The notes below the pieces were generated by a model, which saw only the letters and a list, made by a program, of their open reading frames with translations, had not been told where the DNA came from and did not search any database. 64,000 nucleotides of DNA from Roseivivax isoporae LMG 25204. Lineage in GTDB: Bacteria; Pseudomonadota; Alphaproteobacteria; Rhodobacterales; Rhodobacteraceae. The DNA is taken from positions 1 through 64,000 of the forward strand of contig NZ_JAME01000012.1 in assembly GCF_000521865.1 (NCBI RefSeq). Direction: 5' to 3'. How positions within the stretch are numbered: position 1 is the stretch's first letter; each line of letters begins with the position of its first letter. The position numbers and the translations under genes were made by a program. This document shows, piece after piece, positions 1 to 64,000 of this stretch.

Positions 1-83
1 TCGGCCCAATCCATCATCGGCGCGACGGAAAGGCGCGCCGCATCGAGGAGGTCGGGTCGGTCTGTCGGCGTGTCTGCGGGCAT
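1..83 (-). CDS. dusA: tRNA-dihydrouridine(20/20a) synthase DusA, N-terminal fragment cut by the window edge
   Basis: The minus strand from 83 reads an ATG followed by 27 codons and runs off the left edge. Residues 17-26 read RLSVAPMMDW, the conserved N-terminal signature of DusA, an FMN enzyme that reduces uridine 20/20a in the tRNA D-loop using NADPH. Only the first strand of the TIM barrel is visible, so the catalytic cysteine cannot be checked. The ATG at 83 is preceded by no strong ribosome binding site, but it is the only start that gives the usual short leader before the signature. The gene is divergent from the PRC-barrel gene at 305. Confidence 0.8.
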   Translation of the reverse strand, partial: MPADTPTDRPDLLDAARLSVAPMMDWA

Positions 84-304
84 GGCGATGATCTGCGGTG
101 TGCGGGCGTGTGGTCGACGGAGGGTCGGCGGGACCCCGGTCGATACCATCCGGGCGCGCGGAAGGAAAGCGGCGGTACGGCCTGCGGGGGGCCGCATACG
201 GAGATGGTCCGGGTCCCAGCCGGACGGATCTCGGAACCTGTCCCGGGGGCCGGCGCATTGGGCGGGTGCGATACGGAAAAACTGATCCAGACAAAGGTGA
301 CGAC

Positions 305-820
305 ATGACCAAGCGTGCGCTGACCCTGACCTCCGCTGCCCTCGCGCTGGCCCTCGCGGGCTCTGCGACGGCCCAGAGCGACGAGGACGCCAACATCGCC
401 GCGCAGGCCTCGGACGCCGCGGGCGAGATCGCCGACACCGTCTATGCCATCGGCGAGACCGCGACCGACACCGCGCAGGCCGGCATCGGTGCCGTGGGCG
501 ACGTGGCCGAGCAGCCCTATGGCGGGGCCGCAAACATCTCCGCCCAGCTCGATGCCGCGCTGACGGGCGATGCCGTGGTGCGCTCGACCGACGGCGAGAT
601 CATCGGCACCGTGTCGCGCACGGACCGCACCGACGGGCACGTGATCATCGACCTCGACGGCGAGATGGAAGGTGCCGACGACCGCGCGATCGAGAATGCC
701 GCCGTACCGATCGGCGCCTTCTCGGCGACCGAGACGGGCCTCGTGGTGAACATGAGCGCCGACCAGTTCGCCACGGCGCTGCAATCGGCACCCGAACGGC
801 AGATGGGCGCGGACGGCTGA
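305..820 (+). CDS. Secreted PRC-barrel-like protein
   Basis: A 171-residue protein starting at an ATG with AAAGGTGA about 7 bases upstream. Residues 1-23 form a typical signal peptide (Lys-Arg, then a Leu/Ala-rich core ending in Ala-Thr-Ala), so the product is probably periplasmic. Residues 85-165 resemble a PRC-barrel domain: a short strand reading GEIIGTVSRT, a strand VIIDLDG, then VPIGAF and a closing helix with DQFATAL. The middle (24-80) is Ala-rich, acidic and probably unstructured. PRC-barrel proteins of this size are common in Rhodobacterales envelopes; the role is unknown. The gene stands alone and is followed by a strong terminator. Confidence 0.75.
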   Translation: MTKRALTLTSAALALALAGSATAQSDEDANIAAQASDAAGEIADTVYAIGETATDTAQAGIGAVGDVAEQPYGGAANISAQLDAALTGDAVVRSTDGEIIGTVSRTDRTDGHVIIDLDGEMEGADDRAIENAAVPIGAFSATETGLVVNMSADQFATALQSAPERQMGADG

Positions 821-843
821 GCGAACGGACAGCGTTCTAGACG

Positions 844-874
844 CGGGCCGGCCCTTGCGCCGGCCCGTTTTCTT
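844..874 (+). terminator. Rho-independent terminator of the PRC-barrel gene
   Basis: Arms CGGGCCGGC (844-852) and GCCGGCCCG (859-867) form a perfect 9-bp stem with a 6-base loop, followed directly by TTTTCTT. It begins 24 bases after the stop codon of the upstream gene. Confidence 0.85.
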
Positions 875-928
875 GCGCGGGTCCCGTGGAGCGGAGCGGA
901 TCCAAGCAGGGGACGGCAGATGCAGAAC

Positions 929-956
929 GGGCTGCCGCGGGATCCCGCGGCAGCCC
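929..956. terminator. 28-bp perfect palindrome between convergent genes
   Basis: The arm GGGCTGCCGCGGGA is followed immediately by its exact reverse complement, giving a 14-bp stem with no spacer. It lies 25 bases beyond the katG stop (minus strand) and is followed by CCCTTTT on the plus strand. It could end katG transcripts or act as a second stop for the plus-strand gene; on the minus strand no T-run follows. Confidence 0.5.
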
Positions 957-981
957 GCCCTTTTCGGCCGTGTCCGAAAGG

Positions 982-3282
<2,301 letters not shown>

Positions 3283-3397
3283 GAGAAACGGTTTCCTGTT
3301 CGCTACCAGCAGCGCAGGCGCGACCACGCGCCCGGCTGCTCCCTCCGGTATGGCTGAATGCAGACCGGGCCTGCACACGAGACGGGAAACTAGGCCT

Positions 3398-3412
3398 GTC
3401 AAACGCTTTGAC
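3398..3412. promoter_or_regulatory. Inverted repeat upstream of katG
   Basis: GTCAAA-CGC-TTTGAC is a perfect 6+3+6 inverted repeat about 116 bases before the katG start. On the minus strand it is followed by a TTGACA, a possible -35 element, though no good -10 hexamer lies 16-18 bases further. It is a candidate operator or part of the katG promoter. The rest of the 282-base gap contains only the palindrome at 3510. Confidence 0.35.
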
Positions 3413-3509
3413 GACCGAGTGCGGTTTCTCAATTTTCGTCGGGAGATCAGGTGTCCGTGATCGGCGTTCCGCGGCACGAACAGAGGGCGGCGCAGGGCGC
3501 GGCCCGCGT

Positions 3510-3545
3510 GGGGTCCCGCGGGGCGCATGCGCCCCGCGGGACCCC
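3510..3545. terminator. 36-bp perfect GC palindrome after the DUF1127 gene
   Basis: The arm GGGGTCCCGCGGGGCGCA is followed immediately by its exact reverse complement, an 18-bp stem with no spacer. It begins 19 bases beyond the stop of the minus-strand DUF1127 gene. No T-run follows on either strand, so termination would rest on stem strength alone. Confidence 0.5.
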
Positions 3546-3564
3546 GTCATCGGCGGTCGCGCGA

Positions 3565-3783
3565 TCAGACGTAGAGCATGTCCTGGAACACGTGGCGCGT
3601 GATGTCCTCGCGCTTCAGGCCGCGGGCGGCGAGCTGCGCGTCGCTCATCGCGGACAGCGCCTGGACGCGGCGGACACGGTGGTTGCACTCCGCAATCCGC
3701 ACGAGGAAATCGAACGCGCGTCCGAAGATGCCGCGGCGCTCGGTGTCGGCGTGGGACAGGGTGTTGATGTCGGTTGCGGCCAT
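3565..3783 (-). CDS. DUF1127 domain-containing small protein
   Basis: A 72-residue basic protein. Residues 35-70 (VRRVQALSAMSDAQLAARGL followed by KREDITRHVF) carry the DUF1127 signature, an Arg-rich helical motif typical of short alphaproteobacterial proteins; several members are stress induced and have been linked to RNA binding or phosphate and RNA metabolism. The start at 3783 has AAGGAGA 7 bases upstream; an in-frame start 17 codons earlier lacks this. Monocistronic, followed by a 36-bp palindrome. Confidence 0.85.
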   Translation of the reverse strand: MAATDINTLSHADTERRGIFGRAFDFLVRIAECNHRVRRVQALSAMSDAQLAARGLKREDITRHVFQDMLYV

Positions 3784-3955
3784 GGGGCGTCTCCTTGGGT
3801 CTTGCGGGCGCGGTATCGCGCCGCCGTTGCCCAAGGAGGTAGTCGCTGCAGCGCAGCATCACCACAGGCAATGCCGCATCGCCGCGTCCCGGACAGTGCA
3901 TGCCTGCGCCCGGGGACGTGCGGGCCGAACCGGGCGGCCCGCACGCGTGGTCCGT

Positions 3956-4093
3956 CTACTCGGTCGCGCCTGCCGCGGGCGCTTCGGGCACCGGGTCTCC
4001 GGCTCCGCCGGTGCCCCCGGCGCCGAAGAACATGTAAAGCAGCACGAGCACGATCAGGACGGCAGCGGCAATCAAAAGCGTATTCCTGGACAT
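3956..4093 (-). CDS. 45-residue single-pass membrane protein
   Basis: The frame from 4093 encodes 45 residues starting MSRNTLLIAAAVLIVLVLLY. Residues 5-24 form one hydrophobic helix, preceded by one Arg, and the tail is Gly/Ala/Pro-rich and acidic (ending AAGATE). A GGGAG lies 10-12 bases before the ATG. Codon use matches the neighbourhood (high third-position GC). The layout suggests an inner membrane microprotein with the tail outside. It is not assigned to any family. A chance frame of this length with such a helix and a ribosome binding site is possible but less likely. Confidence 0.55.
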   Translation of the reverse strand: MSRNTLLIAAAVLIVLVLLYMFFGAGGTGGAGDPVPEAPAAGATE

Positions 4094-4227
4094 CGATCAG
4101 GGCTCCCAGAGTCGGTTGTCCGGCCAGTCTGGCACGGGCGCGGGCGCCGCGCCGACACCTGTCGCACATGGCCCCGCGCCTCGGCGGAACGCCGCCGGAG
4201 CGCCGGCGTTCCCGGCGCATCGACGCT

Positions 4228-4818
4228 TCAATAGCCCTCGGGCTGGCCCACCACGAACATCGACCCGTCCGCCTGGATGCGCGCCACCTTGCGGGCGAGC
4301 GCCATCCGCCGCCAGGACCGCGCGAGATAGATCGACGCGCCGGCGATGACGGCGAGCGACAGCGCGGCGTTCGACACCTCGCTGATCATGCCGCCCGACA
4401 TCAGCCCTTCGAGGAGCCATGCGCAGACCGCGTAGGCGGTGATGCCCATGACCGCGCCCGAAACCGAGATCTTGATCCAGTTCATGAGGATCGCGACCTG
4501 CACGGGCTGCGGCGACCACTTGCCCGCGTTGGGCACCCGCCGCCACGAGATCGGCCCAGTCAGCCGCGCGTTCCTGCCCGCCCGCAGGCGGATGAGGCTC
4601 CAGTGCTCGCGTCCGCCGCGCAGGCCGTTGAACACCTTGACCTCGACCACCTCGTCGCGGTCGAGCGAGCGTTCCTCGCCCGCATAGAGGTCCTCGAACC
4701 CCCATTCGCTGCTGCTGTAGCGGAATTCCTCGAACTCGACGATTCCGGTGACGCCCCCGAGCGCACGCGCGCCCGAAGTCCCGTCGGAGATACCGACGAT
4801 CTCCACGTTCTGCTCCAT
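4228..4818 (-). CDS. Unrecognised protein with two C-terminal membrane helices
   Basis: A 196-residue protein, not recognised. Residues 1-105 are soluble and acidic, rich in Glu/Arg, with a strand-rich look (VEFEEFRYSSSEWGFEDLY). Two hydrophobic segments follow, roughly 114-140 (ILMNWIKISVSGAVMGITAY) and 148-168 (NAALSLAVIAGASIYLARSW), then a short basic tail. This gives a soluble domain on an inner membrane hairpin. The ATG at 4818 is the first plausible start after an open but Arg-rich upstream frame; its ribosome binding site is weak (AAAGAG). It stands alone between a hairpin and the small membrane protein gene. Confidence 0.65.
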   Translation of the reverse strand: MEQNVEIVGISDGTSGARALGGVTGIVEFEEFRYSSSEWGFEDLYAGEERSLDRDEVVEVKVFNGLRGGREHWSLIRLRAGRNARLTGPISWRRVPNAGKWSPQPVQVAILMNWIKISVSGAVMGITAYAVCAWLLEGLMSGGMISEVSNAALSLAVIAGASIYLARSWRRMALARKVARIQADGSMFVVGQPEGY

Positions 4819-5035
4819 CTGACTGCTCTTTGCCTGCCGTTGTCGTTTGCCCGCCTTGCGGAGGGCCCTGCCTCGGTGCCGTCTGGGCCGCGTTGTGCGG
4901 TCTGCCTTGTTGACCCGAGGTGACTCGGGCGTTGACGACGCTACCACAGCACAACGCGCCACGTCTTGCGCGCGCAGCATCCGCTCACGGCTTCGCGAGC
5001 GCTGAATGAGCGGGAGAGCGCCGATCCTGTAACCT

Positions 5036-5060
5036 GCCGCCCGCCCCGCAGGCGGGCGGC
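5036..5060 (-). terminator. Stem-loop after the DUF2189 gene
   Basis: GCCGCCCGCC and GGCGGGCGGC form a perfect 10-bp stem around a 5-base loop, 11 bases beyond the stop of the minus-strand DUF2189 gene. Only a weak T-rich stretch follows (AGGTTACAGG). Confidence 0.5.
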
Positions 5061-5071
5061 GCATGCCCGGG

Positions 5072-5953
5072 TCAGGCTGCCGGGGCCGGGCGCACCGCGC
5101 GGCGGTAGAGGTGCCAGCTCGCGTGGCCGAGGACCGGCAGAACGATGGCCAGCCCCACGAGGGCCGGCAGCGCCCCGAGGAACAGGCCCACCGCGACGAT
5201 GAGGCCCCAGGTCAGCACGATCTTCGGGTTCCTGGCCGTCACGCGCACGGAGGTCACCACCGCGTTGGGCACGCCCACGTTGCGGTCGAGGAGCAGCGGG
5301 AACGACACGATCGCCGTCGCAAGCACCGCCACCGCGAACAGGAACCCGACGCCCATGCCGACCACGATCATCGTCCAGCCCTCGGGCGTGGTCAGCGTGT
5401 CGCCGAGGAACGCGAGCAGCGAGTCCGGCGCCCCGGGTCCCATGGTGGCGGCGTAGATCATCCGCGCCGAGATCAGCCAGACCACCAGCAGGCCCACGAG
5501 GTAGAGGCCGAGCACCAGGATCGCGCCGAAGGCGGGCGAGACCAGAACGTCGAACGCGCTGCCCCAGCTGATGCGCTCGCCGCGTTCGCGCTGGCGGCTC
5601 ATCTCGTAGAGGCCGAGCGCGGCGAGCGGCCCGACGAGCACGAAGCCCGACAGGAGCGGAAAGATCAGCGGCGCAAGACTGTGGGTGAGCGAGGCCACCA
5701 CGAGGCAGAGCCCGAGCACCGGGTAAAGCAGGCAGAGGAACAGCGCATCGGCGCGCGAGGCCATCAGGTCCTCGAACCCGAGCCTCAGCGACGCGCGCAG
5801 GTCGCCGAGCGTGAGCTCGGCCAGGTCGTCCTCGCCGACGGGGGCCGCATCGGCCCTGCCGCCGATCTCGGCGGTGGTGGCCGCCATGTGGGTCGAGCCG
5901 CGCACGAACTGGCGCGCGGTCCAGGAAAGCGGATTGCCGATGGTTCTGTCCAT
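5072..5953 (-). CDS. DUF2189 family integral membrane protein
   Basis: A 293-residue multi-pass membrane protein. After a soluble N-terminus of about 65 residues, hydrophobic segments appear near 70-92, 95-113, 138-160, 190-215, 245-270 and 265-280. The Leu-Gly-Asp-Leu then FEDLMASRADALF opening and the GPLAALGLYEMSRQRERGE segment after the second helix are typical of DUF2189 proteins, which are widespread in alphaproteobacteria and of unknown function. Monocistronic on the minus strand with about 200 bases of non-coding sequence upstream. Confidence 0.8.
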   Translation of the reverse strand: MDRTIGNPLSWTARQFVRGSTHMAATTAEIGGRADAAPVGEDDLAELTLGDLRASLRLGFEDLMASRADALFLCLLYPVLGLCLVVASLTHSLAPLIFPLLSGFVLVGPLAALGLYEMSRQRERGERISWGSAFDVLVSPAFGAILVLGLYLVGLLVVWLISARMIYAATMGPGAPDSLLAFLGDTLTTPEGWTMIVVGMGVGFLFAVAVLATAIVSFPLLLDRNVGVPNAVVTSVRVTARNPKIVLTWGLIVAVGLFLGALPALVGLAIVLPVLGHASWHLYRRAVRPAPAA

Positions 5954-6154
5954 GCCGGGCCTCTTGCTGATGTGACGTGACGTGTGGCGCGCATGCCGTG
6001 TGATCCCCGGCCGGACCGGGCGGGTGACGCATGGTCATGTACGACCAAAGTATCAGGTCTCGCGTGCAGGTCTGCACACGATTCAGCGATTGGTTGAAAC
6101 TTTATGTCCCGGAGATCGCCTCAAGCGACGCGATCTGTCGCGCAAGATCCTGTC

Positions 6155-6361
6155 TCAGCCGTCGCGGCGACCTGCGGCGCGCGCCGCGTCGAGCGCCTGC
6201 CGCAGAACCTGCGCGTCGCCCACGTGGTTCGCGAGGACCAGGATCAGCCGCGCGTTCAGCGCGGCGCTCTCCTCTTCGGTCAGGCCGTCATGCAGTGCGA
6301 TGAGGTCCGCGTAGAAGGCATCCGCGTCGGCGATGTTTGGCGTGGTGACGAGATCGGCCAT
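6155..6361 (-). CDS. DUF2783 small protein, last gene of the aromatic operon; possible hydroxylase coupling partner
   Basis: A 68-residue acidic helical protein (about 7 kDa). The stretch ADAFYADLIALHDGL followed by EEESAALNARLILVLANHVGD matches what I recognise as DUF2783. It begins 3 bases after the monooxygenase stop, so the two are probably translated together. In the P. putida U 3-hydroxyphenylacetate pathway the flavin hydroxylase MhaA needs a small coupling protein, MhaB, of about 6 kDa. The size, position and hmg context here suggest a similar partner. That link is inference; I cannot show that MhaB and DUF2783 are homologous. Confidence 0.75.
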   Translation of the reverse strand: MADLVTTPNIADADAFYADLIALHDGLTEEESAALNARLILVLANHVGDAQVLRQALDAARAAGRRDG

Positions 6362-6364
6362 GGC

Positions 6365-7990
6365 TCACCCCCGCCCGCAGGCGCGGTCGAGCGCGGACCG
6401 GATCGCGTCCGTGTCGACATGGTCCCACCGCGCCGCCACGTGCTGGTCCGGGCGGACCAGGTAGACCCCGCGCCGCGCCTCGCCGAGATAGCGTTCCGCC
6501 AGCGCGCCGGTCGGATCGTCGTGCGCGGCGACCGTCAGCGCCTCCGCCATCACGCCGCCCGACGCGATGTCCCCGGGCGCGTCCGTGCCGATGCCGAGGA
6601 GGACGAACCGGCCGCCCAGCCGGTCGAGCAGGAAGCCCGCGCCCAGGGGAGCGTCGGGACAGGGTGCGCCCGGCCGCGTCCGTGCGGGACTGCCCGGCAG
6701 CGCATCGGGGCCGTTGAGCGGCGTGTCGTCGTAGGCGCAGGGCACGGACAACCGCCCGGAATTCACGAACGGGCGGGCAAAGGCGTGGTGCGCGGCGAGG
6801 TCCAGCACCGCGTTGCGGAACAGGTGGCTGGTGGCCGACTTGGGCGTGATGAAATCCGTGGCCCGCGTCGAGTTCAGGATGTTCTCGTCCGCCGCGTGCC
6901 GCCGTTCGGTGCAGTAGCTGTCGACCAGCGCCTCGGGCGCCCTGCCCTGCAGCACGAGCCCGAGCTTCCAGCCGAGGTTGTCGGCGTCCTGGATGCCGGA
7001 ATTCGCGCCCCGCGCGCCGAAGGGCGACACCTGGTGCGCGGCGTCGCCCGCGAACACCACGCGGCCATGGCGGAAGCGCGTCATGCGCCGGCACTGGAAG
7101 GTGTAGATCGACGACCAGACGATCTCGTAGCCCACCCCCGCGCCCAGCATGGCGTCGAGCCGGGCGCGGATGTTCTCCTCGCGCAGCTCCGCCGCCCGGT
7201 CGATGTCCCAGCCGATCTGGAAGTCGACCCGCCAGATCCCGTCCGGCTGTCGGTGCAGCAGGCACGAGGCGCCGGCGTCGCGGAAGGGCGGCTCGAACCA
7301 GAACCAGCGCTCGGTCGGGAATTCCGCTTCCATGCGGATGTCGGCGATCAGGAAGTTGTCCTGGAACACCCGCCCCTCGAAATCGAGCCCCATCATGCGC
7401 CGGAGCGGCGAGGAGGCGCCGTCGCAGCCGATCAGCCAGTCCGCCGCGATCCTGTAGGGCCCGTCGGGCGTCGTGATGTCGAGCGTCACGTGGTCGTCCG
7501 CCACCGCGACCGCATCGACGCGGTTGCGGCCCCGGATCTCGATGGGCGCGCCCACGTCCTGCGCCCGGCGCACCCGTTCGACGAGGAAGCGCTCGAAATG
7601 CGGCTGCTGCAGGTTGATGAAGGCCGGGTAGCGGTGGCCCGCCTCGGGCAGCAGGTTGAACTCGAACACCTTGCGGTCGGCGTGGAACACCTTGCCGAGG
7701 TTCCAGACCACACCCTTGTCGAGCATCTCCTGCCCGCAGCCCCAGCGGGCGCAGATCTCGAGCGTGCGCTTGGCAAAGCAGATGGCGCGGCTGCCCTGCC
7801 CCACGCCCTCGTGGTCGTCGAGCACCACGACCGGCACGCCCTGCAGCCCGAGGTCGAGTGCCGTGGCGATGCCGATGGGCCCCGCGCCCATCACCACCAC
7901 CGGGTGGCGCACCGGCGCAGCCGCATCCTGGTCGGGGCTGCGGGCGTAGGGGTAGAGCCTGAAGGCGAGGTCGTAGCGGTCGTCGAGCAT
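6365..7990 (-). CDS. FAD-dependent aromatic ring monooxygenase (MhpA/MhaA-like)
   Basis: A 541-residue class A flavoprotein hydroxylase. The FAD Rossmann motif is at residues 32-45 (VVMGAGPIGIATAL), the DG-type motif is in ADWLIGCDGASSPLRRMMG near 185, and the second FAD motif GRVVFAGDAAHQVSPFGARG lies near 310-330. The overall layout and the C-terminal thioredoxin-like region fit 3-(3-hydroxyphenyl)propionate hydroxylase relatives. It sits in an operon with homogentisate dioxygenase and fumarylacetoacetase, so a para-hydroxylation that yields homogentisate, for example from 3-hydroxyphenylacetate, is the most economical role; the substrate is inferred. The start has GGGAGGA upstream. The next gene, 3 bases downstream, may encode its small partner. 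Confidence 0.85.
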   Translation of the reverse strand: MLDDRYDLAFRLYPYARSPDQDAAAPVRHPVVVMGAGPIGIATALDLGLQGVPVVVLDDHEGVGQGSRAICFAKRTLEICARWGCGQEMLDKGVVWNLGKVFHADRKVFEFNLLPEAGHRYPAFINLQQPHFERFLVERVRRAQDVGAPIEIRGRNRVDAVAVADDHVTLDITTPDGPYRIAADWLIGCDGASSPLRRMMGLDFEGRVFQDNFLIADIRMEAEFPTERWFWFEPPFRDAGASCLLHRQPDGIWRVDFQIGWDIDRAAELREENIRARLDAMLGAGVGYEIVWSSIYTFQCRRMTRFRHGRVVFAGDAAHQVSPFGARGANSGIQDADNLGWKLGLVLQGRAPEALVDSYCTERRHAADENILNSTRATDFITPKSATSHLFRNAVLDLAAHHAFARPFVNSGRLSVPCAYDDTPLNGPDALPGSPARTRPGAPCPDAPLGAGFLLDRLGGRFVLLGIGTDAPGDIASGGVMAEALTVAAHDDPTGALAERYLGEARRGVYLVRPDQHVAARWDHVDTDAIRSALDRACGRG

Positions 7991-8012
7991 TCCTGTCCTC
8001 CCTCGGATAACG

Positions 8013-8038
8013 CCGCGCCGGCCTCCCCTCCGGCGCGG
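8013..8038 (-). other. Intergenic stem-loop inside the aromatic operon
   Basis: CCGCGCCGG and CCGGCGCGG form a 9-bp stem with an 8-base loop in the 60-base gap between the metallo-hydrolase stop and the monooxygenase start. No T-run follows on the minus strand, so it is more likely an mRNA stability or attenuation element than a terminator. Confidence 0.35.
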
Positions 8039-8050
8039 GACGCGGCAGGG

Positions 8051-9001
8051 TCAGCCCTGCAGCGCCGCCCACATCTCCTTGTCGCGTGCCGCGGTCCACA
8101 CGCGCGGCGTGTCGATGCCCCGCGCCTCGTCGTAGGCGCGCGCCACGTTGAACGGCAGGCAATGTTCGTAGATGGCGTAGTCCGCGAATTTCGGGTCGCA
8201 CTCGGCGCGGACCGCGTCCCACGCCTGCTTGAGCGTGCCGCCCCGGGCCACGACGCGCGCCGCTGGCTTGTAGGTGCTCTCGACGAAATCGGCGGTATTT
8301 GCGATCGCCTCGGCCACCTTGTCGGGCCCGACCAGCGCGTCGCCCCGGCCCGGCGCGATCGAGCGCGGCTCGTAGGCGGCGATCTCGGCCAGGGTCTCGG
8401 GCCAGTCGGCGAAGTGGCCGTCGCCGCAATAGCAGGCCGAACGGTACTCGACGATGTCGCCGGTGAACATGACCTCCTGGTCCGGGACCCAGATCACCGC
8501 GTCGCCCGCGGTGTGCGCGCGCCCCAGATGCATGATGTCGACGCGCCGCTTGCCCAGGTAGACCGACATCCGGTCCGAGAAGGTCGTGGTGGGCCAGGTC
8601 AGGCCCGGGATCTCCTCGTGGCCCTGGAAGAGGCGCGGGAAGCGTTCGAACTCGCTGTCCCAGTCCTCCTGCCCGCGCTCGGCCACCATGGCGCGCGCGG
8701 TGTCCGACATGATGATCTCGCGCGCGCCGTAGGCCGAGGCGCCGAGCACGCGCACGGCGTGGTAATGCGTCATGACGAGGTGGGTGATCGGCTTGTCGGT
8801 GACCGCGCGCACGTGCTCGATCACCTTCCGCGCGAGCCGCGGCGTCGCCTGCGCCTCGACGATCATCACGCTGTCGTCGCCGATGATGACGCCGGTATTG
8901 GGATCGCCCTCGGCGGTGAAGGCATAGAGCCCCTCGCCCACCTCGGTGAAGCTCGTGCGCTTCTCCGCCATGTCTCCGGCGGATGCGAATGATTTGGCCA
9001 T
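8051..9001 (-). CDS. Metallo-beta-lactamase-fold hydrolase of the aromatic operon
   Basis: A 316-residue cytoplasmic protein of the metallo-beta-lactamase fold. The first metal motif reads THYHAVRVLG near residues 94-103: the two histidines of HxH are present, but the Asp-His of the canonical HxHxDH is Val-Arg. Downstream features of the fold remain (GRAHTAGDAVIWVP near 160, FTGDIVE near 181). It may bind one metal or none, or act on a narrow substrate. The start at 9001 has AAAGGACA 8 bases upstream. It lies between the fumarylacetoacetase and monooxygenase genes, so a role with ring-derived esters, lactones or thioesters is plausible but unproven. Confidence 0.8.
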   Translation of the reverse strand: MAKSFASAGDMAEKRTSFTEVGEGLYAFTAEGDPNTGVIIGDDSVMIVEAQATPRLARKVIEHVRAVTDKPITHLVMTHYHAVRVLGASAYGAREIIMSDTARAMVAERGQEDWDSEFERFPRLFQGHEEIPGLTWPTTTFSDRMSVYLGKRRVDIMHLGRAHTAGDAVIWVPDQEVMFTGDIVEYRSACYCGDGHFADWPETLAEIAAYEPRSIAPGRGDALVGPDKVAEAIANTADFVESTYKPAARVVARGGTLKQAWDAVRAECDPKFADYAIYEHCLPFNVARAYDEARGIDTPRVWTAARDKEMWAALQG

Positions 9002-9057
9002 GGAGGGCTGTCCTTTCGGTCGTTGGGCCGGCGGCGCGGTCGGATCGCCTCCGGCGG

Positions 9058-9077
9058 GGATATTTCTGCCAAGAAGA
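9058..9077 (-). repeat. Interspersed 20-mer, copy A
   Basis: On the minus strand this reads TCTTCTTGGCAGAAATATCC, beginning 3 bases after the fumarylacetoacetase stop codon and in the same orientation as the operon. The following CCCGCCGGAGG is shared with copy D. Three more copies lie at 23534, 57371 and 59558. Confidence 0.85.
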
Positions 9078-9080
9078 AGC

Positions 9081-10034
9081 TCAGGGCGCGGCGACCCGCA
9101 TCTCGAGCCCGCCGAAGGGCGACTGCCCGTCGGGCCCGAGATAGTGCATCTCGACGTGGTCCCCCGGCTGCAGGAAACGCGTTCTCGGCGCGCCGTGGAG
9201 AAGGGTCTCGACCATGCGCTGCTCGGCGATGCAGGCATAGCCGCGACCGCCCTCGGCGCGCGGGCGGCCTGGCCCCGCATCCGCGTCGCGGTTCGACACG
9301 GTGCCCGACCCGATGACCGCGCCGGCCGGCAGGGCGCGGGTCCGCGCCGCATGGGCGACGAGCCGCGGGAAGTCGAAGGTCATGTCCTCGCCGCAGCCGA
9401 GGCGGCCGAATTCCGCGCCGTTGAGGGTCACGACCAGCGTGCCGTGCAGCCTCAGCCCGTCCCAGCCCGGCAGCGCGTCGACGGACACGGCGAAGGCCGA
9501 GCACTGCGAGGGCGGTTTCGACTGGACGAAGCCGAACCCCTTGGAGAGCTCGTCCGGGATGAGGTTGCGCAGCGAGATGTCGTTCAGCAGCATGACGAAG
9601 CGGATCGCGCGGGCGGCGTCCGCCTCGGTCGCGCCCCGGGCCACCGGGCCGCAGATCACCGCCACCTCGCCCTCGAAGTCGATGCCCCAGCCGGGATCGC
9701 CCGCATAGGTGTGGACGGGTCCCTCGAAGACCGCGCAGCCCTGGTACATCAGCGGATCGGTCCAGAACCTCTCGGGCATCGGCGCGCCCCGCGCGCGGCG
9801 CACGAGGTCCACGTGGTTCACGTAGGCCGAGCCGTCGAGGAAGGTGTGCGACCAGGGCAGCGGCGCGCGGAACGCGGCGCGGTCGGGCGCGTCGAGCGCC
9901 ACGCCGGCATGGCCGAACTCCTCGGCCTCGAGCGCGGCGGTCAGGTCGCGGGCGGTCGCGCGGTGCAGCGCGCCGTCCCTGCCCCCGACCACGAGGCCCG
10001 CGCCGTCGGGACCGGCGAGGGTCGCCACCCTCAT
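9081..10034 (-). CDS. Fumarylacetoacetate hydrolase family protein
   Basis: A 317-residue FAH-fold enzyme. The metal-binding acidic residues are visible in [11 protein letters not shown] (near 122-132) and the family segment [15 protein letters not shown] follows, with [14 protein letters not shown] and the closing GSGTVSN. FAH cleaves fumarylacetoacetate to fumarate and acetoacetate, the last step of homogentisate breakdown. The ATG overlaps the hmgA stop codon (ATGA), which implies translational coupling. No maleylacetoacetate isomerase gene is present in the operon, so isomerisation must be supplied elsewhere or be glutathione independent, or this enzyme acts directly on maleylacetoacetate. 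Confidence 0.85.
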
Positions 10035-11392
10035 TTGACCCCCGGGGTGCCGTCGAACTTCTTCTCGATGCCGTCCCAGCAGTCGACGTAATCGTCCTGC
10101 AGCGGCGCCTCCCTGCCGGCGAACTCGGTCAGGTGCTGCGGAAAGCGTGTCTCGAACATGAAGCTCATTGTGTCCTCGAGCTTGTGCGGCGCGAGCGCGG
10201 CGTTCGACGCCTTCTCGAACGCCTCGCGGTCGGGCCCGTGCGGCAGCATCATGTTGTGAAGGCTCATGCCGCCCGGCACGAAGCCCTGCGGCTTCGCGTC
10301 GTACTGCCCGTGGATGTTGCCCATGAGCTCGGACATGACGTTCTTGTGGTACCAGGGCGGGCGGAACGTGTCCTCGGCCACCATCCAGCGGTCGCGGAAA
10401 AGGACGAAGTCGATGTTGGCCGTCCCGTCCACGCCGGAGGGCGCGGTCAGCACGGTGAAGATCGACGGGTCGGGATGGTCGAAGAGGATCGCGCCCACCG
10501 GGCAATAGGTGGTCAGGTCGTATTTCACCGGCGCGTAGTTGCCGTGCCAGGCCACCACGTCGAGGGGCGAATGGCCGATCTCGCAGGCATGGAACTGGCC
10601 GCACCACTTGACGGTCAGGGTCGAGGCCACCTCGCGGTCCTCGAAGGCCGCGACCGGCGTCTTGAAGTCGCGCCGGTTCGCCATGCAATTGGCCCCGATG
10701 GGCCCGCGCGCCGGCAGCTCGAACTTCTGGCCGTAATTCTCGCAGACGAAACCGCGGCACGGGCCCTCGATCACCTCGACCCGGTAGACGAGCCCGCGCG
10801 GCAGGATCGCGATCTCCTGCGGCGCGAGGTCGATCACGCCGAGCTCGGTGGCGAAGCGCAGCCGCCCCTCCTGCGGCACGACCAGGAGCTCGCTGTCGGC
10901 CGAGTAGAAATAGGCGTCCCGCATCGACCGCGTGACGAGGTAGACATGCGCGGCCATGCCGACCTGCGTGTTCACGTCGCCCGCCGTGGTCATGGTGCGC
11001 ATGCCGGTGAGCCAGGTGAGGTCCTCCCCGGTCATCGGCACCGGGTCCCAGCGGTACTGGCCGAGGCTCGTCACGCCCTCGGGCACGTGCGGCGCGGTCT
11101 TCCAGTACGGCAGGTCGATGCGGCGGAAGCGGCCGGCATGCTTGACCGACGGCCGGATCCGGTAGCACCAGGTCCGTTCGTTGCGATGGCTCGGCGCGGT
11201 GAAGGCGGTGCCCGACAGCTGCTCGCCGTAGAGGCCGTAGGCGCATTTCTGCGGCGAGTTCATGCCCTGCGGCAGCGCGCCCGGCAGCGCCTCGGTCTCG
11301 AAATCGTTGCCGAAGCCCGGCATGTAGCCTTCGTGCGTGCCGCCATTGCCCGGCGCGCGCACCATCCCGTTCGGAAGCTCCTGATTGGTCAT
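10031..11392 (-). CDS. hmgA: Homogentisate 1,2-dioxygenase
   Basis: A 453-residue Fe(II) dioxygenase that opens the homogentisate ring to maleylacetoacetate. Family hallmarks are the opening [18 protein letters not shown], the central [19 protein letters not shown], and the iron site near the C-terminus: [14 protein letters not shown] followed by [14 protein letters not shown]. Length equals the usual 430-455. The start at 11392 has GGAAGGAGG 8 bases upstream; an in-frame start 30 codons earlier would overlap the palindrome at 11449. It is the first gene of the minus-strand operon and is divergent from a MarR regulator. Confidence 0.97.
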
Positions 11393-11448
11393 CGCGCTCC
11401 TCCTTCCGGCTTCCGCCGGCTGCGATTCCGGTCCCCTCGTCCTGATTA

Positions 11449-11460
11449 TTGCATATGCAA
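11449..11460. promoter_or_regulatory. Palindromic operator candidate between hmgA and the MarR gene
   Basis: TTGCATATGCAA is a perfect 12-bp palindrome in the 155-base divergent intergenic region, 57 bases before the hmgA start and 88 before the chosen MarR start. A further half site, GTTGCAT, lies about 14 bases downstream near 11474. MarR proteins commonly bind such AT-rich palindromes between themselves and their target operon. Confidence 0.55.
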
Positions 11461-11547
11461 CGATACAGGGGAACCGTTGCATTCAAGACGATCCCGGAGG
11501 AAGGTCCGGAGGGCGCCCGCCCAGCATTGCCCGAGGATGCCCGACCG

Positions 11548-11985
11548 ATGAGGGACCTGCCCGAATTCGACCTCTCCCGTTTCCTGCCCTACCGCATGAC
11601 GGTCGCGGCGGAGCGGCTGAGCGCGGGCATGGCGCGGCGCTACCGGGCCGAGTTCGGCATCTCCGTCGCGGAATGGCGTGTGCTCGTGCACCTGGCCGAC
11701 GGCGGCGAGGTGTCGATCCGCGACCTTGAGGCTCGGGTGAACCTCGAGAAGTCGAAGGCGAGCCGCGCGGCGGCCCGCCTCGCCGCGGACGGCTACGTCA
11801 CCAAGGTGCCGAACGCGCAGGATCGCCGGCTCGTGTCGCTGTCGCTGAGCGACAAGGGCCGCGCGCTCATGGCCGACCTGATCCCTCGGGCTCTCGCGTT
11901 CCAGGAACGGCTCGACCGGCTGCTCGCGGCAGAGCGCGCGGCGCTCGACGCCGCCCTCGACGCGATCCTGACGGAGGACCTCTGA
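11548..11985 (+). CDS. MarR family transcriptional regulator of the hmg operon
   Basis: A 145-residue winged-helix regulator. The N-terminal helix LPYRMTVAAERLSAGMARRY leads to FGISVAEWRVLVHLADG; the recognition helix is in NLEKSKASRAAARLAADGYV (near 65-85), followed by the wing with NAQDRRLVSLSLSDKG, a clear MarR signature. It is divergent from hmgA, so it most likely represses the homogentisate operon and itself, with a pathway aromatic acid as inducer. The start is uncertain: an in-frame TTG at 11449 would place the palindrome inside the gene, so 11548 is preferred. Confidence 0.9.
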   Translation: MRDLPEFDLSRFLPYRMTVAAERLSAGMARRYRAEFGISVAEWRVLVHLADGGEVSIRDLEARVNLEKSKASRAAARLAADGYVTKVPNAQDRRLVSLSLSDKGRALMADLIPRALAFQERLDRLLAAERAALDAALDAILTEDL

Positions 11986-11992
11986 GCGGCGC

Positions 11993-13339
11993 TCAGAACC
12001 AGACGTCGAGCGTCGCCTCCATCTGGTCGATCTGCGGTGTGGCATCGAGGATCGCCAGGATGGCGTCGATCTCCTGCTGCGCCGGATCGTCGTCGATCGC
12101 CTCCTCGAGCACGATGCCGAGGCAGGACAGGATCAGGAGCGACACGACCTGCGAGGCAGGCCGCAGCGCGAAGAACCGCCGCGACAGGACCTCTCCGCCA
12201 CGGCGCAGGGCCGCGTTCCAGCCTGCCCGCACCGCGGCCGCGGGCCGCGGCGCTACGCGCCGACGGCCGCGGGCCAGGACCGCCGCGGGCTCCGCCGGAA
12301 CGAGCTGCGCGGTGTCGTCGCGGTGCGGGTCGCGCTTCCACCCGGTCGTGATCTGCCGACAATGGTGGTAGGTGAAGGCGCGCGAGAGGAACAGCCAGTT
12401 GAACGCGAACCCCTCGAGCACGTGCGGCCGCCATTGCAGCTCTCCCAGCGGGCCCGTGGGTCGGATGCACCACTTGGCGGGCGACGGCCGCCCGCCGGAG
12501 CGGACGAGGACGTGGTCCGCGTGCCGCACCGTGATCCCTTGCGCGGGCGTCGGGGCGTGGCGCCACTCGCCCTCGAACCGGGTGAAGCCGAAGATGCTCT
12601 GCCAGGTGGCGTCGAAGACCGTCGGCGCGCGGCGCGACAGGATCAGCTCGTCGATGTCGCAGCAGAGCACCGCGCGCGCCTCGGACAGGTGGCGCAGCCG
12701 CAGCGCGTTCAGCACGCAGGTCTGCAGGAAGAGCTCGGTATTGGCATGGGGCGCGCGCCCGCGCGGCCCGAACGGCAGGTCGGTGCGCAGCACCAGCGCG
12801 TCGAGCCCCGTGCGCGCGAGCGCCTGCTCGATCTCGGCGCGCCCGTAGCCGCGCGAGGCGTTGTCGACCAGAATGATGGCGTCCGCGCCCTGCGTCTCGG
12901 CGTGGAAGCGCGCGAAATCCTCGATCCACACGAGGTCGTTGTCGCGCGACATGGTGACGATCACGTTCCGCCCGCGGAACCGGGCCGGATCGGTCACCGA
13001 GACGGCGCTGTCGTGGCGGGTCCCCGCCACCTCCAGCGTGACCCGGGCCGGCAGTTCGGGCGCCCGCATCTGCACCAGGCTGTGACGGTAGAAGTGGCGC
13101 ACCCGCGGCCGCGCCGGCACGCCGTCGAGCGCGAGGGCGCCGGACCGGAAGACGCCGGCCAGATTGTTGAGCCGCGGGCAGACGAGCGTCACCACGCCTT
13201 GGTGCCAGACCGCGTCGAGCCACAACGTCCGGTCGTCGAACGCGGCGTCGTAGCCATCCTTGCGGTAGCGCGGGGCGACCCTGGATTTTCTGCGCGGGCC
13301 GCCCTCGCCGAGGCGGCAGGTGGCGAAGTCGGATGTCAT
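11993..13339 (-). CDS. DXD-containing glycosyltransferase-like protein
   Basis: A 448-residue protein with the sugar-nucleotide motif Asp-x-Asp in AVLCCDIDELILSRRAPTVF near residues 222-241. Before it, NVIVTMSRDNDLVWIEDFARF and DAIILVDNASRGYG are typical of glycosyltransferases of the GT2/GT92-like group that begin by parsing a stranded donor site. Residues 370-448 are an extension with a hydrophobic helix (SQVVSLLILSCLGIVLEEAI) and an acidic tail rich in Ile/Asp, which could be a membrane or partner contact. Acceptor unknown; probably capsule or exopolysaccharide. It lies tail to tail with the MarR gene, 7 bases apart. Confidence 0.7.
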   Translation of the reverse strand: MTSDFATCRLGEGGPRRKSRVAPRYRKDGYDAAFDDRTLWLDAVWHQGVVTLVCPRLNNLAGVFRSGALALDGVPARPRVRHFYRHSLVQMRAPELPARVTLEVAGTRHDSAVSVTDPARFRGRNVIVTMSRDNDLVWIEDFARFHAETQGADAIILVDNASRGYGRAEIEQALARTGLDALVLRTDLPFGPRGRAPHANTELFLQTCVLNALRLRHLSEARAVLCCDIDELILSRRAPTVFDATWQSIFGFTRFEGEWRHAPTPAQGITVRHADHVLVRSGGRPSPAKWCIRPTGPLGELQWRPHVLEGFAFNWLFLSRAFTYHHCRQITTGWKRDPHRDDTAQLVPAEPAAVLARGRRRVAPRPAAAVRAGWNAALRRGGEVLSRRFFALRPASQVVSLLILSCLGIVLEEAIDDDPAQQEIDAILAILDATPQIDQMEATLDVWF

Positions 13340-13460
13340 GCCACGGTCACCGGGTGATCACGGCCGAACCGGCCGCGTCTTCCGCATACACGGGCCACGG
13401 GCCGCCCTCAACTGCCTCCGCTTGCGCAAAGGTCATGGCGGGCATCTGCGGATGGGAAGA

Positions 13461-13537
<77 letters not shown>

Positions 13538-13546
13538 GTTGGCGCC

Positions 13547-13575
13547 CATATACGGAACCCCGCGGCCGAGCACAA
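13547..13575 (-). promoter_or_regulatory. Promoter of the tRNA-Arg gene
   Basis: On the minus strand TTGTGC (13575-13570) and TATATG (13552-13547) are separated by 17 bases, and the -10 hexamer ends 9 bases before the mature 5-prime end of the tRNA. Spacing and position fit a sigma-70 promoter. Confidence 0.5.
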
Positions 13576-13705
13576 TGGGGTTCGGGATACCTTACCTATG
13601 CAGTTTCCGGAAATCGGCGTATTCTTCCTGACGTTGTGCCGGGTCTCGCGCCGGCACTTCGGACGCGAATGATTTTGATGCCAATCACTTTTCAGGAGAC
13701 GTGCC

Positions 13706-15214
13706 ATGACGGGCATGATTCACGGGATGTCCAGGTTCGACCACCTGGTCAAGCACTGCCTCGAACACACCGCGCTGATGATGAAACCGCCGCTTGCGGA
13801 CACGTTCGGCCACCTGCTGGGCGGGCCGAACGACATCACCGGCAACCTCAGCACGCAGAAGATCGTCGACGCGCTCATCGCGCTCGTCGATTCCATGAAG
13901 ACCGAGACGCTGAAGGACGGCCCTGCCGATGCCGGCATGACCTTCTTCGGCCAGTTCGTGGACCACGACGTGACGCTCGATGCCACGAGCTCCATCGGCA
14001 AGAAGATCGACCCGCGGTCGATCCGCAACGTGCGCACGCCGGGGCTAGACCTCGACTGCGTCTATGGTGACGGCCCCGAGGCGTCGCCCTTCCTGTACAG
14101 CCCCCGGCATCCGGGCTTCCTGCTGTTCGGACGCGACGAGAACCCGATCGACCTCGCGCGGAACGCGCACGGCACCGCGCTGATCGGCGATCACCGCAAC
14201 GACGAGAACATCATCGTGAGCCAGGTGCACGGCGCGATGATCTGCCTGCACAACATCCTGATGAGCCACGTGAGCGAGGGCGGCGCGGCCAAGGACGACG
14301 TGCACGAATGCGGCGTCATGTCGATCCGCCAGAGCGTATGGCACGAGAGCGTGCCGCCGTCGCTCATGGATTTCGAGCATGTGCGCCGCTTCGTGCGCCT
14401 GCACTACCAGTGGCTCGTGCTGCACGCGCTGCTCCCGTCCTTCGTCGACCAGCCCTGCATCGACGCCGCGCTGCACGATCCGTGGATCTTCGGCCGACAC
14501 GCGCCGCTGATGCCGGCGGAATTCTCGGGGGCGGCCTACCGGTTCGGCCACGCCACCGTGCAGCCCTCCTACCGGCTGAAACACGGCGCGAGCCCGGTCG
14601 ACCTGTTCGAGCCGATGATGCTGGGCTTCGGACCGCGCAAGCCCGAGGCGGACCTCGAGCTGGCGCAGTTCTTCGACACCGGCGACGGCAAGGCCCAGAA
14701 GGCGTTGCCGGTCGGAACCAAGGTGGCCAAGACGCTGTTCGAGCTGCCGTCGAACGTGGTCGGCGCGCCCGCCTCGTGGGACGGGGTCGAGATTCCGATC
14801 GAGCAGGCCCGCAAGCTGCCGCTGCGCAACATCCTGCGCGACCGGAGCGCGCTCAAGCTCGCCTCCGGCCAGCAGGTCGCGCGCTGGCTCAAGCAGAACG
14901 CGCCGCACGTGCCGGTGAAGGAACTGCCGGCGCCGCAAATCCTGCGGGACCGTCACATCGACAAGACGCCGATCTGGTTCTACTGCCTCGAGGAGGCCGA
15001 CCATGCGGGCGGCAGGCTCGCGGGCGTCGGCGGCACGATCGTCGCGAGCGTGATCGTGCGGCTGCTGAAGGAAGACCCCGAGAGCGTGCTGAACACCGAC
15101 TTCACCCCGTGGTCGGGATTCGGCGGCAGCGCCACGACAATGGGCCGGGTCATGGCCTGGGTCGAGAAGAACCGCGGCGACATCGCGCACGCGGCCGACC
15201 TGCGCGCGGGCTGA
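13706..15214 (+). CDS. Animal-type haem peroxidase family protein
   Basis: A 502-residue member of the peroxidase-cyclooxygenase superfamily. The distal motif reads TFFGQFVDHDVTLD: Gln83, His87 and Asp88 match the haem-ester and calcium-binding Asp and the distal His of the family. The proximal histidine is His282 in GAAYRFGHATVQPSYR, equivalent to the FRFGHS motif. Length fits the compact bacterial members. No signal peptide is visible, so it is either cytoplasmic or exported by a leaderless route. The ATG has AGGAGA 8 bases upstream. It stands alone beside tRNA-Arg. Substrate unknown; oxidation of halides, phenols or lipids is known in relatives. Confidence 0.88.
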   Translation: MTGMIHGMSRFDHLVKHCLEHTALMMKPPLADTFGHLLGGPNDITGNLSTQKIVDALIALVDSMKTETLKDGPADAGMTFFGQFVDHDVTLDATSSIGKKIDPRSIRNVRTPGLDLDCVYGDGPEASPFLYSPRHPGFLLFGRDENPIDLARNAHGTALIGDHRNDENIIVSQVHGAMICLHNILMSHVSEGGAAKDDVHECGVMSIRQSVWHESVPPSLMDFEHVRRFVRLHYQWLVLHALLPSFVDQPCIDAALHDPWIFGRHAPLMPAEFSGAAYRFGHATVQPSYRLKHGASPVDLFEPMMLGFGPRKPEADLELAQFFDTGDGKAQKALPVGTKVAKTLFELPSNVVGAPASWDGVEIPIEQARKLPLRNILRDRSALKLASGQQVARWLKQNAPHVPVKELPAPQILRDRHIDKTPIWFYCLEEADHAGGRLAGVGGTIVASVIVRLLKEDPESVLNTDFTPWSGFGGSATTMGRVMAWVEKNRGDIAHAADLRAG

Positions 15215-15283
15215 GGCCGCCTGACCGGCGCCGGACCGCGACCCTCCCGCGCGGATCCGGCCCGGAGGCCCCCGCCGCGCAGC

Positions 15284-15313
15284 GCGCGCGTCCCCGCAGC
15301 CGGGGGCGCGCGC
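15284..15313. terminator. Stem-loop between the convergent peroxidase and sufS genes
   Basis: GCGCGCGTCCCCG and CGGGGGCGCGCGC form a 13-bp stem with one G-U wobble (on the plus-strand RNA) and a CAGC loop. It lies 70 bases after the peroxidase stop and 13 bases beyond the sufS stop. No T-run on either side; it probably serves both genes. Confidence 0.45.
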
Positions 15314-15325
15314 ACGTCCGACCGC

Positions 15326-16546
15326 TCAGGCGAAGAGTTCGTGCGCGAGTTCCAGCGCCTCGACCAGCACGTCGACCTCCGCCTCGGTGTTGTAGAGCCC
15401 GAAGGACGCCCGGCAGGTCGCGGAAATCCCGAGGTGATCCATCAGCGGCCCCGCGCAATGGTGGCCCGCGCGCACCGCGACACCCTTCTTGTCGAGGATG
15501 GTCGAGATGTCATGCGCGTGCGCCGCACCGTCCAGCATGAAGGAAAAGATCGCGGCCTTGCCGGGCGCCTTGCCCTGCACCTGCAGCCAGTTCAGCCCGT
15601 CGAGCCGCTCTCGGGCATAATCCGCGATCCGCGCCTCGTGGGCGGCGATGTTGTCCATGCCGAGCGCCATCATGTAGTCGAGCGCGACGCCCATGCCGAT
15701 GGTCGCCACGATGCCGGGAGTGCCGGCCTCGAACTTCATCGGCGGGTCGGCCCAGGTGATCTCGTCCTTGTGGACCTCTCGGATCATGTCGCCGCCGCCC
15801 ATGAAGGGCCGCATCTCGGCCAGCCGCTCCTTCCGGATGAAGATCGCCCCCGAACCGCTTGGGCCGTAGAGCTTGTGTCCCGTGACAGCGTAGAAGTCGA
15901 CGCCCAGATCGGCGACGTCGACCGGCATGTGCACGGCACCCTGGCTGCCGTCGACCAGCACCGGCACGCCCTTCTCGTGGGCCGCAGCCGCGATCGTCTT
16001 GACGTCGACCACGGTGCCCAGCACGTTCGAGAGCTGCGTGATCGCCACGAGCTTGGTCTTGGGGCCGATCGCGTCGATCACCTTTTCCGGGTCGAGCGAT
16101 CCGTCGGCCTCCACATCGACCCAGCGCAGCGTGACCCCCTGCCGTTCGCGCAGGAAATGCCAGGGCACGATGTTCGCGTGGTGCTCCATCACCGACAGCA
16201 CGATCTCGTCGCCGGGCTCCATCCGGGGCATGGCCCAGCCGTAGGCCACGAGGTTGATGCCTTCGGTCGTGCCGGTGGTGAACACGATCTCCTCCTCGGA
16301 GGGCGCGTTCAGGAAGCGCGCGACGGTTCCGCGCACGCCTTCGTACTTCTCCGTCGCGAGGTTCGACAGGAAATGCAGCCCCCGGTGAACGTTGGAATAT
16401 TCCTCGGCATAGGCGCGCGTGACGGCGTCGATCACCACCTGCGGCTTCTGCGCGGAGGCGCCGTTGTCGAGATAGACCAGCGGCTTGCCGTTCACCTGCC
16501 GCGACAGGATGGGGAAGTCGCGGCGGATTTCGTTCACGTCATACAT
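15326..16546 (-). CDS. sufS: Cysteine desulfurase SufS
   Basis: A 406-residue PLP enzyme that takes sulfur from cysteine for Fe-S assembly on SufBCD. The PLP lysine is in YAVTGHKLYGPSGSG (near 225) and the catalytic cysteine in VAVRAGHHCAGPLMD (near 364), the class II SufS/CsdA arrangement. The N-terminus MYDVNEIRRDFPIL is typical; a second ATG two codons upstream (16552) is equally possible. It overlaps the end of the YIP1-like gene, which points to co-transcription with the suf cluster. No sufE or sufU partner is adjacent, so its sulfur relay partner is elsewhere or missing. Confidence 0.95.
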   Translation of the reverse strand: MYDVNEIRRDFPILSRQVNGKPLVYLDNGASAQKPQVVIDAVTRAYAEEYSNVHRGLHFLSNLATEKYEGVRGTVARFLNAPSEEEIVFTTGTTEGINLVAYGWAMPRMEPGDEIVLSVMEHHANIVPWHFLRERQGVTLRWVDVEADGSLDPEKVIDAIGPKTKLVAITQLSNVLGTVVDVKTIAAAAHEKGVPVLVDGSQGAVHMPVDVADLGVDFYAVTGHKLYGPSGSGAIFIRKERLAEMRPFMGGGDMIREVHKDEITWADPPMKFEAGTPGIVATIGMGVALDYMMALGMDNIAAHEARIADYARERLDGLNWLQVQGKAPGKAAIFSFMLDGAAHAHDISTILDKKGVAVRAGHHCAGPLMDHLGISATCRASFGLYNTEAEVDVLVEALELAHELFA

Positions 16547-17126
16547 TGGCATTCAGTCCCATCGTTGCACCCGAGAGCGAGATCACCAGCGAGATGCCGA
16601 GCGCGAGGCCCGTCACCGCCAGGACCATCACGAGCGCTGCCTTGAGAAGTCCTTCGAATTCCTGTGCTTCGGCGAGGAAGTTCAGGAGAATCCAGATGCC
16701 GACGCCCGAAGCCGCCAGCGATATGATCCCGGCGAGGCCCGGCACCACGGGCGCGAGCAGCACCAGCACCGCCTGCACCACCACGTCGAGCCCCTGGATC
16801 CACACCACGAGCAGCGCGATGTCCGCCACCTGCGCCACGCCGCCCACGCCGCGGCCCGCCCAGGTCAGGGCAAGCGTGAGGACCAGCAGCACCGCGCAGA
16901 GCCCGACGGCGAAGACCATGGGCTGCATGAGGATAGGTGCGACCGACGGATCGGGCGGGATCAGCATGCTCGAGACCGTCACGAGCGCGGTCTGCAGCAC
17001 CACGACCAGCGCAAAGGCCAGCACGATCGCCTCGTGCCCGAGCCGCAGCGACAGGAGCAACCGGGCCACCTCGCGCGGCGCGACGATGCTGTGCCAGGCG
17101 AGCGACAGGAAGGCCGAGGGGCTCAT
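16539..17126 (-). CDS. YIP1-like integral membrane protein in the suf cluster
   Basis: A 195-residue, very hydrophobic protein with five predicted helices: near 33-56 (AIVLAFALVVVLQTALVTVS), 68-90, 98-120, 122-147 and 163-187. The N-terminal segment before the first helix (LAWHSIVAPREVARLLLSLR) and the layout resemble YIP1-domain proteins. It starts in the stop codon of the upstream membrane gene (ATGA overlap) and its end overlaps sufS, so it is translated within the suf mRNA. A role in Fe-S assembly is not established. Confidence 0.7.
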   Translation of the reverse strand: MSPSAFLSLAWHSIVAPREVARLLLSLRLGHEAIVLAFALVVVLQTALVTVSSMLIPPDPSVAPILMQPMVFAVGLCAVLLVLTLALTWAGRGVGGVAQVADIALLVVWIQGLDVVVQAVLVLLAPVVPGLAGIISLAASGVGIWILLNFLAEAQEFEGLLKAALVMVLAVTGLALGISLVISLSGATMGLNANV

Positions 17127-17608
17127 GCGGGACGCTCCGCGATGGTGAGGCAGCGGATCCAGAACCACAGGAAAGCCGCGATCCACGCGGCGCCCACCAG
17201 GCTCAGCGCCGGGCCCGACCCGATGAACCCGGCCACGAGCCCGTTCAGGAGAATGAGCGGCGTCGAGGCCAGGAACGACCAGAAGAGCGCGAGCCGCGCG
17301 CCGTACCAGGTGCCCCGCCCCCCGAGCACGCGGGCGAAGATGTGGCTCACCGCCGCGATGCCGTAGAACATCAGCGGCGCGACGAAGAGCCAGCCGAAAA
17401 GGGCGCCGCCAAGCGCGGGGTTCAATTCCGTCCCGTCGAGATGAGCCTGCCGCGACAGCGCGGGCCAGCGGGACACGAAGGCCAGCACGCACGCCCCCAT
17501 CAGCATGGCCAGGGCGCGGTCCTCGCGCTGGCCAGCCGACAGGAGGCGCCGCATGACCGACCCCGGGCCCCTGACATAGGTGGCCGCGATATCGCTCGAC
17601 ACCGCCAT
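17123..17608 (-). CDS. Membrane protein between sufD and the YIP1-like gene
   Basis: A 161-residue protein with about four hydrophobic segments, near 32-50 (ALAMLMGACVLAFVSRWPAL), 68-90, 105-130 and 130-152. Not firmly assigned; its shape and pairing suggest a second YIP1-related protein. The ATG at 17608 lies 5 bases after the sufD stop, and its own stop overlaps the next ATG. The two membrane genes therefore form a tightly coupled pair inserted between sufD and sufS. Confidence 0.65.
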   Translation of the reverse strand: MAVSSDIAATYVRGPGSVMRRLLSAGQREDRALAMLMGACVLAFVSRWPALSRQAHLDGTELNPALGGALFGWLFVAPLMFYGIAAVSHIFARVLGGRGTWYGARLALFWSFLASTPLILLNGLVAGFIGSGPALSLVGAAWIAAFLWFWIRCLTIAERPA

Positions 17609-17613
17609 CGGGA

Positions 17614-18911
17614 TCAGCGGCGCCGCCGGAAGAGCCACGCCTCGATGCGACCCACGATCTCGGCCTGCAGGTCCTCGTCGTCGATCTCCTGCACCGCTTC
17701 GGCCAGGAACGCGAGCGTGAGGTAGACCGTCGCGTCCGCCTTGGGCAGGCCGCGCGCGCGCAGGTAGAACAGCGCCTCCTCGTCGATGGCGCCCGAGGTC
17801 GACCCGTGCGAGCACGCCACGTCGTCGGCGTAAATCTCGAGTTCGGGCTTCGCCAGGAACTGGCTGTCCTCGTCGAGCAGCAGCGACTGGCTGATCTGGT
17901 ATCCGTCGGTCCGCTGTGCGCCCGGCTGCACCAGGATCTTGCCCTGGAAGACCCCCACGGCACCGTTGCGCAGCACCTTCTTGAAGACCTGGCGGCTTTC
18001 GCAGTTCACCGCGTCATGGGTGATGAACACCGTGTCGTCGTGGTGGAAATCGCCGTCGCCCACGCAGGCCCCGGCCACGTGCGCCACCGCGTCGTCGCCG
18101 GTCAGCTCCAGCACGCATTCGTTCCGCGTGAGCTTGCCGTTCATGGTCAGCGTGAACGACTTGAAGACCGACTCGGCCCCGAGGCGCCCGAAGATGTGCG
18201 TCGCGGCGCGGCGTTCGTGGTCGCGTCCCTGCGTGCGGATGTGCCGGAACGCGGCGCCGTCGGCGACGTCGACCTCCATGCACTTGTTGAACCGCGCGGC
18301 CGCCGGCCCGGTTTCGAGCAGGGTCAGCTCCCCGCCTTCCTCGACCTTCACCACGTGGTGCAGGATCGCGTCCGAAGTCTCTGATTCGTGACGATAAATG
18401 ATCGCGATGGGCTTCGGCGCCCGGCCGATTACGCGGATCAGCAGGCCGTCCGTGGCAAAGGCCGTGTTGAACGCCGCGAGCGGGCGGTCGACCGGCACCT
18501 GTCCGCGCGCCTCGAGCGTGCCGTAGAGGTCCTTGGCCCAGTGGATGTCCGCGCGGCTCGTCGCGAGCCGCTCGATCTCCACGTGCTCGAGCGCAAGCGC
18601 GTCCGACGCCTCGGGGTCGAACACGCCATCCGTGAACACGATCTTCAGCCGGTCGAAGGCGTCGAAGATCGGCGTCTCGCCGGGCTCGAGCACCGCGGCG
18701 CGCGGCGCGTCTTCCTGCGTCAGCGTGTCGGGCCGGGTGAACTTCCAGTACTCGTCGCGGCCTTGCGGCAGCCCCTGCGCCCGCAGGCGCGCGGCCGCGT
18801 CACGGCGCGCGGGTTCCGCCCAGCCGCCCTGCGGGATCGTCAGCGCGTCGAGCCGCGCCGCGGTCGCCTCGAGCTTGCGCGCATCGGGCGCCTTCTTCTT
18901 GAGCAATGCCA

Positions 18912-18915
<4 letters not shown>
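17614..18915 (-). CDS. sufD: Fe-S cluster assembly protein SufD
   Basis: A 433-residue scaffold subunit of the SufBC2D complex. It has the right-handed beta-helix core with the conserved C-terminal stretch AKPELEIYADDVACSHGSTSGAIDEEALFYLRARG, in which the key histidine of SufD lies in SHGSTSG. The N-terminus is helical and contains the DEYWKFTR motif near 54-61. The start at 18915 (tandem ATGs) overlaps the sufC stop and has AAGGAGA upstream inside sufC, which shows coupling with sufC. Confidence 0.95.
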
Positions 18916-19664
<749 letters not shown>

Positions 19665-19731
19665 CTTTCGTCCTTCATTCGTCCTGTCGCGGGCCGTCGT
19701 CCGGCGCCGCCTGTGACAATTCCCGGTGCCG

Positions 19732-20046
19732 TCAGCCCAGCACCACCGCCGTGCCCGAAACCGACACCATCAGCATCGACTCGCCCACGACCTCGTAATC
19801 GATGTCCACGCCGATCACGGCGTTGGCCCCGAGCTGCGCCGCCCGCGCCTCGAGCTCGCCGAAGGCGATCTCGCGCGCATCGCGCAGCTTGGTCTCGTAG
19901 GCGCCCGACCGGCCGCCCACGATGTCCGTCACCTGGGCAAAGAAGTCGCGGAAGACGTTGGCGCCCATGATGGCCTCGCCCACCACGATCCCCTTGTACT
20001 CGGCGACCTGGTATCCCTCGACGTTGTTCGTGGTCGTCACGATCAT
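19732..20046 (-). CDS. YbjQ/UPF0145 heavy-metal-binding-type protein
   Basis: A 104-residue protein of the YbjQ (UPF0145, DUF74) family, which forms pentamers. The signature is the strand pattern [20 protein letters not shown], then [30 protein letters not shown] and the ending [13 protein letters not shown]. Cellular role unknown. The ATG at 20046 has GGGAGA 8 bases upstream; another ATG 8 codons earlier is possible. It lies between the pyruvyl-transferase-like gene and sufC inside the suf cluster. Confidence 0.85.
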
Positions 20047-20081
20047 GTCCGTCTCCCGTGTTCCCGTCATCCGGCGCGCCC

Positions 20082-20879
20082 TCAGGCCGCCTCGTCCCGC
20101 CGCAGCTCTTCCGGGAAGGCGGCGAGCAGCGCGGCCTTCGCCGCCTCGATCCCGTCGGTATAGCCGAGCGGTCCGTCCCCGAGCGCGGCCAGCCGCTCCG
20201 GCACCTCGCCGAGCGTCAGCGGCCGCGGCAACGCCCGCCCGATCCCCGCGGCGTAGTCGTAGAACTTGAGCCGCGGGCTCTGGTGGATGCCCGCGGGGTC
20301 GAGCCAGGTGTTCGGGACCCCGTAGGCGTCGGCCACCACGAGACCGTGCAGGCTCGAGGACAGCACGTGCGCGCAGGACCCGATCTGCCGGCAGACCGCG
20401 TCCGCGTCGCCGCGCACGTCGATCAGCTGCAGCACCGGGTGCGCCGCGACAAGCGCCGCAAGCTCGGGGCTGTCCACATGCGCCATGTGCGGCACGATGC
20501 CGATCCGGTCTGCGCGCGCGGGCCGGTCCCCCAACGCGTCGGCGACCAGGAGCCCCGGATCCCCGTAGGCCCCGGCCGAGACGCCGAGAAGGCTCTCGGT
20601 GATCGGCCCGCGCAGCGCGGCGAAGCGCACCTGCGGAACGAAGTCGAGCCGGACGGGCTTCATGCATCCCGACCCCCAGATCCACGGCCGCGACCCGTCG
20701 GGCCGCGGGCCCTGGTGGGTGCGCCGCACGATCTGCAGGATCGACCCGATCGCGAAGATCTCCGCCGCCTTCGGCTCGGCATGCACGACCCCGCGCCCCG
20801 CCGCGAAGGCGGTGACGCGGGCCGAGATCGCGTCGCCGAAATTCGGCTGACCCGCCCACCAGTAGAGCTTCAGCGGCAC
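20082..20879 (-). CDS. Polysaccharide pyruvyl transferase family protein
   Basis: A 265-residue protein. The opening [15 protein letters not shown] and the segments [37 protein letters not shown] and [16 protein letters not shown] are the recurring blocks of the polysaccharide pyruvyl transferase (WcaK/CsaB) fold, which adds pyruvate ketals to sugars of exopolysaccharide or cell wall polymers. The start is a GTG at 20879 with GGGGAG 10 bases upstream. It lies 19 bases after the sufB stop and before ybjQ, an odd place for a surface polysaccharide gene. Confidence 0.8.
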
Positions 20880-20898
20880 GCCTCGCGCTCCCCGACCG

Positions 20899-22434
<1,536 letters not shown>

Positions 22435-22470
22435 GTCCGTCCTTTCCAATCGTTCCGCACCGCTTCCGCG

Positions 22471-23517
22471 TCAGGCGGCGCGCGCGCGGAACCTTTCATG
22501 TGCCTTCAGCCACGCCTCGGTGAAGCGCGCCACGTCGGTCTCGGTGGTCGCCGGCCCGAGGCTGACCCGCACCGCCGAGGACGCGGTCACCGCGTCGTGG
22601 CCCATCGCCCGCAACAGCCGGCTCTCGCGGACCTTGCCGCTCGAGCAGGCCGAGCCCGCGCTGATCGCGAACCCGGCGAGGTCCATCTGCATCACCTGCG
22701 TCTCGCCCTTCCAGCCGGGAACCGCGAAACAGCTGGTATTGGGCAGCCGACGCGCCGCTTTCCCGACAAAAATAGTCTCTTCCGCGCCGGCTGCAATGAG
22801 AGATTCTAGAACGCTTCTAAGTTTTTCGACCCGCGCCCAGGCGCCGTCGTCGAGCGCGCGCTGCGCCGCCTCGGCCGCCGCGCCGAAACCCGCGATGCCC
22901 ACCACGTTCTCGGTCCCCGCGCGCCGCCCCATCTCCTGACCGCCGCCGCGGATCCGCGCGGCGATCTCGGTCCCTTGCCGCAGGACCAGCGCGCCCACGC
23001 CCTTGGGGCCGCCGATCTTGTGCGCCGAGATCAGCGCCATGTCGCAGCCCATCCAGTTGAACGCCACGGGCAGCTTGCCGAAGGCCTGCGTCGCGTCGCA
23101 CACGGCGAGCCCGCCGGGCAGGTCCTGCACCACGCCGGTCTCGGAATTGGCCGCCTGCAGCGCCGTCGCCCCGGGCGTCTCGACCCGAACGGTGCCGTCC
23201 GCGGCCACCGGCAGGACCGGGTCGATCCAGGCCGCGACCGCGTCGTGCTCGGCCTGCGAGCCCACGAGGCCGCGCCCCGCGCAGGCGAGCGCCGCGGCCT
23301 CGGTCGCGCCCGAGACGAACACCACGTCGGCGCCGTCCGCGCCGAACGCCGTCGCCACCTGTGCCCGCGCGCGCTCGACGAGCGCCCGCGCCGCGCGGCC
23401 TTCCGCGTGCACCGAGGACGGATTGCCCGCCACGTCCATGGCGGCCAGCATCGCCTCCCGCGCCTCCGGGCACAGCGGCGCCGTGGCGTTCCAGTCGAGG
23501 TAGACGCGCTCCCTCAC
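22471..23517 (-). CDS. Cysteine desulfurase, NifS/IscS class, second gene of the suf cluster
   Basis: A 348-residue PLP enzyme of class I. The PLP lysine is Lys167 in ALISAHKIGGPKG and the catalytic cysteine is Cys291 in ISAGSACSSGKVRESRLL, on the long loop that marks IscS/NifS types. No ATG exists near the conserved start YLDWNATAPLCPEA; a GTG at 23517 with GGGAG 9 bases upstream fits, and another GTG at 23523 is possible. The cluster thus holds two desulfurases, this one and SufS. Codons 233-238 (KLRSVLE region) use rare AGA, CTA and CTT and coincide with the inverted repeat at 22806. An AT-rich patch surrounds it (about 22760-22830). Confidence 0.92.
   Translation of the reverse strand: MRERVYLDWNATAPLCPEAREAMLAAMDVAGNPSSVHAEGRAARALVERARAQVATAFGADGADVVFVSGATEAAALACAGRGLVGSQAEHDAVAAWIDPVLPVAADGTVRVETPGATALQAANSETGVVQDLPGGLAVCDATQAFGKLPVAFNWMGCDMALISAHKIGGPKGVGALVLRQGTEIAARIRGGGQEMGRRAGTENVVGIAGFGAAAEAAQRALDDGAWARVEKLRSVLESLIAAGAEETIFVGKAARRLPNTSCFAVPGWKGETQVMQMDLAGFAISAGSACSSGKVRESRLLRAMGHDAVTASSAVRVSLGPATTETDVARFTEAWLKAHERFRARAA
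22806..22820 (-). promoter_or_regulatory. Internal copy of the iscR-type inverted repeat
   Basis: On the minus strand this reads TTAGAA-GCG-TTCTAG, identical in 14 of 15 positions, spacer included, to the box at 24194. It lies inside the cysteine desulfurase gene, about 370 bases upstream of sufB, and forces rare AT-rich codons. It could be an internal operator for a sufB promoter or a second site for looping with the upstream box. Confidence 0.55.
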
Positions 23518-23533
23518 GACCACACTCCCGGCG

Positions 23534-23553
23534 TCTTCTTGGCGGAAATATCC
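23534..23553 (+). repeat. Interspersed 20-mer, copy B
   Basis: TCTTCTTGGCGGAAATATCC on the plus strand, in the gap between the iscR-like gene and the cysteine desulfurase gene (both on the minus strand), so it is antisense to them. A GC hairpin follows 30 bases later at 23583. Confidence 0.85.
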
Positions 23554-23582
23554 CGGGGTGACGGCGCGCCGCACGGCGCGCA

Positions 23583-23599
23583 GAGGGGCAGCGCCCCTC
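23583..23599. other. GC stem-loop next to repeat copy B
   Basis: GAGGGGC and GCCCCTC form a perfect 7-bp stem with an AGC loop, 28 bases beyond the stop of the iscR-like gene. It could act as a weak terminator or processing site. Repeat copy C has a similar hairpin. Confidence 0.4.
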
Positions 23600-23626
23600 G
23601 CGTCCCCGACACGGGCGCGACGGGCC

Positions 23627-24088
23627 TCATGTCTCGTCCACCACGTCGAAGAGCGAGGGCACCGCCGGGCACGGCACGAGCGCGTTGCCCGCGACGTCCG
23701 ACAGCCGCGTCTGGTGCAGGAAGACGTAGACATGCGCCGAGAGGCCCTGCCACAGGCGATTGGTCAGGGACTGCGCCCGCGACCCCGACAGCCCGCCGCT
23801 CGCGCCCGCCCCCTTGTGCATGGCGTCCACCGTCTCGTCGACCGCCGCCAGCACGTCGACCACGCGGATCTCGGTCGCGGGCCGCGCCAGCCGGTAGCCG
23901 CCGCCCGGCCCCCTGACCGAGGCCACGAGGTCCGCGCGGCGAAGCTTCACGAAGAGCTGCTCGAGATAGGGCAGCGAGATGTCCTGCCGCCGCGAGATGT
24001 CGCCCAGCGTCACGAGGTCGCCCGACGGCTGCAGCGCCAGGTCCACCAGCGCCACCATCGCATACCGCCCCTTGGTGCTGAGCTTCAT
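23627..24088 (-). CDS. iscR: Rrf2 family regulator, IscR-like, without the usual Fe-S cysteines
   Basis: A 153-residue Rrf2 winged-helix protein. The N-terminus MKLSTKGRYAMVALVDLAL and the DNA-binding region ISRRQDISLPYLEQLFVKLR, then VRGPGGGYRLARP, are classical IscR. The loop that carries three cysteines in E. coli IscR here reads DAMHKGAGASGGLSGSRAQS with none; the only cysteine is Cys140 near the C-terminus. The R. sphaeroides IscR is also known as an unusual member short of these ligands. It heads the suf cluster and probably represses it when iron is sufficient. The start has GGGGAGA 7 bases upstream. Confidence 0.9.
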   Translation of the reverse strand: MKLSTKGRYAMVALVDLALQPSGDLVTLGDISRRQDISLPYLEQLFVKLRRADLVASVRGPGGGYRLARPATEIRVVDVLAAVDETVDAMHKGAGASGGLSGSRAQSLTNRLWQGLSAHVYVFLHQTRLSDVAGNALVPCPAVPSLFDVVDET

Positions 24089-24193
24089 GTCGTTCTCTCC
24101 CCATACTCCGCACGGGTCGGCCCGCAGGACGATTGACCTCGTCCGGCGGAGCGCATATCTGCCGTCGGACACGCGATCCGACGGCTTCCGGAT

Positions 24194-24208
24194 TTAGAAG
24201 CGTTCTAA
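24194..24208. promoter_or_regulatory. IscR/Iron-Rhodo-box-like inverted repeat upstream of iscR
   Basis: TTAGAA-GCG-TTCTAA is a perfect 6+3+6 inverted repeat in the 172-base divergent region, 106 bases before the iscR start and 53 before the alpha/beta hydrolase start. Comparative work on Rhodobacteraceae predicted an Iron-Rhodo-box of this general type at iron-responsive genes; the match is from memory. A near-identical copy lies at 22806. Confidence 0.65.
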
Positions 24209-24260
24209 GGTTTCCGGAAGATCCCGTCAACGCTCGCCAGCCGAAGGAGCCCCGTCCCAA

Positions 24261-24914
24261 ATGCCCGAGGTGATTTTCCCCGGTCCAGAAGGCCGCCTCG
24301 AAGGCCGCTACCACCCGCAGAAGGATCGCGACGCGCCCATCGCGATCGTGTTGCACCCGCACCCGCAATTCGGCGGGACGATGAACAACAAGGTGGTCTA
24401 CAACCTTCACTACGCGTTCTACAACATGGGCTTCACGGTCCTGCGCTTCAATTTCCGCGGCGTCGGCCGCAGCCAGGGCGAATACGACCAGGGCGTGGGC
24501 GAATTGTCCGATGCCGCCTCGGCGCTCGACTACCTGCAATCGCTGAACGCGAATTCCAAGCATTGCTGGGTCGCGGGCTTCTCGTTCGGCGCCTGGATCG
24601 GCATGCAGCTCCTGATGCGCCGGCCCGAGATCACCGGCTTCATCTCGGCCTCGCCGCCGGCGAACATGTACGACTTCTCGTTCCTCGCGCCCTGCCCGTC
24701 CTCGGGGCTCATCGTGAACGGCACCGCCGACCGCGTGGCACCGCCCGCGGACACGCTGGCGCTCGTGAACAAGCTCAAGGAGCAGCGCGGCATCACCATC
24801 ACCCACGAACAGATCGAGGGCGCGGGCCACTTCTTCGAGGACGCGCATCTCGACACGCTGGTCGGCACCGTCACGTCCTATGTCAAGCGCCGGCTGACCG
24901 AGACGAGCCGCTGA
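24261..24914 (+). CDS. Alpha/beta hydrolase
   Basis: A 217-residue cytoplasmic alpha/beta-fold hydrolase. The nucleophile elbow is GFSFGAWIG (Ser near 113), the oxyanion strand precedes as VLHPHPQFGGTMNNKVV, the catalytic Asp is in NGTADRVAPP and the His in GAGHFFEDAHLD. This HPHP-containing group is common in alphaproteobacteria, with no known natural substrate. The ATG has AAGGAG 13 bases upstream. It is divergent from iscR and may share the box at 24194. A small gene follows 31 bases later. Confidence 0.85.
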   Translation: MPEVIFPGPEGRLEGRYHPQKDRDAPIAIVLHPHPQFGGTMNNKVVYNLHYAFYNMGFTVLRFNFRGVGRSQGEYDQGVGELSDAASALDYLQSLNANSKHCWVAGFSFGAWIGMQLLMRRPEITGFISASPPANMYDFSFLAPCPSSGLIVNGTADRVAPPADTLALVNKLKEQRGITITHEQIEGAGHFFEDAHLDTLVGTVTSYVKRRLTETSR

Positions 24915-24945
24915 ACCGGCGCATCGCCGGCAGGAGATGATCGCG

Positions 24946-25194
24946 ATGGGTTATCTCGAGGATCTCGCCGACAAGCTCGCCCAGGACGTCCTCAAGGCGC
25001 AGGACGCCCTCGGCGAGGACCGTCTCTACATGGAGGTCGCGCGCGAACTCGCCGCGGCCTCGAACACGCTCGAGGAGGCGTTCCTGACCTCGGTCCGCGT
25101 GCGCCTCGCCGAGCGGCGCGCCCGCCGCTTCCTGATCGAACGCGTGCGCAAGGGCCGCGGCGGCGCGGTACCGCCGGAGGACGGGACGACCTGA
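24946..25194 (+). CDS. Small conserved-looking protein of unknown function
   Basis: An 82-residue, mainly helical, charged protein (GYLEDLADKLAQDVLKAQDA, then EVARELAAASNTLEEAFLTS and the basic LAERRARRFLIERVRKGR). Not recognised. The start at 24946 has AGGAG 10 bases upstream; the ATG three codons earlier sits directly on that site. It follows the alpha/beta hydrolase gene by 31 bases and is likely co-transcribed. High third-position GC supports coding. Confidence 0.65.
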   Translation: MGYLEDLADKLAQDVLKAQDALGEDRLYMEVARELAAASNTLEEAFLTSVRVRLAERRARRFLIERVRKGRGGAVPPEDGTT

Positions 25195-25222
25195 GCCGCC
25201 CCGCCCGGTGACGGGACCGGCC

Positions 25223-25810
25223 TCAGGCGGTCGCCGCGACGCCGTCCTGCAGTTCGCGCACCGTGCGGCCGTAGCCGCCCCCCTCGACATAGGCGATCTC
25301 GCCCGCCGTCGGCTTGCGCGACAAGGCAGCGTTGCGGAACGGGAAGCGGCCGAAGCTGCGGATCACCTCGCGGTGCGCCTTGGCGTGCAGGAGGTTGTCC
25401 GCGCCGCCTTCCATGCGCTCCTTCATCAGGCGGACGCAGCGGTCCTGGTCGCACAGGTTCTCCGAATGCATCATCGGCATGTAGAAAAACTGCCGCGCCG
25501 GTTCGTCGATGCGCAGGTCCCAGCCGCGGTGCACCGCCTGCTTGGCCGCAGCCAGCGCGATGCGGTCGGAGGCGAAGGCGCGCGCCGTGCCACGGAACAT
25601 GTTGCGCGGGAACTGGTCGGTCAGCACGATGTAGGCGAGCGCCCCCGACGGGTAGGTCAGCCACAGGGCGAAGCGGCCCTCCATCGCCTCTTCCCAGGTC
25701 TCCTGGAACCGTGCGCGCACCTGCGCGTCGAGGTCGGCGTCGCTCTTGTACCAGCCCTCGGGGCCCACCTCGTCGAGCCAGAACGTAAGTATTTCTTCCG
25801 GGCCTTCCAT
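25223..25810 (-). CDS. DUF924 family protein
   Basis: A 195-residue soluble helical protein. The opening EEILTFWLDEVGPEGWYKSD, the central LIVLTDQFPRN-type segment (here YIVLTDQFPRNMFRGTARAF) and FFYMPMMHSEN are the diagnostic blocks of DUF924, a TPR-like fold found next to many housekeeping genes. Function unknown. The ATG at 25810 follows GGAAGGGAG by 8 bases; a GTG one codon upstream is an alternative. It is convergent with the small gene at 24946. Confidence 0.88.
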   Translation of the reverse strand: MEGPEEILTFWLDEVGPEGWYKSDADLDAQVRARFQETWEEAMEGRFALWLTYPSGALAYIVLTDQFPRNMFRGTARAFASDRIALAAAKQAVHRGWDLRIDEPARQFFYMPMMHSENLCDQDRCVRLMKERMEGGADNLLHAKAHREVIRSFGRFPFRNAALSRKPTAGEIAYVEGGGYGRTVRELQDGVAATA

Positions 25811-25953
25811 CACGCCGCTCCCTTCCTGCCAGCGGTATTTCCCAATGTCGCGTCCGCCACTATGACGACCCGCCGCGGCCCGAGACAGTCACTTTTCATG
25901 TCACGGGCTTTCATTCGGCATGTCGTGTGTCCGGGACGCCGGCGCAAGCGCGA

Positions 25954-27219
25954 TCAGGTGGGATCCGTCTGCCCGGCGGCATCCTGCGCGGATTCGACGG
26001 CGAATTCCTGCGCAACCTCGAACGCGACCACCGAGGCGACCGGCGCCACGGGCGCATAGGCCCCGGTGACGTCCGAGGACGGCGCGGGACGGCGGGTCAT
26101 GCGGTAGAGCGCGTAGACCGTCAGCAGCAGCATCGGCACCGCGATCAGCAGGAAGAACGCCGAGGCGCCGAAGCGGTCCATGAGCCAGCCGGTCAGAACC
26201 GGCCCCGCGATGGCGCCGAGCCCGTTCAGCAGCAGCATCCCCGCCGACGCGCTCGCCATCTCCTCGGGCGGCAGGTAGTCGTTGGTGTAGGCGATGAGGA
26301 GCGAATAGAGCGGGTTCGCGCAGCCCCCCATCACCACCGCCGCGCAGACGATGAGGCCGAACGAGCCCGGCGCGAGCAGCCCGACGACCCCCGCCGCGCC
26401 GCCGACGGCCGCGGCGCCCGCGATCAGCACGCGGCGGTCCATGCGGTCCGACAGCCAGCCGAGCGGGTACTGGAAGACCAGCGCGCCCACGTAGATCGCG
26501 GCGACGAAGATCGAGGTCTCGCCGAGGCTGAGGCCCGCCTGCGAGGCGTAGACCGCCGACATGCCGAACTGCGCCCCGTAGACCGCGCCCATGAGCAGCA
26601 TGCCGACGCAGCCGAGCGGCGAGGTCCGGTAGAGCGCGAAGAGGCTCATGGGCCGCGTCGATTCGAAGGCGGGCGTCGGCGTCACGCTCAGCAGGATCGG
26701 CGCGAAGGCGATGGAGACGAGGACCGAGGGGATGACGAAGAGCAGGAAACCCGTCGGGTCCGGGACGTTCAGCAGCGCCTGCGCCGAGATGATCCCCACC
26801 ATCTGCACGATCATGTAGAGCGACAGCGCCTGTCCGCGTGTCTCGTTCGTGACCGAGTTGTTGAGCCAGCTCTCGGCGGTGACGTAGACCCCGCAGAAGC
26901 AGAAGCCGATGATGACCCGGCCCACGATCCACGCCCACGGCGTCTCGATGGTCGGATAGAGGATCAGGACCGCCGAGATGAACGAGCCGAGCGCGGCGAA
27001 GACCCGCACGTGCCCGACCCTGCGGATCATGCCCGGCGCGACCTGCGAGGCGATCATGAAGCCCACGAAGTAGGCGGCCATGACCAGCGACATCTGCAGC
27101 GCCGAGAAGCCGGCCGCGCTGCCGCGGACGCCGAGGAGCGAGCTCTGCAGGCCGTTGCCGAGCATGAGCAGCATCATCCCGAGGAACAGTGCCCAGGAGC
27201 CTGCCAGAACCTTGATCAT
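25954..27219 (-). CDS. MFS transporter
   Basis: A 421-residue inner membrane transporter with twelve hydrophobic segments. The first is SWALFLGMMLLMLGNGLQSS, and the loop between helices 2 and 3 has the Arg-Arg-x-Gly motif (GMIRRVGHVRVFAALG). The second half repeats it as GWLSDRMDRRVLIAG. It resembles the YcaD-type group of MFS_1; substrate unknown. The C-terminal tail of about 45 residues is Ala/Val-rich and soluble. The chosen start at 27219 is the ATG before the first helix. Monocistronic. Confidence 0.88.
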   Translation of the reverse strand: MIKVLAGSWALFLGMMLLMLGNGLQSSLLGVRGSAAGFSALQMSLVMAAYFVGFMIASQVAPGMIRRVGHVRVFAALGSFISAVLILYPTIETPWAWIVGRVIIGFCFCGVYVTAESWLNNSVTNETRGQALSLYMIVQMVGIISAQALLNVPDPTGFLLFVIPSVLVSIAFAPILLSVTPTPAFESTRPMSLFALYRTSPLGCVGMLLMGAVYGAQFGMSAVYASQAGLSLGETSIFVAAIYVGALVFQYPLGWLSDRMDRRVLIAGAAAVGGAAGVVGLLAPGSFGLIVCAAVVMGGCANPLYSLLIAYTNDYLPPEEMASASAGMLLLNGLGAIAGPVLTGWLMDRFGASAFFLLIAVPMLLLTVYALYRMTRRPAPSSDVTGAYAPVAPVASVVAFEVAQEFAVESAQDAAGQTDPT

Positions 27220-27307
27220 CTCTGTCGCCCCTGTTGCCCGGTCGAGTCGGCTCGGCGCACGGCTATCCAGTCGGCGCCGGCGCGTCCATGCCCTTTCCGC
27301 CCCGTTT

Positions 27308-28357
27308 TCACGGCAGGAGGAGCGAGGCGTCCCCGTAGGAGAAGAAGCGGTACCGCTCGGCAACCGCGTGGGCATAGACGCGGCGGATCCGCTCGGGGCC
27401 GAGGAAGGCCGAGACCAGCATCATCAGCGTCGATTTCGGCAGGTGGAAGTTCGTCATCAGCGCATCCGCCGCCCGGAAGGTGAAGCCCGGATAGATGAAG
27501 ATGTCGGTCTCGCCCTGCCACGGCACGACCGCGCCCGTGTCGCGTGCGGCGGTTTCGAGGAGCCGCAGCGCCGTGGTGCCCACCGGCACGATCCGCCCGC
27601 CCGCCGCGCGCGTGGCGGCGATCTCGGCCGCGGCCGCCTCGGACACCTCGCCCCATTCGGCATGCATCCTGTGGCGCGTCACGTCCTCGACCTTGACCGG
27701 CAGGAAGGTGCCCGCCCCCACGTGCAGCGTGACATGCGTGAACGTCACGCCCCGCGCCTTCAGCCGGGCGAGCAGCGGCGCGTCGAAATGCAGCGACGCG
27801 GTGGGCGCGGCGACGGCGCCGGGGCGCGCGGCCCAGACCGTCTGGTAGTCCTCGCGGTCCTGCGCGTCCGCCGCCCGGCGCTGCGCGATGTAGGGCGGCA
27901 GCGGCATCGCGCCCGCCTCGGCCAGCGCCGCGTCGAAGGCGGCGCCCGCGAGGTTGAAGCGCAGGACCGCCTGCCCCTCGTCGCGCGCCTCGAGCACCGC
28001 CGAGAGACCCGCGGCAAAGCGCACCTCCTCGCCCTCGCGCAGCTTCTTGAGCGGTTTCACCAGCGCCCGCCACGTCCCGTCGGTTCCGGGTTCGAGCAGC
28101 GTCACCTCGATCCGCGCGGTGCCCTCGCCCGCCGCCCCCGGCCGCGTCCGCGTGCCGGAGAGCCGCGCGGGGATCACGCGGGTGTCGTTCAGAACCAGCC
28201 GGTCGCCCGGGCGCAGCCAGTCGACGAGGTCCGTCACCGTACCGTCGTGGATCGCGTCGCCCGCGGCCACCAGCAGCCGCGCCGACGACCGCGGCCGCGC
28301 GGGCCGCGTCGCGATCAGCTCTTCCGGCAGATCGAAGTCGAAATCGTCCAGTCGCAT
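27308..28357 (-). CDS. queA: S-adenosylmethionine:tRNA ribosyltransferase-isomerase QueA
   Basis: A 349-residue enzyme that adds the ribosyl part of SAM to preQ1 in tRNA to make epoxyqueuosine. The N-terminus [29 protein letters not shown], the [19 protein letters not shown] block, [20 protein letters not shown] and [30 protein letters not shown] all belong to the QueA family. Length equals the family norm. It is followed by the MFS gene and preceded by the large AsmA-like gene 37 bases away on the same strand. Confidence 0.97.
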
Positions 28358-28394
28358 GTCTCTCGAGTCCCCGGAATCTGGGCCGCGGGTCCGC

Positions 28395-31300
28395 TCACTC
28401 CGCCCCGGGGGGCGGACGGCGGAAGATCTCGCGGAACATGCCGGGTGTGAACACCGAAAGCGGGTTGACCGCAACCTGCGGCTGGCTGCCCGGTCCGCGG
28501 ATCGAGAAGTTGAAGCCGAGAAGCCCCTCGCCCCGCCGGGTCAGGAACGATCCGATCGAGTTCAGCACGTAGATGGGCGACAGCACCCCCTGGAGGTCGA
28601 GCGTGCCGGCCGCGAGGTCGACATAGCCGTCCATCGAGATGCCCATGGACGGCCCCGTGGCGGCCGAGCGGCGCAGCACCACCTGCCGGGGCGTCAGGCG
28701 GAACTCCGCGTCGACCGTCTGGAAATAGATGCCCGGCCCCTCGAGCTGGTCGATGATCCCCACGATGCTGATCGCGTCAAGCAGCGCGCCGATCGCCGGC
28801 GCATCCCGGAGCCGCGCGTCGGTGATCGTCGCGCGTCCCTCGTAGGTGCCCTGCGCGCCCGGGACCGGGTCGAGGTTCAGCACCATCCGCCCGCCCGCGA
28901 CGGTGCGCAGGATGCCCGTCGATTCGAGCACGTTTCCCGCGTCGTCCGAGGCGAGCCGGACCGCCGTGCCGCCGTTCTGCGGCAGGAGCTGTCCCTGCAC
29001 CGAGGCGCTCGTCCCCTGCATCGTCGCGGAGAAGGTGCCGTCGAGCCCGCCCGCCCGCGCCACGAACCGGCCCGAGAAGCCGCGGAGCGAGATGCCCTCC
29101 GAGATCGTCAGCCGGTCGAGCCGCACCGAGATCGGCGTGCCGCCCCCCGCGCCGCCGCTGCCGCCGCCGCCGCCCGCGGACATGCCCCGCAGGTCGAGCG
29201 TGCCGCCGTCCACCTGCACCTCGGGCGCCGCGCCGCCGCGTCCGACGAGCGTCACCGGCGCGTCGAGCCAGTCGCCAACGCGCACGCGGTCGAACGCCAC
29301 GCGGTCGAGCCCGCCGCCCGCCCGCAGCCGCACGTCGCCCGAGGCGCGCAAGCCGCCTGCATCGATCTGCAGCACGTCGACCGCGGGCGTGGCGCCGAGC
29401 CGCCCCGCGACGGTCAGCGCGCCCTGCGTCCCCTGCCCGAGCCGCCAGCCGATCTGCGGCACCGAGAGCCCGAGACCGGCCAGCCGCGAGGTGAGCCGGA
29501 ACCGCGGCGCGCCGTCGGGCGGCAGCGTGAGGTCGAGCGTTCCGGGCCCCGATCCCGACAGGAGGCCGTCGGGCAGCGCGATCCCGAACGTGTCCGCGGC
29601 CGCCTGGGACAGCATCACCTCGCCCTCGACGCGGCTGCCCGCGCTGCTGCCGGCACCGAGCGGCTGGGTCCAGCTGCCCTCGAAGGGCACGCCCGACAGC
29701 GTCGCCCGCCCGCCGACCCGCACACGCTCGTTGGTAACCGACAGGTCCAGCGCCGCGGCCTCGAGCATGCGGCCGGGCACCAGCGCGTCGCTCGACACGT
29801 CCCGCAGCGTGCCCTCGAGCGCGAGCTCCATGTCCTCGAGCGTGACGCCGGGCCCGAGCGGGCGCACCAGCGTACCCGCGACCGACACGTCGGCCTCGGC
29901 GATGTCCACCGGGCGGCCCGCCTTCTGCAGGAGCGACAGCGGCTCCATGTCGAGCAGTGACAGCGCCGCCGTCGCGCGGCCCTTGGCGGCAAGGCGCAGC
30001 TCGCCCGTCGCCGGCTTCTGGCGGGTGTCGGGAATGACGAATTCCGTTCCCGCGATGTCGATGGCGCCCCCTTCGGGCGGAGTCAGCGTGCCCCGGGCCA
30101 CGCTGACCGCCAGCCGGTCGTCGTAGAGCGTGAACTGCCCGGCCGCCCCCTCGGCCGGTGGCAGCGTGTCGGCAAAGCGCACCGCCGCCTCGTGGAAGCG
30201 GAAGTCGAGATAGAGCTGCGGCCGTGTCCCGGGTTCCCGGCGGAGCGAGAAGACCGCGTCCTCCACCCGTCCGCCAAGCACGTTCGACACGAACCAGTCG
30301 CGCGTGCCGGGCGCCAGCGCCGGCGGCCAGTGGGCGGCAACGACCGCCGGGGTGGCGCGTTCGGCGGTCGCGTCGAGCCGCACGTCCCAGCCCTCGCCCG
30401 TGGCCGCCACCGCGCCCGACCCGCGCAGCTCCACCTCAGGATCCTCGACGCGCACGCGCCCGATCTCGACCCGGAACGGGTCGAGCCGCAGCCGGAACTC
30501 GAGCTCGGCCGCGTCGAGCGACAGGGGTTCGGGGAACAGCTCGCCCGGGTTCGCCTCGATCCCCGACAGCGCGAACTGTCCCACCAGCGCCTCGGGCAGC
30601 CCCGCGGCGATCCCCTCCAGCGTCACCCGGCCGCTCGCCTCGGCACGGCCCACGGTGCTTTCGACCGCGATCCGGTCGAAGGTGAGCGCGCCCGCCGCGG
30701 GATCGTAGGAGAAATAGGTCTCCGCGCCGCTGAACCGCACCGGCTGCGCGCCGTCCGTGGGCTGCAGCACGCCCCTGCCGATGCGCAGCGTCGCGTCGAG
30801 CCCGCCGAGCGCGCCCACCTCGTCGGTCCAGCCGCGCAGCGACCCGGCGATGGGCGCGCGCAGCGCGTCGAGCCACACCAGCGCCGGGCTCTGCGAGGCC
30901 AGGTCGCGCGCGTCGAGCCCGTCGAGCGCCACGCCGAAACTGAGCGCCGTCGACCCGATCCGGCTCTCTGCGTCGACGGTCAGCGTGGCGGCCGTGGCCC
31001 CGCCGCCCAGCACCGACACCGACCCGTCGAGGCGAAGCGCGCCGTCGCGCCGCACGATCGCGAGCTGGCCGCCATCGGCAAGCCATTCGCGCCCCGCGAG
31101 GAGGTCGCGGTACCGCACGGTCAGGCCTTCGGCGGCGATCCGGTCGAGGCCCGACAGCCGCGGATCGGCCAGCACCGCGTCGATCCGCGCCAGCACCTCG
31201 GGCAGCGCGGGCGGCGTCTGCCCGCCGCCGAGGATGCCGAGCCCGATGCCGAAGCGGCCCTCGGCGCTCCGCTCGAAGGTCATGAAGGCTCCCGAGGCGC

Positions 31301-31670
31301 GCGCCTCGCGCAGAACGATCTCGCCGCGCAGGAGCGGCAGCGCCTCGGTCGCCACCTCGAGCTGGGACAGGGCCGCGATGGGCGTGCCGTCGGGCGCGCG
31401 CAGGGCGGTGCCGCCGAGCCGCGCCCGCAGCAGCCCCTCGCGCGACACCACCACCTCGATCCGGTCGAAGTCGAGCGTCGCGCCCGGCACGAGGTCGGAC
31501 AGGCGTTCCGCCACCCGCTCGCGCAGCCAGCCCGGCGCCTCGACCGGCGTGCCGACCAGCGCCCAGCCCCCCGCGGCCAGCGCCACGGCGAGCGCGGCCA
31601 CCGCCAGCGCGATGCGCACCGGCCAGCGCCGCCGCCGCGGCGCCCCGTCCTGTCTCTCTTCCGGTTTCAC
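28395..31670 (-). CDS. Large AsmA/YhdP-like inner-membrane-anchored protein
   Basis: A 1091-residue protein with one N-terminal membrane helix (residues about 17-38, [20 protein letters not shown]) and a very long beta-rich periplasmic part built of repeated amphipathic strands. The C-terminal 250 residues, with [40 protein letters not shown] and [19 protein letters not shown], look like the AsmA_2/DUF3971 ending of YhdP-type bridge proteins, thought to move phospholipids between membranes. A Gly-rich linker (about 831-840) interrupts the domain. The start is a GTG at 31670. It is transcribed towards queA. Confidence 0.85.
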
Positions 31671-31777
31671 TGGATGCGCGGCCCCGCTGCATTATCCTGT
31701 GTCCCCGCATTATGGAGCGCCGGCGCGGCGAAGGCCACGGGCGACCGGCGCTCCGACCACACCAGGGAGCCCCTCAC

Positions 31778-32239
31778 ATGCTGGATATTGCCGATACCGC
31801 CCCCGATTTCACGCTACCTTCGACCGGCGGCGCAGATGTCACGCTGTCCGACCTGAAACCCTCGAAGGTCGTGCTGTTCTTCTACCCGCGCGACGACACC
31901 TCGGGCTGCACCAAGGAGAACGAGGCGTTCTCGTCGCTGCTCGGGGAATTCGAGGCCGCGGGCGTGAAGGTCTACGGCATCTCGAAGGACAGCCTCGAGA
32001 GCCACGAGAAGTTCATGGCAAAGAAGTCGCTCACCGTGCCGCTCCTGTCCGACGAGAATTCAGACGTCTGCGAGCGCTACGGCGTGTGGAAGGAGAAATC
32101 CATGTACGGCAAGAAGTTCATGGGGATCGAACGCGCCACCGTCCTGATCGACGGCGAGGGCCGCATCGCGCGGGTCTGGCCCAAGGTGAAGGTCCCCGGC
32201 CATGCCGAGGAGGTGCTCGAGGCCGCCAAAGCGCTCTGA
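31778..32239 (+). CDS. bcp: Thioredoxin-dependent peroxiredoxin, Bcp type
   Basis: A 153-residue peroxiredoxin. The peroxidatic cysteine is Cys44 in YPRDDTSGCTKENEAF, within the Pxxx(T/S)xxC frame of the family. The resolving cysteine that E. coli Bcp has five residues later is absent (Asn-Glu-Ala instead), so this is a 1-Cys form or uses the Cys in SDVCERYGVW. The start has AGGGAG 10 bases upstream. It is divergent from the AsmA-like gene and followed by a DUF455 gene 81 bases later. Confidence 0.93.
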   Translation: MLDIADTAPDFTLPSTGGADVTLSDLKPSKVVLFFYPRDDTSGCTKENEAFSSLLGEFEAAGVKVYGISKDSLESHEKFMAKKSLTVPLLSDENSDVCERYGVWKEKSMYGKKFMGIERATVLIDGEGRIARVWPKVKVPGHAEEVLEAAKAL

Positions 32240-32320
32240 GCCCCCCGCACCGGCCGCACTGGCCCGCGGCGGCGGCCTCTGGCAGGAGGGACAGGACAGG
32301 TTCCCCACGGAGGCCCCGCC

Positions 32321-33133
32321 ATGACCCTCACCCTTACCGAGATGGCCGTCGAGGTGCTGACCACCGCCGACGGCCGCGAGAAGACGGCGAAGTCGCGCGC
32401 CTTTGCGGCCGAGTGGGCCGCGTCGCGCGCGGCCGGCGACGCCCTGCCGCTTGGCGAGGCGACCCCGCCGCTCCGGCCGTCGCGGCCCGACCGCCCCAAG
32501 CTTCTCGACCCCCGCGAGGTCCCGCGCCGCCGCCCGGGATCGCCACAGGGACGCATCGCGCTCCTGCACGCGGTCGCGCATATCGAGCTCAACGCCGTCG
32601 ATCTGCACTGGGACATCGTCGCGCGGTTCGCGCACGTGCCCCTGCCCGCAGGGTTCTACGACGACTGGGTCCGGGCGGCCGACGAGGAATCGAAGCATTT
32701 CGGCCTGATGTGCGAATGTCTCGAGGAACTGGGCAGCCATTACGGCGCGCTGCCCGCCCATGCCGGCATGTGGCGCGCTGCCGAGGACACCGCCGACGAC
32801 CTCTTCGGCCGGCTGGCGGTCGTTCCCATGGTGCTCGAGGCACGCGGGCTCGACGTCACGCCCGGGATGATCGACATCTTCCGCAAGGCCGGCGCCGACA
32901 GTGCCGTCGCGGCGCTCGAAACCATCTATGCCGAGGAGGTGGGCCACGTCGCCTACGGGTCGAAATGGTACCATTTCCTCTGTGGCCGCCACGATGTGGA
33001 CCCGACGCCACACTTCCACACCCTCGTCCGCAAATACTTCCACGGGGCATTGAAGCCGCCCTTCAACGAGGAGAAGCGTGCAGAGGCGGGACTGCCGCCG
33101 GACTTCTACTGGCCCCTGGTCGACTCTCGCTAA
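32321..33133 (+). CDS. DUF455 ferritin-like protein
   Basis: A 270-residue soluble helical protein of DUF455, a ferritin-like group related to MiaE-type diiron proteins. Candidate iron ligands are spread as in a four-helix bundle: HAVAHIELNAVDLHWD (near 83-98), AADEESKHFG, the Glu of VLEARGLDV and IYAEEVGHVAYG (near 203). Function unknown; oxidoreduction of a small molecule or tRNA base is known for relatives. The ATG has GGAGG 9 bases upstream. It may be co-transcribed with bcp. Confidence 0.85.
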   Translation: MTLTLTEMAVEVLTTADGREKTAKSRAFAAEWAASRAAGDALPLGEATPPLRPSRPDRPKLLDPREVPRRRPGSPQGRIALLHAVAHIELNAVDLHWDIVARFAHVPLPAGFYDDWVRAADEESKHFGLMCECLEELGSHYGALPAHAGMWRAAEDTADDLFGRLAVVPMVLEARGLDVTPGMIDIFRKAGADSAVAALETIYAEEVGHVAYGSKWYHFLCGRHDVDPTPHFHTLVRKYFHGALKPPFNEEKRAEAGLPPDFYWPLVDSR

Positions 33134-33145
33134 GGTTGCAGAGCC

Positions 33146-33181
33146 GCGCGCAAGATCGGCGGATTTTCGCCGGTTGCGCGC
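33146..33181 (+). terminator. Stem-loop after the DUF455 gene
   Basis: Outer arms GCGCGCAA and TTGCGCGC enclose an inner stem CGGCG/CGCCG with an ATTTT-containing loop, 13 bases after the stop codon. A T-run appears only later (CTTTTCC near 33192), so the call as a terminator is moderate. Confidence 0.45.
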
Positions 33182-33313
33182 GATTCCGCGCCGCTTTTCC
33201 CCGCATCCGCCCGAAATCGTTGCGACCGAGCCGATGTCTGGCTAATGCCTTGCCCCAAGGTGCCGCCGGGGGAACGCGAGCGCCGGAATTGGGTCGGGAA
33301 GAGGGACGGACAG

Positions 33314-34621
33314 GTGAGAACGCGGTTCGCGATCAAGACACATGCGCTGCTCGAGCGCGTATTCCCCGAACGCAGACTCTTCCTCAGATCCGACAGTGAT
33401 ACCAGGTTCATACGGCTCCGGTCCGGCACGCAGGCGCTCGCCGCGGGCGGCGCCACGGTGGTGGTCGGATGGACCATCGTCGCCACCGCGATCCTGCTCA
33501 TGGATTCAATCGGCGCGGGATCCTACCGCGAACAGGCACAACGCGACCAGGTCACCTACCAGCAGCGGCTGAACGCGCTGGCCCAGGAACGCGACGCCCG
33601 TGCCGCCGAGGCCCGCGCCGCGCAGGAGCGCTTCAACTCGGCGCTCGCGCAGGTATCGGTCATGCAGTCCCAGCTCCTCGAGACCGAGGCGCGCCGGCGC
33701 GAGCTCGAGACCGGCCTCGACGTGGTGCAGGCGACACTCGGCAACACGATGAAGGAACGCGAGACGTTCCGAAACCAGTACGCCACGCTGCGCAAGGACC
33801 TCGAGGACGGAGGCGCCACGCTCAGCGCCGAGGGCGACGACGGCACCGTCGATTTCCTGACCGCGGCCCTCGCCAAGACCGCCGAGGAGCGCGACCAGGT
33901 GGTGGCCGACGCCCAGGACGCGCTGATGCGCGCCGACGAGATGGCGACCGAGATCCGCCTGATGGAAGAGAAGAACGACCTGATCTTCCGCCAGCTCGAG
34001 GAGGCGATGACCGTCTCGGTCAAGCCGCTCGACAAGATGTTCGAGGCAGCCGGCATGGATCCCGACCGGATCCTCGACCAGGTGCGCCGCGGCTATTCCG
34101 GCCAGGGCGGCCCGCTCACGCCGTTATCCTTCTCGACGCGCGGCGAGGATCTCGGCGCCGATGCGAGCCGCGCCAACGGCATCCTGAACCAGATGGACCG
34201 GCTGAACCTCTACCGGATCGCCGCGCAGAAGGCCCCCTTCGCCTCGCCGCTGAAGGATCCGTTCCGCTTCACCTCCGGGTTCGGCTACCGCTGGGGCCGC
34301 CTGCACGCGGGCACCGATTTCGCCGCGCCGCACGGCACCGCGATCTACGCGACCGCCGACGGCGTCGTCACCCACTCGGGCTGGATGTCGGGCTACGGGC
34401 GCCTCGTGAAGATCCAGCACGATTTCGGGATCGAAACCCGATACGCCCACAACTCCAAACTCCTCGTGGAAGTCGGCCAAAGGGTCTCGCGCGGCCAGCA
34501 GATTGCTGCTATGGGAAACACCGGACGTTCGACCGGCACACACCTCCATTACGAGGTCCGTGTCGGCGGGAAAGCCGTCAATCCCATGACCTACATCAAG
34601 GCTGCAAACGATGTTTTCTAA
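33314..34621 (+). CDS. M23 family metallopeptidase with coiled-coil region
   Basis: A 435-residue cell-wall endopeptidase. One membrane helix lies near 38-62 (ATVVVGWTIVATAILLMDSI), then a long coiled coil about 75-230 rich in Gln/Glu/Arg, and the M23 LytM domain at about 320-430. The zinc ligands are in GRLHAGTDFAAPHG (HxxxD) and GTHLHYEVRVGG (HxH). The start is a GTG at 33314 with AGGGACGG upstream. It overlaps the bactofilin gene by 11 bases; the same pair occurs in many bacteria where bactofilin positions the peptidase to shape the wall. Confidence 0.92.
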   Translation: MRTRFAIKTHALLERVFPERRLFLRSDSDTRFIRLRSGTQALAAGGATVVVGWTIVATAILLMDSIGAGSYREQAQRDQVTYQQRLNALAQERDARAAEARAAQERFNSALAQVSVMQSQLLETEARRRELETGLDVVQATLGNTMKERETFRNQYATLRKDLEDGGATLSAEGDDGTVDFLTAALAKTAEERDQVVADAQDALMRADEMATEIRLMEEKNDLIFRQLEEAMTVSVKPLDKMFEAAGMDPDRILDQVRRGYSGQGGPLTPLSFSTRGEDLGADASRANGILNQMDRLNLYRIAAQKAPFASPLKDPFRFTSGFGYRWGRLHAGTDFAAPHGTAIYATADGVVTHSGWMSGYGRLVKIQHDFGIETRYAHNSKLLVEVGQRVSRGQQIAAMGNTGRSTGTHLHYEVRVGGKAVNPMTYIKAANDVF

Positions 34622-35153
34622 GAGCAAGATCAACGACCCGGCGCCCAAGGCGGAGGAGTCGAAACCGGCAGCTCCGGAAACCGCGCCGCGTCAGTCATCC
34701 GACTTCAAGCCGTCCGCCCCGAAGGCGAAGCCCCCCGCGTCGGTGCTGTCGAGCGATCTGCACATCACCGGAAACGTCAAGACCACCGGCGACATCCAGG
34801 TCGAGGGGACGGTCGAGGGCGACATCCGCGCGCACCTGCTGACCGTCGGCGAGAGCGCGACCATCAAGGGCGAGGTCATTGCCGACGACGTCGTGGTGAA
34901 CGGCCGCATCGTGGGCCGCGTGCGCGGCCTGAAGGTCCGCCTGACCGCCACCGCGCGTGTCGAGGGCGACATCATCCACAAGACCATCGCCATCGAGAGC
35001 GGCGCTCATTTCGAAGGCTCCGTGCAGCGCCAGGACGATCCGCTCTCCGCGCGCGGCAAGGGTGGCCAGCCGGCTCCGCAGCCCGGCAGCCACCAGTCGC
35101 AGCCGCAGGCCCAGCCGCAGCAGCGTCCCGCCGCCGCGTCGTCGGACAGCTGA
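34611..35153 (+). CDS. Bactofilin (polymer-forming cytoskeletal protein)
   Basis: A 180-residue bactofilin. Residues 44-140 hold the beta-helix core with regularly spaced Gly/Val strands (DLHITGNVKTTGDIQVEGTV, EGDIRAHLLTVGESATIKGE and VIADDVVVNGRIVGRVRGLK). The N-terminus (1-43) is Pro/Lys-rich and the C-terminus Gln/Pro-rich, both probably disordered. Bactofilins form filaments without nucleotides. The ATG lies inside the end of the M23 peptidase gene, so the two are translationally coupled. A clear terminator follows. Confidence 0.95.
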   Translation: MFSKSKINDPAPKAEESKPAAPETAPRQSSDFKPSAPKAKPPASVLSSDLHITGNVKTTGDIQVEGTVEGDIRAHLLTVGESATIKGEVIADDVVVNGRIVGRVRGLKVRLTATARVEGDIIHKTIAIESGAHFEGSVQRQDDPLSARGKGGQPAPQPGSHQSQPQAQPQQRPAAASSDS

Positions 35154-35183
35154 CCTCCCGGCGATCCGGACGCCACGAACGCC

Positions 35184-35208
35184 AAGGCCGCCGGTCCCGG
35201 CGGCCTTT
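35184..35208 (+). terminator. Rho-independent terminator of the M23-bactofilin operon
   Basis: AAGGCCGCCGG pairs with CCGGCGGCCTTT, a stem of 9 GC pairs extended by A-T pairs, starting 31 bases after the bactofilin stop. Confidence 0.8.
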
Positions 35209-35237
35209 CGCGTTTCCATGGGCGGGATCGGTGCGCC

Positions 35238-35822
35238 TCAGGCCTCGAGCTCGGCGTCCCAGTAGAGGAAGTCGATCCAGCTGTCGTGCAGGTGGTTCGG
35301 AGGGAACTTGCGCCCCATGTTGCGCAGCTCCTCGGCGCCCGGCTGGCGCGGCGGCTTGCGCAGGCTGAGGCCGGACCGCTTGAGCGACTTGGAGCCCTTG
35401 CGCAGGTTGCACGGCGCGCAGGCGGCGACGACGTTCTCCCAGCTCGTGATCCCGCCCGCAGAGCGCGGCACCACGTGGTCGAAGGTCAGGTCGGCTTTCG
35501 ATCCGCAGTACTGGCAGCGGAATTCGTCCCTCAGAAAAAGATTGAAGCGCGTGAAGGCCACGCGCTTCTGGGGTTTGACGAAATCCTTGAGCACCACCAC
35601 GCTCGGTATCCGGAGCGTCATCGAGGGGCTTCGGACCACCTCGTCGTATTCGGCGATGATGTCGACCCTGTCGAGGAAGGCCGCCTTCACCGCTTCCTGC
35701 CAGGGCCAGAGTGAGAGCGGATAATACGACAGCGGCCGGTAATCCGCGTTGAGCACCAGTGCCGGGTTCTGCCTCAAGGCCCCCGGCTCCCGCACGAAGG
35801 CGGTCCTGAAATCCCCGTCCAT
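35238..35822 (-). CDS. HNH endonuclease
   Basis: A 194-residue HNH nuclease of the McrA-like type. The zinc knuckle cysteines are in CQYCG (near 100-104) and CAPCN (near 137), and the catalytic core is LTFDHVVPRSAGGITSWENV with the His of FDHV. The N-terminal part (LVLNADYRPLSYYPLSLWPW) is typical of a widespread chromosomal HNH family that is not part of a restriction system; its biological role is unknown. It is convergent with bactofilin and has a recognisable promoter upstream at 35898. Confidence 0.9.
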   Translation of the reverse strand: MDGDFRTAFVREPGALRQNPALVLNADYRPLSYYPLSLWPWQEAVKAAFLDRVDIIAEYDEVVRSPSMTLRIPSVVVLKDFVKPQKRVAFTRFNLFLRDEFRCQYCGSKADLTFDHVVPRSAGGITSWENVVAACAPCNLRKGSKSLKRSGLSLRKPPRQPGAEELRNMGRKFPPNHLHDSWIDFLYWDAELEA

Positions 35823-35897
35823 GAGCGACTCGTCTCCCGGCCTGCCTGCCCGTCCTCCGAAGCATCAGGACGGGACACCCCGCCCCAGCCTCATCTC

Positions 35898-35925
35898 ACT
35901 ATATATCGCGGAACCCTTTGATCAA
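35898..35925 (-). promoter_or_regulatory. Promoter candidate of the HNH gene
   Basis: On the minus strand TTGATC (35925-35920) and TATAGT (35903-35898) are 16 bases apart, in a rare AT-rich patch, with the -10 about 75 bases before the ATG. Confidence 0.45.
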
Positions 35926-36026
35926 GCCCCGCAATATGCGGTGTCTACCAAGGCAATATCGGGCGTTTGCAACATGGGCATGACGCGCCCCGTGACGCAT
36001 GCTGCGCGCGCTGGTAGGCTCGGCGG

Positions 36027-36446
36027 ATGACCACGACACCCCCTCCCCCGACCCACGTCCTCGAGGCCGCGCTCTATGCCGACGACCTCGACGCGGCGGA
36101 AGCGTTCTATTCCGGCATCCTCGGGCTCGAGGTCATCGTGCGGGTGACGGGACGGCACGTCTTCTTCCGCTGCGGCACCGGCGTGATCCTCGTGTTCGAC
36201 CCGGCCGCGACCGAGACGCCCACGACGAACCCCGACCTGCCCGTGCCGCCTCACGGCGCGCGCGGCCCGGGCCATGCCTGTCTCGCCGCGGACGGCGCCG
36301 CGCTCGACGCCTGGCGCGTGCATCTCGAGGCATCTGGCATCGGGATCGAGGCCGATTTCCGGTGGCCGAACGGGGCGCGGTCGATCTATGTCCGCGATCC
36401 CGCCGGCAACTCGCTCGAATTCGCCGAGCCGAAGCTCTGGGGCTGA
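36027..36446 (+). CDS. VOC (glyoxalase/bleomycin-resistance fold) family protein
   Basis: A 139-residue protein of one VOC module pair. The first half has VLEAALYADDLDAAEAFYSG (helix after the opening strand) and a second beta strand set GHACLAADGAALDAWRVHLE, ending in RSIYVRDPAGNSLEFAEPKL, which is the standard closing motif with a metal-ligand Glu. Metal ligands could be the His in THVLEA, His of GHACL and the final Glu. Substrate unknown. Flanked by convergent PBP1A. Confidence 0.88.
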   Translation: MTTTPPPPTHVLEAALYADDLDAAEAFYSGILGLEVIVRVTGRHVFFRCGTGVILVFDPAATETPTTNPDLPVPPHGARGPGHACLAADGAALDAWRVHLEASGIGIEADFRWPNGARSIYVRDPAGNSLEFAEPKLWG

Positions 36447-36474
36447 GGCACAGCCGCCTCCGCCCCGCGGCCGA

Positions 36475-39027
36475 TCAGTAGAGACCGCCCGAGCTCAGTG
36501 TGCCGAAGCTCGCCTTCGGCCCCACCACCGCCTTGCGGCCGGTCGAGGTCGTGACCTCCCGCGCGCGCCCGTCCGGCTGGATGATGTCGAAGCCCGAGCC
36601 CATGGCCCAGCCGCCGTCCATCTGGATGCCGAAGATCGGCTCCTCGCCGCTGCGGAAACATTCCGAGACCACGTTCGAGCCGCTCGCGCCCTCGCCGAGG
36701 CGGGCGCCCGAGAACCGGTCGATGTTGATGAACTGGCACTCTTCCGGGACGCGGAACTCGCCGCCGCCGTACTTGGCCACGGCCTTCTGCATGAAGGACT
36801 GGAAGACCGGGCCACACAGCGTTGACCCGAAAGCGCTTTCCCCGAGCGTCCGCGGCTGGTCGTAGCCGATGTAGCAGCCCGCCACCACGTTCGAGGTGAA
36901 GCCCACGAACCAAACGTCCTTGGCGTCGTTGGTCGTGCCGGTCTTGCCCGCGGTGGGAACCGGCAGGTCGATCGCGCCGGAGGCGGTGCCGCGCTCGACC
37001 ACGCCGCGCATCATCGAGGTCAGCTGGTAGGCGGTCACCGGGTCCATGATGCGCTCGCGGTCCGACACGATGCGCGGGCTCGACCCCGGCGCCACGTTCG
37101 GGTCGGCGCAGTTCACGCAGTCGCGCCGGTCGTGGCGGTAGACGGTGTTGCCGTAGCGGTCCTGGATGCGGTCGACCAGCGTCGGCTCCACCCGTTCGCC
37201 ACCGTTGGCGAACATCGCGTAGGCCGCCACCATCTTGTAGAGCGTGGTCTCGTCGGCGCCGAGCGCGTTGGCCAGCTCCAGCCCCATGTTGTCGTAGACG
37301 CCGAACCGCTCGGCGTAGCGCGCAACCGTGGACATGCCGATCTCCTGCGCGAGGCGGATCGTCATCAGGTTCCGCGACTGCTCGATCCCGGTCCGGAGCG
37401 GCGTCGGGCCGTAATACTGGTTCGAGGCGTTCTTGGGCCGCCACACGCCCTGCGGCGTGTTGATCTCGATCGGCGCGTCCACGACGATCGTCGCCGGCGA
37501 GTAGCCGGAATCGAGCGCCGAGGCGTAGACGAACGGCTTGAACGACGACCCCGGCTGCCGCTGGGCCTGCGTGGCTCGGTTGAAGACCGAGTGCTGGTAG
37601 GAGAAGCCGCCCTGCATGGCGATGACGCGGCCGGTGTTCACGTCCATGGCCATGAACGCGCCCTCGACCACCGGCACCTGCCGCAGCGTCCAGCGGATGA
37701 AGCTGCCGTCCGAATCCGACGTCATCTCGCGCACGAAGACCACGTCGCCGACCTCCAGCAGGTCGCCCGCGACCGAGGCGCGGCCCTCGAGCCGCTCCTC
37801 CTCGCGGTTCCACTTGCGCGCCCACTGCACGTCGGCCGCCGGGATCCAGTGCCCGTCCTCGTCCTCGTCGACGCCCTCGATGCCGATGCGGGCGTCGTTC
37901 GCGCCCACTTCCAGCACGACCGCAGGGTGCCAGGGATGTTCGAGGTCGATGTCGCGCGCGACCCTCACGTCCCGCAGCGCCGCGCGCCATTCGGCCTCGC
38001 TGCCGAGCTGATCCGCGTCGATGCGCTCGCCGGTGCCGCGCCAGATGCCGCGGCTCCGGTCGTAGCTCTCGAGCGCGCGGCGCAGCGCCTCGGCCGCCTC
38101 GACCTGCATCTCGGGATCGAGCGTCGCGCGGACCGAGAAGCCGCCCGAGAAGAACTCGCCCTCGCCGAAATCCTCGGACAGCTGGCGGCGGATCTCGTCG
38201 GTGAAGTAGTCGCGCGGCGGCAGGCTCGCCTGGAACGGCTCGAAGTCCCCGCTCTGCACGGTGCGCAGCGGCGCGTTCAGCGCGCGCGTCATCTCGTCCT
38301 CGGTCAGGTAGCCGTTCTCGAACATCTCCTTCAGCACGAAGTTGCGCCGCGCCATCACGCGATCGTGGTTGCGGACCGGGTGATAGTCCGACGGCGCCTT
38401 GGGCAGCGAGGCGAGGAACGCCGCCTCCTCGGGGGCCAGTTCCGACAGCGACTTGTTGAAATAGGTCTGCGCGGCGGCGGTCACGCCGTAGGAGTTCTGC
38501 CCGAGGAAGATCTCGTTGAGGTAGAGCTCGAGGATCTTGTCCTTCGACAGCGTCTCCTCGAGCCGGGTGGCGAGGATGATCTCCTTGATCTTGCGCTCGG
38601 CGCGCCGGTCGCCCGACAGCAGGAAGTTCTTCATCACCTGCTGCGTGATGGTCGAGGCGCCGCGGATGTCCTGCCCGCGCGAGCGCACCGCGTCGACGGC
38701 GGCGGCAGCGATGCCGCGCGGATCATAGCCCTGGTGCTCGTAGAAGTTCTTGTCCTCGGCCGAGATGAAGGCCTGCTTCACCATGTCGGGGATCTCGTTC
38801 GCCGGCGTGAAGAGCCGACGCTCCTGCGCGAACTCGTCGATGATGCGCCCCTCGACGGAATAGATCCGGCTGATCGTCGGCGGCGTGTACTGCGCGAGGC
38901 TCTCGTGGCTCGGAAGGTCGCGCCCGTACATCCAGAAGATCGCACCGATGGACAGCGCGACCATGCCGACACCCAGCGTGACGAGGCTGAAGATGCCGCC
39001 GAAGAAGGACATGATGAATCGCAGCAT
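36475..39027 (-). CDS. Penicillin-binding protein 1A (bifunctional peptidoglycan synthase)
   Basis: An 850-residue class A PBP. One N-terminal membrane helix (12-34) leads to the glycosyltransferase domain with the catalytic Glu91 in ISAEDKNFYEHQG and STITQQVMKNFLLSGDR. The transpeptidase domain carries SxxK in QRQPGSSFKPF, SxN in IEQSRNLMTI and KTG in TAGKTGTTNDAK. An acidic insert (EGVDEDEDGHWIP) lies in the linker domain. Length is normal for alphaproteobacterial PBP1A. It is directly downstream of an amidase gene, so wall synthesis and splitting genes are together. The start has GGAGG 8 bases upstream. Confidence 0.96.
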   Translation of the reverse strand: MLRFIMSFFGGIFSLVTLGVGMVALSIGAIFWMYGRDLPSHESLAQYTPPTISRIYSVEGRIIDEFAQERRLFTPANEIPDMVKQAFISAEDKNFYEHQGYDPRGIAAAAVDAVRSRGQDIRGASTITQQVMKNFLLSGDRRAERKIKEIILATRLEETLSKDKILELYLNEIFLGQNSYGVTAAAQTYFNKSLSELAPEEAAFLASLPKAPSDYHPVRNHDRVMARRNFVLKEMFENGYLTEDEMTRALNAPLRTVQSGDFEPFQASLPPRDYFTDEIRRQLSEDFGEGEFFSGGFSVRATLDPEMQVEAAEALRRALESYDRSRGIWRGTGERIDADQLGSEAEWRAALRDVRVARDIDLEHPWHPAVVLEVGANDARIGIEGVDEDEDGHWIPAADVQWARKWNREEERLEGRASVAGDLLEVGDVVFVREMTSDSDGSFIRWTLRQVPVVEGAFMAMDVNTGRVIAMQGGFSYQHSVFNRATQAQRQPGSSFKPFVYASALDSGYSPATIVVDAPIEINTPQGVWRPKNASNQYYGPTPLRTGIEQSRNLMTIRLAQEIGMSTVARYAERFGVYDNMGLELANALGADETTLYKMVAAYAMFANGGERVEPTLVDRIQDRYGNTVYRHDRRDCVNCADPNVAPGSSPRIVSDRERIMDPVTAYQLTSMMRGVVERGTASGAIDLPVPTAGKTGTTNDAKDVWFVGFTSNVVAGCYIGYDQPRTLGESAFGSTLCGPVFQSFMQKAVAKYGGGEFRVPEECQFINIDRFSGARLGEGASGSNVVSECFRSGEEPIFGIQMDGGWAMGSGFDIIQPDGRAREVTTSTGRKAVVGPKASFGTLSSGGLY

Positions 39028-39118
39028 GGGGCGCGCCTCCAGGTAGGATGGGCCGCGCGATAGCCTCTTCGCGCGGCGCAGTCAAAACACGTCTTCCGGC
39101 GCCTCGCGCGCCGGCGCG

Positions 39119-40354
39119 CTAGTGCCGCCGCAATCCCGCGAGAGCGGCGTCCTCTGCGGCCCATGCGGCAAGGCCGTCGCGGATGCCCGCGGCCATCTCC
39201 GCCCGCCAGGCCGGGTTGCGCAGGTTGGCGAGGTCGGCCTCGGTCGACAGGAAGCCGAGCTCGATCAGAACCGAGGGGATGTCGGCGGCCTTGAGCACCG
39301 AGAACCCGGCCTGCCGGAGCGGCCGCTTGTGGACCCGCCCGGTCGCGGACAGGATACCCGCCACGAGGTCCTCCGCCAAGGCGCGGCTGCGCGGCGCGTT
39401 GTCGAGCCGCGCGAGATCCATCAGCACGTCAGCCACCCGGTCGTCCGACCCCGAGAGGTCGAGCCCCGCGAGGATGTCGGCGCGGTCGTGCCGTTCGGCA
39501 AGCGCAGCCGACGCCGCGTCCGAGGCCTCCTCCGCCAGCACGTAAACCGTGGCGCCGCGCGCCAGCCCCTCCTCGATCGCGTCCGCGTGCAGCGACACGA
39601 AGACCTCCGCCCCCGCGCGGTGCGCCGCCGCGACGCGCGCCTCGAGCGACACGAAGACGTCGGCCTCGCGCGTCATCGCCACCTCGAAACCGCCGTCGCG
39701 CAGCAGCAGCTCCTGCAATTCGCGCGCGAAGGTCAGCATGAGATCGGCCTCCCGCGCGCCGTCCTCCTCCGCACCCGGATCGACGCCGCCATGGCCCGGG
39801 TCGAGCATCACGCGCAGGATCCCGTCCGCCACGGGCGGCGGCGCGGCGGTCTGCGACGGGGCCGGCAGGTCCCAGCGCGCGTCCCGGGGCGCGCCGGAGC
39901 GCGCGGCGAAGGCCTCGGCGCTCTCGGGCCGCAGCGCGACGCGCAGCTCGGCTCCCGCGTCCCCGACCGACAGGCCCGCCTCGGCGACCGCAAGCGGTCC
40001 CGACAGGTCCGCCACGAGCCGCGACCAGCCCGGCCGGAACGTGCCGAAACGCAGCCCGGTCACCCGCTCGCCCGAAAGGAGCGCAGCCGGATCTGCCCCC
40101 GCCCAGTCCACCTCGCGGAAGTCGATGACGAGCCGCGGCGGCGCATCGAGCGTGAAGACGCGCCAAGGCACCCCCTGGTCGAACGTCAGCGTCAGTTCCG
40201 CCCCGCCGCCCCGCAGGTCGCGCACCCGGCTCTCGGCGGCATCGAGCCGGGCATAGCCGCCCAGATCCTGCGCCGCCGCCTGCAGGGGAAGAAGCCCCGC
40301 AAGCCCCAGCCACGCGGCGCAGAGCGCCGTTCCCAAGGTCCTGATCCGCGTCAT
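39119..40354 (-). CDS. N-acetylmuramoyl-L-alanine amidase (AMIN plus Amidase_3)
   Basis: A 411-residue periplasmic amidase. Residues 1-29 form a signal peptide ending AAAQ. An AMIN domain follows (ELTLTFDQGVPWRVFTLDAP, near 55-75), then Amidase_3 from about 180 with zinc ligands in MLDPGHGGVDPG (His), EADLML (Glu), and SLHADAIEEG (His), plus the catalytic Glu in LIELGFLSTEAD. AmiC-type enzymes cut the septal wall and are switched on by EnvC-type M23 proteins. The start at 40354 has CAGGACG upstream. Transcribed towards PBP1A, 91 bases apart. Confidence 0.93.
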   Translation of the reverse strand: MTRIRTLGTALCAAWLGLAGLLPLQAAAQDLGGYARLDAAESRVRDLRGGGAELTLTFDQGVPWRVFTLDAPPRLVIDFREVDWAGADPAALLSGERVTGLRFGTFRPGWSRLVADLSGPLAVAEAGLSVGDAGAELRVALRPESAEAFAARSGAPRDARWDLPAPSQTAAPPPVADGILRVMLDPGHGGVDPGAEEDGAREADLMLTFARELQELLLRDGGFEVAMTREADVFVSLEARVAAAHRAGAEVFVSLHADAIEEGLARGATVYVLAEEASDAASAALAERHDRADILAGLDLSGSDDRVADVLMDLARLDNAPRSRALAEDLVAGILSATGRVHKRPLRQAGFSVLKAADIPSVLIELGFLSTEADLANLRNPAWRAEMAAGIRDGLAAWAAEDAALAGLRRH

Positions 40355-40436
40355 ACGTCCTGCCTGCGCCCCGCGCCGCGGCCGGTGCACGCGGCCCGGC
40401 CGTTCGAATGCACCCTAGCCCTCCGGCGCGGGGGAT

Positions 40437-40622
40437 TCACCCCTCGGCGCCGTCGGCGTCCCGCGACGGATTGACCAGCCGCGCGGTCCCGGTCGCGGTT
40501 TCCTCCGCTGGGGCCTCGCGTGCCGTCGTCACGGGATTCCTCGATCCGGATTTCGGTGCCGCCGCCGCCATCGCGGCCGTGAGCGCCGTCACCAGCGCCA
40601 CCATCCTGAACATGCTGCCCAT
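40437..40622 (-). CDS. Small exported or membrane-anchored protein, unrecognised
   Basis: A 61-residue frame starting MGSMFRMVALVTALTAAMAA, a plausible signal or anchor helix, followed by a Thr/Ala/Glu/Arg-rich hydrophilic tail. The ATG at 40622 has AGGCGGG upstream; a longer frame starts at 40718 but its N-terminus is not hydrophobic. It sits upstream of the amidase gene on the same strand, 82 bases before it. Not recognised; could be a chance frame. Confidence 0.4.
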   Translation of the reverse strand: MGSMFRMVALVTALTAAMAAAAPKSGSRNPVTTAREAPAEETATGTARLVNPSRDADGAEG

Positions 40623-40731
40623 CGTCCCGCCTGCACGGTCTCTTGTTATTGTTATGACGCGCAGCATAGCAGAAACCGGCGGCGCTTTCAGGATCGCGCC
40701 GCCGGTCCTGCGCGACAATCCGCCCGCGCGC

Positions 40732-41874
40732 TCAGCGCGCCTTCATGAACGCCTCGAGCCGCGCGAGCCCCTCGACGATGTCCGCCGTCGCCCGCGCGTA
40801 GGAGAACCGCAGCGTGCCCGCGCCCCGCTCCGGGTCGAAATCGAGGCCGGGGGTGACCGCGACGCCCGCGCGCTCGAGGATCTCGGCCGCGAAGGCGCGC
40901 GAATCCTGCGTCAGGTGCGACACGTCCGCATAGACGTAGAAGGCCCCGTCGGGCGGCGCGATGCGGTCGAAGCCCGCCCTGGGCAGGCCCTCGAGCATCA
41001 GTCGCCGGTTCTCGGCATAGACCGCGCGGTTCGCCTCGAGCTCCTCGCCCGAGTCGAGCGCGGCGAGGGCCGCCACCTGCGCGGCATGCGGCGCGCAGAT
41101 GAACAGGTTCTGCGCCAGCCGCTCCACCTGCCGCAGCTGCGCCTCGGGCACCACCATCCAGCCGACGCGCCAGCCGGTCATGCTGAAATATTTCGAGAAC
41201 GAGTTGATGACGCAGACATCGTCCGACAGCTCCAGTGCCGAGACCGCCCGCGCCTCGTAGTGCAGCCCGTGGTAGATCTCGTCCGACAGGAACGCCGCGC
41301 CCGCCCCCTGCGCCGCGTCGATCAGCGCCCCGAGCGCCGCGCGCCCCAGCATCGTGCCGGTGGGATTGGCGGGCGACGCCACCATCAGCCCGTGGTAGTC
41401 GAACCCCTCGAGGTCTCCGGGAACGAGCTGCAGGCGGTTCTCGGGCGATGCCGCCACCTCGACCGGCTCGAGGTCGAGCGCGCGCAGGATCTGGCGGTAG
41501 GACGGGTATCCCGGCCGGCCCAGCACCACGCGCTGGCCTGCGTCGAAGAGCGCCGTGAAGGCGAGGATGAACGCGCCCGACGAGCCCGGCGTGACCACCA
41601 CCCGCGCGGGGTCGAGGTCGACCCCGTACCACTCGCCGTAGAGCCGCGCGATGCGCCGGCGGAGCGCCGGCAGGCCGAGCGCCACGGTGTAGCCGAGCGC
41701 GTCCTCCCGGAGCGCGGACGTCAGCGCGTCGCGCGCCGCGGCGGGCGCCGGCGTGCCGGGCTGGCCCACCTCCATGTGCACGATGTGGCGACCCGCCTCC
41801 TCGGCCGCGCGGGCGGCTTCCATCACGTCCATCACAATGAAGGGATCGACATTCCCCCGGGTTGAGTTTCGCAT
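40732..41874 (-). CDS. Class I/II pyridoxal phosphate aminotransferase
   Basis: A 380-residue fold-type I aminotransferase. The PLP lysine is in NSFSKYFSMTGWRVGW (near 232), the PLP-binding Asp and Tyr in FLSDEIYHGLHYEARA (near 200), the conserved Asn in VASPANPTGTML, and the Arg for the alpha-carboxylate in LRFSYARA. Substrate amino acid unknown; close in plan to aspartate/alanine type. The start at 41874 (MRNSTRGNVDPF) follows no strong site, but the opening is the family standard. It is divergent from the DsbA-like gene. Confidence 0.92.
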   Translation of the reverse strand: MRNSTRGNVDPFIVMDVMEAARAAEEAGRHIVHMEVGQPGTPAPAAARDALTSALREDALGYTVALGLPALRRRIARLYGEWYGVDLDPARVVVTPGSSGAFILAFTALFDAGQRVVLGRPGYPSYRQILRALDLEPVEVAASPENRLQLVPGDLEGFDYHGLMVASPANPTGTMLGRAALGALIDAAQGAGAAFLSDEIYHGLHYEARAVSALELSDDVCVINSFSKYFSMTGWRVGWMVVPEAQLRQVERLAQNLFICAPHAAQVAALAALDSGEELEANRAVYAENRRLMLEGLPRAGFDRIAPPDGAFYVYADVSHLTQDSRAFAAEILERAGVAVTPGLDFDPERGAGTLRFSYARATADIVEGLARLEAFMKAR

Positions 41875-42048
41875 GGCGGCCTCTCTATCGTTCGCGGCGA
41901 ACCTGCGGCGCCCGGGACCGAAGGTCAATGTCGGCCCGGCCCCGCGCGGCGCTGCCCGCCGCGTGCACGCCGCGTCCCCGAGATCGCGCTCGCGGCCCGC
42001 GCCGCAAGACGCTAGACAGCACCTGAACCGTTTTCCCGGGAGAGCCTC

Positions 42049-42798
42049 ATGAAGACCACCCTCGCCGCCTCCGCGCTGAGCCTCGCGCTCGCCGCGCCCG
42101 CGCTTGCCTTCGACATCACCGACATGACGGATGCCGAGCGCGAGGCGTTCCGCGCAGAGGTCCGCACCTACCTGATGGAGAACCCCGAGGTGATCCTCGA
42201 GGCGGTGAACGCGCTCGAGGCGCGGCAGGCGACGGAGCAGGCCGAGGCCGACCAGCAGCTCGTGTCCCGGAACATGGACGCGCTCATCGAGGACGGCTTT
42301 TCCTGGGTCGGCGGCAACCCCGACGGCGACGTGACCGTGGTCGAGTTCATGGACTACCGCTGCGGCTATTGCCGCCGCGCCAAGGCCGAGGTCGAGGAAC
42401 TGGTGTCGAACGACGGCAACATCCGCTTCATCCTCAAGGAATTCCCGATCCTCGGCGAGGCCTCGCTGGCCTCCTCGCGCTTCGCCACGGCGACGCAGAT
42501 CGTCGCGGGCGACGAGGCCTACAAGTCGGTGCACGACGCGCTCATGGAGTTCACGGCCGAACCGACCGAGGCGGCGTTCCTCAGCATCGCCGACACGCTC
42601 GGGCTCGACGGGCAGGCGATCGTCGCCGAGATGGACAGCGACGCGGTCACCGACCGGCTGCGGCAGACGCGCGAGCTGGCGCAGAAGCTGCAGATCAACG
42701 GCACGCCGACCTTCGTCATGGGCGACGAGCTGGTGCGCGGCTACGTGACGCTCGACCAGATGCGCGACATCGTCGCCGACGCCCGCGAGAACGGATGA
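42049..42798 (+). CDS. DsbA family thiol-disulfide oxidoreductase
   Basis: A 249-residue periplasmic thioredoxin-fold protein. Residues 1-20 form a signal peptide (ending ALA). The active site is CGYC at 105-108 in FMDYRCGYCRRAK, and the cis-Pro loop is INGTPTFVMGD near 220. The N-terminal helix domain (residues 25-75) is found in the Com1/ScsC-like group, so an isomerase or copper tolerance role is possible. The start has GGGAGAG 8 bases upstream. Its stop overlaps the start of the next thioredoxin-like gene. Confidence 0.9.
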   Translation: MKTTLAASALSLALAAPALAFDITDMTDAEREAFRAEVRTYLMENPEVILEAVNALEARQATEQAEADQQLVSRNMDALIEDGFSWVGGNPDGDVTVVEFMDYRCGYCRRAKAEVEELVSNDGNIRFILKEFPILGEASLASSRFATATQIVAGDEAYKSVHDALMEFTAEPTEAAFLSIADTLGLDGQAIVAEMDSDAVTDRLRQTRELAQKLQINGTPTFVMGDELVRGYVTLDQMRDIVADARENG

Positions 42799-43340
42799 TC
42801 CGACGGACGACCCGGCCGGCGCTCGCGCTGGCCCTGGCGCTGCCGGCGCTGCCGGCGGCGGCCGACCTCCTCGAGGGGCCCGCTGCGCGGGCCGCCCTCG
42901 GCGAGGAGCTGCGCGAGCTCTTCCATGCCGAACCCGACCTCGTGGCGCCCGCGCTCGGCCCCGCGCCCCGCGTCGCCGCGGACATCGCGGGCGCGCTCTA
43001 TGCCGACGAGATCGCGAGCGACCTCGCCCGGATCGAGGCCGAGGCGGCGCGCCTCTTCGATCCCGGCCTCCGCGGCCACGGCCCCGAGGGCACGACGCCC
43101 GCCATCGTGCTCCTGCGGGGGCCGGACTGCGCCGAATGCGACGCGGCCGAGGCCGAGCTTGCCGAGGTCGCCCTGCGCCTCGGCGTGCGGGCGGGGGTCA
43201 TCGACGTGGGCGCCGACGCGGCCGACCGCGCCATGATGGACCGCTTGACGCTCGACGTCCTGCCGTCCTACGTGATGCCCGACCGGATGATCCGCGGGCA
43301 CATGCCGGCCATGGTGCTCGAAAGCTACCTGACGGAATAG
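42795..43340 (+). CDS. Secreted thioredoxin-like protein with CxxC, partner of the DsbA-like gene
   Basis: A 181-residue protein with a signal peptide (1-23, ending PAAA) and a helical N-terminal part similar in plan to its upstream neighbour. A CAEC motif lies at 112-115 in LLRGPDCAECDAAEAELAEV, followed by a short strand and the cis-Pro loop LDVLPSYVMPD near 160. These mark a reduced thioredoxin fold. The ATG overlaps the DsbA-like stop (ATGA), so the two are made together; it may be the redox partner. Not assigned to a named family. Confidence 0.7.
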   Translation: MIRRTTRPALALALALPALPAAADLLEGPAARAALGEELRELFHAEPDLVAPALGPAPRVAADIAGALYADEIASDLARIEAEAARLFDPGLRGHGPEGTTPAIVLLRGPDCAECDAAEAELAEVALRLGVRAGVIDVGADAADRAMMDRLTLDVLPSYVMPDRMIRGHMPAMVLESYLTE

Positions 43341-43418
43341 ACGCGGCGTGCACGCGGGGCCGGAACCGGCAGGCCCCTCCGCGCGCTGTCCATCGTACAC
43401 ATCGCCCCCGGAGGCCCC

Positions 43419-44192
43419 ATGACACTCAGGATCGAGGTCGCGCTCGACTACGCCCTTCCCGGCATCACGGATTGCCTTGCGCAGATCCGCGCGGCCACCC
43501 TGCCCGACCAGGAGATCCTGCGCGCGGAGCTCGACACCGGCGGCGCCGAGACCTGGACCACCGCCGCCGAGGACGGCGTGGGCGAACGGCTCTGGCTGCG
43601 TCCCGACGGCGGGCTCCAGCTGACCTACAGCGCCGAGGTGGCGGTGAACCGGCCGGTGGCGGACCTGGGCTCGCTTGCGCAGGACGCGCCCGCCGACCTG
43701 CCCTCGGACGCGGTGAAGTACCTCTTTCCCTCGCGCTATTGCCCGTCGGACAAGTTCCTGAACTTCGTCGGCTCGGAATTCGGCGGGCTGAGCGGCGGCG
43801 CCATGGTCGCCGCCATGCGGGACTTCGTGCTGGGCCACTTCTCCTACGTCCCGGGCGCCTCGGACGCCGAGACCTCGGCGCTCGAGACCTTCGTGACGCG
43901 CCAGGGCGTCTGCCGCGACTTCGCTCACATGCTGGTGACGCTGGCGCGGGCGGGCACGGTGCCCGCCCGCTATGTCAGCGTCTACGGGCTCAACGTCGTG
44001 CCGCAGGACTTCCACGCGGTGGTCGAGGTCTGGCTGGCCGGACGCTGGCACATGATCGACCCCTCGGGCATGTCGCAGCCCGGCGACATGGCGAAGGTCT
44101 GCGTCGGCCGCGACGCGACAGACGTGGCGTTCCTGACGACCTACGGCATGGCGACCCTGCGCAACCAGTCTGTGTCGGTGACGGCGGGCTGA
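43419..44192 (+). CDS. Transglutaminase-like cysteine protease family protein
   Basis: A 257-residue protein. The N-terminal half is a beta-sandwich (bacterial transglutaminase N domain) and the C-terminal half carries the catalytic triad: Cys in FVTRQGVCRDFAHMLVTLAR (near 164), His in PQDFHAVVEVWLAG and Asp in MIDPSGMS. These proteins occur in amide-bond cleavage roles, often near circularly permuted ATP-grasp and alpha-E genes, which are not seen here. No signal peptide. The start has GGAGG 7 bases upstream. Confidence 0.88.
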   Translation: MTLRIEVALDYALPGITDCLAQIRAATLPDQEILRAELDTGGAETWTTAAEDGVGERLWLRPDGGLQLTYSAEVAVNRPVADLGSLAQDAPADLPSDAVKYLFPSRYCPSDKFLNFVGSEFGGLSGGAMVAAMRDFVLGHFSYVPGASDAETSALETFVTRQGVCRDFAHMLVTLARAGTVPARYVSVYGLNVVPQDFHAVVEVWLAGRWHMIDPSGMSQPGDMAKVCVGRDATDVAFLTTYGMATLRNQSVSVTAG

Positions 44193-44208
44193 GGCCAGCC
44201 CCCGCCGC

Positions 44209-45342
44209 CTATTCCGCCGCCTGCGGGCCCGCGGCCTCCTCGGCCTCGAGCTCGGCCGCGCGCTTCTCCACCTGCTCGACGATGTGATCGATCATCGCCT
44301 CGTTCGACATGGCATGCGACTTCTTGCCCGCGAGGTAGACCATGCCGCGCCCGGCGCCGCCGCCGGTGAAGCCCACGTCGGTCATCAGTGCCTCGCCCGG
44401 CCCGTTCACCACGCAGCCGATGATCGACAGCGACATGGGCGTCTTGATGTGCTCGAGGCGCTCCTCGAGGATCTCGACCGTCTTGATCACGTCGAAGCCC
44501 TGCCGCGCGCAGGACGGGCACGAGATGATGTTGACGCCGCGATGCCGCAGGCCCAGCGACTTCAGGATCTCGTAGCCGACCTTGACCTCCTCGACCGGGT
44601 CCGCCGACAGCGAGACGCGGATCGTGTCGCCGATGCCCATCCACAGCAGGTTGCCGAGCCCGATCGCCGACTTGATCGTGCCCGAGGTCAGGCCGCCCGC
44701 CTCGGTGATCCCGAGATGGATCGGCGCGTCGGTGGCGTCGGCGATGCCCTGGTAGGCCGCGGCGGCAAGGAAGACGTCCGACGCCTTCACGCTGATCTTG
44801 AACTCGTGGAAATCGTTGTCCTGCAGGATGCGGATGTGGTCCATGCCGCTCTCGACCATCGCCTCGGGGCACGGCTCGCCGTACTTCTCGAGAAGGTGCC
44901 GCTCGAGCGAGCCGGCGTTCACGCCGATCCGCATGGAACAGCCGTGGTCGCGCGCCGCCGCGATCACCTCGCGCACGCGGGACGCCTCGCCGATATTGCC
45001 GGGATTGATGCGCAGGCAGGCCGCGCCCGCCTCGGCGGACTCGATCGCGCGGCGGTAGTGGAAGTGGATGTCGGCGACGATGGGGACCGGGCTCTCGCGC
45101 ACGATCTCCTTCAGCGCGCGGGACGACGCCTCGTCGGGGACCGACACGCGCACGATGTCCGCGCCGGCCTCGGCCGCGCGGGTGACCTGCGCCACGGTCG
45201 CGGCGACATCCGTCGTGTCGGTGTTGGTCATGGTCTGCACCGAGATGGGCGCATCGCCTCCGACCGGGACCGATCCGACCATGATCCGGCGCGATTTCCG
45301 GCGATAGATGTTTCGCCAGGGGCGGACGTGGTTGAGGCTCAT
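44209..45342 (-). CDS. ispG: 4-hydroxy-3-methylbut-2-enyl diphosphate synthase IspG
   Basis: A 377-residue [4Fe-4S] enzyme of the non-mevalonate isoprenoid route, converting MEcPP to HMBPP. The N-terminal TIM-barrel opens with [20 protein letters not shown] and has [11 protein letters not shown]. Cluster ligands are visible in [15 protein letters not shown] (two Cys), the third Cys in [12 protein letters not shown] and the Glu of that block. Length matches the bacterial two-domain form. It depends on the suf cluster for its Fe-S centre. The start has GGAG upstream. Confidence 0.97.
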
Positions 45343-45477
45343 CGCGGGCGCTCCGTCGTCGGGGGCGCGGGCGCGGCAGGCTGCCGCCCCGCCTGCAGGT
45401 CAGTTAACCCGTCGCGCGCGGCGCTTCAACATCGGAGCGATGGAAAGCCGCACCCACGGGGGGCGCGGCACCGGCCC

Positions 45478-47127
45478 TCACTCGGTGGTGACCGCCACGC
45501 CCTCGCCCGCGGGGCCGGTCAGCTCCGCCACCACCTTGGCCAGCATCGCGTCCTGCGCGGGATCGGCCGCGGCGAGCGCGGTCGTAACGTCCGCGACGGT
45601 GAGCGCGAGGTTGTCCGCGATGGCGCCCCGGCTGCCATAGGGCCCGTAGGTCTGCCCGTTCGCGGCGAAGTAGATCGCGCCCGCGTTGCCGGTGCGGATC
45701 GTCGCCGGGTTCTCGGTCTGCGGCACCTGGAAGGTGTCGCCGGCGCGCATGGTCGCCTCGTAGAGCGTGGCCCCCTGCGCGTCGCGCACCCGCACCCAGG
45801 CGTCCTGCACCGCGACGACGGTCACGCCCGGCGCCCCGTCGGCCAGGACCTTGGGTTCGGGCCGCGGGCCCGCCTCGGCCACGGTCGTATTCTGGTCGAG
45901 CCGCAGCGTCGCCAGCACCCGGCCGAGATCGTCATCCGAGGCCGGCACCGCCAGCGCATAGCGCTCGGTCAGCACGTCGGGGCTGAGCGTCAGGCCCGAC
46001 GTCACCGCGCCGCGGTCGCCGGCCGGCCCGTAGGTGCGGCCGTTCACCGCGAAATACATGGCGCCCGACTCGCCCACCTGCAGGACCGGCGCGCCGGCGC
46101 CCGGCGGCGGCGTCCAGGTGTCGCCGCCGTCCATGATGCCCTCGTAGAGCGTGCGGCCATCGGCCGACGTCACCCGCACCCAGGCCGGGCGCACCGCCAC
46201 GAGCGCCACGCCCGGCGCACCGCCCGGGAACGCGCTCGCGTCCGGCGGACCGGCGAACTGCCCGGCCAGGTCGCGGCCCACCGCGTCGGCGGCGCTGCCC
46301 GCGGGCTGCACGTTCGGAAGCTCTGTCTGGCGCGCCTGCGCGAAGGCACCGACGCGCGAGGGATCGAGGGTCGAGATCGGCGCGTCCCGCGCCACGAGGA
46401 CCGGCACGTCCAGCGCCTGCGGCCGGTAGAGCCGGTCGAGCGCCTCGTTCGACGGCGGCGTGAAGACGCCCGCGGTCTCGACCGCCTCGGCCTCCTCCTC
46501 GGGCGCGGCGGGGCGTGTGGTCTGCACCGGGTCGAGATCGGACAGCACGATCGGCGTCTGCTCGACCGGCGTGACCTGGACGCGCTGCACCTCCTGCAGG
46601 ACGGTCCAGCCGCCATAGCCGATGCCCGAGATCAGCGCGATCAGCACCAGCATCGAGCCGACGGCGCCGGGTTCGATCCGCGACAGGAACCCGTCGGTGT
46701 CGGGCGCGAAGGGCAGCGCCGGCTGCTTGAACGGATCGCGTGCCGCCTGCTGCGGTTTCGGCGCGGCATCGGCGGCGCGTTTCTTGACCACCGAGGCGCG
46801 CTCGGACATGCCGTGGGCGACCGAGAACCCGCTCTCGCGGCAGAACGCGGCAAAGGTCTCGTCGGGGTCCATGCCGAGATAGCGCGCGTAGGACCGCACG
46901 TAGCCCGCGATGAAGCCCGGCGTGTCGAAGGCGGAGGGGTCGCAGTTCTCGATCGCGGCGATGTAGCTCGCCTTGATGCGCAACTCACGCTGGACATCGA
47001 GCAGGGATTTCCCGAGCGTCGCCCGCTCGCCGCGCATGACGTCGCCGAGGCGCAACTCGAAGTCGTCGAAGCCCCGCGGAGCCTCGCCCGAAAGCATGGA
47101 TTCGCTGTGGGGTTTCCGCCCTACCAT
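45478..47127 (-). CDS. RodZ-like membrane protein with helix-turn-helix and two DUF4115 copies
   Basis: A 549-residue protein. Residues 22-100 form a RodZ-type Cro/C1-like helix-turn-helix (LGKSLLDVQRELRIKASYIA then FIAGYVRSYARYLGMDPDET). A membrane helix lies at 157-178, then a Pro/Glu-rich linker. The periplasmic part holds two copies of the DUF4115 module, at about 306-388 and 434-516, that start with AVRPAWVRVTSADGRTLYEG and AVQDAWVRVRDAQGATLYEA. Canonical RodZ has one. RodZ links MreB to the wall machinery; this could do the same. The start at 47127 has GAGG 8 bases upstream. Confidence 0.88.
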   Translation of the reverse strand: MVGRKPHSESMLSGEAPRGFDDFELRLGDVMRGERATLGKSLLDVQRELRIKASYIAAIENCDPSAFDTPGFIAGYVRSYARYLGMDPDETFAAFCRESGFSVAHGMSERASVVKKRAADAAPKPQQAARDPFKQPALPFAPDTDGFLSRIEPGAVGSMLVLIALISGIGYGGWTVLQEVQRVQVTPVEQTPIVLSDLDPVQTTRPAAPEEEAEAVETAGVFTPPSNEALDRLYRPQALDVPVLVARDAPISTLDPSRVGAFAQARQTELPNVQPAGSAADAVGRDLAGQFAGPPDASAFPGGAPGVALVAVRPAWVRVTSADGRTLYEGIMDGGDTWTPPPGAGAPVLQVGESGAMYFAVNGRTYGPAGDRGAVTSGLTLSPDVLTERYALAVPASDDDLGRVLATLRLDQNTTVAEAGPRPEPKVLADGAPGVTVVAVQDAWVRVRDAQGATLYEATMRAGDTFQVPQTENPATIRTGNAGAIYFAANGQTYGPYGSRGAIADNLALTVADVTTALAAADPAQDAMLAKVVAELTGPAGEGVAVTTE

Positions 47128-47252
47128 CGCGGCTGCCTCAATCTCACCGTCGTCTGCCCCGTGCCTGCACGTGCGCGCCCGGTATGGTCCGAGTCGCGCT
47201 CTTATTTACAGGACGGTATCACAACGCAAGGGATTAGACACGGATTTGCACG

Positions 47253-48479
47253 TTATGCGGTAAGCTCGGCGCGATTCAGCGCACAATGCGACCAGAGTTC
47301 ATCCATGGCCCGGACGAGGCGGTTCATCTCGTCGGGTCCGTGCACCGGCGACGGCGTGAAACGCAACCGCTCGGTGCCCCGCGGCACGGTCGGGAAGTTG
47401 ATCGGCTGGACGTAGATTCCGTACCCTTCCAGCAGCATGTCGCTCAACTTCTTGGTGTGCACGGGGTCGCCCACGATCACCGGGACGATGTGGCTGCCGT
47501 GGTCGATCAGCGGCAGGCCCATGCCCTTGAGCCGGGTCTTGAGGATGCGCGCCTGTGTCTGGTGCCGCTCGCGCAGCTCCCGGTCGGTCTTGAGATGCGC
47601 GACCGACGCCGCGGCGCCCGCGGCCACCGCCGGCGGCAGCGACGTGGTGAAGATGAAGCCCGGCGCGTAGGACCGCACGGCGTCGCACATCCGGGCGCTC
47701 GCGGCGATGTAGCCCCCCATCACGCCGTAGGCCTTGGCGAGCGTGCCGTTGATGATGTCGAGCCGGTGCATCAGCCGGTCGCGCTCGGCGACACCGGCAC
47801 CGCGCGGGCCGTACATGCCGACCGCGTGCACCTCGTCGATATAGGTTAGCGCGCCGAACTCCTCGGCCAGGTCGCAGATCGCCTCGATCGGGCCGAAATC
47901 GCCGTCCATGGAATAGACCGACTCGAAGGCGATGACCTTCGGCGCGGCGGGATCGTCCGCCTCGAGCAGCTCGCGCAGATGCGCCACGTCGTTGTGGCGG
48001 AAGATGCGCTTGGCGCCGCCGTTGCGGCGCACGCCCTCGATCATGCTCGCGTGGTTCAGCGCATCGGAATAGATGATGAGGCCGGGAAAGAGCTTGGGCA
48101 GCGTCGACAGCGTCGCGTCGTTGGCGATGTAGGCCGAGGTGAAGAGCAGTGCCGCCTCCTTGCCGTGCAGGTCGGCAAGCTCGGCCTCGAGCCGCTTGTG
48201 GTAGACGGTCGTGCCGCTGATGTTGCGCGTGCCGCCCGATCCGGCACCGGTGGCGTCGATCGCCTCGTGCATCGCGGCCAGCACCACGGGATGCTGGCCC
48301 ATGCCGAGATAGTCGTTGCCGCACCAGACGGTGATCGGGGCCTCGCTGCCGTCCGCCTTGCGCCAGGTGGCGTGGGGGAACTGGCCGCGGCGGCGCTCGA
48401 TGTCGATGAAGGTGCGGTACCGGCCCTCTTCGTGAAGCCGCCCGATCGCCTGGTCCAGTTGCGCGGTGTAGTCCACCAT
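47253..48479 (-). CDS. hemA: 5-aminolevulinate synthase (HemA, C4 pathway)
   Basis: A 408-residue PLP enzyme that condenses glycine with succinyl-CoA to give 5-aminolevulinate, the first step of haem and bacteriochlorophyll synthesis in alphaproteobacteria. The PLP lysine is Lys249 in [18 protein letters not shown], as in Rhodobacter ALAS; the glycine-rich [18 protein letters not shown] and [15 protein letters not shown] blocks are also conserved. Length is typical. The ATG at 48479 has GGAGG 7 bases upstream. The condensing enzyme, not glutamyl-tRNA reductase, confirms the taxonomic group. Upstream is a 435-base non-coding stretch. Confidence 0.97.
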
Positions 48480-48914
48480 CACCTCCACTTTCCGTCGTCC
48501 ACGGAGATCGCGGCGCGAGGTCTGCGCCGACCGTCCCTTGCGGGCGGCCGGGGCCGCCTGCGCGTGTTGTCCGTTGTGGATATAGGACCCACAAACCCCG
48601 AACAACCGTCTAACCCATGACCAAGCGTCGCATCCTTGCGCCATGTCAAAGCCGCGCGGCGCCGATCGGAAACCTTTTACGGACCCATCAGACCCGGTAC
48701 GGACCGCCCCGGCCACCGGTCCTTTGGTCTCGGATCCGTCCCGCTCCGCGCCACGATAGCGCCGCCCGCCCGCTGCCGCAGGACGGGAATACCGGACTGT
48801 GCGGACCCGCCCTGCGGGTACATCCTGACACCATCGGGCCTTTCGATGACCAAACCCTTTTCCAGTGCGCCGCGCCCCGCTGCCGGGCCGGCGCCGTCCA
48901 TGGCGGAGCCGCAC
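48480..48914. other. Long intergenic region between hemA and the SMR-like gene
   Basis: Divergent control region of 435 bases. On the hemA side it has an AT-rich patch (GTTGTGGATATAGGACC near 48574-48590) that could hold the hemA promoter. I did not find an FNR-type TTGAT-N4-ATCAA site. The remainder is GC-rich with no clear frame, hairpin or repeat. If the downstream gene starts at 48846 instead of 48915, the gap is 366 bases. Confidence 0.5.
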
Positions 48915-49244
48915 ATGACCGCGACGCTCTCACCGGTCTCGACGATCGTCCTCACGCTGCTCGTGGCCTCGGGCTACGCGGTCGCCACCATCGGCATGAA
49001 GCTCTGCGCCGAGCAGCAGCTGCGCGCGGGCATCATGCTGCTCGTCCTCGGCCTCGCCTGCGTGATCCTGTGCGAGGTCATCCTGCTGCGCTTCACCGCC
49101 CTGTCGGTGCTCTACCTCGCCATCGTCGGCGCCGAGACGCTGATCGTGCTGGCCTACGCGGTCTGGATGGGCGAGGGCTTCGGCCTCAAGCAGGCGACGG
49201 GCGCAGCGCTCGTCCTCGCGGGGCTCTGCGTGACCACCACCTGA
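48915..49244 (+). CDS. Small SMR/EamA-like membrane protein
   Basis: A 109-residue protein of four hydrophobic helices: [60 protein letters not shown] and [15 protein letters not shown]. The plan (four helices, about 110 residues) is that of small multidrug resistance transporters, but the membrane Glu near position 14 of SMR pumps is not present (the charged residues here are Lys28 and Glu31). GGAG lies 8 bases before the ATG at 48915; ATGs at 48846 and 48900 are alternatives. Substrate unknown. Confidence 0.7.
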
Positions 49245-49316
49245 ACCGGACTGGACACCGGCAGGTGCGCTGATACCGTCCGGGACAAAGACAGCCCCCG
49301 GACAAGGATCCCGCCC

Positions 49317-50687
49317 ATGACGCTCGACGCCGTACTCGCACGCATCGATGCCGACCTGCCCGCCGCCACCGAGCGGCTTTTCGACCTCCTGCGGATCCCC
49401 TCGATCTCGACCGATCCCGCCTACAAGGCCGAGTGCGACCGCGCCGCCGACTGGCTCGTCGCCGACCTGGCGTCCTTCGGCATCGCGGCCGAGAAGCGCC
49501 CGACCCCCGGTCATCCGATGGTGGTGGGCCATGTGGACGGCGACGGCCCGCACGTGCTGTTCTACGGCCACTACGACGTGCAGCCGGTCGATCCGCTGAA
49601 CCTCTGGGACCGCGACCCTTTCGATCCCGAACTGCAGGACGGCCCGCGCGGCAAGGTGATCCGGGCCCGCGGCGCCTCGGACGACAAGGGCCAGCTCATG
49701 ACCTTCGTCGAGGCCGCCCGCGCCATCGCGGCCGAAACCGGCCGCATGCCCTGCCGCATCACCTTCTTCTTCGAGGGCGAGGAGGAATCCGGCTCGCCCT
49801 CGCTCGTGCCGTTCCTCGAGCAGAACGCCCGCGAGCTTTCCGCCGACATCGCGCTGATCTGCGACACCGGGCTCTTCGACAGCCGCACGCCGGGCATCGT
49901 CACCATGCTGCGCGGCCTCGTGGGCGAGGAGGTGACGATCACCGGCGCTTCCAAGGACCTGCATTCGGGCATGTATGGCGGCCCCGCCATGAACCCGATC
50001 CGGGTCCTGACCCGCATCCTCGGCGGGCTGCACGACGACGAGGGCCGCGTGACCGTGCCGGGCTTCTACGACGGCGTGCCCGAGATCGACCCCGAGATCG
50101 CCGCGCAGTGGCGGGGCCTCGGCTTCGACCACGAGGCGTTCCTCGGCGAGGTCGGCCTGCGGGATCCCGCGGGCGAGACCGGCCGCTCGGCGCTCGAGCA
50201 GATCTGGTCGCGTCCGACGGGCGAGATCAACGGCATCTCGGGGGGCTATGCCGGCGACGGCTTCAAGACCGTTCTGCCCTCGCGCGCCTCGGCCAAGGTC
50301 AGCTTCCGCCTCGTGGGCCAGCAGGACCCGCACGCGATCCGCGACAGCTTCCGCGACTGGGTGCGCGCGCAGGTGCCGGCCGATTGCAAGGTCGACTTCC
50401 GCGCGCACGGCGCCTCGCGGGCCTCGGTCATGCAGACCGACCATCCCGCCTTCGAACAGGCGCGCAAGGCGCTGACCGCCGAATGGCCGGGCGAGGCCGC
50501 GCTGATCGGCAGCGGCGGGTCGATCCCGGTCGCGGGCCATTTCAAGTCGATCCTCGGCATGGATTCGATGCTCATCGGCTTCGGACGCGACGACGACCAG
50601 ATTCACAGCCCGAACGAGAAATACGACCTCGACTCGTTCCACAGGGGGATTCGCAGCTGGGCGCGCATCCTCCACGCCATCGCCTGA
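49317..50687 (+). CDS. M20 family metallopeptidase (dipeptidase-like)
   Basis: A 456-residue zinc peptidase. Metal ligands are in YGHYDVQPVD (His and Asp, near 84-90), ASDDKGQ (Asp), FEGEEESGS (Glu-Glu catalytic pair near 152), CDTGLF and the His of DDDQIHSPNEKYDL near the end. The bacterial dimerisation domain lies between. It resembles carnosinase-like M20 dipeptidases acting on small peptides or acyl-amino acids. No signal peptide, so cytoplasmic. The start has AAGGA 8 bases upstream. Confidence 0.93.
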   Translation: MTLDAVLARIDADLPAATERLFDLLRIPSISTDPAYKAECDRAADWLVADLASFGIAAEKRPTPGHPMVVGHVDGDGPHVLFYGHYDVQPVDPLNLWDRDPFDPELQDGPRGKVIRARGASDDKGQLMTFVEAARAIAAETGRMPCRITFFFEGEEESGSPSLVPFLEQNARELSADIALICDTGLFDSRTPGIVTMLRGLVGEEVTITGASKDLHSGMYGGPAMNPIRVLTRILGGLHDDEGRVTVPGFYDGVPEIDPEIAAQWRGLGFDHEAFLGEVGLRDPAGETGRSALEQIWSRPTGEINGISGGYAGDGFKTVLPSRASAKVSFRLVGQQDPHAIRDSFRDWVRAQVPADCKVDFRAHGASRASVMQTDHPAFEQARKALTAEWPGEAALIGSGGSIPVAGHFKSILGMDSMLIGFGRDDDQIHSPNEKYDLDSFHRGIRSWARILHAIA

Positions 50688-50780
50688 CGGCGCGGTGTGC
50701 GTGGTGCGCCACGTCTACGGCATATCCCGTAGGCCCCGCGGCGGGGTGCCCGAATTCCGCCGCAATTCCCGCGAAACCTG

Positions 50781-50800
50781 CGTAAATATCTGGATTTACG
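50781..50800. promoter_or_regulatory. AT-rich inverted repeat upstream of the unrecognised gene at 50861
   Basis: CGTAAAT and ATTTACG flank a 6-base spacer (ATCTGG) in an otherwise GC-rich 173-base gap. The site lies 60 bases before the ATG, a normal operator position. Confidence 0.4.
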
Positions 50801-50860
50801 ACCGCGAGTTGCCGGCCGCGCTCCGCTTTTGCGCCACAATCGCCGTCGAGTATCCTCTGC

Positions 50861-51385
50861 ATGAGACACGTCATTCGCAAGCAGACCAAGGCGGACTTCT
50901 CGGCACGCGTGATGCGGATCGATCCGTACTACGCGACGCACGGAAAGACCTGGAGCGACGACCGCCCGAAGCAGCGCATGCCGATCCTGTCGATCGGCCT
51001 GGGCTTCGGCTGGCTCTACCTCGTGGCCGCGGTGGCACGGAACCACGACCATGTCCGGACCAGCCTCGCGAGCGGCGCGCTGCCGCAGCACCTTCACGGC
51101 TGGGTGATGGGCGGCCTCTCGGCGCTCCTTGCGATCTCGGCGGTGATGGTGTCGCTGCACCTTTTGCGCTTCGCGCTGCGGCCCCGCGGCGCGCGCGGCA
51201 ACAGCGGGCCGATCCTCGCGGGCGGGCTCGCGGCGCTGGCGCTCGCCTACACGCCGCCGAGCGTGGTCGAGGCCGGCATGGGCTTCATGGACCAGAACTC
51301 GCAATCGCTCCTGCGGACGGCGAACCGGCACGTCGAGGACCACACCGGCATCGACCTCACCGACTTCGTGCTGGCCTCGCGCTGA
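50861..51385 (+). CDS. Unrecognised membrane protein
   Basis: A 174-residue protein. A basic N-terminus (1-40, rich in Arg/Lys with IDPYYATHGKTW) is followed by three hydrophobic segments: near 42-62 (ILSIGLGFGWLYLVAAVARN), 82-104 (VMGGLSALLAISAVMVSLHL) and 118-132 (ILAGGLAALALAYTPP), then a soluble tail. Not recognised. It has its own upstream inverted repeat and is followed by the dehalogenase-like gene 22 bases later, so these two may be co-transcribed. Ribosome binding site weak. Confidence 0.6.
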   Translation: MRHVIRKQTKADFSARVMRIDPYYATHGKTWSDDRPKQRMPILSIGLGFGWLYLVAAVARNHDHVRTSLASGALPQHLHGWVMGGLSALLAISAVMVSLHLLRFALRPRGARGNSGPILAGGLAALALAYTPPSVVEAGMGFMDQNSQSLLRTANRHVEDHTGIDLTDFVLASR

Positions 51386-51407
51386 CATCCGCCCGCGGGA
51401 CCCGGGC

Positions 51408-52268
51408 ATGACCCGCACCCTCGACCTGCCCGACGGTGCCATCGCCTTCGACATCACGGGCGACGGGCCGCCGCTCCTCCTCCTGCACGGCTTTCCCCAG
51501 AACCGCGCCATGTGGCGCCCGATCGCCGCGGAGCTCGCGCGGACATACACCGTCGTCGCCCCGGACCTGCGCGGCTACGGCGACAGTTTCCGTCCCTCCC
51601 GGATGGAGGAGATGAGCTTTCGCGCGATGGGCCGCGACATGATCCGCCTCATGGCCGCGCTCGGCTTCGACCGCTTCCACCTCGCCGGGCACGACCGCGG
51701 CGCGCGCACCGCGCACCGCGTGGCGCTCGATGCGCCCGGCGCCGTCGCGACGCTTGCGGTCATGGACATCGTTCCGACGCACCACCTGCTTTCCACGATC
51801 ACCGCGGACGTGGCCCGCGCCTATTACCACTGGTTCTTCCTCGCCCAGCCGGACCCGTTTCCCGAGACGCTGATCGGCCACGATCCCGACACCTATTTCG
51901 AGCGCTGCCTCCTCGGGTTCGGCAAGGCAGAGCTGTCGGATTTCGCACCCGACCTCCTCGCCGAATACCGCCGCACGTGGCGCGACCCGGCCTCGATCCG
52001 GGCCATGTGCCACGATTACCGCGCGGCGATCGACGTGGACATGCCCCACGACGCCGCCGACCTCGACCGCACCGTCGACTGCCCGGCGCTCGTCCTCTAC
52101 GGCCGCGACGGGGCCATGGCGCGGGCCATGGACGTGCCAGCCACCTGGGCGCCCCGGCTGTCGGACATGCGGCACGCGGCCCTGCCCGGCGGGCACTTCT
52201 TCCCCGACCAGCACCCGGAGGAAACGGCCGCAGCGCTCGCCGCCTTTCTCGCTGCCCACCCGCTCTGA
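51408..52268 (+). CDS. Haloacetate dehalogenase-like alpha/beta hydrolase
   Basis: A 286-residue alpha/beta hydrolase with Asp as nucleophile. Asp96 lies in HLAGHDRGARTAHRVALD with Arg97 and Arg100, which in fluoroacetate dehalogenase bind the carboxylate. The halide pocket residues His141 and Trp142 occur in AYYHWFFLAQPDPFPE, again matching that family. The catalytic His is in PGGHFFPDQHPEE. Together these support hydrolysis of haloacetates or epoxide-like substrates; the family also contains epoxide hydrolases. No halogen-specific gene is nearby. Start at 51408 follows no strong site. Confidence 0.8.
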   Translation: MTRTLDLPDGAIAFDITGDGPPLLLLHGFPQNRAMWRPIAAELARTYTVVAPDLRGYGDSFRPSRMEEMSFRAMGRDMIRLMAALGFDRFHLAGHDRGARTAHRVALDAPGAVATLAVMDIVPTHHLLSTITADVARAYYHWFFLAQPDPFPETLIGHDPDTYFERCLLGFGKAELSDFAPDLLAEYRRTWRDPASIRAMCHDYRAAIDVDMPHDAADLDRTVDCPALVLYGRDGAMARAMDVPATWAPRLSDMRHAALPGGHFFPDQHPEETAAALAAFLAAHPL

Positions 52269-52276
52269 GCGCCGCG

Positions 52277-53149
52277 TCAGACGAGCCCCATGAACCGCTC
52301 GGGCAGCACGTACTGGTAGGGATGGTCCGGCCGCTCGAACTGCCAGAGCCCGTGCCCCCGCTCGGCCCAGGTCTCGTGCATCTTGCGCCGCACCCAGGCG
52401 AGGCGGAACGCCTCGCGCGTCTCGAGCCCCGCGAAGCCCTCGAACAGCGCGCGGTCCTCGCCTCGGGCCTCCGCGAACCAGTGCCGGCCGATCATCGCCT
52501 CCTTCACGCCCGCGCCGGTCTCGGCCGCCATCCGGTTGCGCTGGTCCATGGTCGCGGCATAGACGCCCATGTCGCAGTATTTCAGATGCAGGAGGTACAG
52601 CGCCTCGGGCGTGCTGAGGCTCGGATGCTGCGTGAAATGGCCGCCGCGCGCGATCCTGGTGCCGATCCCCAGCACGCAGGGCTTGGAATAGTGCGGCGCG
52701 AGACGGACATGCCGGCGCGGCCCGAGGATGCGGTCGCGGATCGGCTCGGGCTCGCGATCCACGCGGTGGATCACCTCGAGCCCCACCGGCGTGTGCACCG
52801 TGCGCCGGGGCAGCGTGTCGAGGAATGCGCGCAGGCCGAGCCCCGCGGCCGGATCCACCACCAGCAGCTCGTCCACGTCGCCCACCACGACGAAGTCGTA
52901 GTAGCCCGACAGCCCCGACACGATCCCGTTCAGGAGTCGCCAGCGCTTGGCGTCGAAATTGCGGTGCGCGGTGCCCGGGATCGCCACCACGTTGCACCCC
53001 TCGGCCAGCCGCGCGACCTCCGCGCCGCCGCCGTGGTTGATGACCGTGAGGTTCTCGCGCCCGAACGCCTCCCCGTAATGCCGCAGCCAGTGGGACAGGA
53101 AGAACGGGTCGTCCCGCACCATGGTGACGGCGGCGGCTGTGGTCTGCAT
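52277..53149 (-). CDS. Glycosyltransferase, GT2/GT92-like
   Basis: A 290-residue protein with a donor-site DXD in YYDFVVVGDVDELLVVDPAA (near 84-103) and a starting block TAAAVTMVRDDPFFLSHWLR, HYGEAFGRENLTVINHGGG typical of this group, in which a glycosyltransferase begins by handling a changed hand-over of pieces. The central part has YLLHLKYCDMGVY. Acceptor unknown; probably surface polysaccharide. It is shorter than, and only loosely similar to, the protein at 11993, although both share the order MxRDxxxL then DxDEL. The start has GGAG 8 bases upstream. Confidence 0.8.
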   Translation of the reverse strand: MQTTAAAVTMVRDDPFFLSHWLRHYGEAFGRENLTVINHGGGAEVARLAEGCNVVAIPGTAHRNFDAKRWRLLNGIVSGLSGYYDFVVVGDVDELLVVDPAAGLGLRAFLDTLPRRTVHTPVGLEVIHRVDREPEPIRDRILGPRRHVRLAPHYSKPCVLGIGTRIARGGHFTQHPSLSTPEALYLLHLKYCDMGVYAATMDQRNRMAAETGAGVKEAMIGRHWFAEARGEDRALFEGFAGLETREAFRLAWVRRKMHETWAERGHGLWQFERPDHPYQYVLPERFMGLV

Positions 53150-53233
53150 CGGCGCTCCGGTCCCTCTGCCCTCGCGCCCCGAGCCTAGCGCGCGCCGGCG
53201 GGCGGCGCCATGCCGGGCGCGCGGACGGGGGGG

Positions 53234-54274
53234 CTACTGCGCGCGCGCCGCCGCCTGCGGGTCGACCAGGCGGCGCAGCAGCCCGCGCTCGCTGACCTGC
53301 CCGATGAGCGTCCCGTCCTCCTCGACGCCGACGGGCCCCTGTGCCTCGGTGACCCTCGCCATGACCTCGGTCACCCGCAGGGTGGCGGGCACCCGGATCT
53401 CCGGCGCCCCCGTGGCGGGCTCCATCACGTCGCGCGCGGTCAGGACTCCGAGCGGGTTCATGTGCGCCACGAACTCCGCCACGTAATCGTCTGCGGGAGA
53501 GGAATAAATCTCCGCCGGCCTGCCGCATTGCACGATCCGCCCGCCTTCCATGATGGCGATGCGGTTGCCGATCTTGAACGCCTCGTCGAGGTCGTGGCTC
53601 ACGAACACGATGGTGCGCCGCAGCTTGCGCTGCAGGTCCAGAAGCTCGTCCTGCAGCTTGGTGCGGATCAGCGGATCGAGCGCCGAGAACGGCTCGTCCA
53701 TCAGCAGGATCGGTGCGTCCGTGGCAAAGGCGCGGGCCAGGCCCACGCGCTGCTGCATGCCGCCCGAGAGGTCGCCCACCTTGCGGTCCCCCCAGCCGTC
53801 GAGGCCCACGAGCGTCAGCTGCCGCTCGACCCGCTCGGCGCGCTCGGACTTGGCCACCCCGGCCAGTTCCAGCCCGAGCCCCACATTGTCGCGGACCGTC
53901 CGCCAGGGCAGCAGCCCGAACTGCTGGAACACCATGGACACGCCGTCGCGGCGCACCCGGCGCAGCTCCCCGGGCGAGGCATGGGTGACGTCGCAGGTCC
54001 GCTTGCCGTCGTTGACCGTCACCGACCCGCGCACGACCGGGTTCAGGGCGTTGATCGCCCGCAGGAGCGTCGACTTGCCCGACCCCGAGAGGCCCATGAG
54101 CACGAGGATCTCGCCCTCCTCGACGGCGAGCGTGCAGTCGTGCACCCCCAGCACCTGCCCCGTGCGGTCCTGGATCGTCGCCCGGTCGAGGCCCTCGTCC
54201 ATCAGCGGCAGCGCGGTCTGCGGCTCGTCGCCGAACACGATGGAGACATTGTCGATCTTGACGGCGGTGGTCAT
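53234..54274 (-). CDS. Choline/glycine-betaine ABC transporter ATP-binding protein (ChoV/ProV type)
   Basis: A 346-residue ATPase. Walker A is LMGLSGSGKST (near 59-69), the signature is VGDLSGGMQQRVGLARA, and Walker B is ILLMDEPFSALDPL. The C-terminal 70 residues (VLTARDVMEPATGAPE and GPVGVEEDGTLIGQVSERGL) form a CBS-like domain, as in ProV/OpuA ATPases that sense ionic strength. The N-terminus contains a long insert before Walker A (LMDEGLDRATIQDRTGQVLG) typical of ChoV. The ATG overlaps the permease stop, so they are coupled. No substrate-binding protein gene is adjacent. Confidence 0.92.
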   Translation of the reverse strand: MTTAVKIDNVSIVFGDEPQTALPLMDEGLDRATIQDRTGQVLGVHDCTLAVEEGEILVLMGLSGSGKSTLLRAINALNPVVRGSVTVNDGKRTCDVTHASPGELRRVRRDGVSMVFQQFGLLPWRTVRDNVGLGLELAGVAKSERAERVERQLTLVGLDGWGDRKVGDLSGGMQQRVGLARAFATDAPILLMDEPFSALDPLIRTKLQDELLDLQRKLRRTIVFVSHDLDEAFKIGNRIAIMEGGRIVQCGRPAEIYSSPADDYVAEFVAHMNPLGVLTARDVMEPATGAPEIRVPATLRVTEVMARVTEAQGPVGVEEDGTLIGQVSERGLLRRLVDPQAAARAQ

Positions 54275-55110
54275 TTGCGCGCTCCCACGTTCAGCATCCG
54301 GTCCAGCATGATGGCGACGACGACGATCACGAACCCGCTCTCGAAGCCGAGCGCGGTGTTCACCTGGTTCAGCGCCCGCACCACCGGCACGCCGAGCCCG
54401 TCCGCGCCCACCAGCGCCGCGATCACCACCATCGACAGCGACAGCATGATCGTCTGGTTGAGCCCCGCCATGATCTGCGGGAACGCGCTCGGCAGCTCGA
54501 CCTTCCACAGCACCTGCCGCGGTGTCGCGCCGAAGGCCCGCGCCGCCTCGAGCAGCGCCTGCGGCGTCGACGAGACGCCGAGATAGGTCAGCCGGATCGG
54601 CGCCGGCACCACGAAGATCACCGTGGCGATCAGCCCCGGCACCATGCCGATGCCGAAGAACACGATCGCCGGGATCAGGTAGACGAAGGTCGGCAGCGTC
54701 TGCATCAGGTCGAGCACCGGCCGGAGCGCGGTGTAGAGCCGCGGCCGGTGCGCCGCCGCGATGCCGATGGGCACGCCCACCGCCATGCAGACCACGCAGG
54801 CCGACAGAACCAGCGTCAGGCTCTCCAGCGTCTCGTCCCAGTAGCCCTGGTTGAGGATGAAGAGAAAGCCCACCCCCACGAAGGCCGCGACCTTCCAGTT
54901 CCGCTGCAGCGCGAAGGTCAGCGCCACGAAGGCCGCGATCACCACGAAGGGATGCGGCGTCTCCAGCACCCAGAGGATCGCGTCGATGAGCGTTTCCATG
55001 AGCCAGGACAGCGCGTCGAGCGCGGCGCCGAGATTGGCCCGCACCCAGTCGAAGATCGTCTCCGCCGTCTCGCCCACGGGGATCTTGTAGCCTGTCAGAA
55101 GATCGAGCAT
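54271..55110 (-). CDS. Choline/glycine-betaine ABC transporter permease (ChoW/ProW type)
   Basis: A 279-residue inner membrane permease with about seven helices. The EAA loop reads EAARAFGATPRQVLWKVELP, which contacts the ATPase. An amphipathic N-terminal region (residues 1-50) precedes the helices, as in ProW. ChoW and ProW transport choline and betaine for osmoprotection and carbon use. It forms an operon with the ATPase gene. It is divergent from betI around a BetI-like operator, so choline control is likely. Confidence 0.92.
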   Translation of the reverse strand: MLDLLTGYKIPVGETAETIFDWVRANLGAALDALSWLMETLIDAILWVLETPHPFVVIAAFVALTFALQRNWKVAAFVGVGFLFILNQGYWDETLESLTLVLSACVVCMAVGVPIGIAAAHRPRLYTALRPVLDLMQTLPTFVYLIPAIVFFGIGMVPGLIATVIFVVPAPIRLTYLGVSSTPQALLEAARAFGATPRQVLWKVELPSAFPQIMAGLNQTIMLSLSMVVIAALVGADGLGVPVVRALNQVNTALGFESGFVIVVVAIMLDRMLNVGARK

Positions 55111-55218
55111 TGCATGGTCCCCGTACCTGAGCGCCGGGCATCGGCGGCACGGTGCGGCGCGGAAGGGCCGGGGCCGGCCGGTTCCCGCGCCCGCCTGCCT
55201 CGGCCCGGCACGTGACTA

Positions 55219-55238
55219 TTGATTGACGGGTCAATTAA
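55219..55238. promoter_or_regulatory. BetI-like operator between choWV and betI
   Basis: TTGATTGAC-GG-GTCAATTAA is a near-perfect inverted repeat (8 of 9 positions) lying 109 bases before choW and 54 before betI. E. coli BetI binds a comparable TTGATTGGACGTTCAAT-type site (from memory). Confidence 0.65.
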
Positions 55239-55291
55239 TCCTAGATTGGGTCCCGAACATCAACACTTAAGTTATCAAGGTTTACAGGCAC

Positions 55292-55870
55292 ATGGCCAAG
55301 GACGTGCAACGCCGCCGCGATCTGATCGCCGCCACGGTGCGCGAGATCGGGGAAACCGGAACCCTCAACGTGACCGTCGGGCAGATCGCCCGCCGCGCCG
55401 GCGTCTCGCCCGGCCTCGCCTTCCACTACTTCGGCGACAAGGAGGCGCTGTTCCTCGCCTCCATGCGCTCGATCCTGCGCGATTACGGCCGCGGGGTCGC
55501 GGCCGCGCTCAGGGCGGCGGGCCGCGACCCGCGCGCGCGCCTCGCCGCGATCGTGCGGGCGAGCTTCGCCGACAACCAGTTCGAGGGCGGCGCGGTCGCG
55601 GCCTGGCTCAACTTCTACGTGCTCGCACAGACCTCCGAGGAGGCGCGCCGCCTGCTCACGCTCTACCACCGGCGCCTGCACTCGAACCTGGCCCACGACC
55701 TGCGCCCGCTCGTGGGCGCGCGCACCGATGCGGTCGCGGCACGGCTCGCGGGGCAGATCGACGGCACCTACCTCCGCTTCGCGCTGAACCGCCGGGTGGT
55801 CGATGCCGAACCCGCCGCCGACCAGGTGCTCGCCACCCTCGCCGAGGCGCTGGGCGACGGCACCGCCTGA
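55292..55870 (+). CDS. betI: TetR family regulator BetI
   Basis: A 192-residue TetR regulator. The N-terminal DNA-binding domain RRRDLIAATVREIGETGTLN then VTVGQIARRAGVSPGLAFHY and FGDKEALF is close to BetI, the choline-responsive repressor, and differs from general TetR by the TVxQIARRAGVSxG and HYFGxK blocks. The C-terminal half has the BetI-type AWLNFYVLAQTSEEARRLL. It is divergent from choWV; the usual betB and betA genes do not follow it here. Confidence 0.85.
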   Translation: MAKDVQRRRDLIAATVREIGETGTLNVTVGQIARRAGVSPGLAFHYFGDKEALFLASMRSILRDYGRGVAAALRAAGRDPRARLAAIVRASFADNQFEGGAVAAWLNFYVLAQTSEEARRLLTLYHRRLHSNLAHDLRPLVGARTDAVAARLAGQIDGTYLRFALNRRVVDAEPAADQVLATLAEALGDGTA

Positions 55871-55876
55871 TCGCCC

Positions 55877-56386
55877 TCAGGCGCCGCCGGTGGCGCGCGG
55901 GTCGTAGCCGTACCAGTCGAGGATGGTGCGCGCGGCGGCGAGCCGCTCCCCCGGCGCGCCGGTGCGGTCGATCACGAAGACCCACCCCCCCTCCGGGTCC
56001 CCGAGCGCCGCGGTGCGCGCGTCGGCATCGAGCCAGTGCACCCAGAGCGCCCGCCCCCCGGCCGAGAACCGCCCGGGGCCGGTCTCCACCAGCGGATGCC
56101 GCGTCCCGGCGATCTCCACCGCCCCGGGCAGGAACCGCACGGCGGCGCCCTGCGGCACGCCCGCGCCCGCGACCACGACCCAGTCGCCCTGCAGCCGCGC
56201 GGCATCGGCATCGACCTGCGCCGCGACCGGCGCCCCGTCCTGCCGCAGCGGCGCCGCGGCTTCGGGCCCGGGGCCACGCGCGCCGCAGCCGGCCAGGGCG
56301 AGGACCAGCGCCAGCGCCGAAAACGCCGCGGACCCGCCGCGGATCCGGTCCGGCGCTGCCGCAATCGCGCGCCAGGACGGTGGCAT
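55877..56386 (-). CDS. Putative lipoprotein
   Basis: A 169-residue protein whose N-terminus PPSWRAIAAAPDRIRGGSAA then FSALALVLALAGCGARG has a lipobox (Leu-Ala-Gly-Cys at about 33-36). The mature part is small, beta-rich and has repeated short strands (GDWVVVAGAGVPQGAAVRFL, FSAGGRALWVHWLDADARTA). Not recognised; a lipocalin-like or META-like barrel is possible. The start at 56386 gives a long N-region before the lipobox, so a later start is not excluded. It lies tail to tail with betI, 6 bases apart. Confidence 0.7.
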   Translation of the reverse strand: MPPSWRAIAAAPDRIRGGSAAFSALALVLALAGCGARGPGPEAAAPLRQDGAPVAAQVDADAARLQGDWVVVAGAGVPQGAAVRFLPGAVEIAGTRHPLVETGPGRFSAGGRALWVHWLDADARTAALGDPEGGWVFVIDRTGAPGERLAAARTILDWYGYDPRATGGA

Positions 56387-56535
56387 GCAGCACGCCGCCC
56401 CCCAGACCCGGGCCACGACGCCCCGCGCCCGCCTCTTCGCGCTCCTCGCCCAGCCGTGCCGCGCGCCCGCGGACCGGGACGCGCCGCCGCCGCCCGAAGT
56501 GGCGCAGGCCTTCCTCGCCGCCGCCCTCGCCTCGC

Positions 56536-57294
56536 TCACGCCTCCGGCTCCGCCGTCCCGGGGTCGCTGACCGGCCGGCCGCGATAGCCCGTCGCCACCA
56601 CGAACTTCTCCGAGGAATCCGCCCGGCTCGCCGGCGGCTTCACGTTCGCCACCTTGTCGAACCGCTGCTTGAGCAGCGTCTGCAGCCCCACCTCGGCGCC
56701 CCCCGCCAGCACCTTCGCCACGAAGGTGCCGCCCGGCTCCAGCACGTCGAAGGCCAGCTCCGCCGCCGCCTCGCACAGCGCCACGATGCGCAGGTGGTCG
56801 GTCTGCTTGTGCCCCGAGGACGAGGCCGCCATGTCCGACATCACCACGTCCGCCCGGCCGCCGAGCCAGGCCTTCACCTGGTCGTCCGCGCCGTCGGCGA
56901 GAAAGTCGAGCACGTGCAGCTCGGCCCCCGCGATGGGCTCGACCTCCTGCAGGTCGATGCCGATCACCCGGCCCACCGCCTTCCCGGACTTCTCCCCGAG
57001 CGCGTTGACCCGCGGCACCGCCACCTGGCACCAGCCGCCCGGCGCGCAGCCCAGGTCCACGACCCGCGCCCCCGGCACGAGGAAGCGGTAGCGCTCGTCG
57101 AGCTCGAGGATCTTGAACGCCGCCCGCCCGCGATAGCCCTCGGCCTGCGCGCGCTTCACGTAGGGGTCGTTCAGCTGCCGCTGCAGCCAGCGGGTCGAGG
57201 ACAGCTTGCGCCCGCGCGCGGTCTTCACCTTGACCTTCAGGTCGCGCTGCCCGCGCCCCGAACTCTTCCTGTCACCCGGTTTCCGCGCCATCAT
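56536..57294 (-). CDS. rlmE: 23S rRNA 2-prime-O-ribose methyltransferase RlmE
   Basis: A 252-residue SAM-dependent methyltransferase (FtsJ/RrmJ) that modifies U2552 of 23S rRNA. The SAM motif is [16 protein letters not shown] (near 78), with the K-D-K-E catalytic set in [12 protein letters not shown] (Lys), [14 protein letters not shown] (Asp) and [12 protein letters not shown] (Lys). The N-terminus is basic ([20 protein letters not shown]). Two consecutive ATGs at 57294 and 57291; the first is given. It is transcribed away from the ppx gene and preceded by repeat copy C. Confidence 0.95.
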
Positions 57295-57370
57295 CCCGTT
57301 CTCGCATTGTGCAGGGGACCCCGCGGCGCGGCGCGCGCCGCAGCCCGGGGGGATCCCGTCCGTCTCGGCT

Positions 57371-57390
57371 TCTTCTTGGCAGAAATATCC
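57371..57390 (+). repeat. Interspersed 20-mer, copy C
   Basis: TCTTCTTGGCAGAAATATCC on the plus strand, between the ppx/gppA stop and the rlmE start (both minus strand), so antisense to both. A GC hairpin follows 8 bases later at 57398. Confidence 0.85.
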
Positions 57391-57397
57391 CGGGAGC

Positions 57398-57416
57398 GCG
57401 AGGGCGGCGCCCTCGC
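57398..57416. other. GC stem-loop next to repeat copy C
   Basis: GCGAGGGC and GCCCTCGC form an 8-bp stem with a 3-base loop, 49 bases beyond the ppx/gppA stop on the minus strand. The partner copy B has the same arrangement. Confidence 0.4.
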
Positions 57417-57464
57417 TCCGCGGCAGGGCCCGGGCGCCGCGCCCGACCCCGCGCCCGGCCCGCG

Positions 57465-58577
57465 TCAGAACGGGCCGTCCTCGAGCACCCCGTCCGCGGT
57501 CATCTGCGCGTAGAGCAGCCCCTCGCGCAGGCCGCGATCGGCCACCGACAGCCGGTCGGTCGGCCAGCAGCGCAGGAGCGCCTGCAGGATCGCCGCCCCC
57601 GACATGATGAGCGCCTGCCGGTCCTGCCCGATCCGGGGGTCCCGCCTGCGCCCGGCGGGCCCGAGCTCCAGGTAGCGGCGGATCACCGCCTCGATCTGGT
57701 CCGAGGTCATGCGCAGCCCGTCGACCTTGGTGCGGTCGTAGCGCTTCAGCCCCAGATGCGAGGCCGCCACCGTGGTGACCGTCCCCGACGTGCCCACGAT
57801 CTGGAACCCCTCGCGCGTCTGCTCGTCCTTGTAGGGCGCGAACTCCGCCAGGTTCTCCTCGAAGAACCACGACATGAGCGCGTAGCGCGCCGCGTCGTCC
57901 TCCACGTCCGAGAACTGGTCGCGCAGCGTCGCGACCCCCAGCGGGACCGAGATCCAGTCCACCACCTTCGCGGCCGGGAACGGGCTGTCGGCGGTGTGGA
58001 ACCCGGCGTGCAGGCGCATGATCGCCCGCGGCCGGTCCCGGTGCGGCACGCTCGAGAGGTCGATCCAGACCAGCTCGGTCGACCCCCCGCCGATGTCCAC
58101 GACGAGCAGCTGCTCGGTCTTCGTGGACACGAGCGGCGCACAGGAGATGACCGCGAGCCGGGCCTCCTCCTCGGGCTCGATGATCTCGAGCGCGAGCCCG
58201 GTGTCGCGCCGCACCTGGTTGATGAAGGCGCGGGCGTTCTGCGCCCGCCGGCAGGCCTCGGTCGCCACGAGCCGCATGCGCGCCACCTCGTGCCGCCGCA
58301 GCTTCTGCTGGCAGACGCGCAGCGCCGCGATGGTGCGTCCCATCGAGGCACGCGACAGCCGCCCCGTGTGCTCGAGCCCCTGGCCGAGCTGCACGGACTT
58401 CGAGAAGCTGTCGACCACATGGAACTGGCTGCCCTTCGGCTGGGCAATCAGCATGCGGCAACTGTTGGTGCCGAGATCCAGCGCGGCATAAAGCTCGCCC
58501 GGATCCGGCCGTTCGGGCGCGGGACTCTCGACCGGTTTCGGGAAAGCGCCCGCACCTCCGGGACGCTTTGGCGCCAT
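57465..58577 (-). CDS. Ppx/GppA family phosphatase (exopolyphosphatase/guanosine pentaphosphatase)
   Basis: A 370-residue member of the ASKHA-fold Ppx/GppA family. The first phosphate loop is [18 protein letters not shown] (near 30-47) and the second is [16 protein letters not shown] (near 163), with a [13 protein letters not shown] block at about 265. These enzymes degrade polyphosphate or convert pppGpp. Length is short, lacking the extra C-terminal domain of GppA. The ATG at 58577 begins a Pro-rich leader before the first motif. Followed by repeat copy C and rlmE. Confidence 0.9.
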
Positions 58578-58855
58578 GTTCGTGCGCCTTTCCGATATCA
58601 ACTTGGGATCAGGATACGCGTGCGGGCGGCACCGCGCAAGGGCACCGGGACCGGGGCGCCCCGGGACGCGGCGGCAGGGTGCGGGCCCGCCCGCGCCCCC
58701 GGGGCACAAACGCGACACCCCGGCGCGCGATCGGGCGATCCTCCGCTTGCGCCCGGCGGCGCGCCGGGCGATCCTCGCGTGCCCGCACATGATCCCCCAG
58801 ACCCCGACTTCCCGGAGAACCCGATGACAGCCTGCACCGAGGGGCGCGCCGCCCG

Positions 58856-59521
58856 ATGACGCTCGCCCTGCTCTTCGACCTCGACGGCACGCTCCTCGAC
58901 TCCGACCCGCTGCACGAACGGGTCTTCCGCGACCTCTACGCCGAGCGCGGCCGCGAGATCGACGCGGCCTACTACCTCGCCAACATCCACGGCCGCCACA
59001 ACCCGGACATCTTTTCGCGCGACTTCCCCGATGCCGACCCCCACGCCCTGAGCGAGGAGAAGGAGGCGCGCTTCCGCGAGCGGCTGCCGGCGCGGGTCAC
59101 GCCCACCGCGGGCCTCGGCGCGCTCCTCGACCGCGCCGGCGATGCGGGCTGGCCGACCGCGCTCGTCACCAACGCGCCGCGCCGCAACGCAGAGACGATG
59201 CTCGACGCGATCGGCGTGCGCGACCGGTTCCCGGTTGTGGTGATCGGGGACGAATGCACCCGTGCCAAGCCGCATCCCGATCCCTACCTGGCGGCCCTCG
59301 CGGCGCTCGGAACGCCGCCCGGGCGCGCCATCGCCTTCGAGGACAGTCCCTCGGGCCTGCGCGCGGCGCGCGCGGCGGGCGTGCACGTGATGGGCCTGCG
59401 CTCGAGCCTCGGGCACGAGGCGCTGCTCGAGGCGGGCGCGCATGACAGCATCGCGGATTTCACCGACCCCGCGCTCGACCGCCTGCTCGCGGCGCTGCGC
59501 GCGGACCGCCCCGCGCGCTGA
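58856..59521 (+). CDS. HAD superfamily phosphatase
   Basis: A 221-residue HAD-IA hydrolase, close in plan to phosphoglycolate or beta-phosphoglucomutase types. Motif I is LLFDLDGTLLDSD (Asp8 nucleophile and Asp10), motif II is ALVTNAPRRNAE, motif III is the Lys in CTRAKPHPDPYL, and motif IV is AIAFEDSPSGLRAARAAGVH. A helical cap lies between motifs I and II. Substrate unknown. Isolated on the plus strand and preceded by a GC-rich 278-base gap in which I see no gene. Confidence 0.9.
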   Translation: MTLALLFDLDGTLLDSDPLHERVFRDLYAERGREIDAAYYLANIHGRHNPDIFSRDFPDADPHALSEEKEARFRERLPARVTPTAGLGALLDRAGDAGWPTALVTNAPRRNAETMLDAIGVRDRFPVVVIGDECTRAKPHPDPYLAALAALGTPPGRAIAFEDSPSGLRAARAAGVHVMGLRSSLGHEALLEAGAHDSIADFTDPALDRLLAALRADRPAR

Positions 59522-59557
59522 GGCGCGCAGGGCGGGGTGTGCGCCCCGTCCCCGACT

Positions 59558-59577
59558 TCTTCTTGGCGGAAATATCC
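59558..59577 (+). repeat. Interspersed 20-mer, copy D
   Basis: TCTTCTTGGCGGAAATATCC on the plus strand, 36 bases after the HAD gene stop and in its orientation, and downstream of the convergent mfd gene. The following CCCGCCGGAGG is shared with copy A. A short GGGG/CCCC stem precedes it at 59533-59546. Confidence 0.85.
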
Positions 59578-59648
59578 CCGCCGGAGGCAGGCCGCCGCGC
59601 GGTCGCGGGCGCCCGCTCCCCGCCCCGGGCGCCGGCGGCGCGCCCCGC

Positions 59649-62600
59649 TCAGGCCCGCGCGCGCTCCGCCCCGGCCTTCGCCTCCGCGCGCCCTTCCCGG
59701 ACCTTCTCGGCCAGGTCGCGGGCGATGGCGAAGGCGCCCTGGATCTTGTCCTTGTCGCGGCCCCAGTCGCGGCGGACCACGATCTTGTTGTCCTTCACCC
59801 GGGCAAGGCCGTCCTGCGCCTTGATGAACTCCACCAGCCCCGAGGGGTTGGCAAAGCGGTCCTCGTGGAACTGGATCGTCGCGCCCTTGGGCCCGCCGTC
59901 GAGCTTGGCGATGCCCGCGCGCTTGCACATGGCCTTGATGCGCACCACGAGAAGCAGCGTGTTCACCTCGCGCGGCAGCTTGCCGAAACGGTCGATGAGC
60001 TCGGCGGCGAAGCCCTCGAGCTCCACCTTCGTGGTCAGCGCCGACAGCCGCCGGTAGAGGCCGAGCCGCACGTCGAGGTCGGGCACGTAATCCTCGGGGA
60101 TCAGCACCGGCACGCCGAGGTTGATCTGCGGCGCCCATTGCTCGTCGGTCTCGGCGATCCCCTCGGTCTCGCCCGAGCGGATCTTCGAGATCGCCTCCTC
60201 CAGCATCGACTGGTAGAGTTCGTAGCCCACCTCGTTCATCTGCCCCGACTGCTCCTCGCCGAGCAGGTTGCCGGCGCCGCGGATGTCGAGGTCCTGCGAG
60301 GCCAGCGTGAAGCCCGCGCCGAGCGTGTCGAGCGAGCCCAGCACGCGCAGGCGCTTCTCCGCGGTGGCCGTCAGCTTGCCGCGCGGCTTGGTGGTCAGGT
60401 AGGCATAGGCGCGCGTCTTGGACCGCCCGACCCGGCCGCGGATCTGGTAGAGCTGGGCGAGCCCGAACATGTCGGCGCGGTGCACCACCATCGTGTTCGC
60501 GGTCGGGATGTCGAGCCCCGATTCGACGATCGTGGTCGCCAGCAGCACGTCGTACTTGCCGTCGTAGAAGGCGTTCATCCGGTCGTCGAGCTCGCCCGCC
60601 GCCATCTGGCCGTGCGCCACCACGTAGCTCAGCTCGGGCAGCTGCTCCCTGAGGAACTCCTCCACCTCCGCGAGGTCCGAGATGCGCGGCACCACGTAGA
60701 AGCTCTGCCCGCCGCGGTAATGCTCGCGCAGCAGTGCCTCGCGGATCGTCACCGCGTCGAATTCCGACACGTAGGTGCGGATCGACAGCCGGTCGACCGG
60801 CGGCGTGCCGATGATCGACAGGTCGCGCACGCCGGTCAGCGACATCTGCAGGGTCCGCGGGATCGGCGTCGCGGTCAGCGTCAGCACGTGCACGTCCGAG
60901 CGCAGCGCCTTCAGGCGTTCCTTGTGGGTCACGCCGAAATGCTGCTCCTCGTCGACGATGAGTAGCCCGAGGTTGCGGAACTTCACGCTCTTCGACAGGA
61001 GCGCATGGGTGCCCACGACGATGTCGACCGTGCCCTTGGCCAGCCCCTCGCGGGTCTGCGCCGCCTCCTTGGCGCCGATGAAGCGCGAGAGGCCCCGCAC
61101 TTCCAGCGGGAAGCCGCGGAACCGGTCGCGGAAGGATTTCAGGTGCTGGCGCGCCAGGAGGGTCGTCGGCGCGATCACCGCCACCTGCACGCCGGACATG
61201 GCCGCCACGAAGGCCGCGCGCATGGCGACCTCGGTCTTGCCGAAGCCCACGTCGCCGCAGATCAGCCGGTCCATCGGGTGGCCCGATTGCAGGTCGGCCA
61301 TCACGTCCTCGATGGCGCGCAGCTGGTCGTCGGTCTCCTCGTAGGGAAAGCGCGCCGAGAAGGCGTCCCAGGCGCCCGGCGGCGGCTCGAGCATCGGCGC
61401 CTTCCGCAGCGCGCGCTCGGCCGCGATCCGGATCAGCCGGTCGGCCATCTCGCGGATGCGCTCCTTCATCCGGGCCTTCTTGGCCTGCCATGCGCCGCCG
61501 CCCAGCTTGTCGAGCAGCCCCTCCTCGTGGCCGTAGCGCGACAGGAGCTCGATGTTCTCCACCGGCAGGTAGAGCCGCGCGCCCTCGGCATATTCGAGCG
61601 TCAGGCATTCATGCGCGGCGCCCGCCGCGGTGATGACCTCGAGCCCCTGGAACCGCCCGATGCCGTGGTCCACGTGCACCACGAGATCCCCCGGCGTCAG
61701 CGACTGCACCTCGCTCAGGAAGTTCTCGGACCGGCGCCGCTTCTTCGGCTGCCGGATCAGCCGGTCGCCCAGCACGTCCTGCTCGGACACGACCGTCAGT
61801 CGCGACTCGCCCCTCGGCCCCCACGGCCCCTCGAAGCCATGCTCGAGCGCCCAGACCGCGAGGTGCAGCCCGCGCTTGCCGATCCGCGTGCCGTCCGCGA
61901 TGGGGATCGTCTCGGCCAGCCCCTCGTCCTCGATGAGCCCCGACAGCCGCTCGCGCGCGCCCTCCGAATAGGAGGCGACGACCACCGGCCCCGCCTCCAT
62001 CTTGGCGCGAAGGTGCTGCGCCAGGGACCCGAACAGGCTCACGCTTTCCTGCTGGCGCTCGGGCGAGAAGTTGCGCCCGATCCGCCCGCCCGCATCCGCG
62101 ACCCCGGGCCCCGAGGCCTGCGGCAGCGGGTGGAACCGCACCGCCCGGCGATGCGCGAGCGCCCCCGTCCAGGCCGCCTCGTCGAGGTAGAGAAGCCCCG
62201 GCGGACAGGGTTTGTAGACGCTGTCCATGCGGGCCTTGTCGGCCATGGCGAGGCGCCGCGCCTCGTACTGGTCCTCGATCGCCTCCCAGCGCGCGGTGCG
62301 CGCCGCCTCGGCCCGGTCGTCGAGGCAGACGGGCGCCCCCGGCAGGTAGTCGAAGAGCGTCTCGAGCTCCTCGTGGAAGAACGGCAGCCAGTGCTCCATG
62401 CCCTGGTGCTTGCGCCCCGCGCTCACCGCCTCGTAAAGCGGGTCGTCGGTGCCCGCGGCACCGAACTCGATGCGGTAGTTCTGCCGGAACCGCCGGATCG
62501 CGTCCTCGTCGAGGATCACCTCGGATACCGGCGCAAGCTCCACCACCGACAGCTTCTCGGTCGTGCGCTGGCTTGCGGGATCGAAGCGCCGCGCACCGTC

Positions 62601-63158
62601 CAGCACATCGCCGAAGAGGTCGAGCCGCACCGGACCGCCCTCGCCCGGCGGGTAGATGTCGATGATGCCGCCGCGGATCGCGTAATCGCCGGGCTCCATC
62701 ACCGTCGGCGCCTGGGTGAAGCCCATGCGCACGAGGAACCCCCGCAGCGCCTCCTCGTCGATGCGCCCGCCCACCGTCGCGGTGAACGCCGCCTCGCGCA
62801 GCGTCGCCCGCGCCGGCACGCGCTGCGTCGCCGCGTTGAGCGTCGTCAGCAGCACGAAGCGTCCCGGCATCCCGTGCACGAGCCCCGCGAGCGTCGCCAT
62901 GCGCGCCGAGGAGATGTCGGCATTGGGCGACACCCGGTCGTAGGGCAGGCAGTCCCAGCCCGGGAAGTGCACCACCGGCATGTCGGGCGCGAAGAAGGCG
63001 AGCGCGTCGCGCATCTGCTGCAGCCGCTTGTCGTCGCGGGCCACGTGGATCACGGGCCCCTCCGCGCGGGCGACCTCGTTCAGCACGAGCGTTGCGTCGA
63101 ACCCTTCCGGCGCTCCGCCGAGGGTCAGGTGGGTCAGCTTGTTGCGGTCGGGAGCCAT
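59649..63158 (-). CDS. mfd: Transcription-repair coupling factor Mfd
   Basis: An 1169-residue SF2 translocase that removes stalled RNA polymerase and recruits UvrA. The N-terminal UvrB-like module spans to about 340, then the RNA polymerase interaction domain (SENFLSEVQSLTPGDLVVHV near 480-500), then the RecG-like motor with Walker A DRLICGDVGFGKTEVAMRAA and LLIVDEEQHFGVTHKERLKA, and the TRG motif region near QIRGRVGRSKTRAYAY. The C-terminal domain (D7) is present. The ATG at 63158 is used; a GTG four codons upstream is an alternative. Single-gene unit. Confidence 0.97.
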   Translation of the reverse strand: MAPDRNKLTHLTLGGAPEGFDATLVLNEVARAEGPVIHVARDDKRLQQMRDALAFFAPDMPVVHFPGWDCLPYDRVSPNADISSARMATLAGLVHGMPGRFVLLTTLNAATQRVPARATLREAAFTATVGGRIDEEALRGFLVRMGFTQAPTVMEPGDYAIRGGIIDIYPPGEGGPVRLDLFGDVLDGARRFDPASQRTTEKLSVVELAPVSEVILDEDAIRRFRQNYRIEFGAAGTDDPLYEAVSAGRKHQGMEHWLPFFHEELETLFDYLPGAPVCLDDRAEAARTARWEAIEDQYEARRLAMADKARMDSVYKPCPPGLLYLDEAAWTGALAHRRAVRFHPLPQASGPGVADAGGRIGRNFSPERQQESVSLFGSLAQHLRAKMEAGPVVVASYSEGARERLSGLIEDEGLAETIPIADGTRIGKRGLHLAVWALEHGFEGPWGPRGESRLTVVSEQDVLGDRLIRQPKKRRRSENFLSEVQSLTPGDLVVHVDHGIGRFQGLEVITAAGAAHECLTLEYAEGARLYLPVENIELLSRYGHEEGLLDKLGGGAWQAKKARMKERIREMADRLIRIAAERALRKAPMLEPPPGAWDAFSARFPYEETDDQLRAIEDVMADLQSGHPMDRLICGDVGFGKTEVAMRAAFVAAMSGVQVAVIAPTTLLARQHLKSFRDRFRGFPLEVRGLSRFIGAKEAAQTREGLAKGTVDIVVGTHALLSKSVKFRNLGLLIVDEEQHFGVTHKERLKALRSDVHVLTLTATPIPRTLQMSLTGVRDLSIIGTPPVDRLSIRTYVSEFDAVTIREALLREHYRGGQSFYVVPRISDLAEVEEFLREQLPELSYVVAHGQMAAGELDDRMNAFYDGKYDVLLATTIVESGLDIPTANTMVVHRADMFGLAQLYQIRGRVGRSKTRAYAYLTTKPRGKLTATAEKRLRVLGSLDTLGAGFTLASQDLDIRGAGNLLGEEQSGQMNEVGYELYQSMLEEAISKIRSGETEGIAETDEQWAPQINLGVPVLIPEDYVPDLDVRLGLYRRLSALTTKVELEGFAAELIDRFGKLPREVNTLLLVVRIKAMCKRAGIAKLDGGPKGATIQFHEDRFANPSGLVEFIKAQDGLARVKDNKIVVRRDWGRDKDKIQGAFAIARDLAEKVREGRAEAKAGAERARA

Positions 63159-63192
63159 GGCCCGCGTCACATGGCGCGCCGGCCGTCCGGCG

Positions 63193-63720
63193 TCAACCGC
63201 CGAGCGGCCCGACGGTGAAGTTCACGTACATCCCCCAGAGCGTGGTGGCGAGGACCGAGGTCACGCCCACCGCCTGCACCGCGAACCTGTGCCGGGTGAG
63301 TGCACGCCGCAGCGCCTCGCCATGGAGGTCGCGGCCGCGGATCCGCGCGGCGGTGCGCACCGACATGAGCGCGACCACCGCCATGGGCAGGCCGAGCAGG
63401 AACAGCGCCTGCGCGAACTCGATCCGGAACCAGAAGCCGAGGACCGCGAGCAGCGTCAGCACGAAGGACCCGGCCGCGGTCAGGATCAGCCCGCTCTCGC
63501 GCGCGATGTAGAGGATGCGTGCGGTGTTGATCCGCACCAGCGCCTCGAGGTCGTCCTGCGCCGTGCCGCCGCGCCGCGCCGCGCGCCCCACCATGTCGAA
63601 GGGCACGCCCAGGACCCAGTGGCTGGTGGTCGACCACATGACCGCGAGCGCGATCCAGAACCACAGGTTCGAGAACGACCGAAGGTCGATGACTTCGAAG
63701 ACGATCCCGTACCAGTCCAC
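63193..63720 (-). CDS. Unrecognised membrane protein upstream of mfd
   Basis: A 175-residue protein with about three or four hydrophobic segments: near 18-40 (LWFWIALAVMWSTTSHWVLG), 82-105 (ILTAAGSFVLTLLAVLGFWF), 108-125 and 152-170. Between the first and second lies a soluble stretch (DDLEALVRINTARILYIARE). Not recognised. The start is a GTG at 63720 with GAGGG 7 bases upstream; a TTG just before is an alternative. It ends 34 bases before the mfd start, so both may be on one mRNA. Divergent from hemB. Confidence 0.75.
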   Translation of the reverse strand: MDWYGIVFEVIDLRSFSNLWFWIALAVMWSTTSHWVLGVPFDMVGRAARRGGTAQDDLEALVRINTARILYIARESGLILTAAGSFVLTLLAVLGFWFRIEFAQALFLLGLPMAVVALMSVRTAARIRGRDLHGEALRRALTRHRFAVQAVGVTSVLATTLWGMYVNFTVGPLGG

Positions 63721-63919
63721 CAACGCCCTCGATCGCTGACACCGCGCCCGATGCGGCGCGTGCGCGACCGTGACCGAGCCCGAGGGCATTGACAAGCAAG
63801 ACCCGTGGCGGTGCTGCCGTGCTGTGTCCCGTCGCACGCGCCTGCGCGCGCCCGAGGCTGGACTTCGCCTCGCGCGGGGTGCAATCCATGGCGGACACGA
63901 CACGAGGGAGACGCCCCCC

Positions 63920-64000
63920 ATGCAGCCCGTCCAGGCCCCCTTCCCCGCCACGCGGTTCCGCCGCCCGCGCCGCACGCCGGCGCTGCGCGCGCTGGTGCAG
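63920..64000 (+). CDS. hemB: Delta-aminolevulinic acid dehydratase HemB, N-terminal fragment cut by the window edge
   Basis: The plus strand from 63920 reads 27 codons to the right edge, starting MQPVQAPFPATRFRRPRRTP and continuing ALRALVQ. This is the conserved HemB opening (PxTRxRRxRRTPALRxLV). HemB condenses two 5-aminolevulinate molecules to porphobilinogen, the step after HemA, which is also in this window. GGGAG lies 10 bases upstream. The rest of the gene is outside the window. Confidence 0.88.
   Translation, partial: MQPVQAPFPATRFRRPRRTPALRALVQ

Follow-up and report, generated by a model that had tools for sequence, protein, structure and literature searches.

REP sequences are located between the genes of operons and are rare in the gaps between divergent genes. 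In the puf operon of Rhodobacteraceae, an intercistronic hairpin is present, and we know of no conserved box accompanying it. The DNA uptake sequences (DUS) of Neisseriaceae are spelled in lineage-specific dialects that are tied to the reader ComP, and their inverted pairs are linked with terminators; one dialect has 7153 copies with one mismatch allowed (PMC3630211). In Caulobacter, GapR is described at sites of overtwisted AT-rich DNA at the 3′ ends of genes.

A repeated element of Roseivivax isoporae LMG 25204 was compared with these systems. Like REP, REPIN and BIME, it is short, extragenic, hairpin-forming and clade-specific, forms inverted pairs in some genomes, follows stop codons, lies between operon genes and is rare in divergent gaps. 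Unlike REPs of the GTAG and CGTC families, it carries a long non-palindromic box, shows little decay and includes collinear copies with changed dialect, and no Y1/RAYT transposase was detected in R. isoporae or eight congeners. The likeness to DUS lies in the lineage dialects and the inverted pairs, the differences being that the element has tens of copies, nearly all intergenic, and consists of a box with a free spacer plus a hairpin. As in puf, a hairpin lies between operon genes, puf being one locus. With GapR sites the element has in common an AT-rich spot at gene ends of an alphaproteobacterium, whereas GapR prefers AT-rich overtwisted DNA and the element is a strict sequence. The functional analogy that we favour as the best is REP as an operon-internal or post-operon boundary. 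We give about an even chance to the reading that this is an extragenic two-part element of Rhodobacteraceae, in which a reader-bound box and a transcribed hairpin would together form a REP-like boundary.

Copies in the window and in the genome

The stretch analysed, hereafter the window, covers 64,000 nucleotides, positions 1-64,000 of contig NZ_JAME01000012.1 of R. isoporae (genome G000). The 20-mer TCTTCTTGGCRGAAATATCC was found without mismatch at 9058 (minus), 23534 (plus), 57371 (plus) and 59558 (plus), the same four sites and strands as in the original prediction (4/4, with a chance expectation of 0). No further site was detected in the 64-kb window with up to three mismatches, and 100 shuffles gave 0. 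With respect to gene predictions from a codon model trained on the window, all four copies were intergenic, again as had been claimed. The parts of each copy are as follows.

59550..59577, plus strand: copy 1 head, CCCC-GA-CTTCTTCTTGG-CGG-AAATATCC, in a convergent gap, 36 nt past a plus-strand stop (the 20-mer is 59558-59577)
59578..59588, plus strand: copy 1 tail, type A, CCGCCGGAGGC
57369..57390, plus strand: copy 2 head, CTTCTTCTTGG-CAG-AAATATCC, flanked by two minus-strand genes
57391..57416, plus strand: copy 2 tail, type B, with the hairpin GCGAGGGC-GGC-GCCCTCGC at 57398-57416
23534..23553, plus strand: copy 3 head, TCTTCTTGG-CGG-AAATATCC, flanked by two minus-strand genes
23554..23601, plus strand: copy 3 tail, type C, with two hairpins, GCGCGCC-GCAC-GGCGCGC and AGGGGC-AGC-GCCCCT
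9058..9079, minus strand: copy 4 head, CTTCTTCTTGG-CAG-AAATATCC, the 20-mer beginning 3 nt past a minus-strand stop, flanked by two minus-strand genes
9047..9057, minus strand: copy 4 tail, type A, CCGCCGGAGGC

From translations read by eye, the neighbours of copy 2 are Ppx/GppA-like and then FtsJ/RlmE-like, and those of copy 3 are Rrf2-like and then cysteine desulfurase-like. A search of the whole G000 assembly (4,898,228 bases, 203 contigs) detected 32 exact copies of the 20-mer, 16 on each strand, and 72 copies with up to three mismatches, the reversed control giving 0 in both searches. The claim of a frequency far above chance was borne out, and occurrence at chance level can be set aside. 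When four mismatches were allowed in the DNA around the 72 copies, no extra copy appeared.

Organization of the element

Alignment of the 72 copies indicated that the 20-mer belongs to the front half (head) of a longer element. The head reads YCCC-NN-CTTCTTCTTGG-NNN-AAATATCC, and the unit reaches beyond the 20-mer upstream (YCCC-NN-CT) and downstream (the tail). Conservation of the YCCC lead is only moderate, while bases 1-9 and the last three bases of the 20-mer are identical in all 72 copies. The spacer of three bases takes 18 different triplets among the 72; the base R, originally described as the only variable one, sits within this spacer and is thus not alone. Outside the spacer, 7 copies carried a change and 65 carried none. 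Since the copies were picked by similarity, this invariance is inflated; copies with the consensus spacer had room for three mismatches elsewhere, which was rarely used. The head itself is non-palindromic.

In 67 of the 72 copies a GC-rich, hairpin-capable tail, classed as A, B or C, follows the head. By pattern label, 21 tails were of type A (CCGCCGGAGGC-like), 40 of type B (a GC hairpin, for example CGGGGAGCGCGAGGGGCTGGCCCCTCGC), 6 of type C (two hairpins) and 5 of other types, and near-identical tails recur in several copies. Two results count against the hairpin of the REP-like view. Among 252 tails from G000, from R. jejudonensis CECT 8625 (G002, of the same genus) and from contigs of a named collection, a few of them from outside Rhodobacteraceae, the best hairpin exceeded the 95% score of mononucleotide shuffles in 106, and not more. 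The folds of the four window copies were mostly no better than shuffles, the exception being the plus-strand fold of copy 3 (z −2.14, 4/200 shuffles equally good). As a possible pointer to the transcribed strand, G-T and A-C in the stems were compared, giving 22 and 40 respectively as raw counts uncorrected for base composition. In the predicted folds, the CGG spacer would pair with CCG of the type A tail, and CUUCUUGG with the G-rich bases that open the type B tail; at 57369-57396 of the window (plus strand), the head would pair with the type B start through G-U pairs. At L081, around 2001, a head without the usual tail is followed by a hairpin resembling an intrinsic terminator, AAAGGCCGGG-ACGATG-CCCGGCCTTT.

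Location of copies relative to genes

The copies are situated past stop codons, between tandem or convergent genes, and take both orientations. With respect to the head, both neighbouring genes run against it in 36 of the 72 G000 copies and with it in 19, 14 copies are in convergent and 1 in divergent gaps, and 2 have no left gene; among the 67 copies in 60 loci of G002, 24 are convergent, 23 against, 16 with, 2 divergent and 2 inside an ORF. A strong strand bias after stop codons had been proposed as a sign of a transcript-end role; the with-gene and against-gene counts of the tandem pairs in both genomes do not bear this out, the bias being weak and of opposite sense. For G000 gaps of at least 60 nt, the baseline being the window plus the copy flanks, divergent gaps made up 1/66 with the element and 22/82 without it (Fisher p 7e-6), and in the same set the comparison of convergent with tandem gaps was non-significant (p 0.08).

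Location inside conserved reading frames had been named as an argument against the element. This did not refute it: 69 of the 72 copies are outside predicted ORFs and three fall within them, namely L092 (one of the 36 'against'), L072 and the second copy of L012, the two copies without a left gene being among these three. For two of them the G002 counterparts are also within a predicted ORF, near one end, and for this reason the ORF-internal copies may reflect mispredicted starts or stops.

The positions just past stops, and the common location in convergent gaps (24/67 in G002), recommend the element as a transcription terminator, whether intrinsic, bidirectional or Rho-linked, as does one copy ahead of a SAM-II riboswitch. 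The type A tail of copy 4 together with ATATTT, read backwards, was flagged by a terminator scan, yet the same scan found 7 terminators in 1-20 kb where 7.1 were expected, and flagged none in 44-64 kb, which includes copies 1 and 2 (copy 3 lies outside the scanned stretches). Some copies are also internal to likely operons, for instance the one separating two ABC permease genes and the one ahead of a sarcosine-oxidase-alpha-like gene, which is at odds with termination and has weakened it as the first reading; we regard a terminator as improbable. At the permease site the genes are named, from annotated plasmids, as those of a sugar ABC transporter.

No candidate reader of the element was found among the recurrent neighbour genes across genera, and the ten G000 neighbours that were read are metabolic and housekeeping genes. 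In G125, a single contig, 17 of 23 copies were on the strand opposite the positive-skew strand, with 2 of 25 left out near the presumed switch and the skew estimated by inspection of 20 sampled stretches; this is a weak signal of replication polarity, and gene strand may account for it.

Dialects of the element

In G002 and in R. halodurans JCM 10272 (G008, also of this genus), the end of the head is spelled AAATACTCC. G002 gave 85 matches with up to two mismatches, 55 of them exact among the 74 matches listed, and G008 gave 76, including 60 exact and one with the G000 ending ATATCC (control 1 in G008). The exact 20-mer of G000 was present in none of 40 relatives, and AAATACTCC was absent from G000 with up to one mismatch; these absences are the unselected side of the dialect contrast. 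Among the matches listed, the ACTCC dialect was used in G174 (20/20), G076 (20/20) and G018 (18/18) and the ATCC dialect in G125 (20/20) and G160 (16/17), and both occurred in G095 (15 ATCC and 5 ACTCC) and G124 (12 and 8). Many genomes thus have one main dialect and some have two. Copies in G001 and G006 read CTTCTTCTCGT-NNN and those in G010 CTTCTTYTCTG-NNN, so that the left half varies too.

G009 carries both dialects, in several places as close inverted pairs. At L101 of G009, around 1501, ATATCC and ATACTCC copies stand head-to-head about 50 bases apart and could form a large hairpin, and the coordinates in this genome suggest more head-to-head pairs.

Dialects by lineage and inverted pairs are also described for DUS (PMC3630211), and the element might accordingly be taken for a DNA uptake sequence. 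Against thousands of DUS, it has 72 copies in 4.9 Mb, far from the very high copy number of that class, and just 3 of the 72 are in predicted ORFs; we consider this reading extremely unlikely. Uniform spelling within many genomes, again among the matches listed, could also arise if the repeat were homogenised by gene conversion, with no reader involved, a proposal on which the shared sites below bear directly.

Sites shared between species

The 72 copies of G000 and 67 of G002 were compared, taking as pairs those with the same orientation and both flanks collinear over at least 150 bp each, and 16 pairs were obtained. The bases of the dialect differed in 32 of 32 cells, which is partly circular because the copies of each genome were found with its own dialect; elsewhere in the head, 5 of 256 cells differed. 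Differences were present in 22 of 48 spacer cells and in 95 of 192 cells of the upstream DNA. A search in the opposite orientation gave three pairs, two being cross-matches in a single two-copy gap and one a 68% match, probably between paralogs; orientation therefore seems to be kept.

By eye, the tail type was the same in 14 of the 16 pairs and differed in L069/L199 and L083/L155. The two exceptions could speak for gene conversion; against it stand the 14 retained tails and the spacer, which lies in the middle of the box and would be expected to travel along with it. A spacer left unhomogenised within the box favours selection acting on contacts over gene conversion, which we judge very unlikely.

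The gap upstream of the sarcosine-oxidase-alpha-like gene, named by reading its translation, was examined in 13 genomes, the site being chosen by the gene. An element in the local dialect was present in G000, G002, G006 and G010, the local dialect resting on 2 copies in G006 and 3 in G010. In G008 an atypical head ends in the G000 dialect, and in Mameliella alba a third dialect occurs without a tail. No element was detected at this site in G001, G003, G005 and G009, and nothing clear in G013; the matches in G004 and G007, at 54-55% protein identity, are possibly paralogs. The gap at the permease site measures 114 nt in G000 and 160 nt in G002, the element being present in each, 149 nt without the element in G006, and 13-16 nt in G001, G004, G005, G007 and G008, indicating that sites are gained or lost.

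The short permease gap in these five congeners would suit a REP-like mobile repeat, moved by Y1/RAYT or another single-strand transposase, with dialects arising from new master copies; so would an extragenic, hairpin-bearing and clade-specific nature, near-identical tails in several copies and inverted pairs in some genomes. RAYT mobility was tried as a candidate and rejected on the Y1 profile PF01797, which gave no match in G000-G008, in a search positive in 7 of 41 genomes and in 5 of 14 control genomes. The collinear shared sites, and the 65 of 72 copies unchanged outside the spacer within a whole-genome limit of three mismatches, also oppose it. The small mobile repeat that the original prediction listed among its candidates therefore fits poorly in its simple form, and mobility in the wider sense appears unlikely. 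In being extragenic and repeated, in its location at gene ends and operon gaps and in its tail hairpin, the element agrees with REP/REPIN. It was not filed as a REP, since no Y1 transposase was detected in G000-G008 and the conserved positions between −25 and +26 in the 72 copies include neither a GTAG nor a CGTC tag, the latter being a further point against a mobile repeat.

In three of the 16 pairs (L068/L150, L070/L159 and L012/L175), a stem pair was changed on both sides with pairing kept, and compensatory changes of this kind speak for RNA or single-stranded DNA. Combined with the intercistronic and 3′ positions, they are in keeping with a signal for mRNA processing or stability, in which RNase E would cut the AU-rich box and the hairpin would block exonucleases, giving unequal lifetimes within operons as for the puf hairpin. 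In R. sphaeroides, AU is enriched at a share of RNase E sites (PMC6238624). This AU preference leaves the strict box and the dialects unexplained, and since both orientations occur, the box as transcribed is not the same RNA sequence from site to site; an mRNA signal is conceivable and, in our estimate, rather unlikely.

Possible mode of action

Based on these comparisons, we can propose how the favoured two-part element might act. The head would be a directional bipartite recognition box, composed of the C-rich lead, CTTCTTCTTGG, a free 3-base spacer and AAATAYYCC, and the tail a GC-rich stretch able to form a hairpin. A genome-encoded reader, either a protein or an RNA-guided factor, would bind the box; given its use in both orientations, the box would probably be recognised as duplex DNA, and the sites would track the specificity of the reader. 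The use of both orientations together with the compensatory stems suggests a bound box plus a transcribed hairpin. With less assurance, the two may mark a boundary at transcript ends and in intercistronic gaps, acting in the REP-like manner rather than as an absolute terminator, whether through local supercoiling, by terminating part of the transcripts or by protecting the mRNA segment upstream.

Related genomes spell the element differently even where they share a site, suggesting that it is read by some component of the cell. At single sites, the box is conserved far beyond the spacer and the surroundings. The pattern agrees better with purifying selection plus a trans-acting reader than with passive mobility or with gene conversion; passive repeats would be expected to decay. 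Strict flanks around a free spacer, with a two-base change at shared sites, are what would be expected of the bipartite site of a changing factor. Against a reader stand the partial circularity of the 32/32 count, the two dialects of G009, G095 and G124, the one match of G008 in the G000 dialect, and the exceptions at the sarcosine-oxidase site (G008, Mameliella, G013 and four empty genomes). We put forward only tentatively, below an even chance, that Rhodobacteraceae possess a reader of evolving specificity, for which dozens of boxes per genome would have been rewritten in step while staying in place. This would be a cis-trans dialect system outside competence, marking gene ends or intercistronic gaps in either orientation.

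Distribution in Rhodobacteraceae

With one genome per genus sampled across the family, 137 of 198 contained the form NNAAATAYYCCCGCCGGAGGC, in which AAATAYYCC is joined to the type A tail (reversed control 0), in agreement with the statement in the original prediction that such sequences recur in Rhodobacteraceae. A degenerate form was detected in 32 of 61 genomes including G000, about half of them with few matches (control: 8 matches over 7 genomes); G011, with 11 matches, was left out of later comparisons. Within the genus, G003, G004, G005 and G007 had few or no matches, and the element is therefore dispensable. In the named collection at least 110 stretches matched CTTCTTGGNNNAAATAYYCC, and among 80 with titles, 67 belong by title to genera that we take to be Rhodobacteraceae, 5 are given just as 'Alphaproteobacteria' and 8 are other bacteria.

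No assigned function was found, in line with the original prediction. Rfam gave no match to the element, either in the window at gathering scores or in 16 G000 loci at E up to 1, the only matches being a tRNA and a neighbouring SAM-II; no description was found in the open-access literature, subscription papers and supplements being outside the scope, and the literature matches to short motif strings were all unrelated by title among the matches listed. The element is thus new in the sense of having no Rfam match and no open-access description that we found, and descriptions elsewhere are possible. In a short element present in 137 of 198 sampled genera, conservation site by site goes together with spelling that changes from one species to another. 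Should there be a reader, the differing dialects offer a direct route to finding it, and the family becomes a test case for dozens of binding sites co-evolving with one factor. The element would also be a further candidate for organising transcript ends in GC-rich alphaproteobacteria.

The tRNA gene, at 13464-13537 (minus), is the sole Rfam match of the window at gathering scores. The SAM-II (SAM_alpha) riboswitch is at L001:1585-1664, about 65 bases from an element, which places this copy after the preceding gene and ahead of the riboswitch leader. Among viral contigs, 40 stretches (L323-L362) contain raw pattern matches to CTTCTTGG-N3-AAATAYYCC. A different, longer motif was observed in G003 (L106 and L119, around 1501-1519) and G004 (L125). 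It shares AAATACTCCCGCCGGAGGC, exactly or nearly so, which is followed by a stretch resembling a GC hairpin and by ACGACATGA or a close variant, with TATGAGCCGG ahead of it in G003; it is possibly a leader element.
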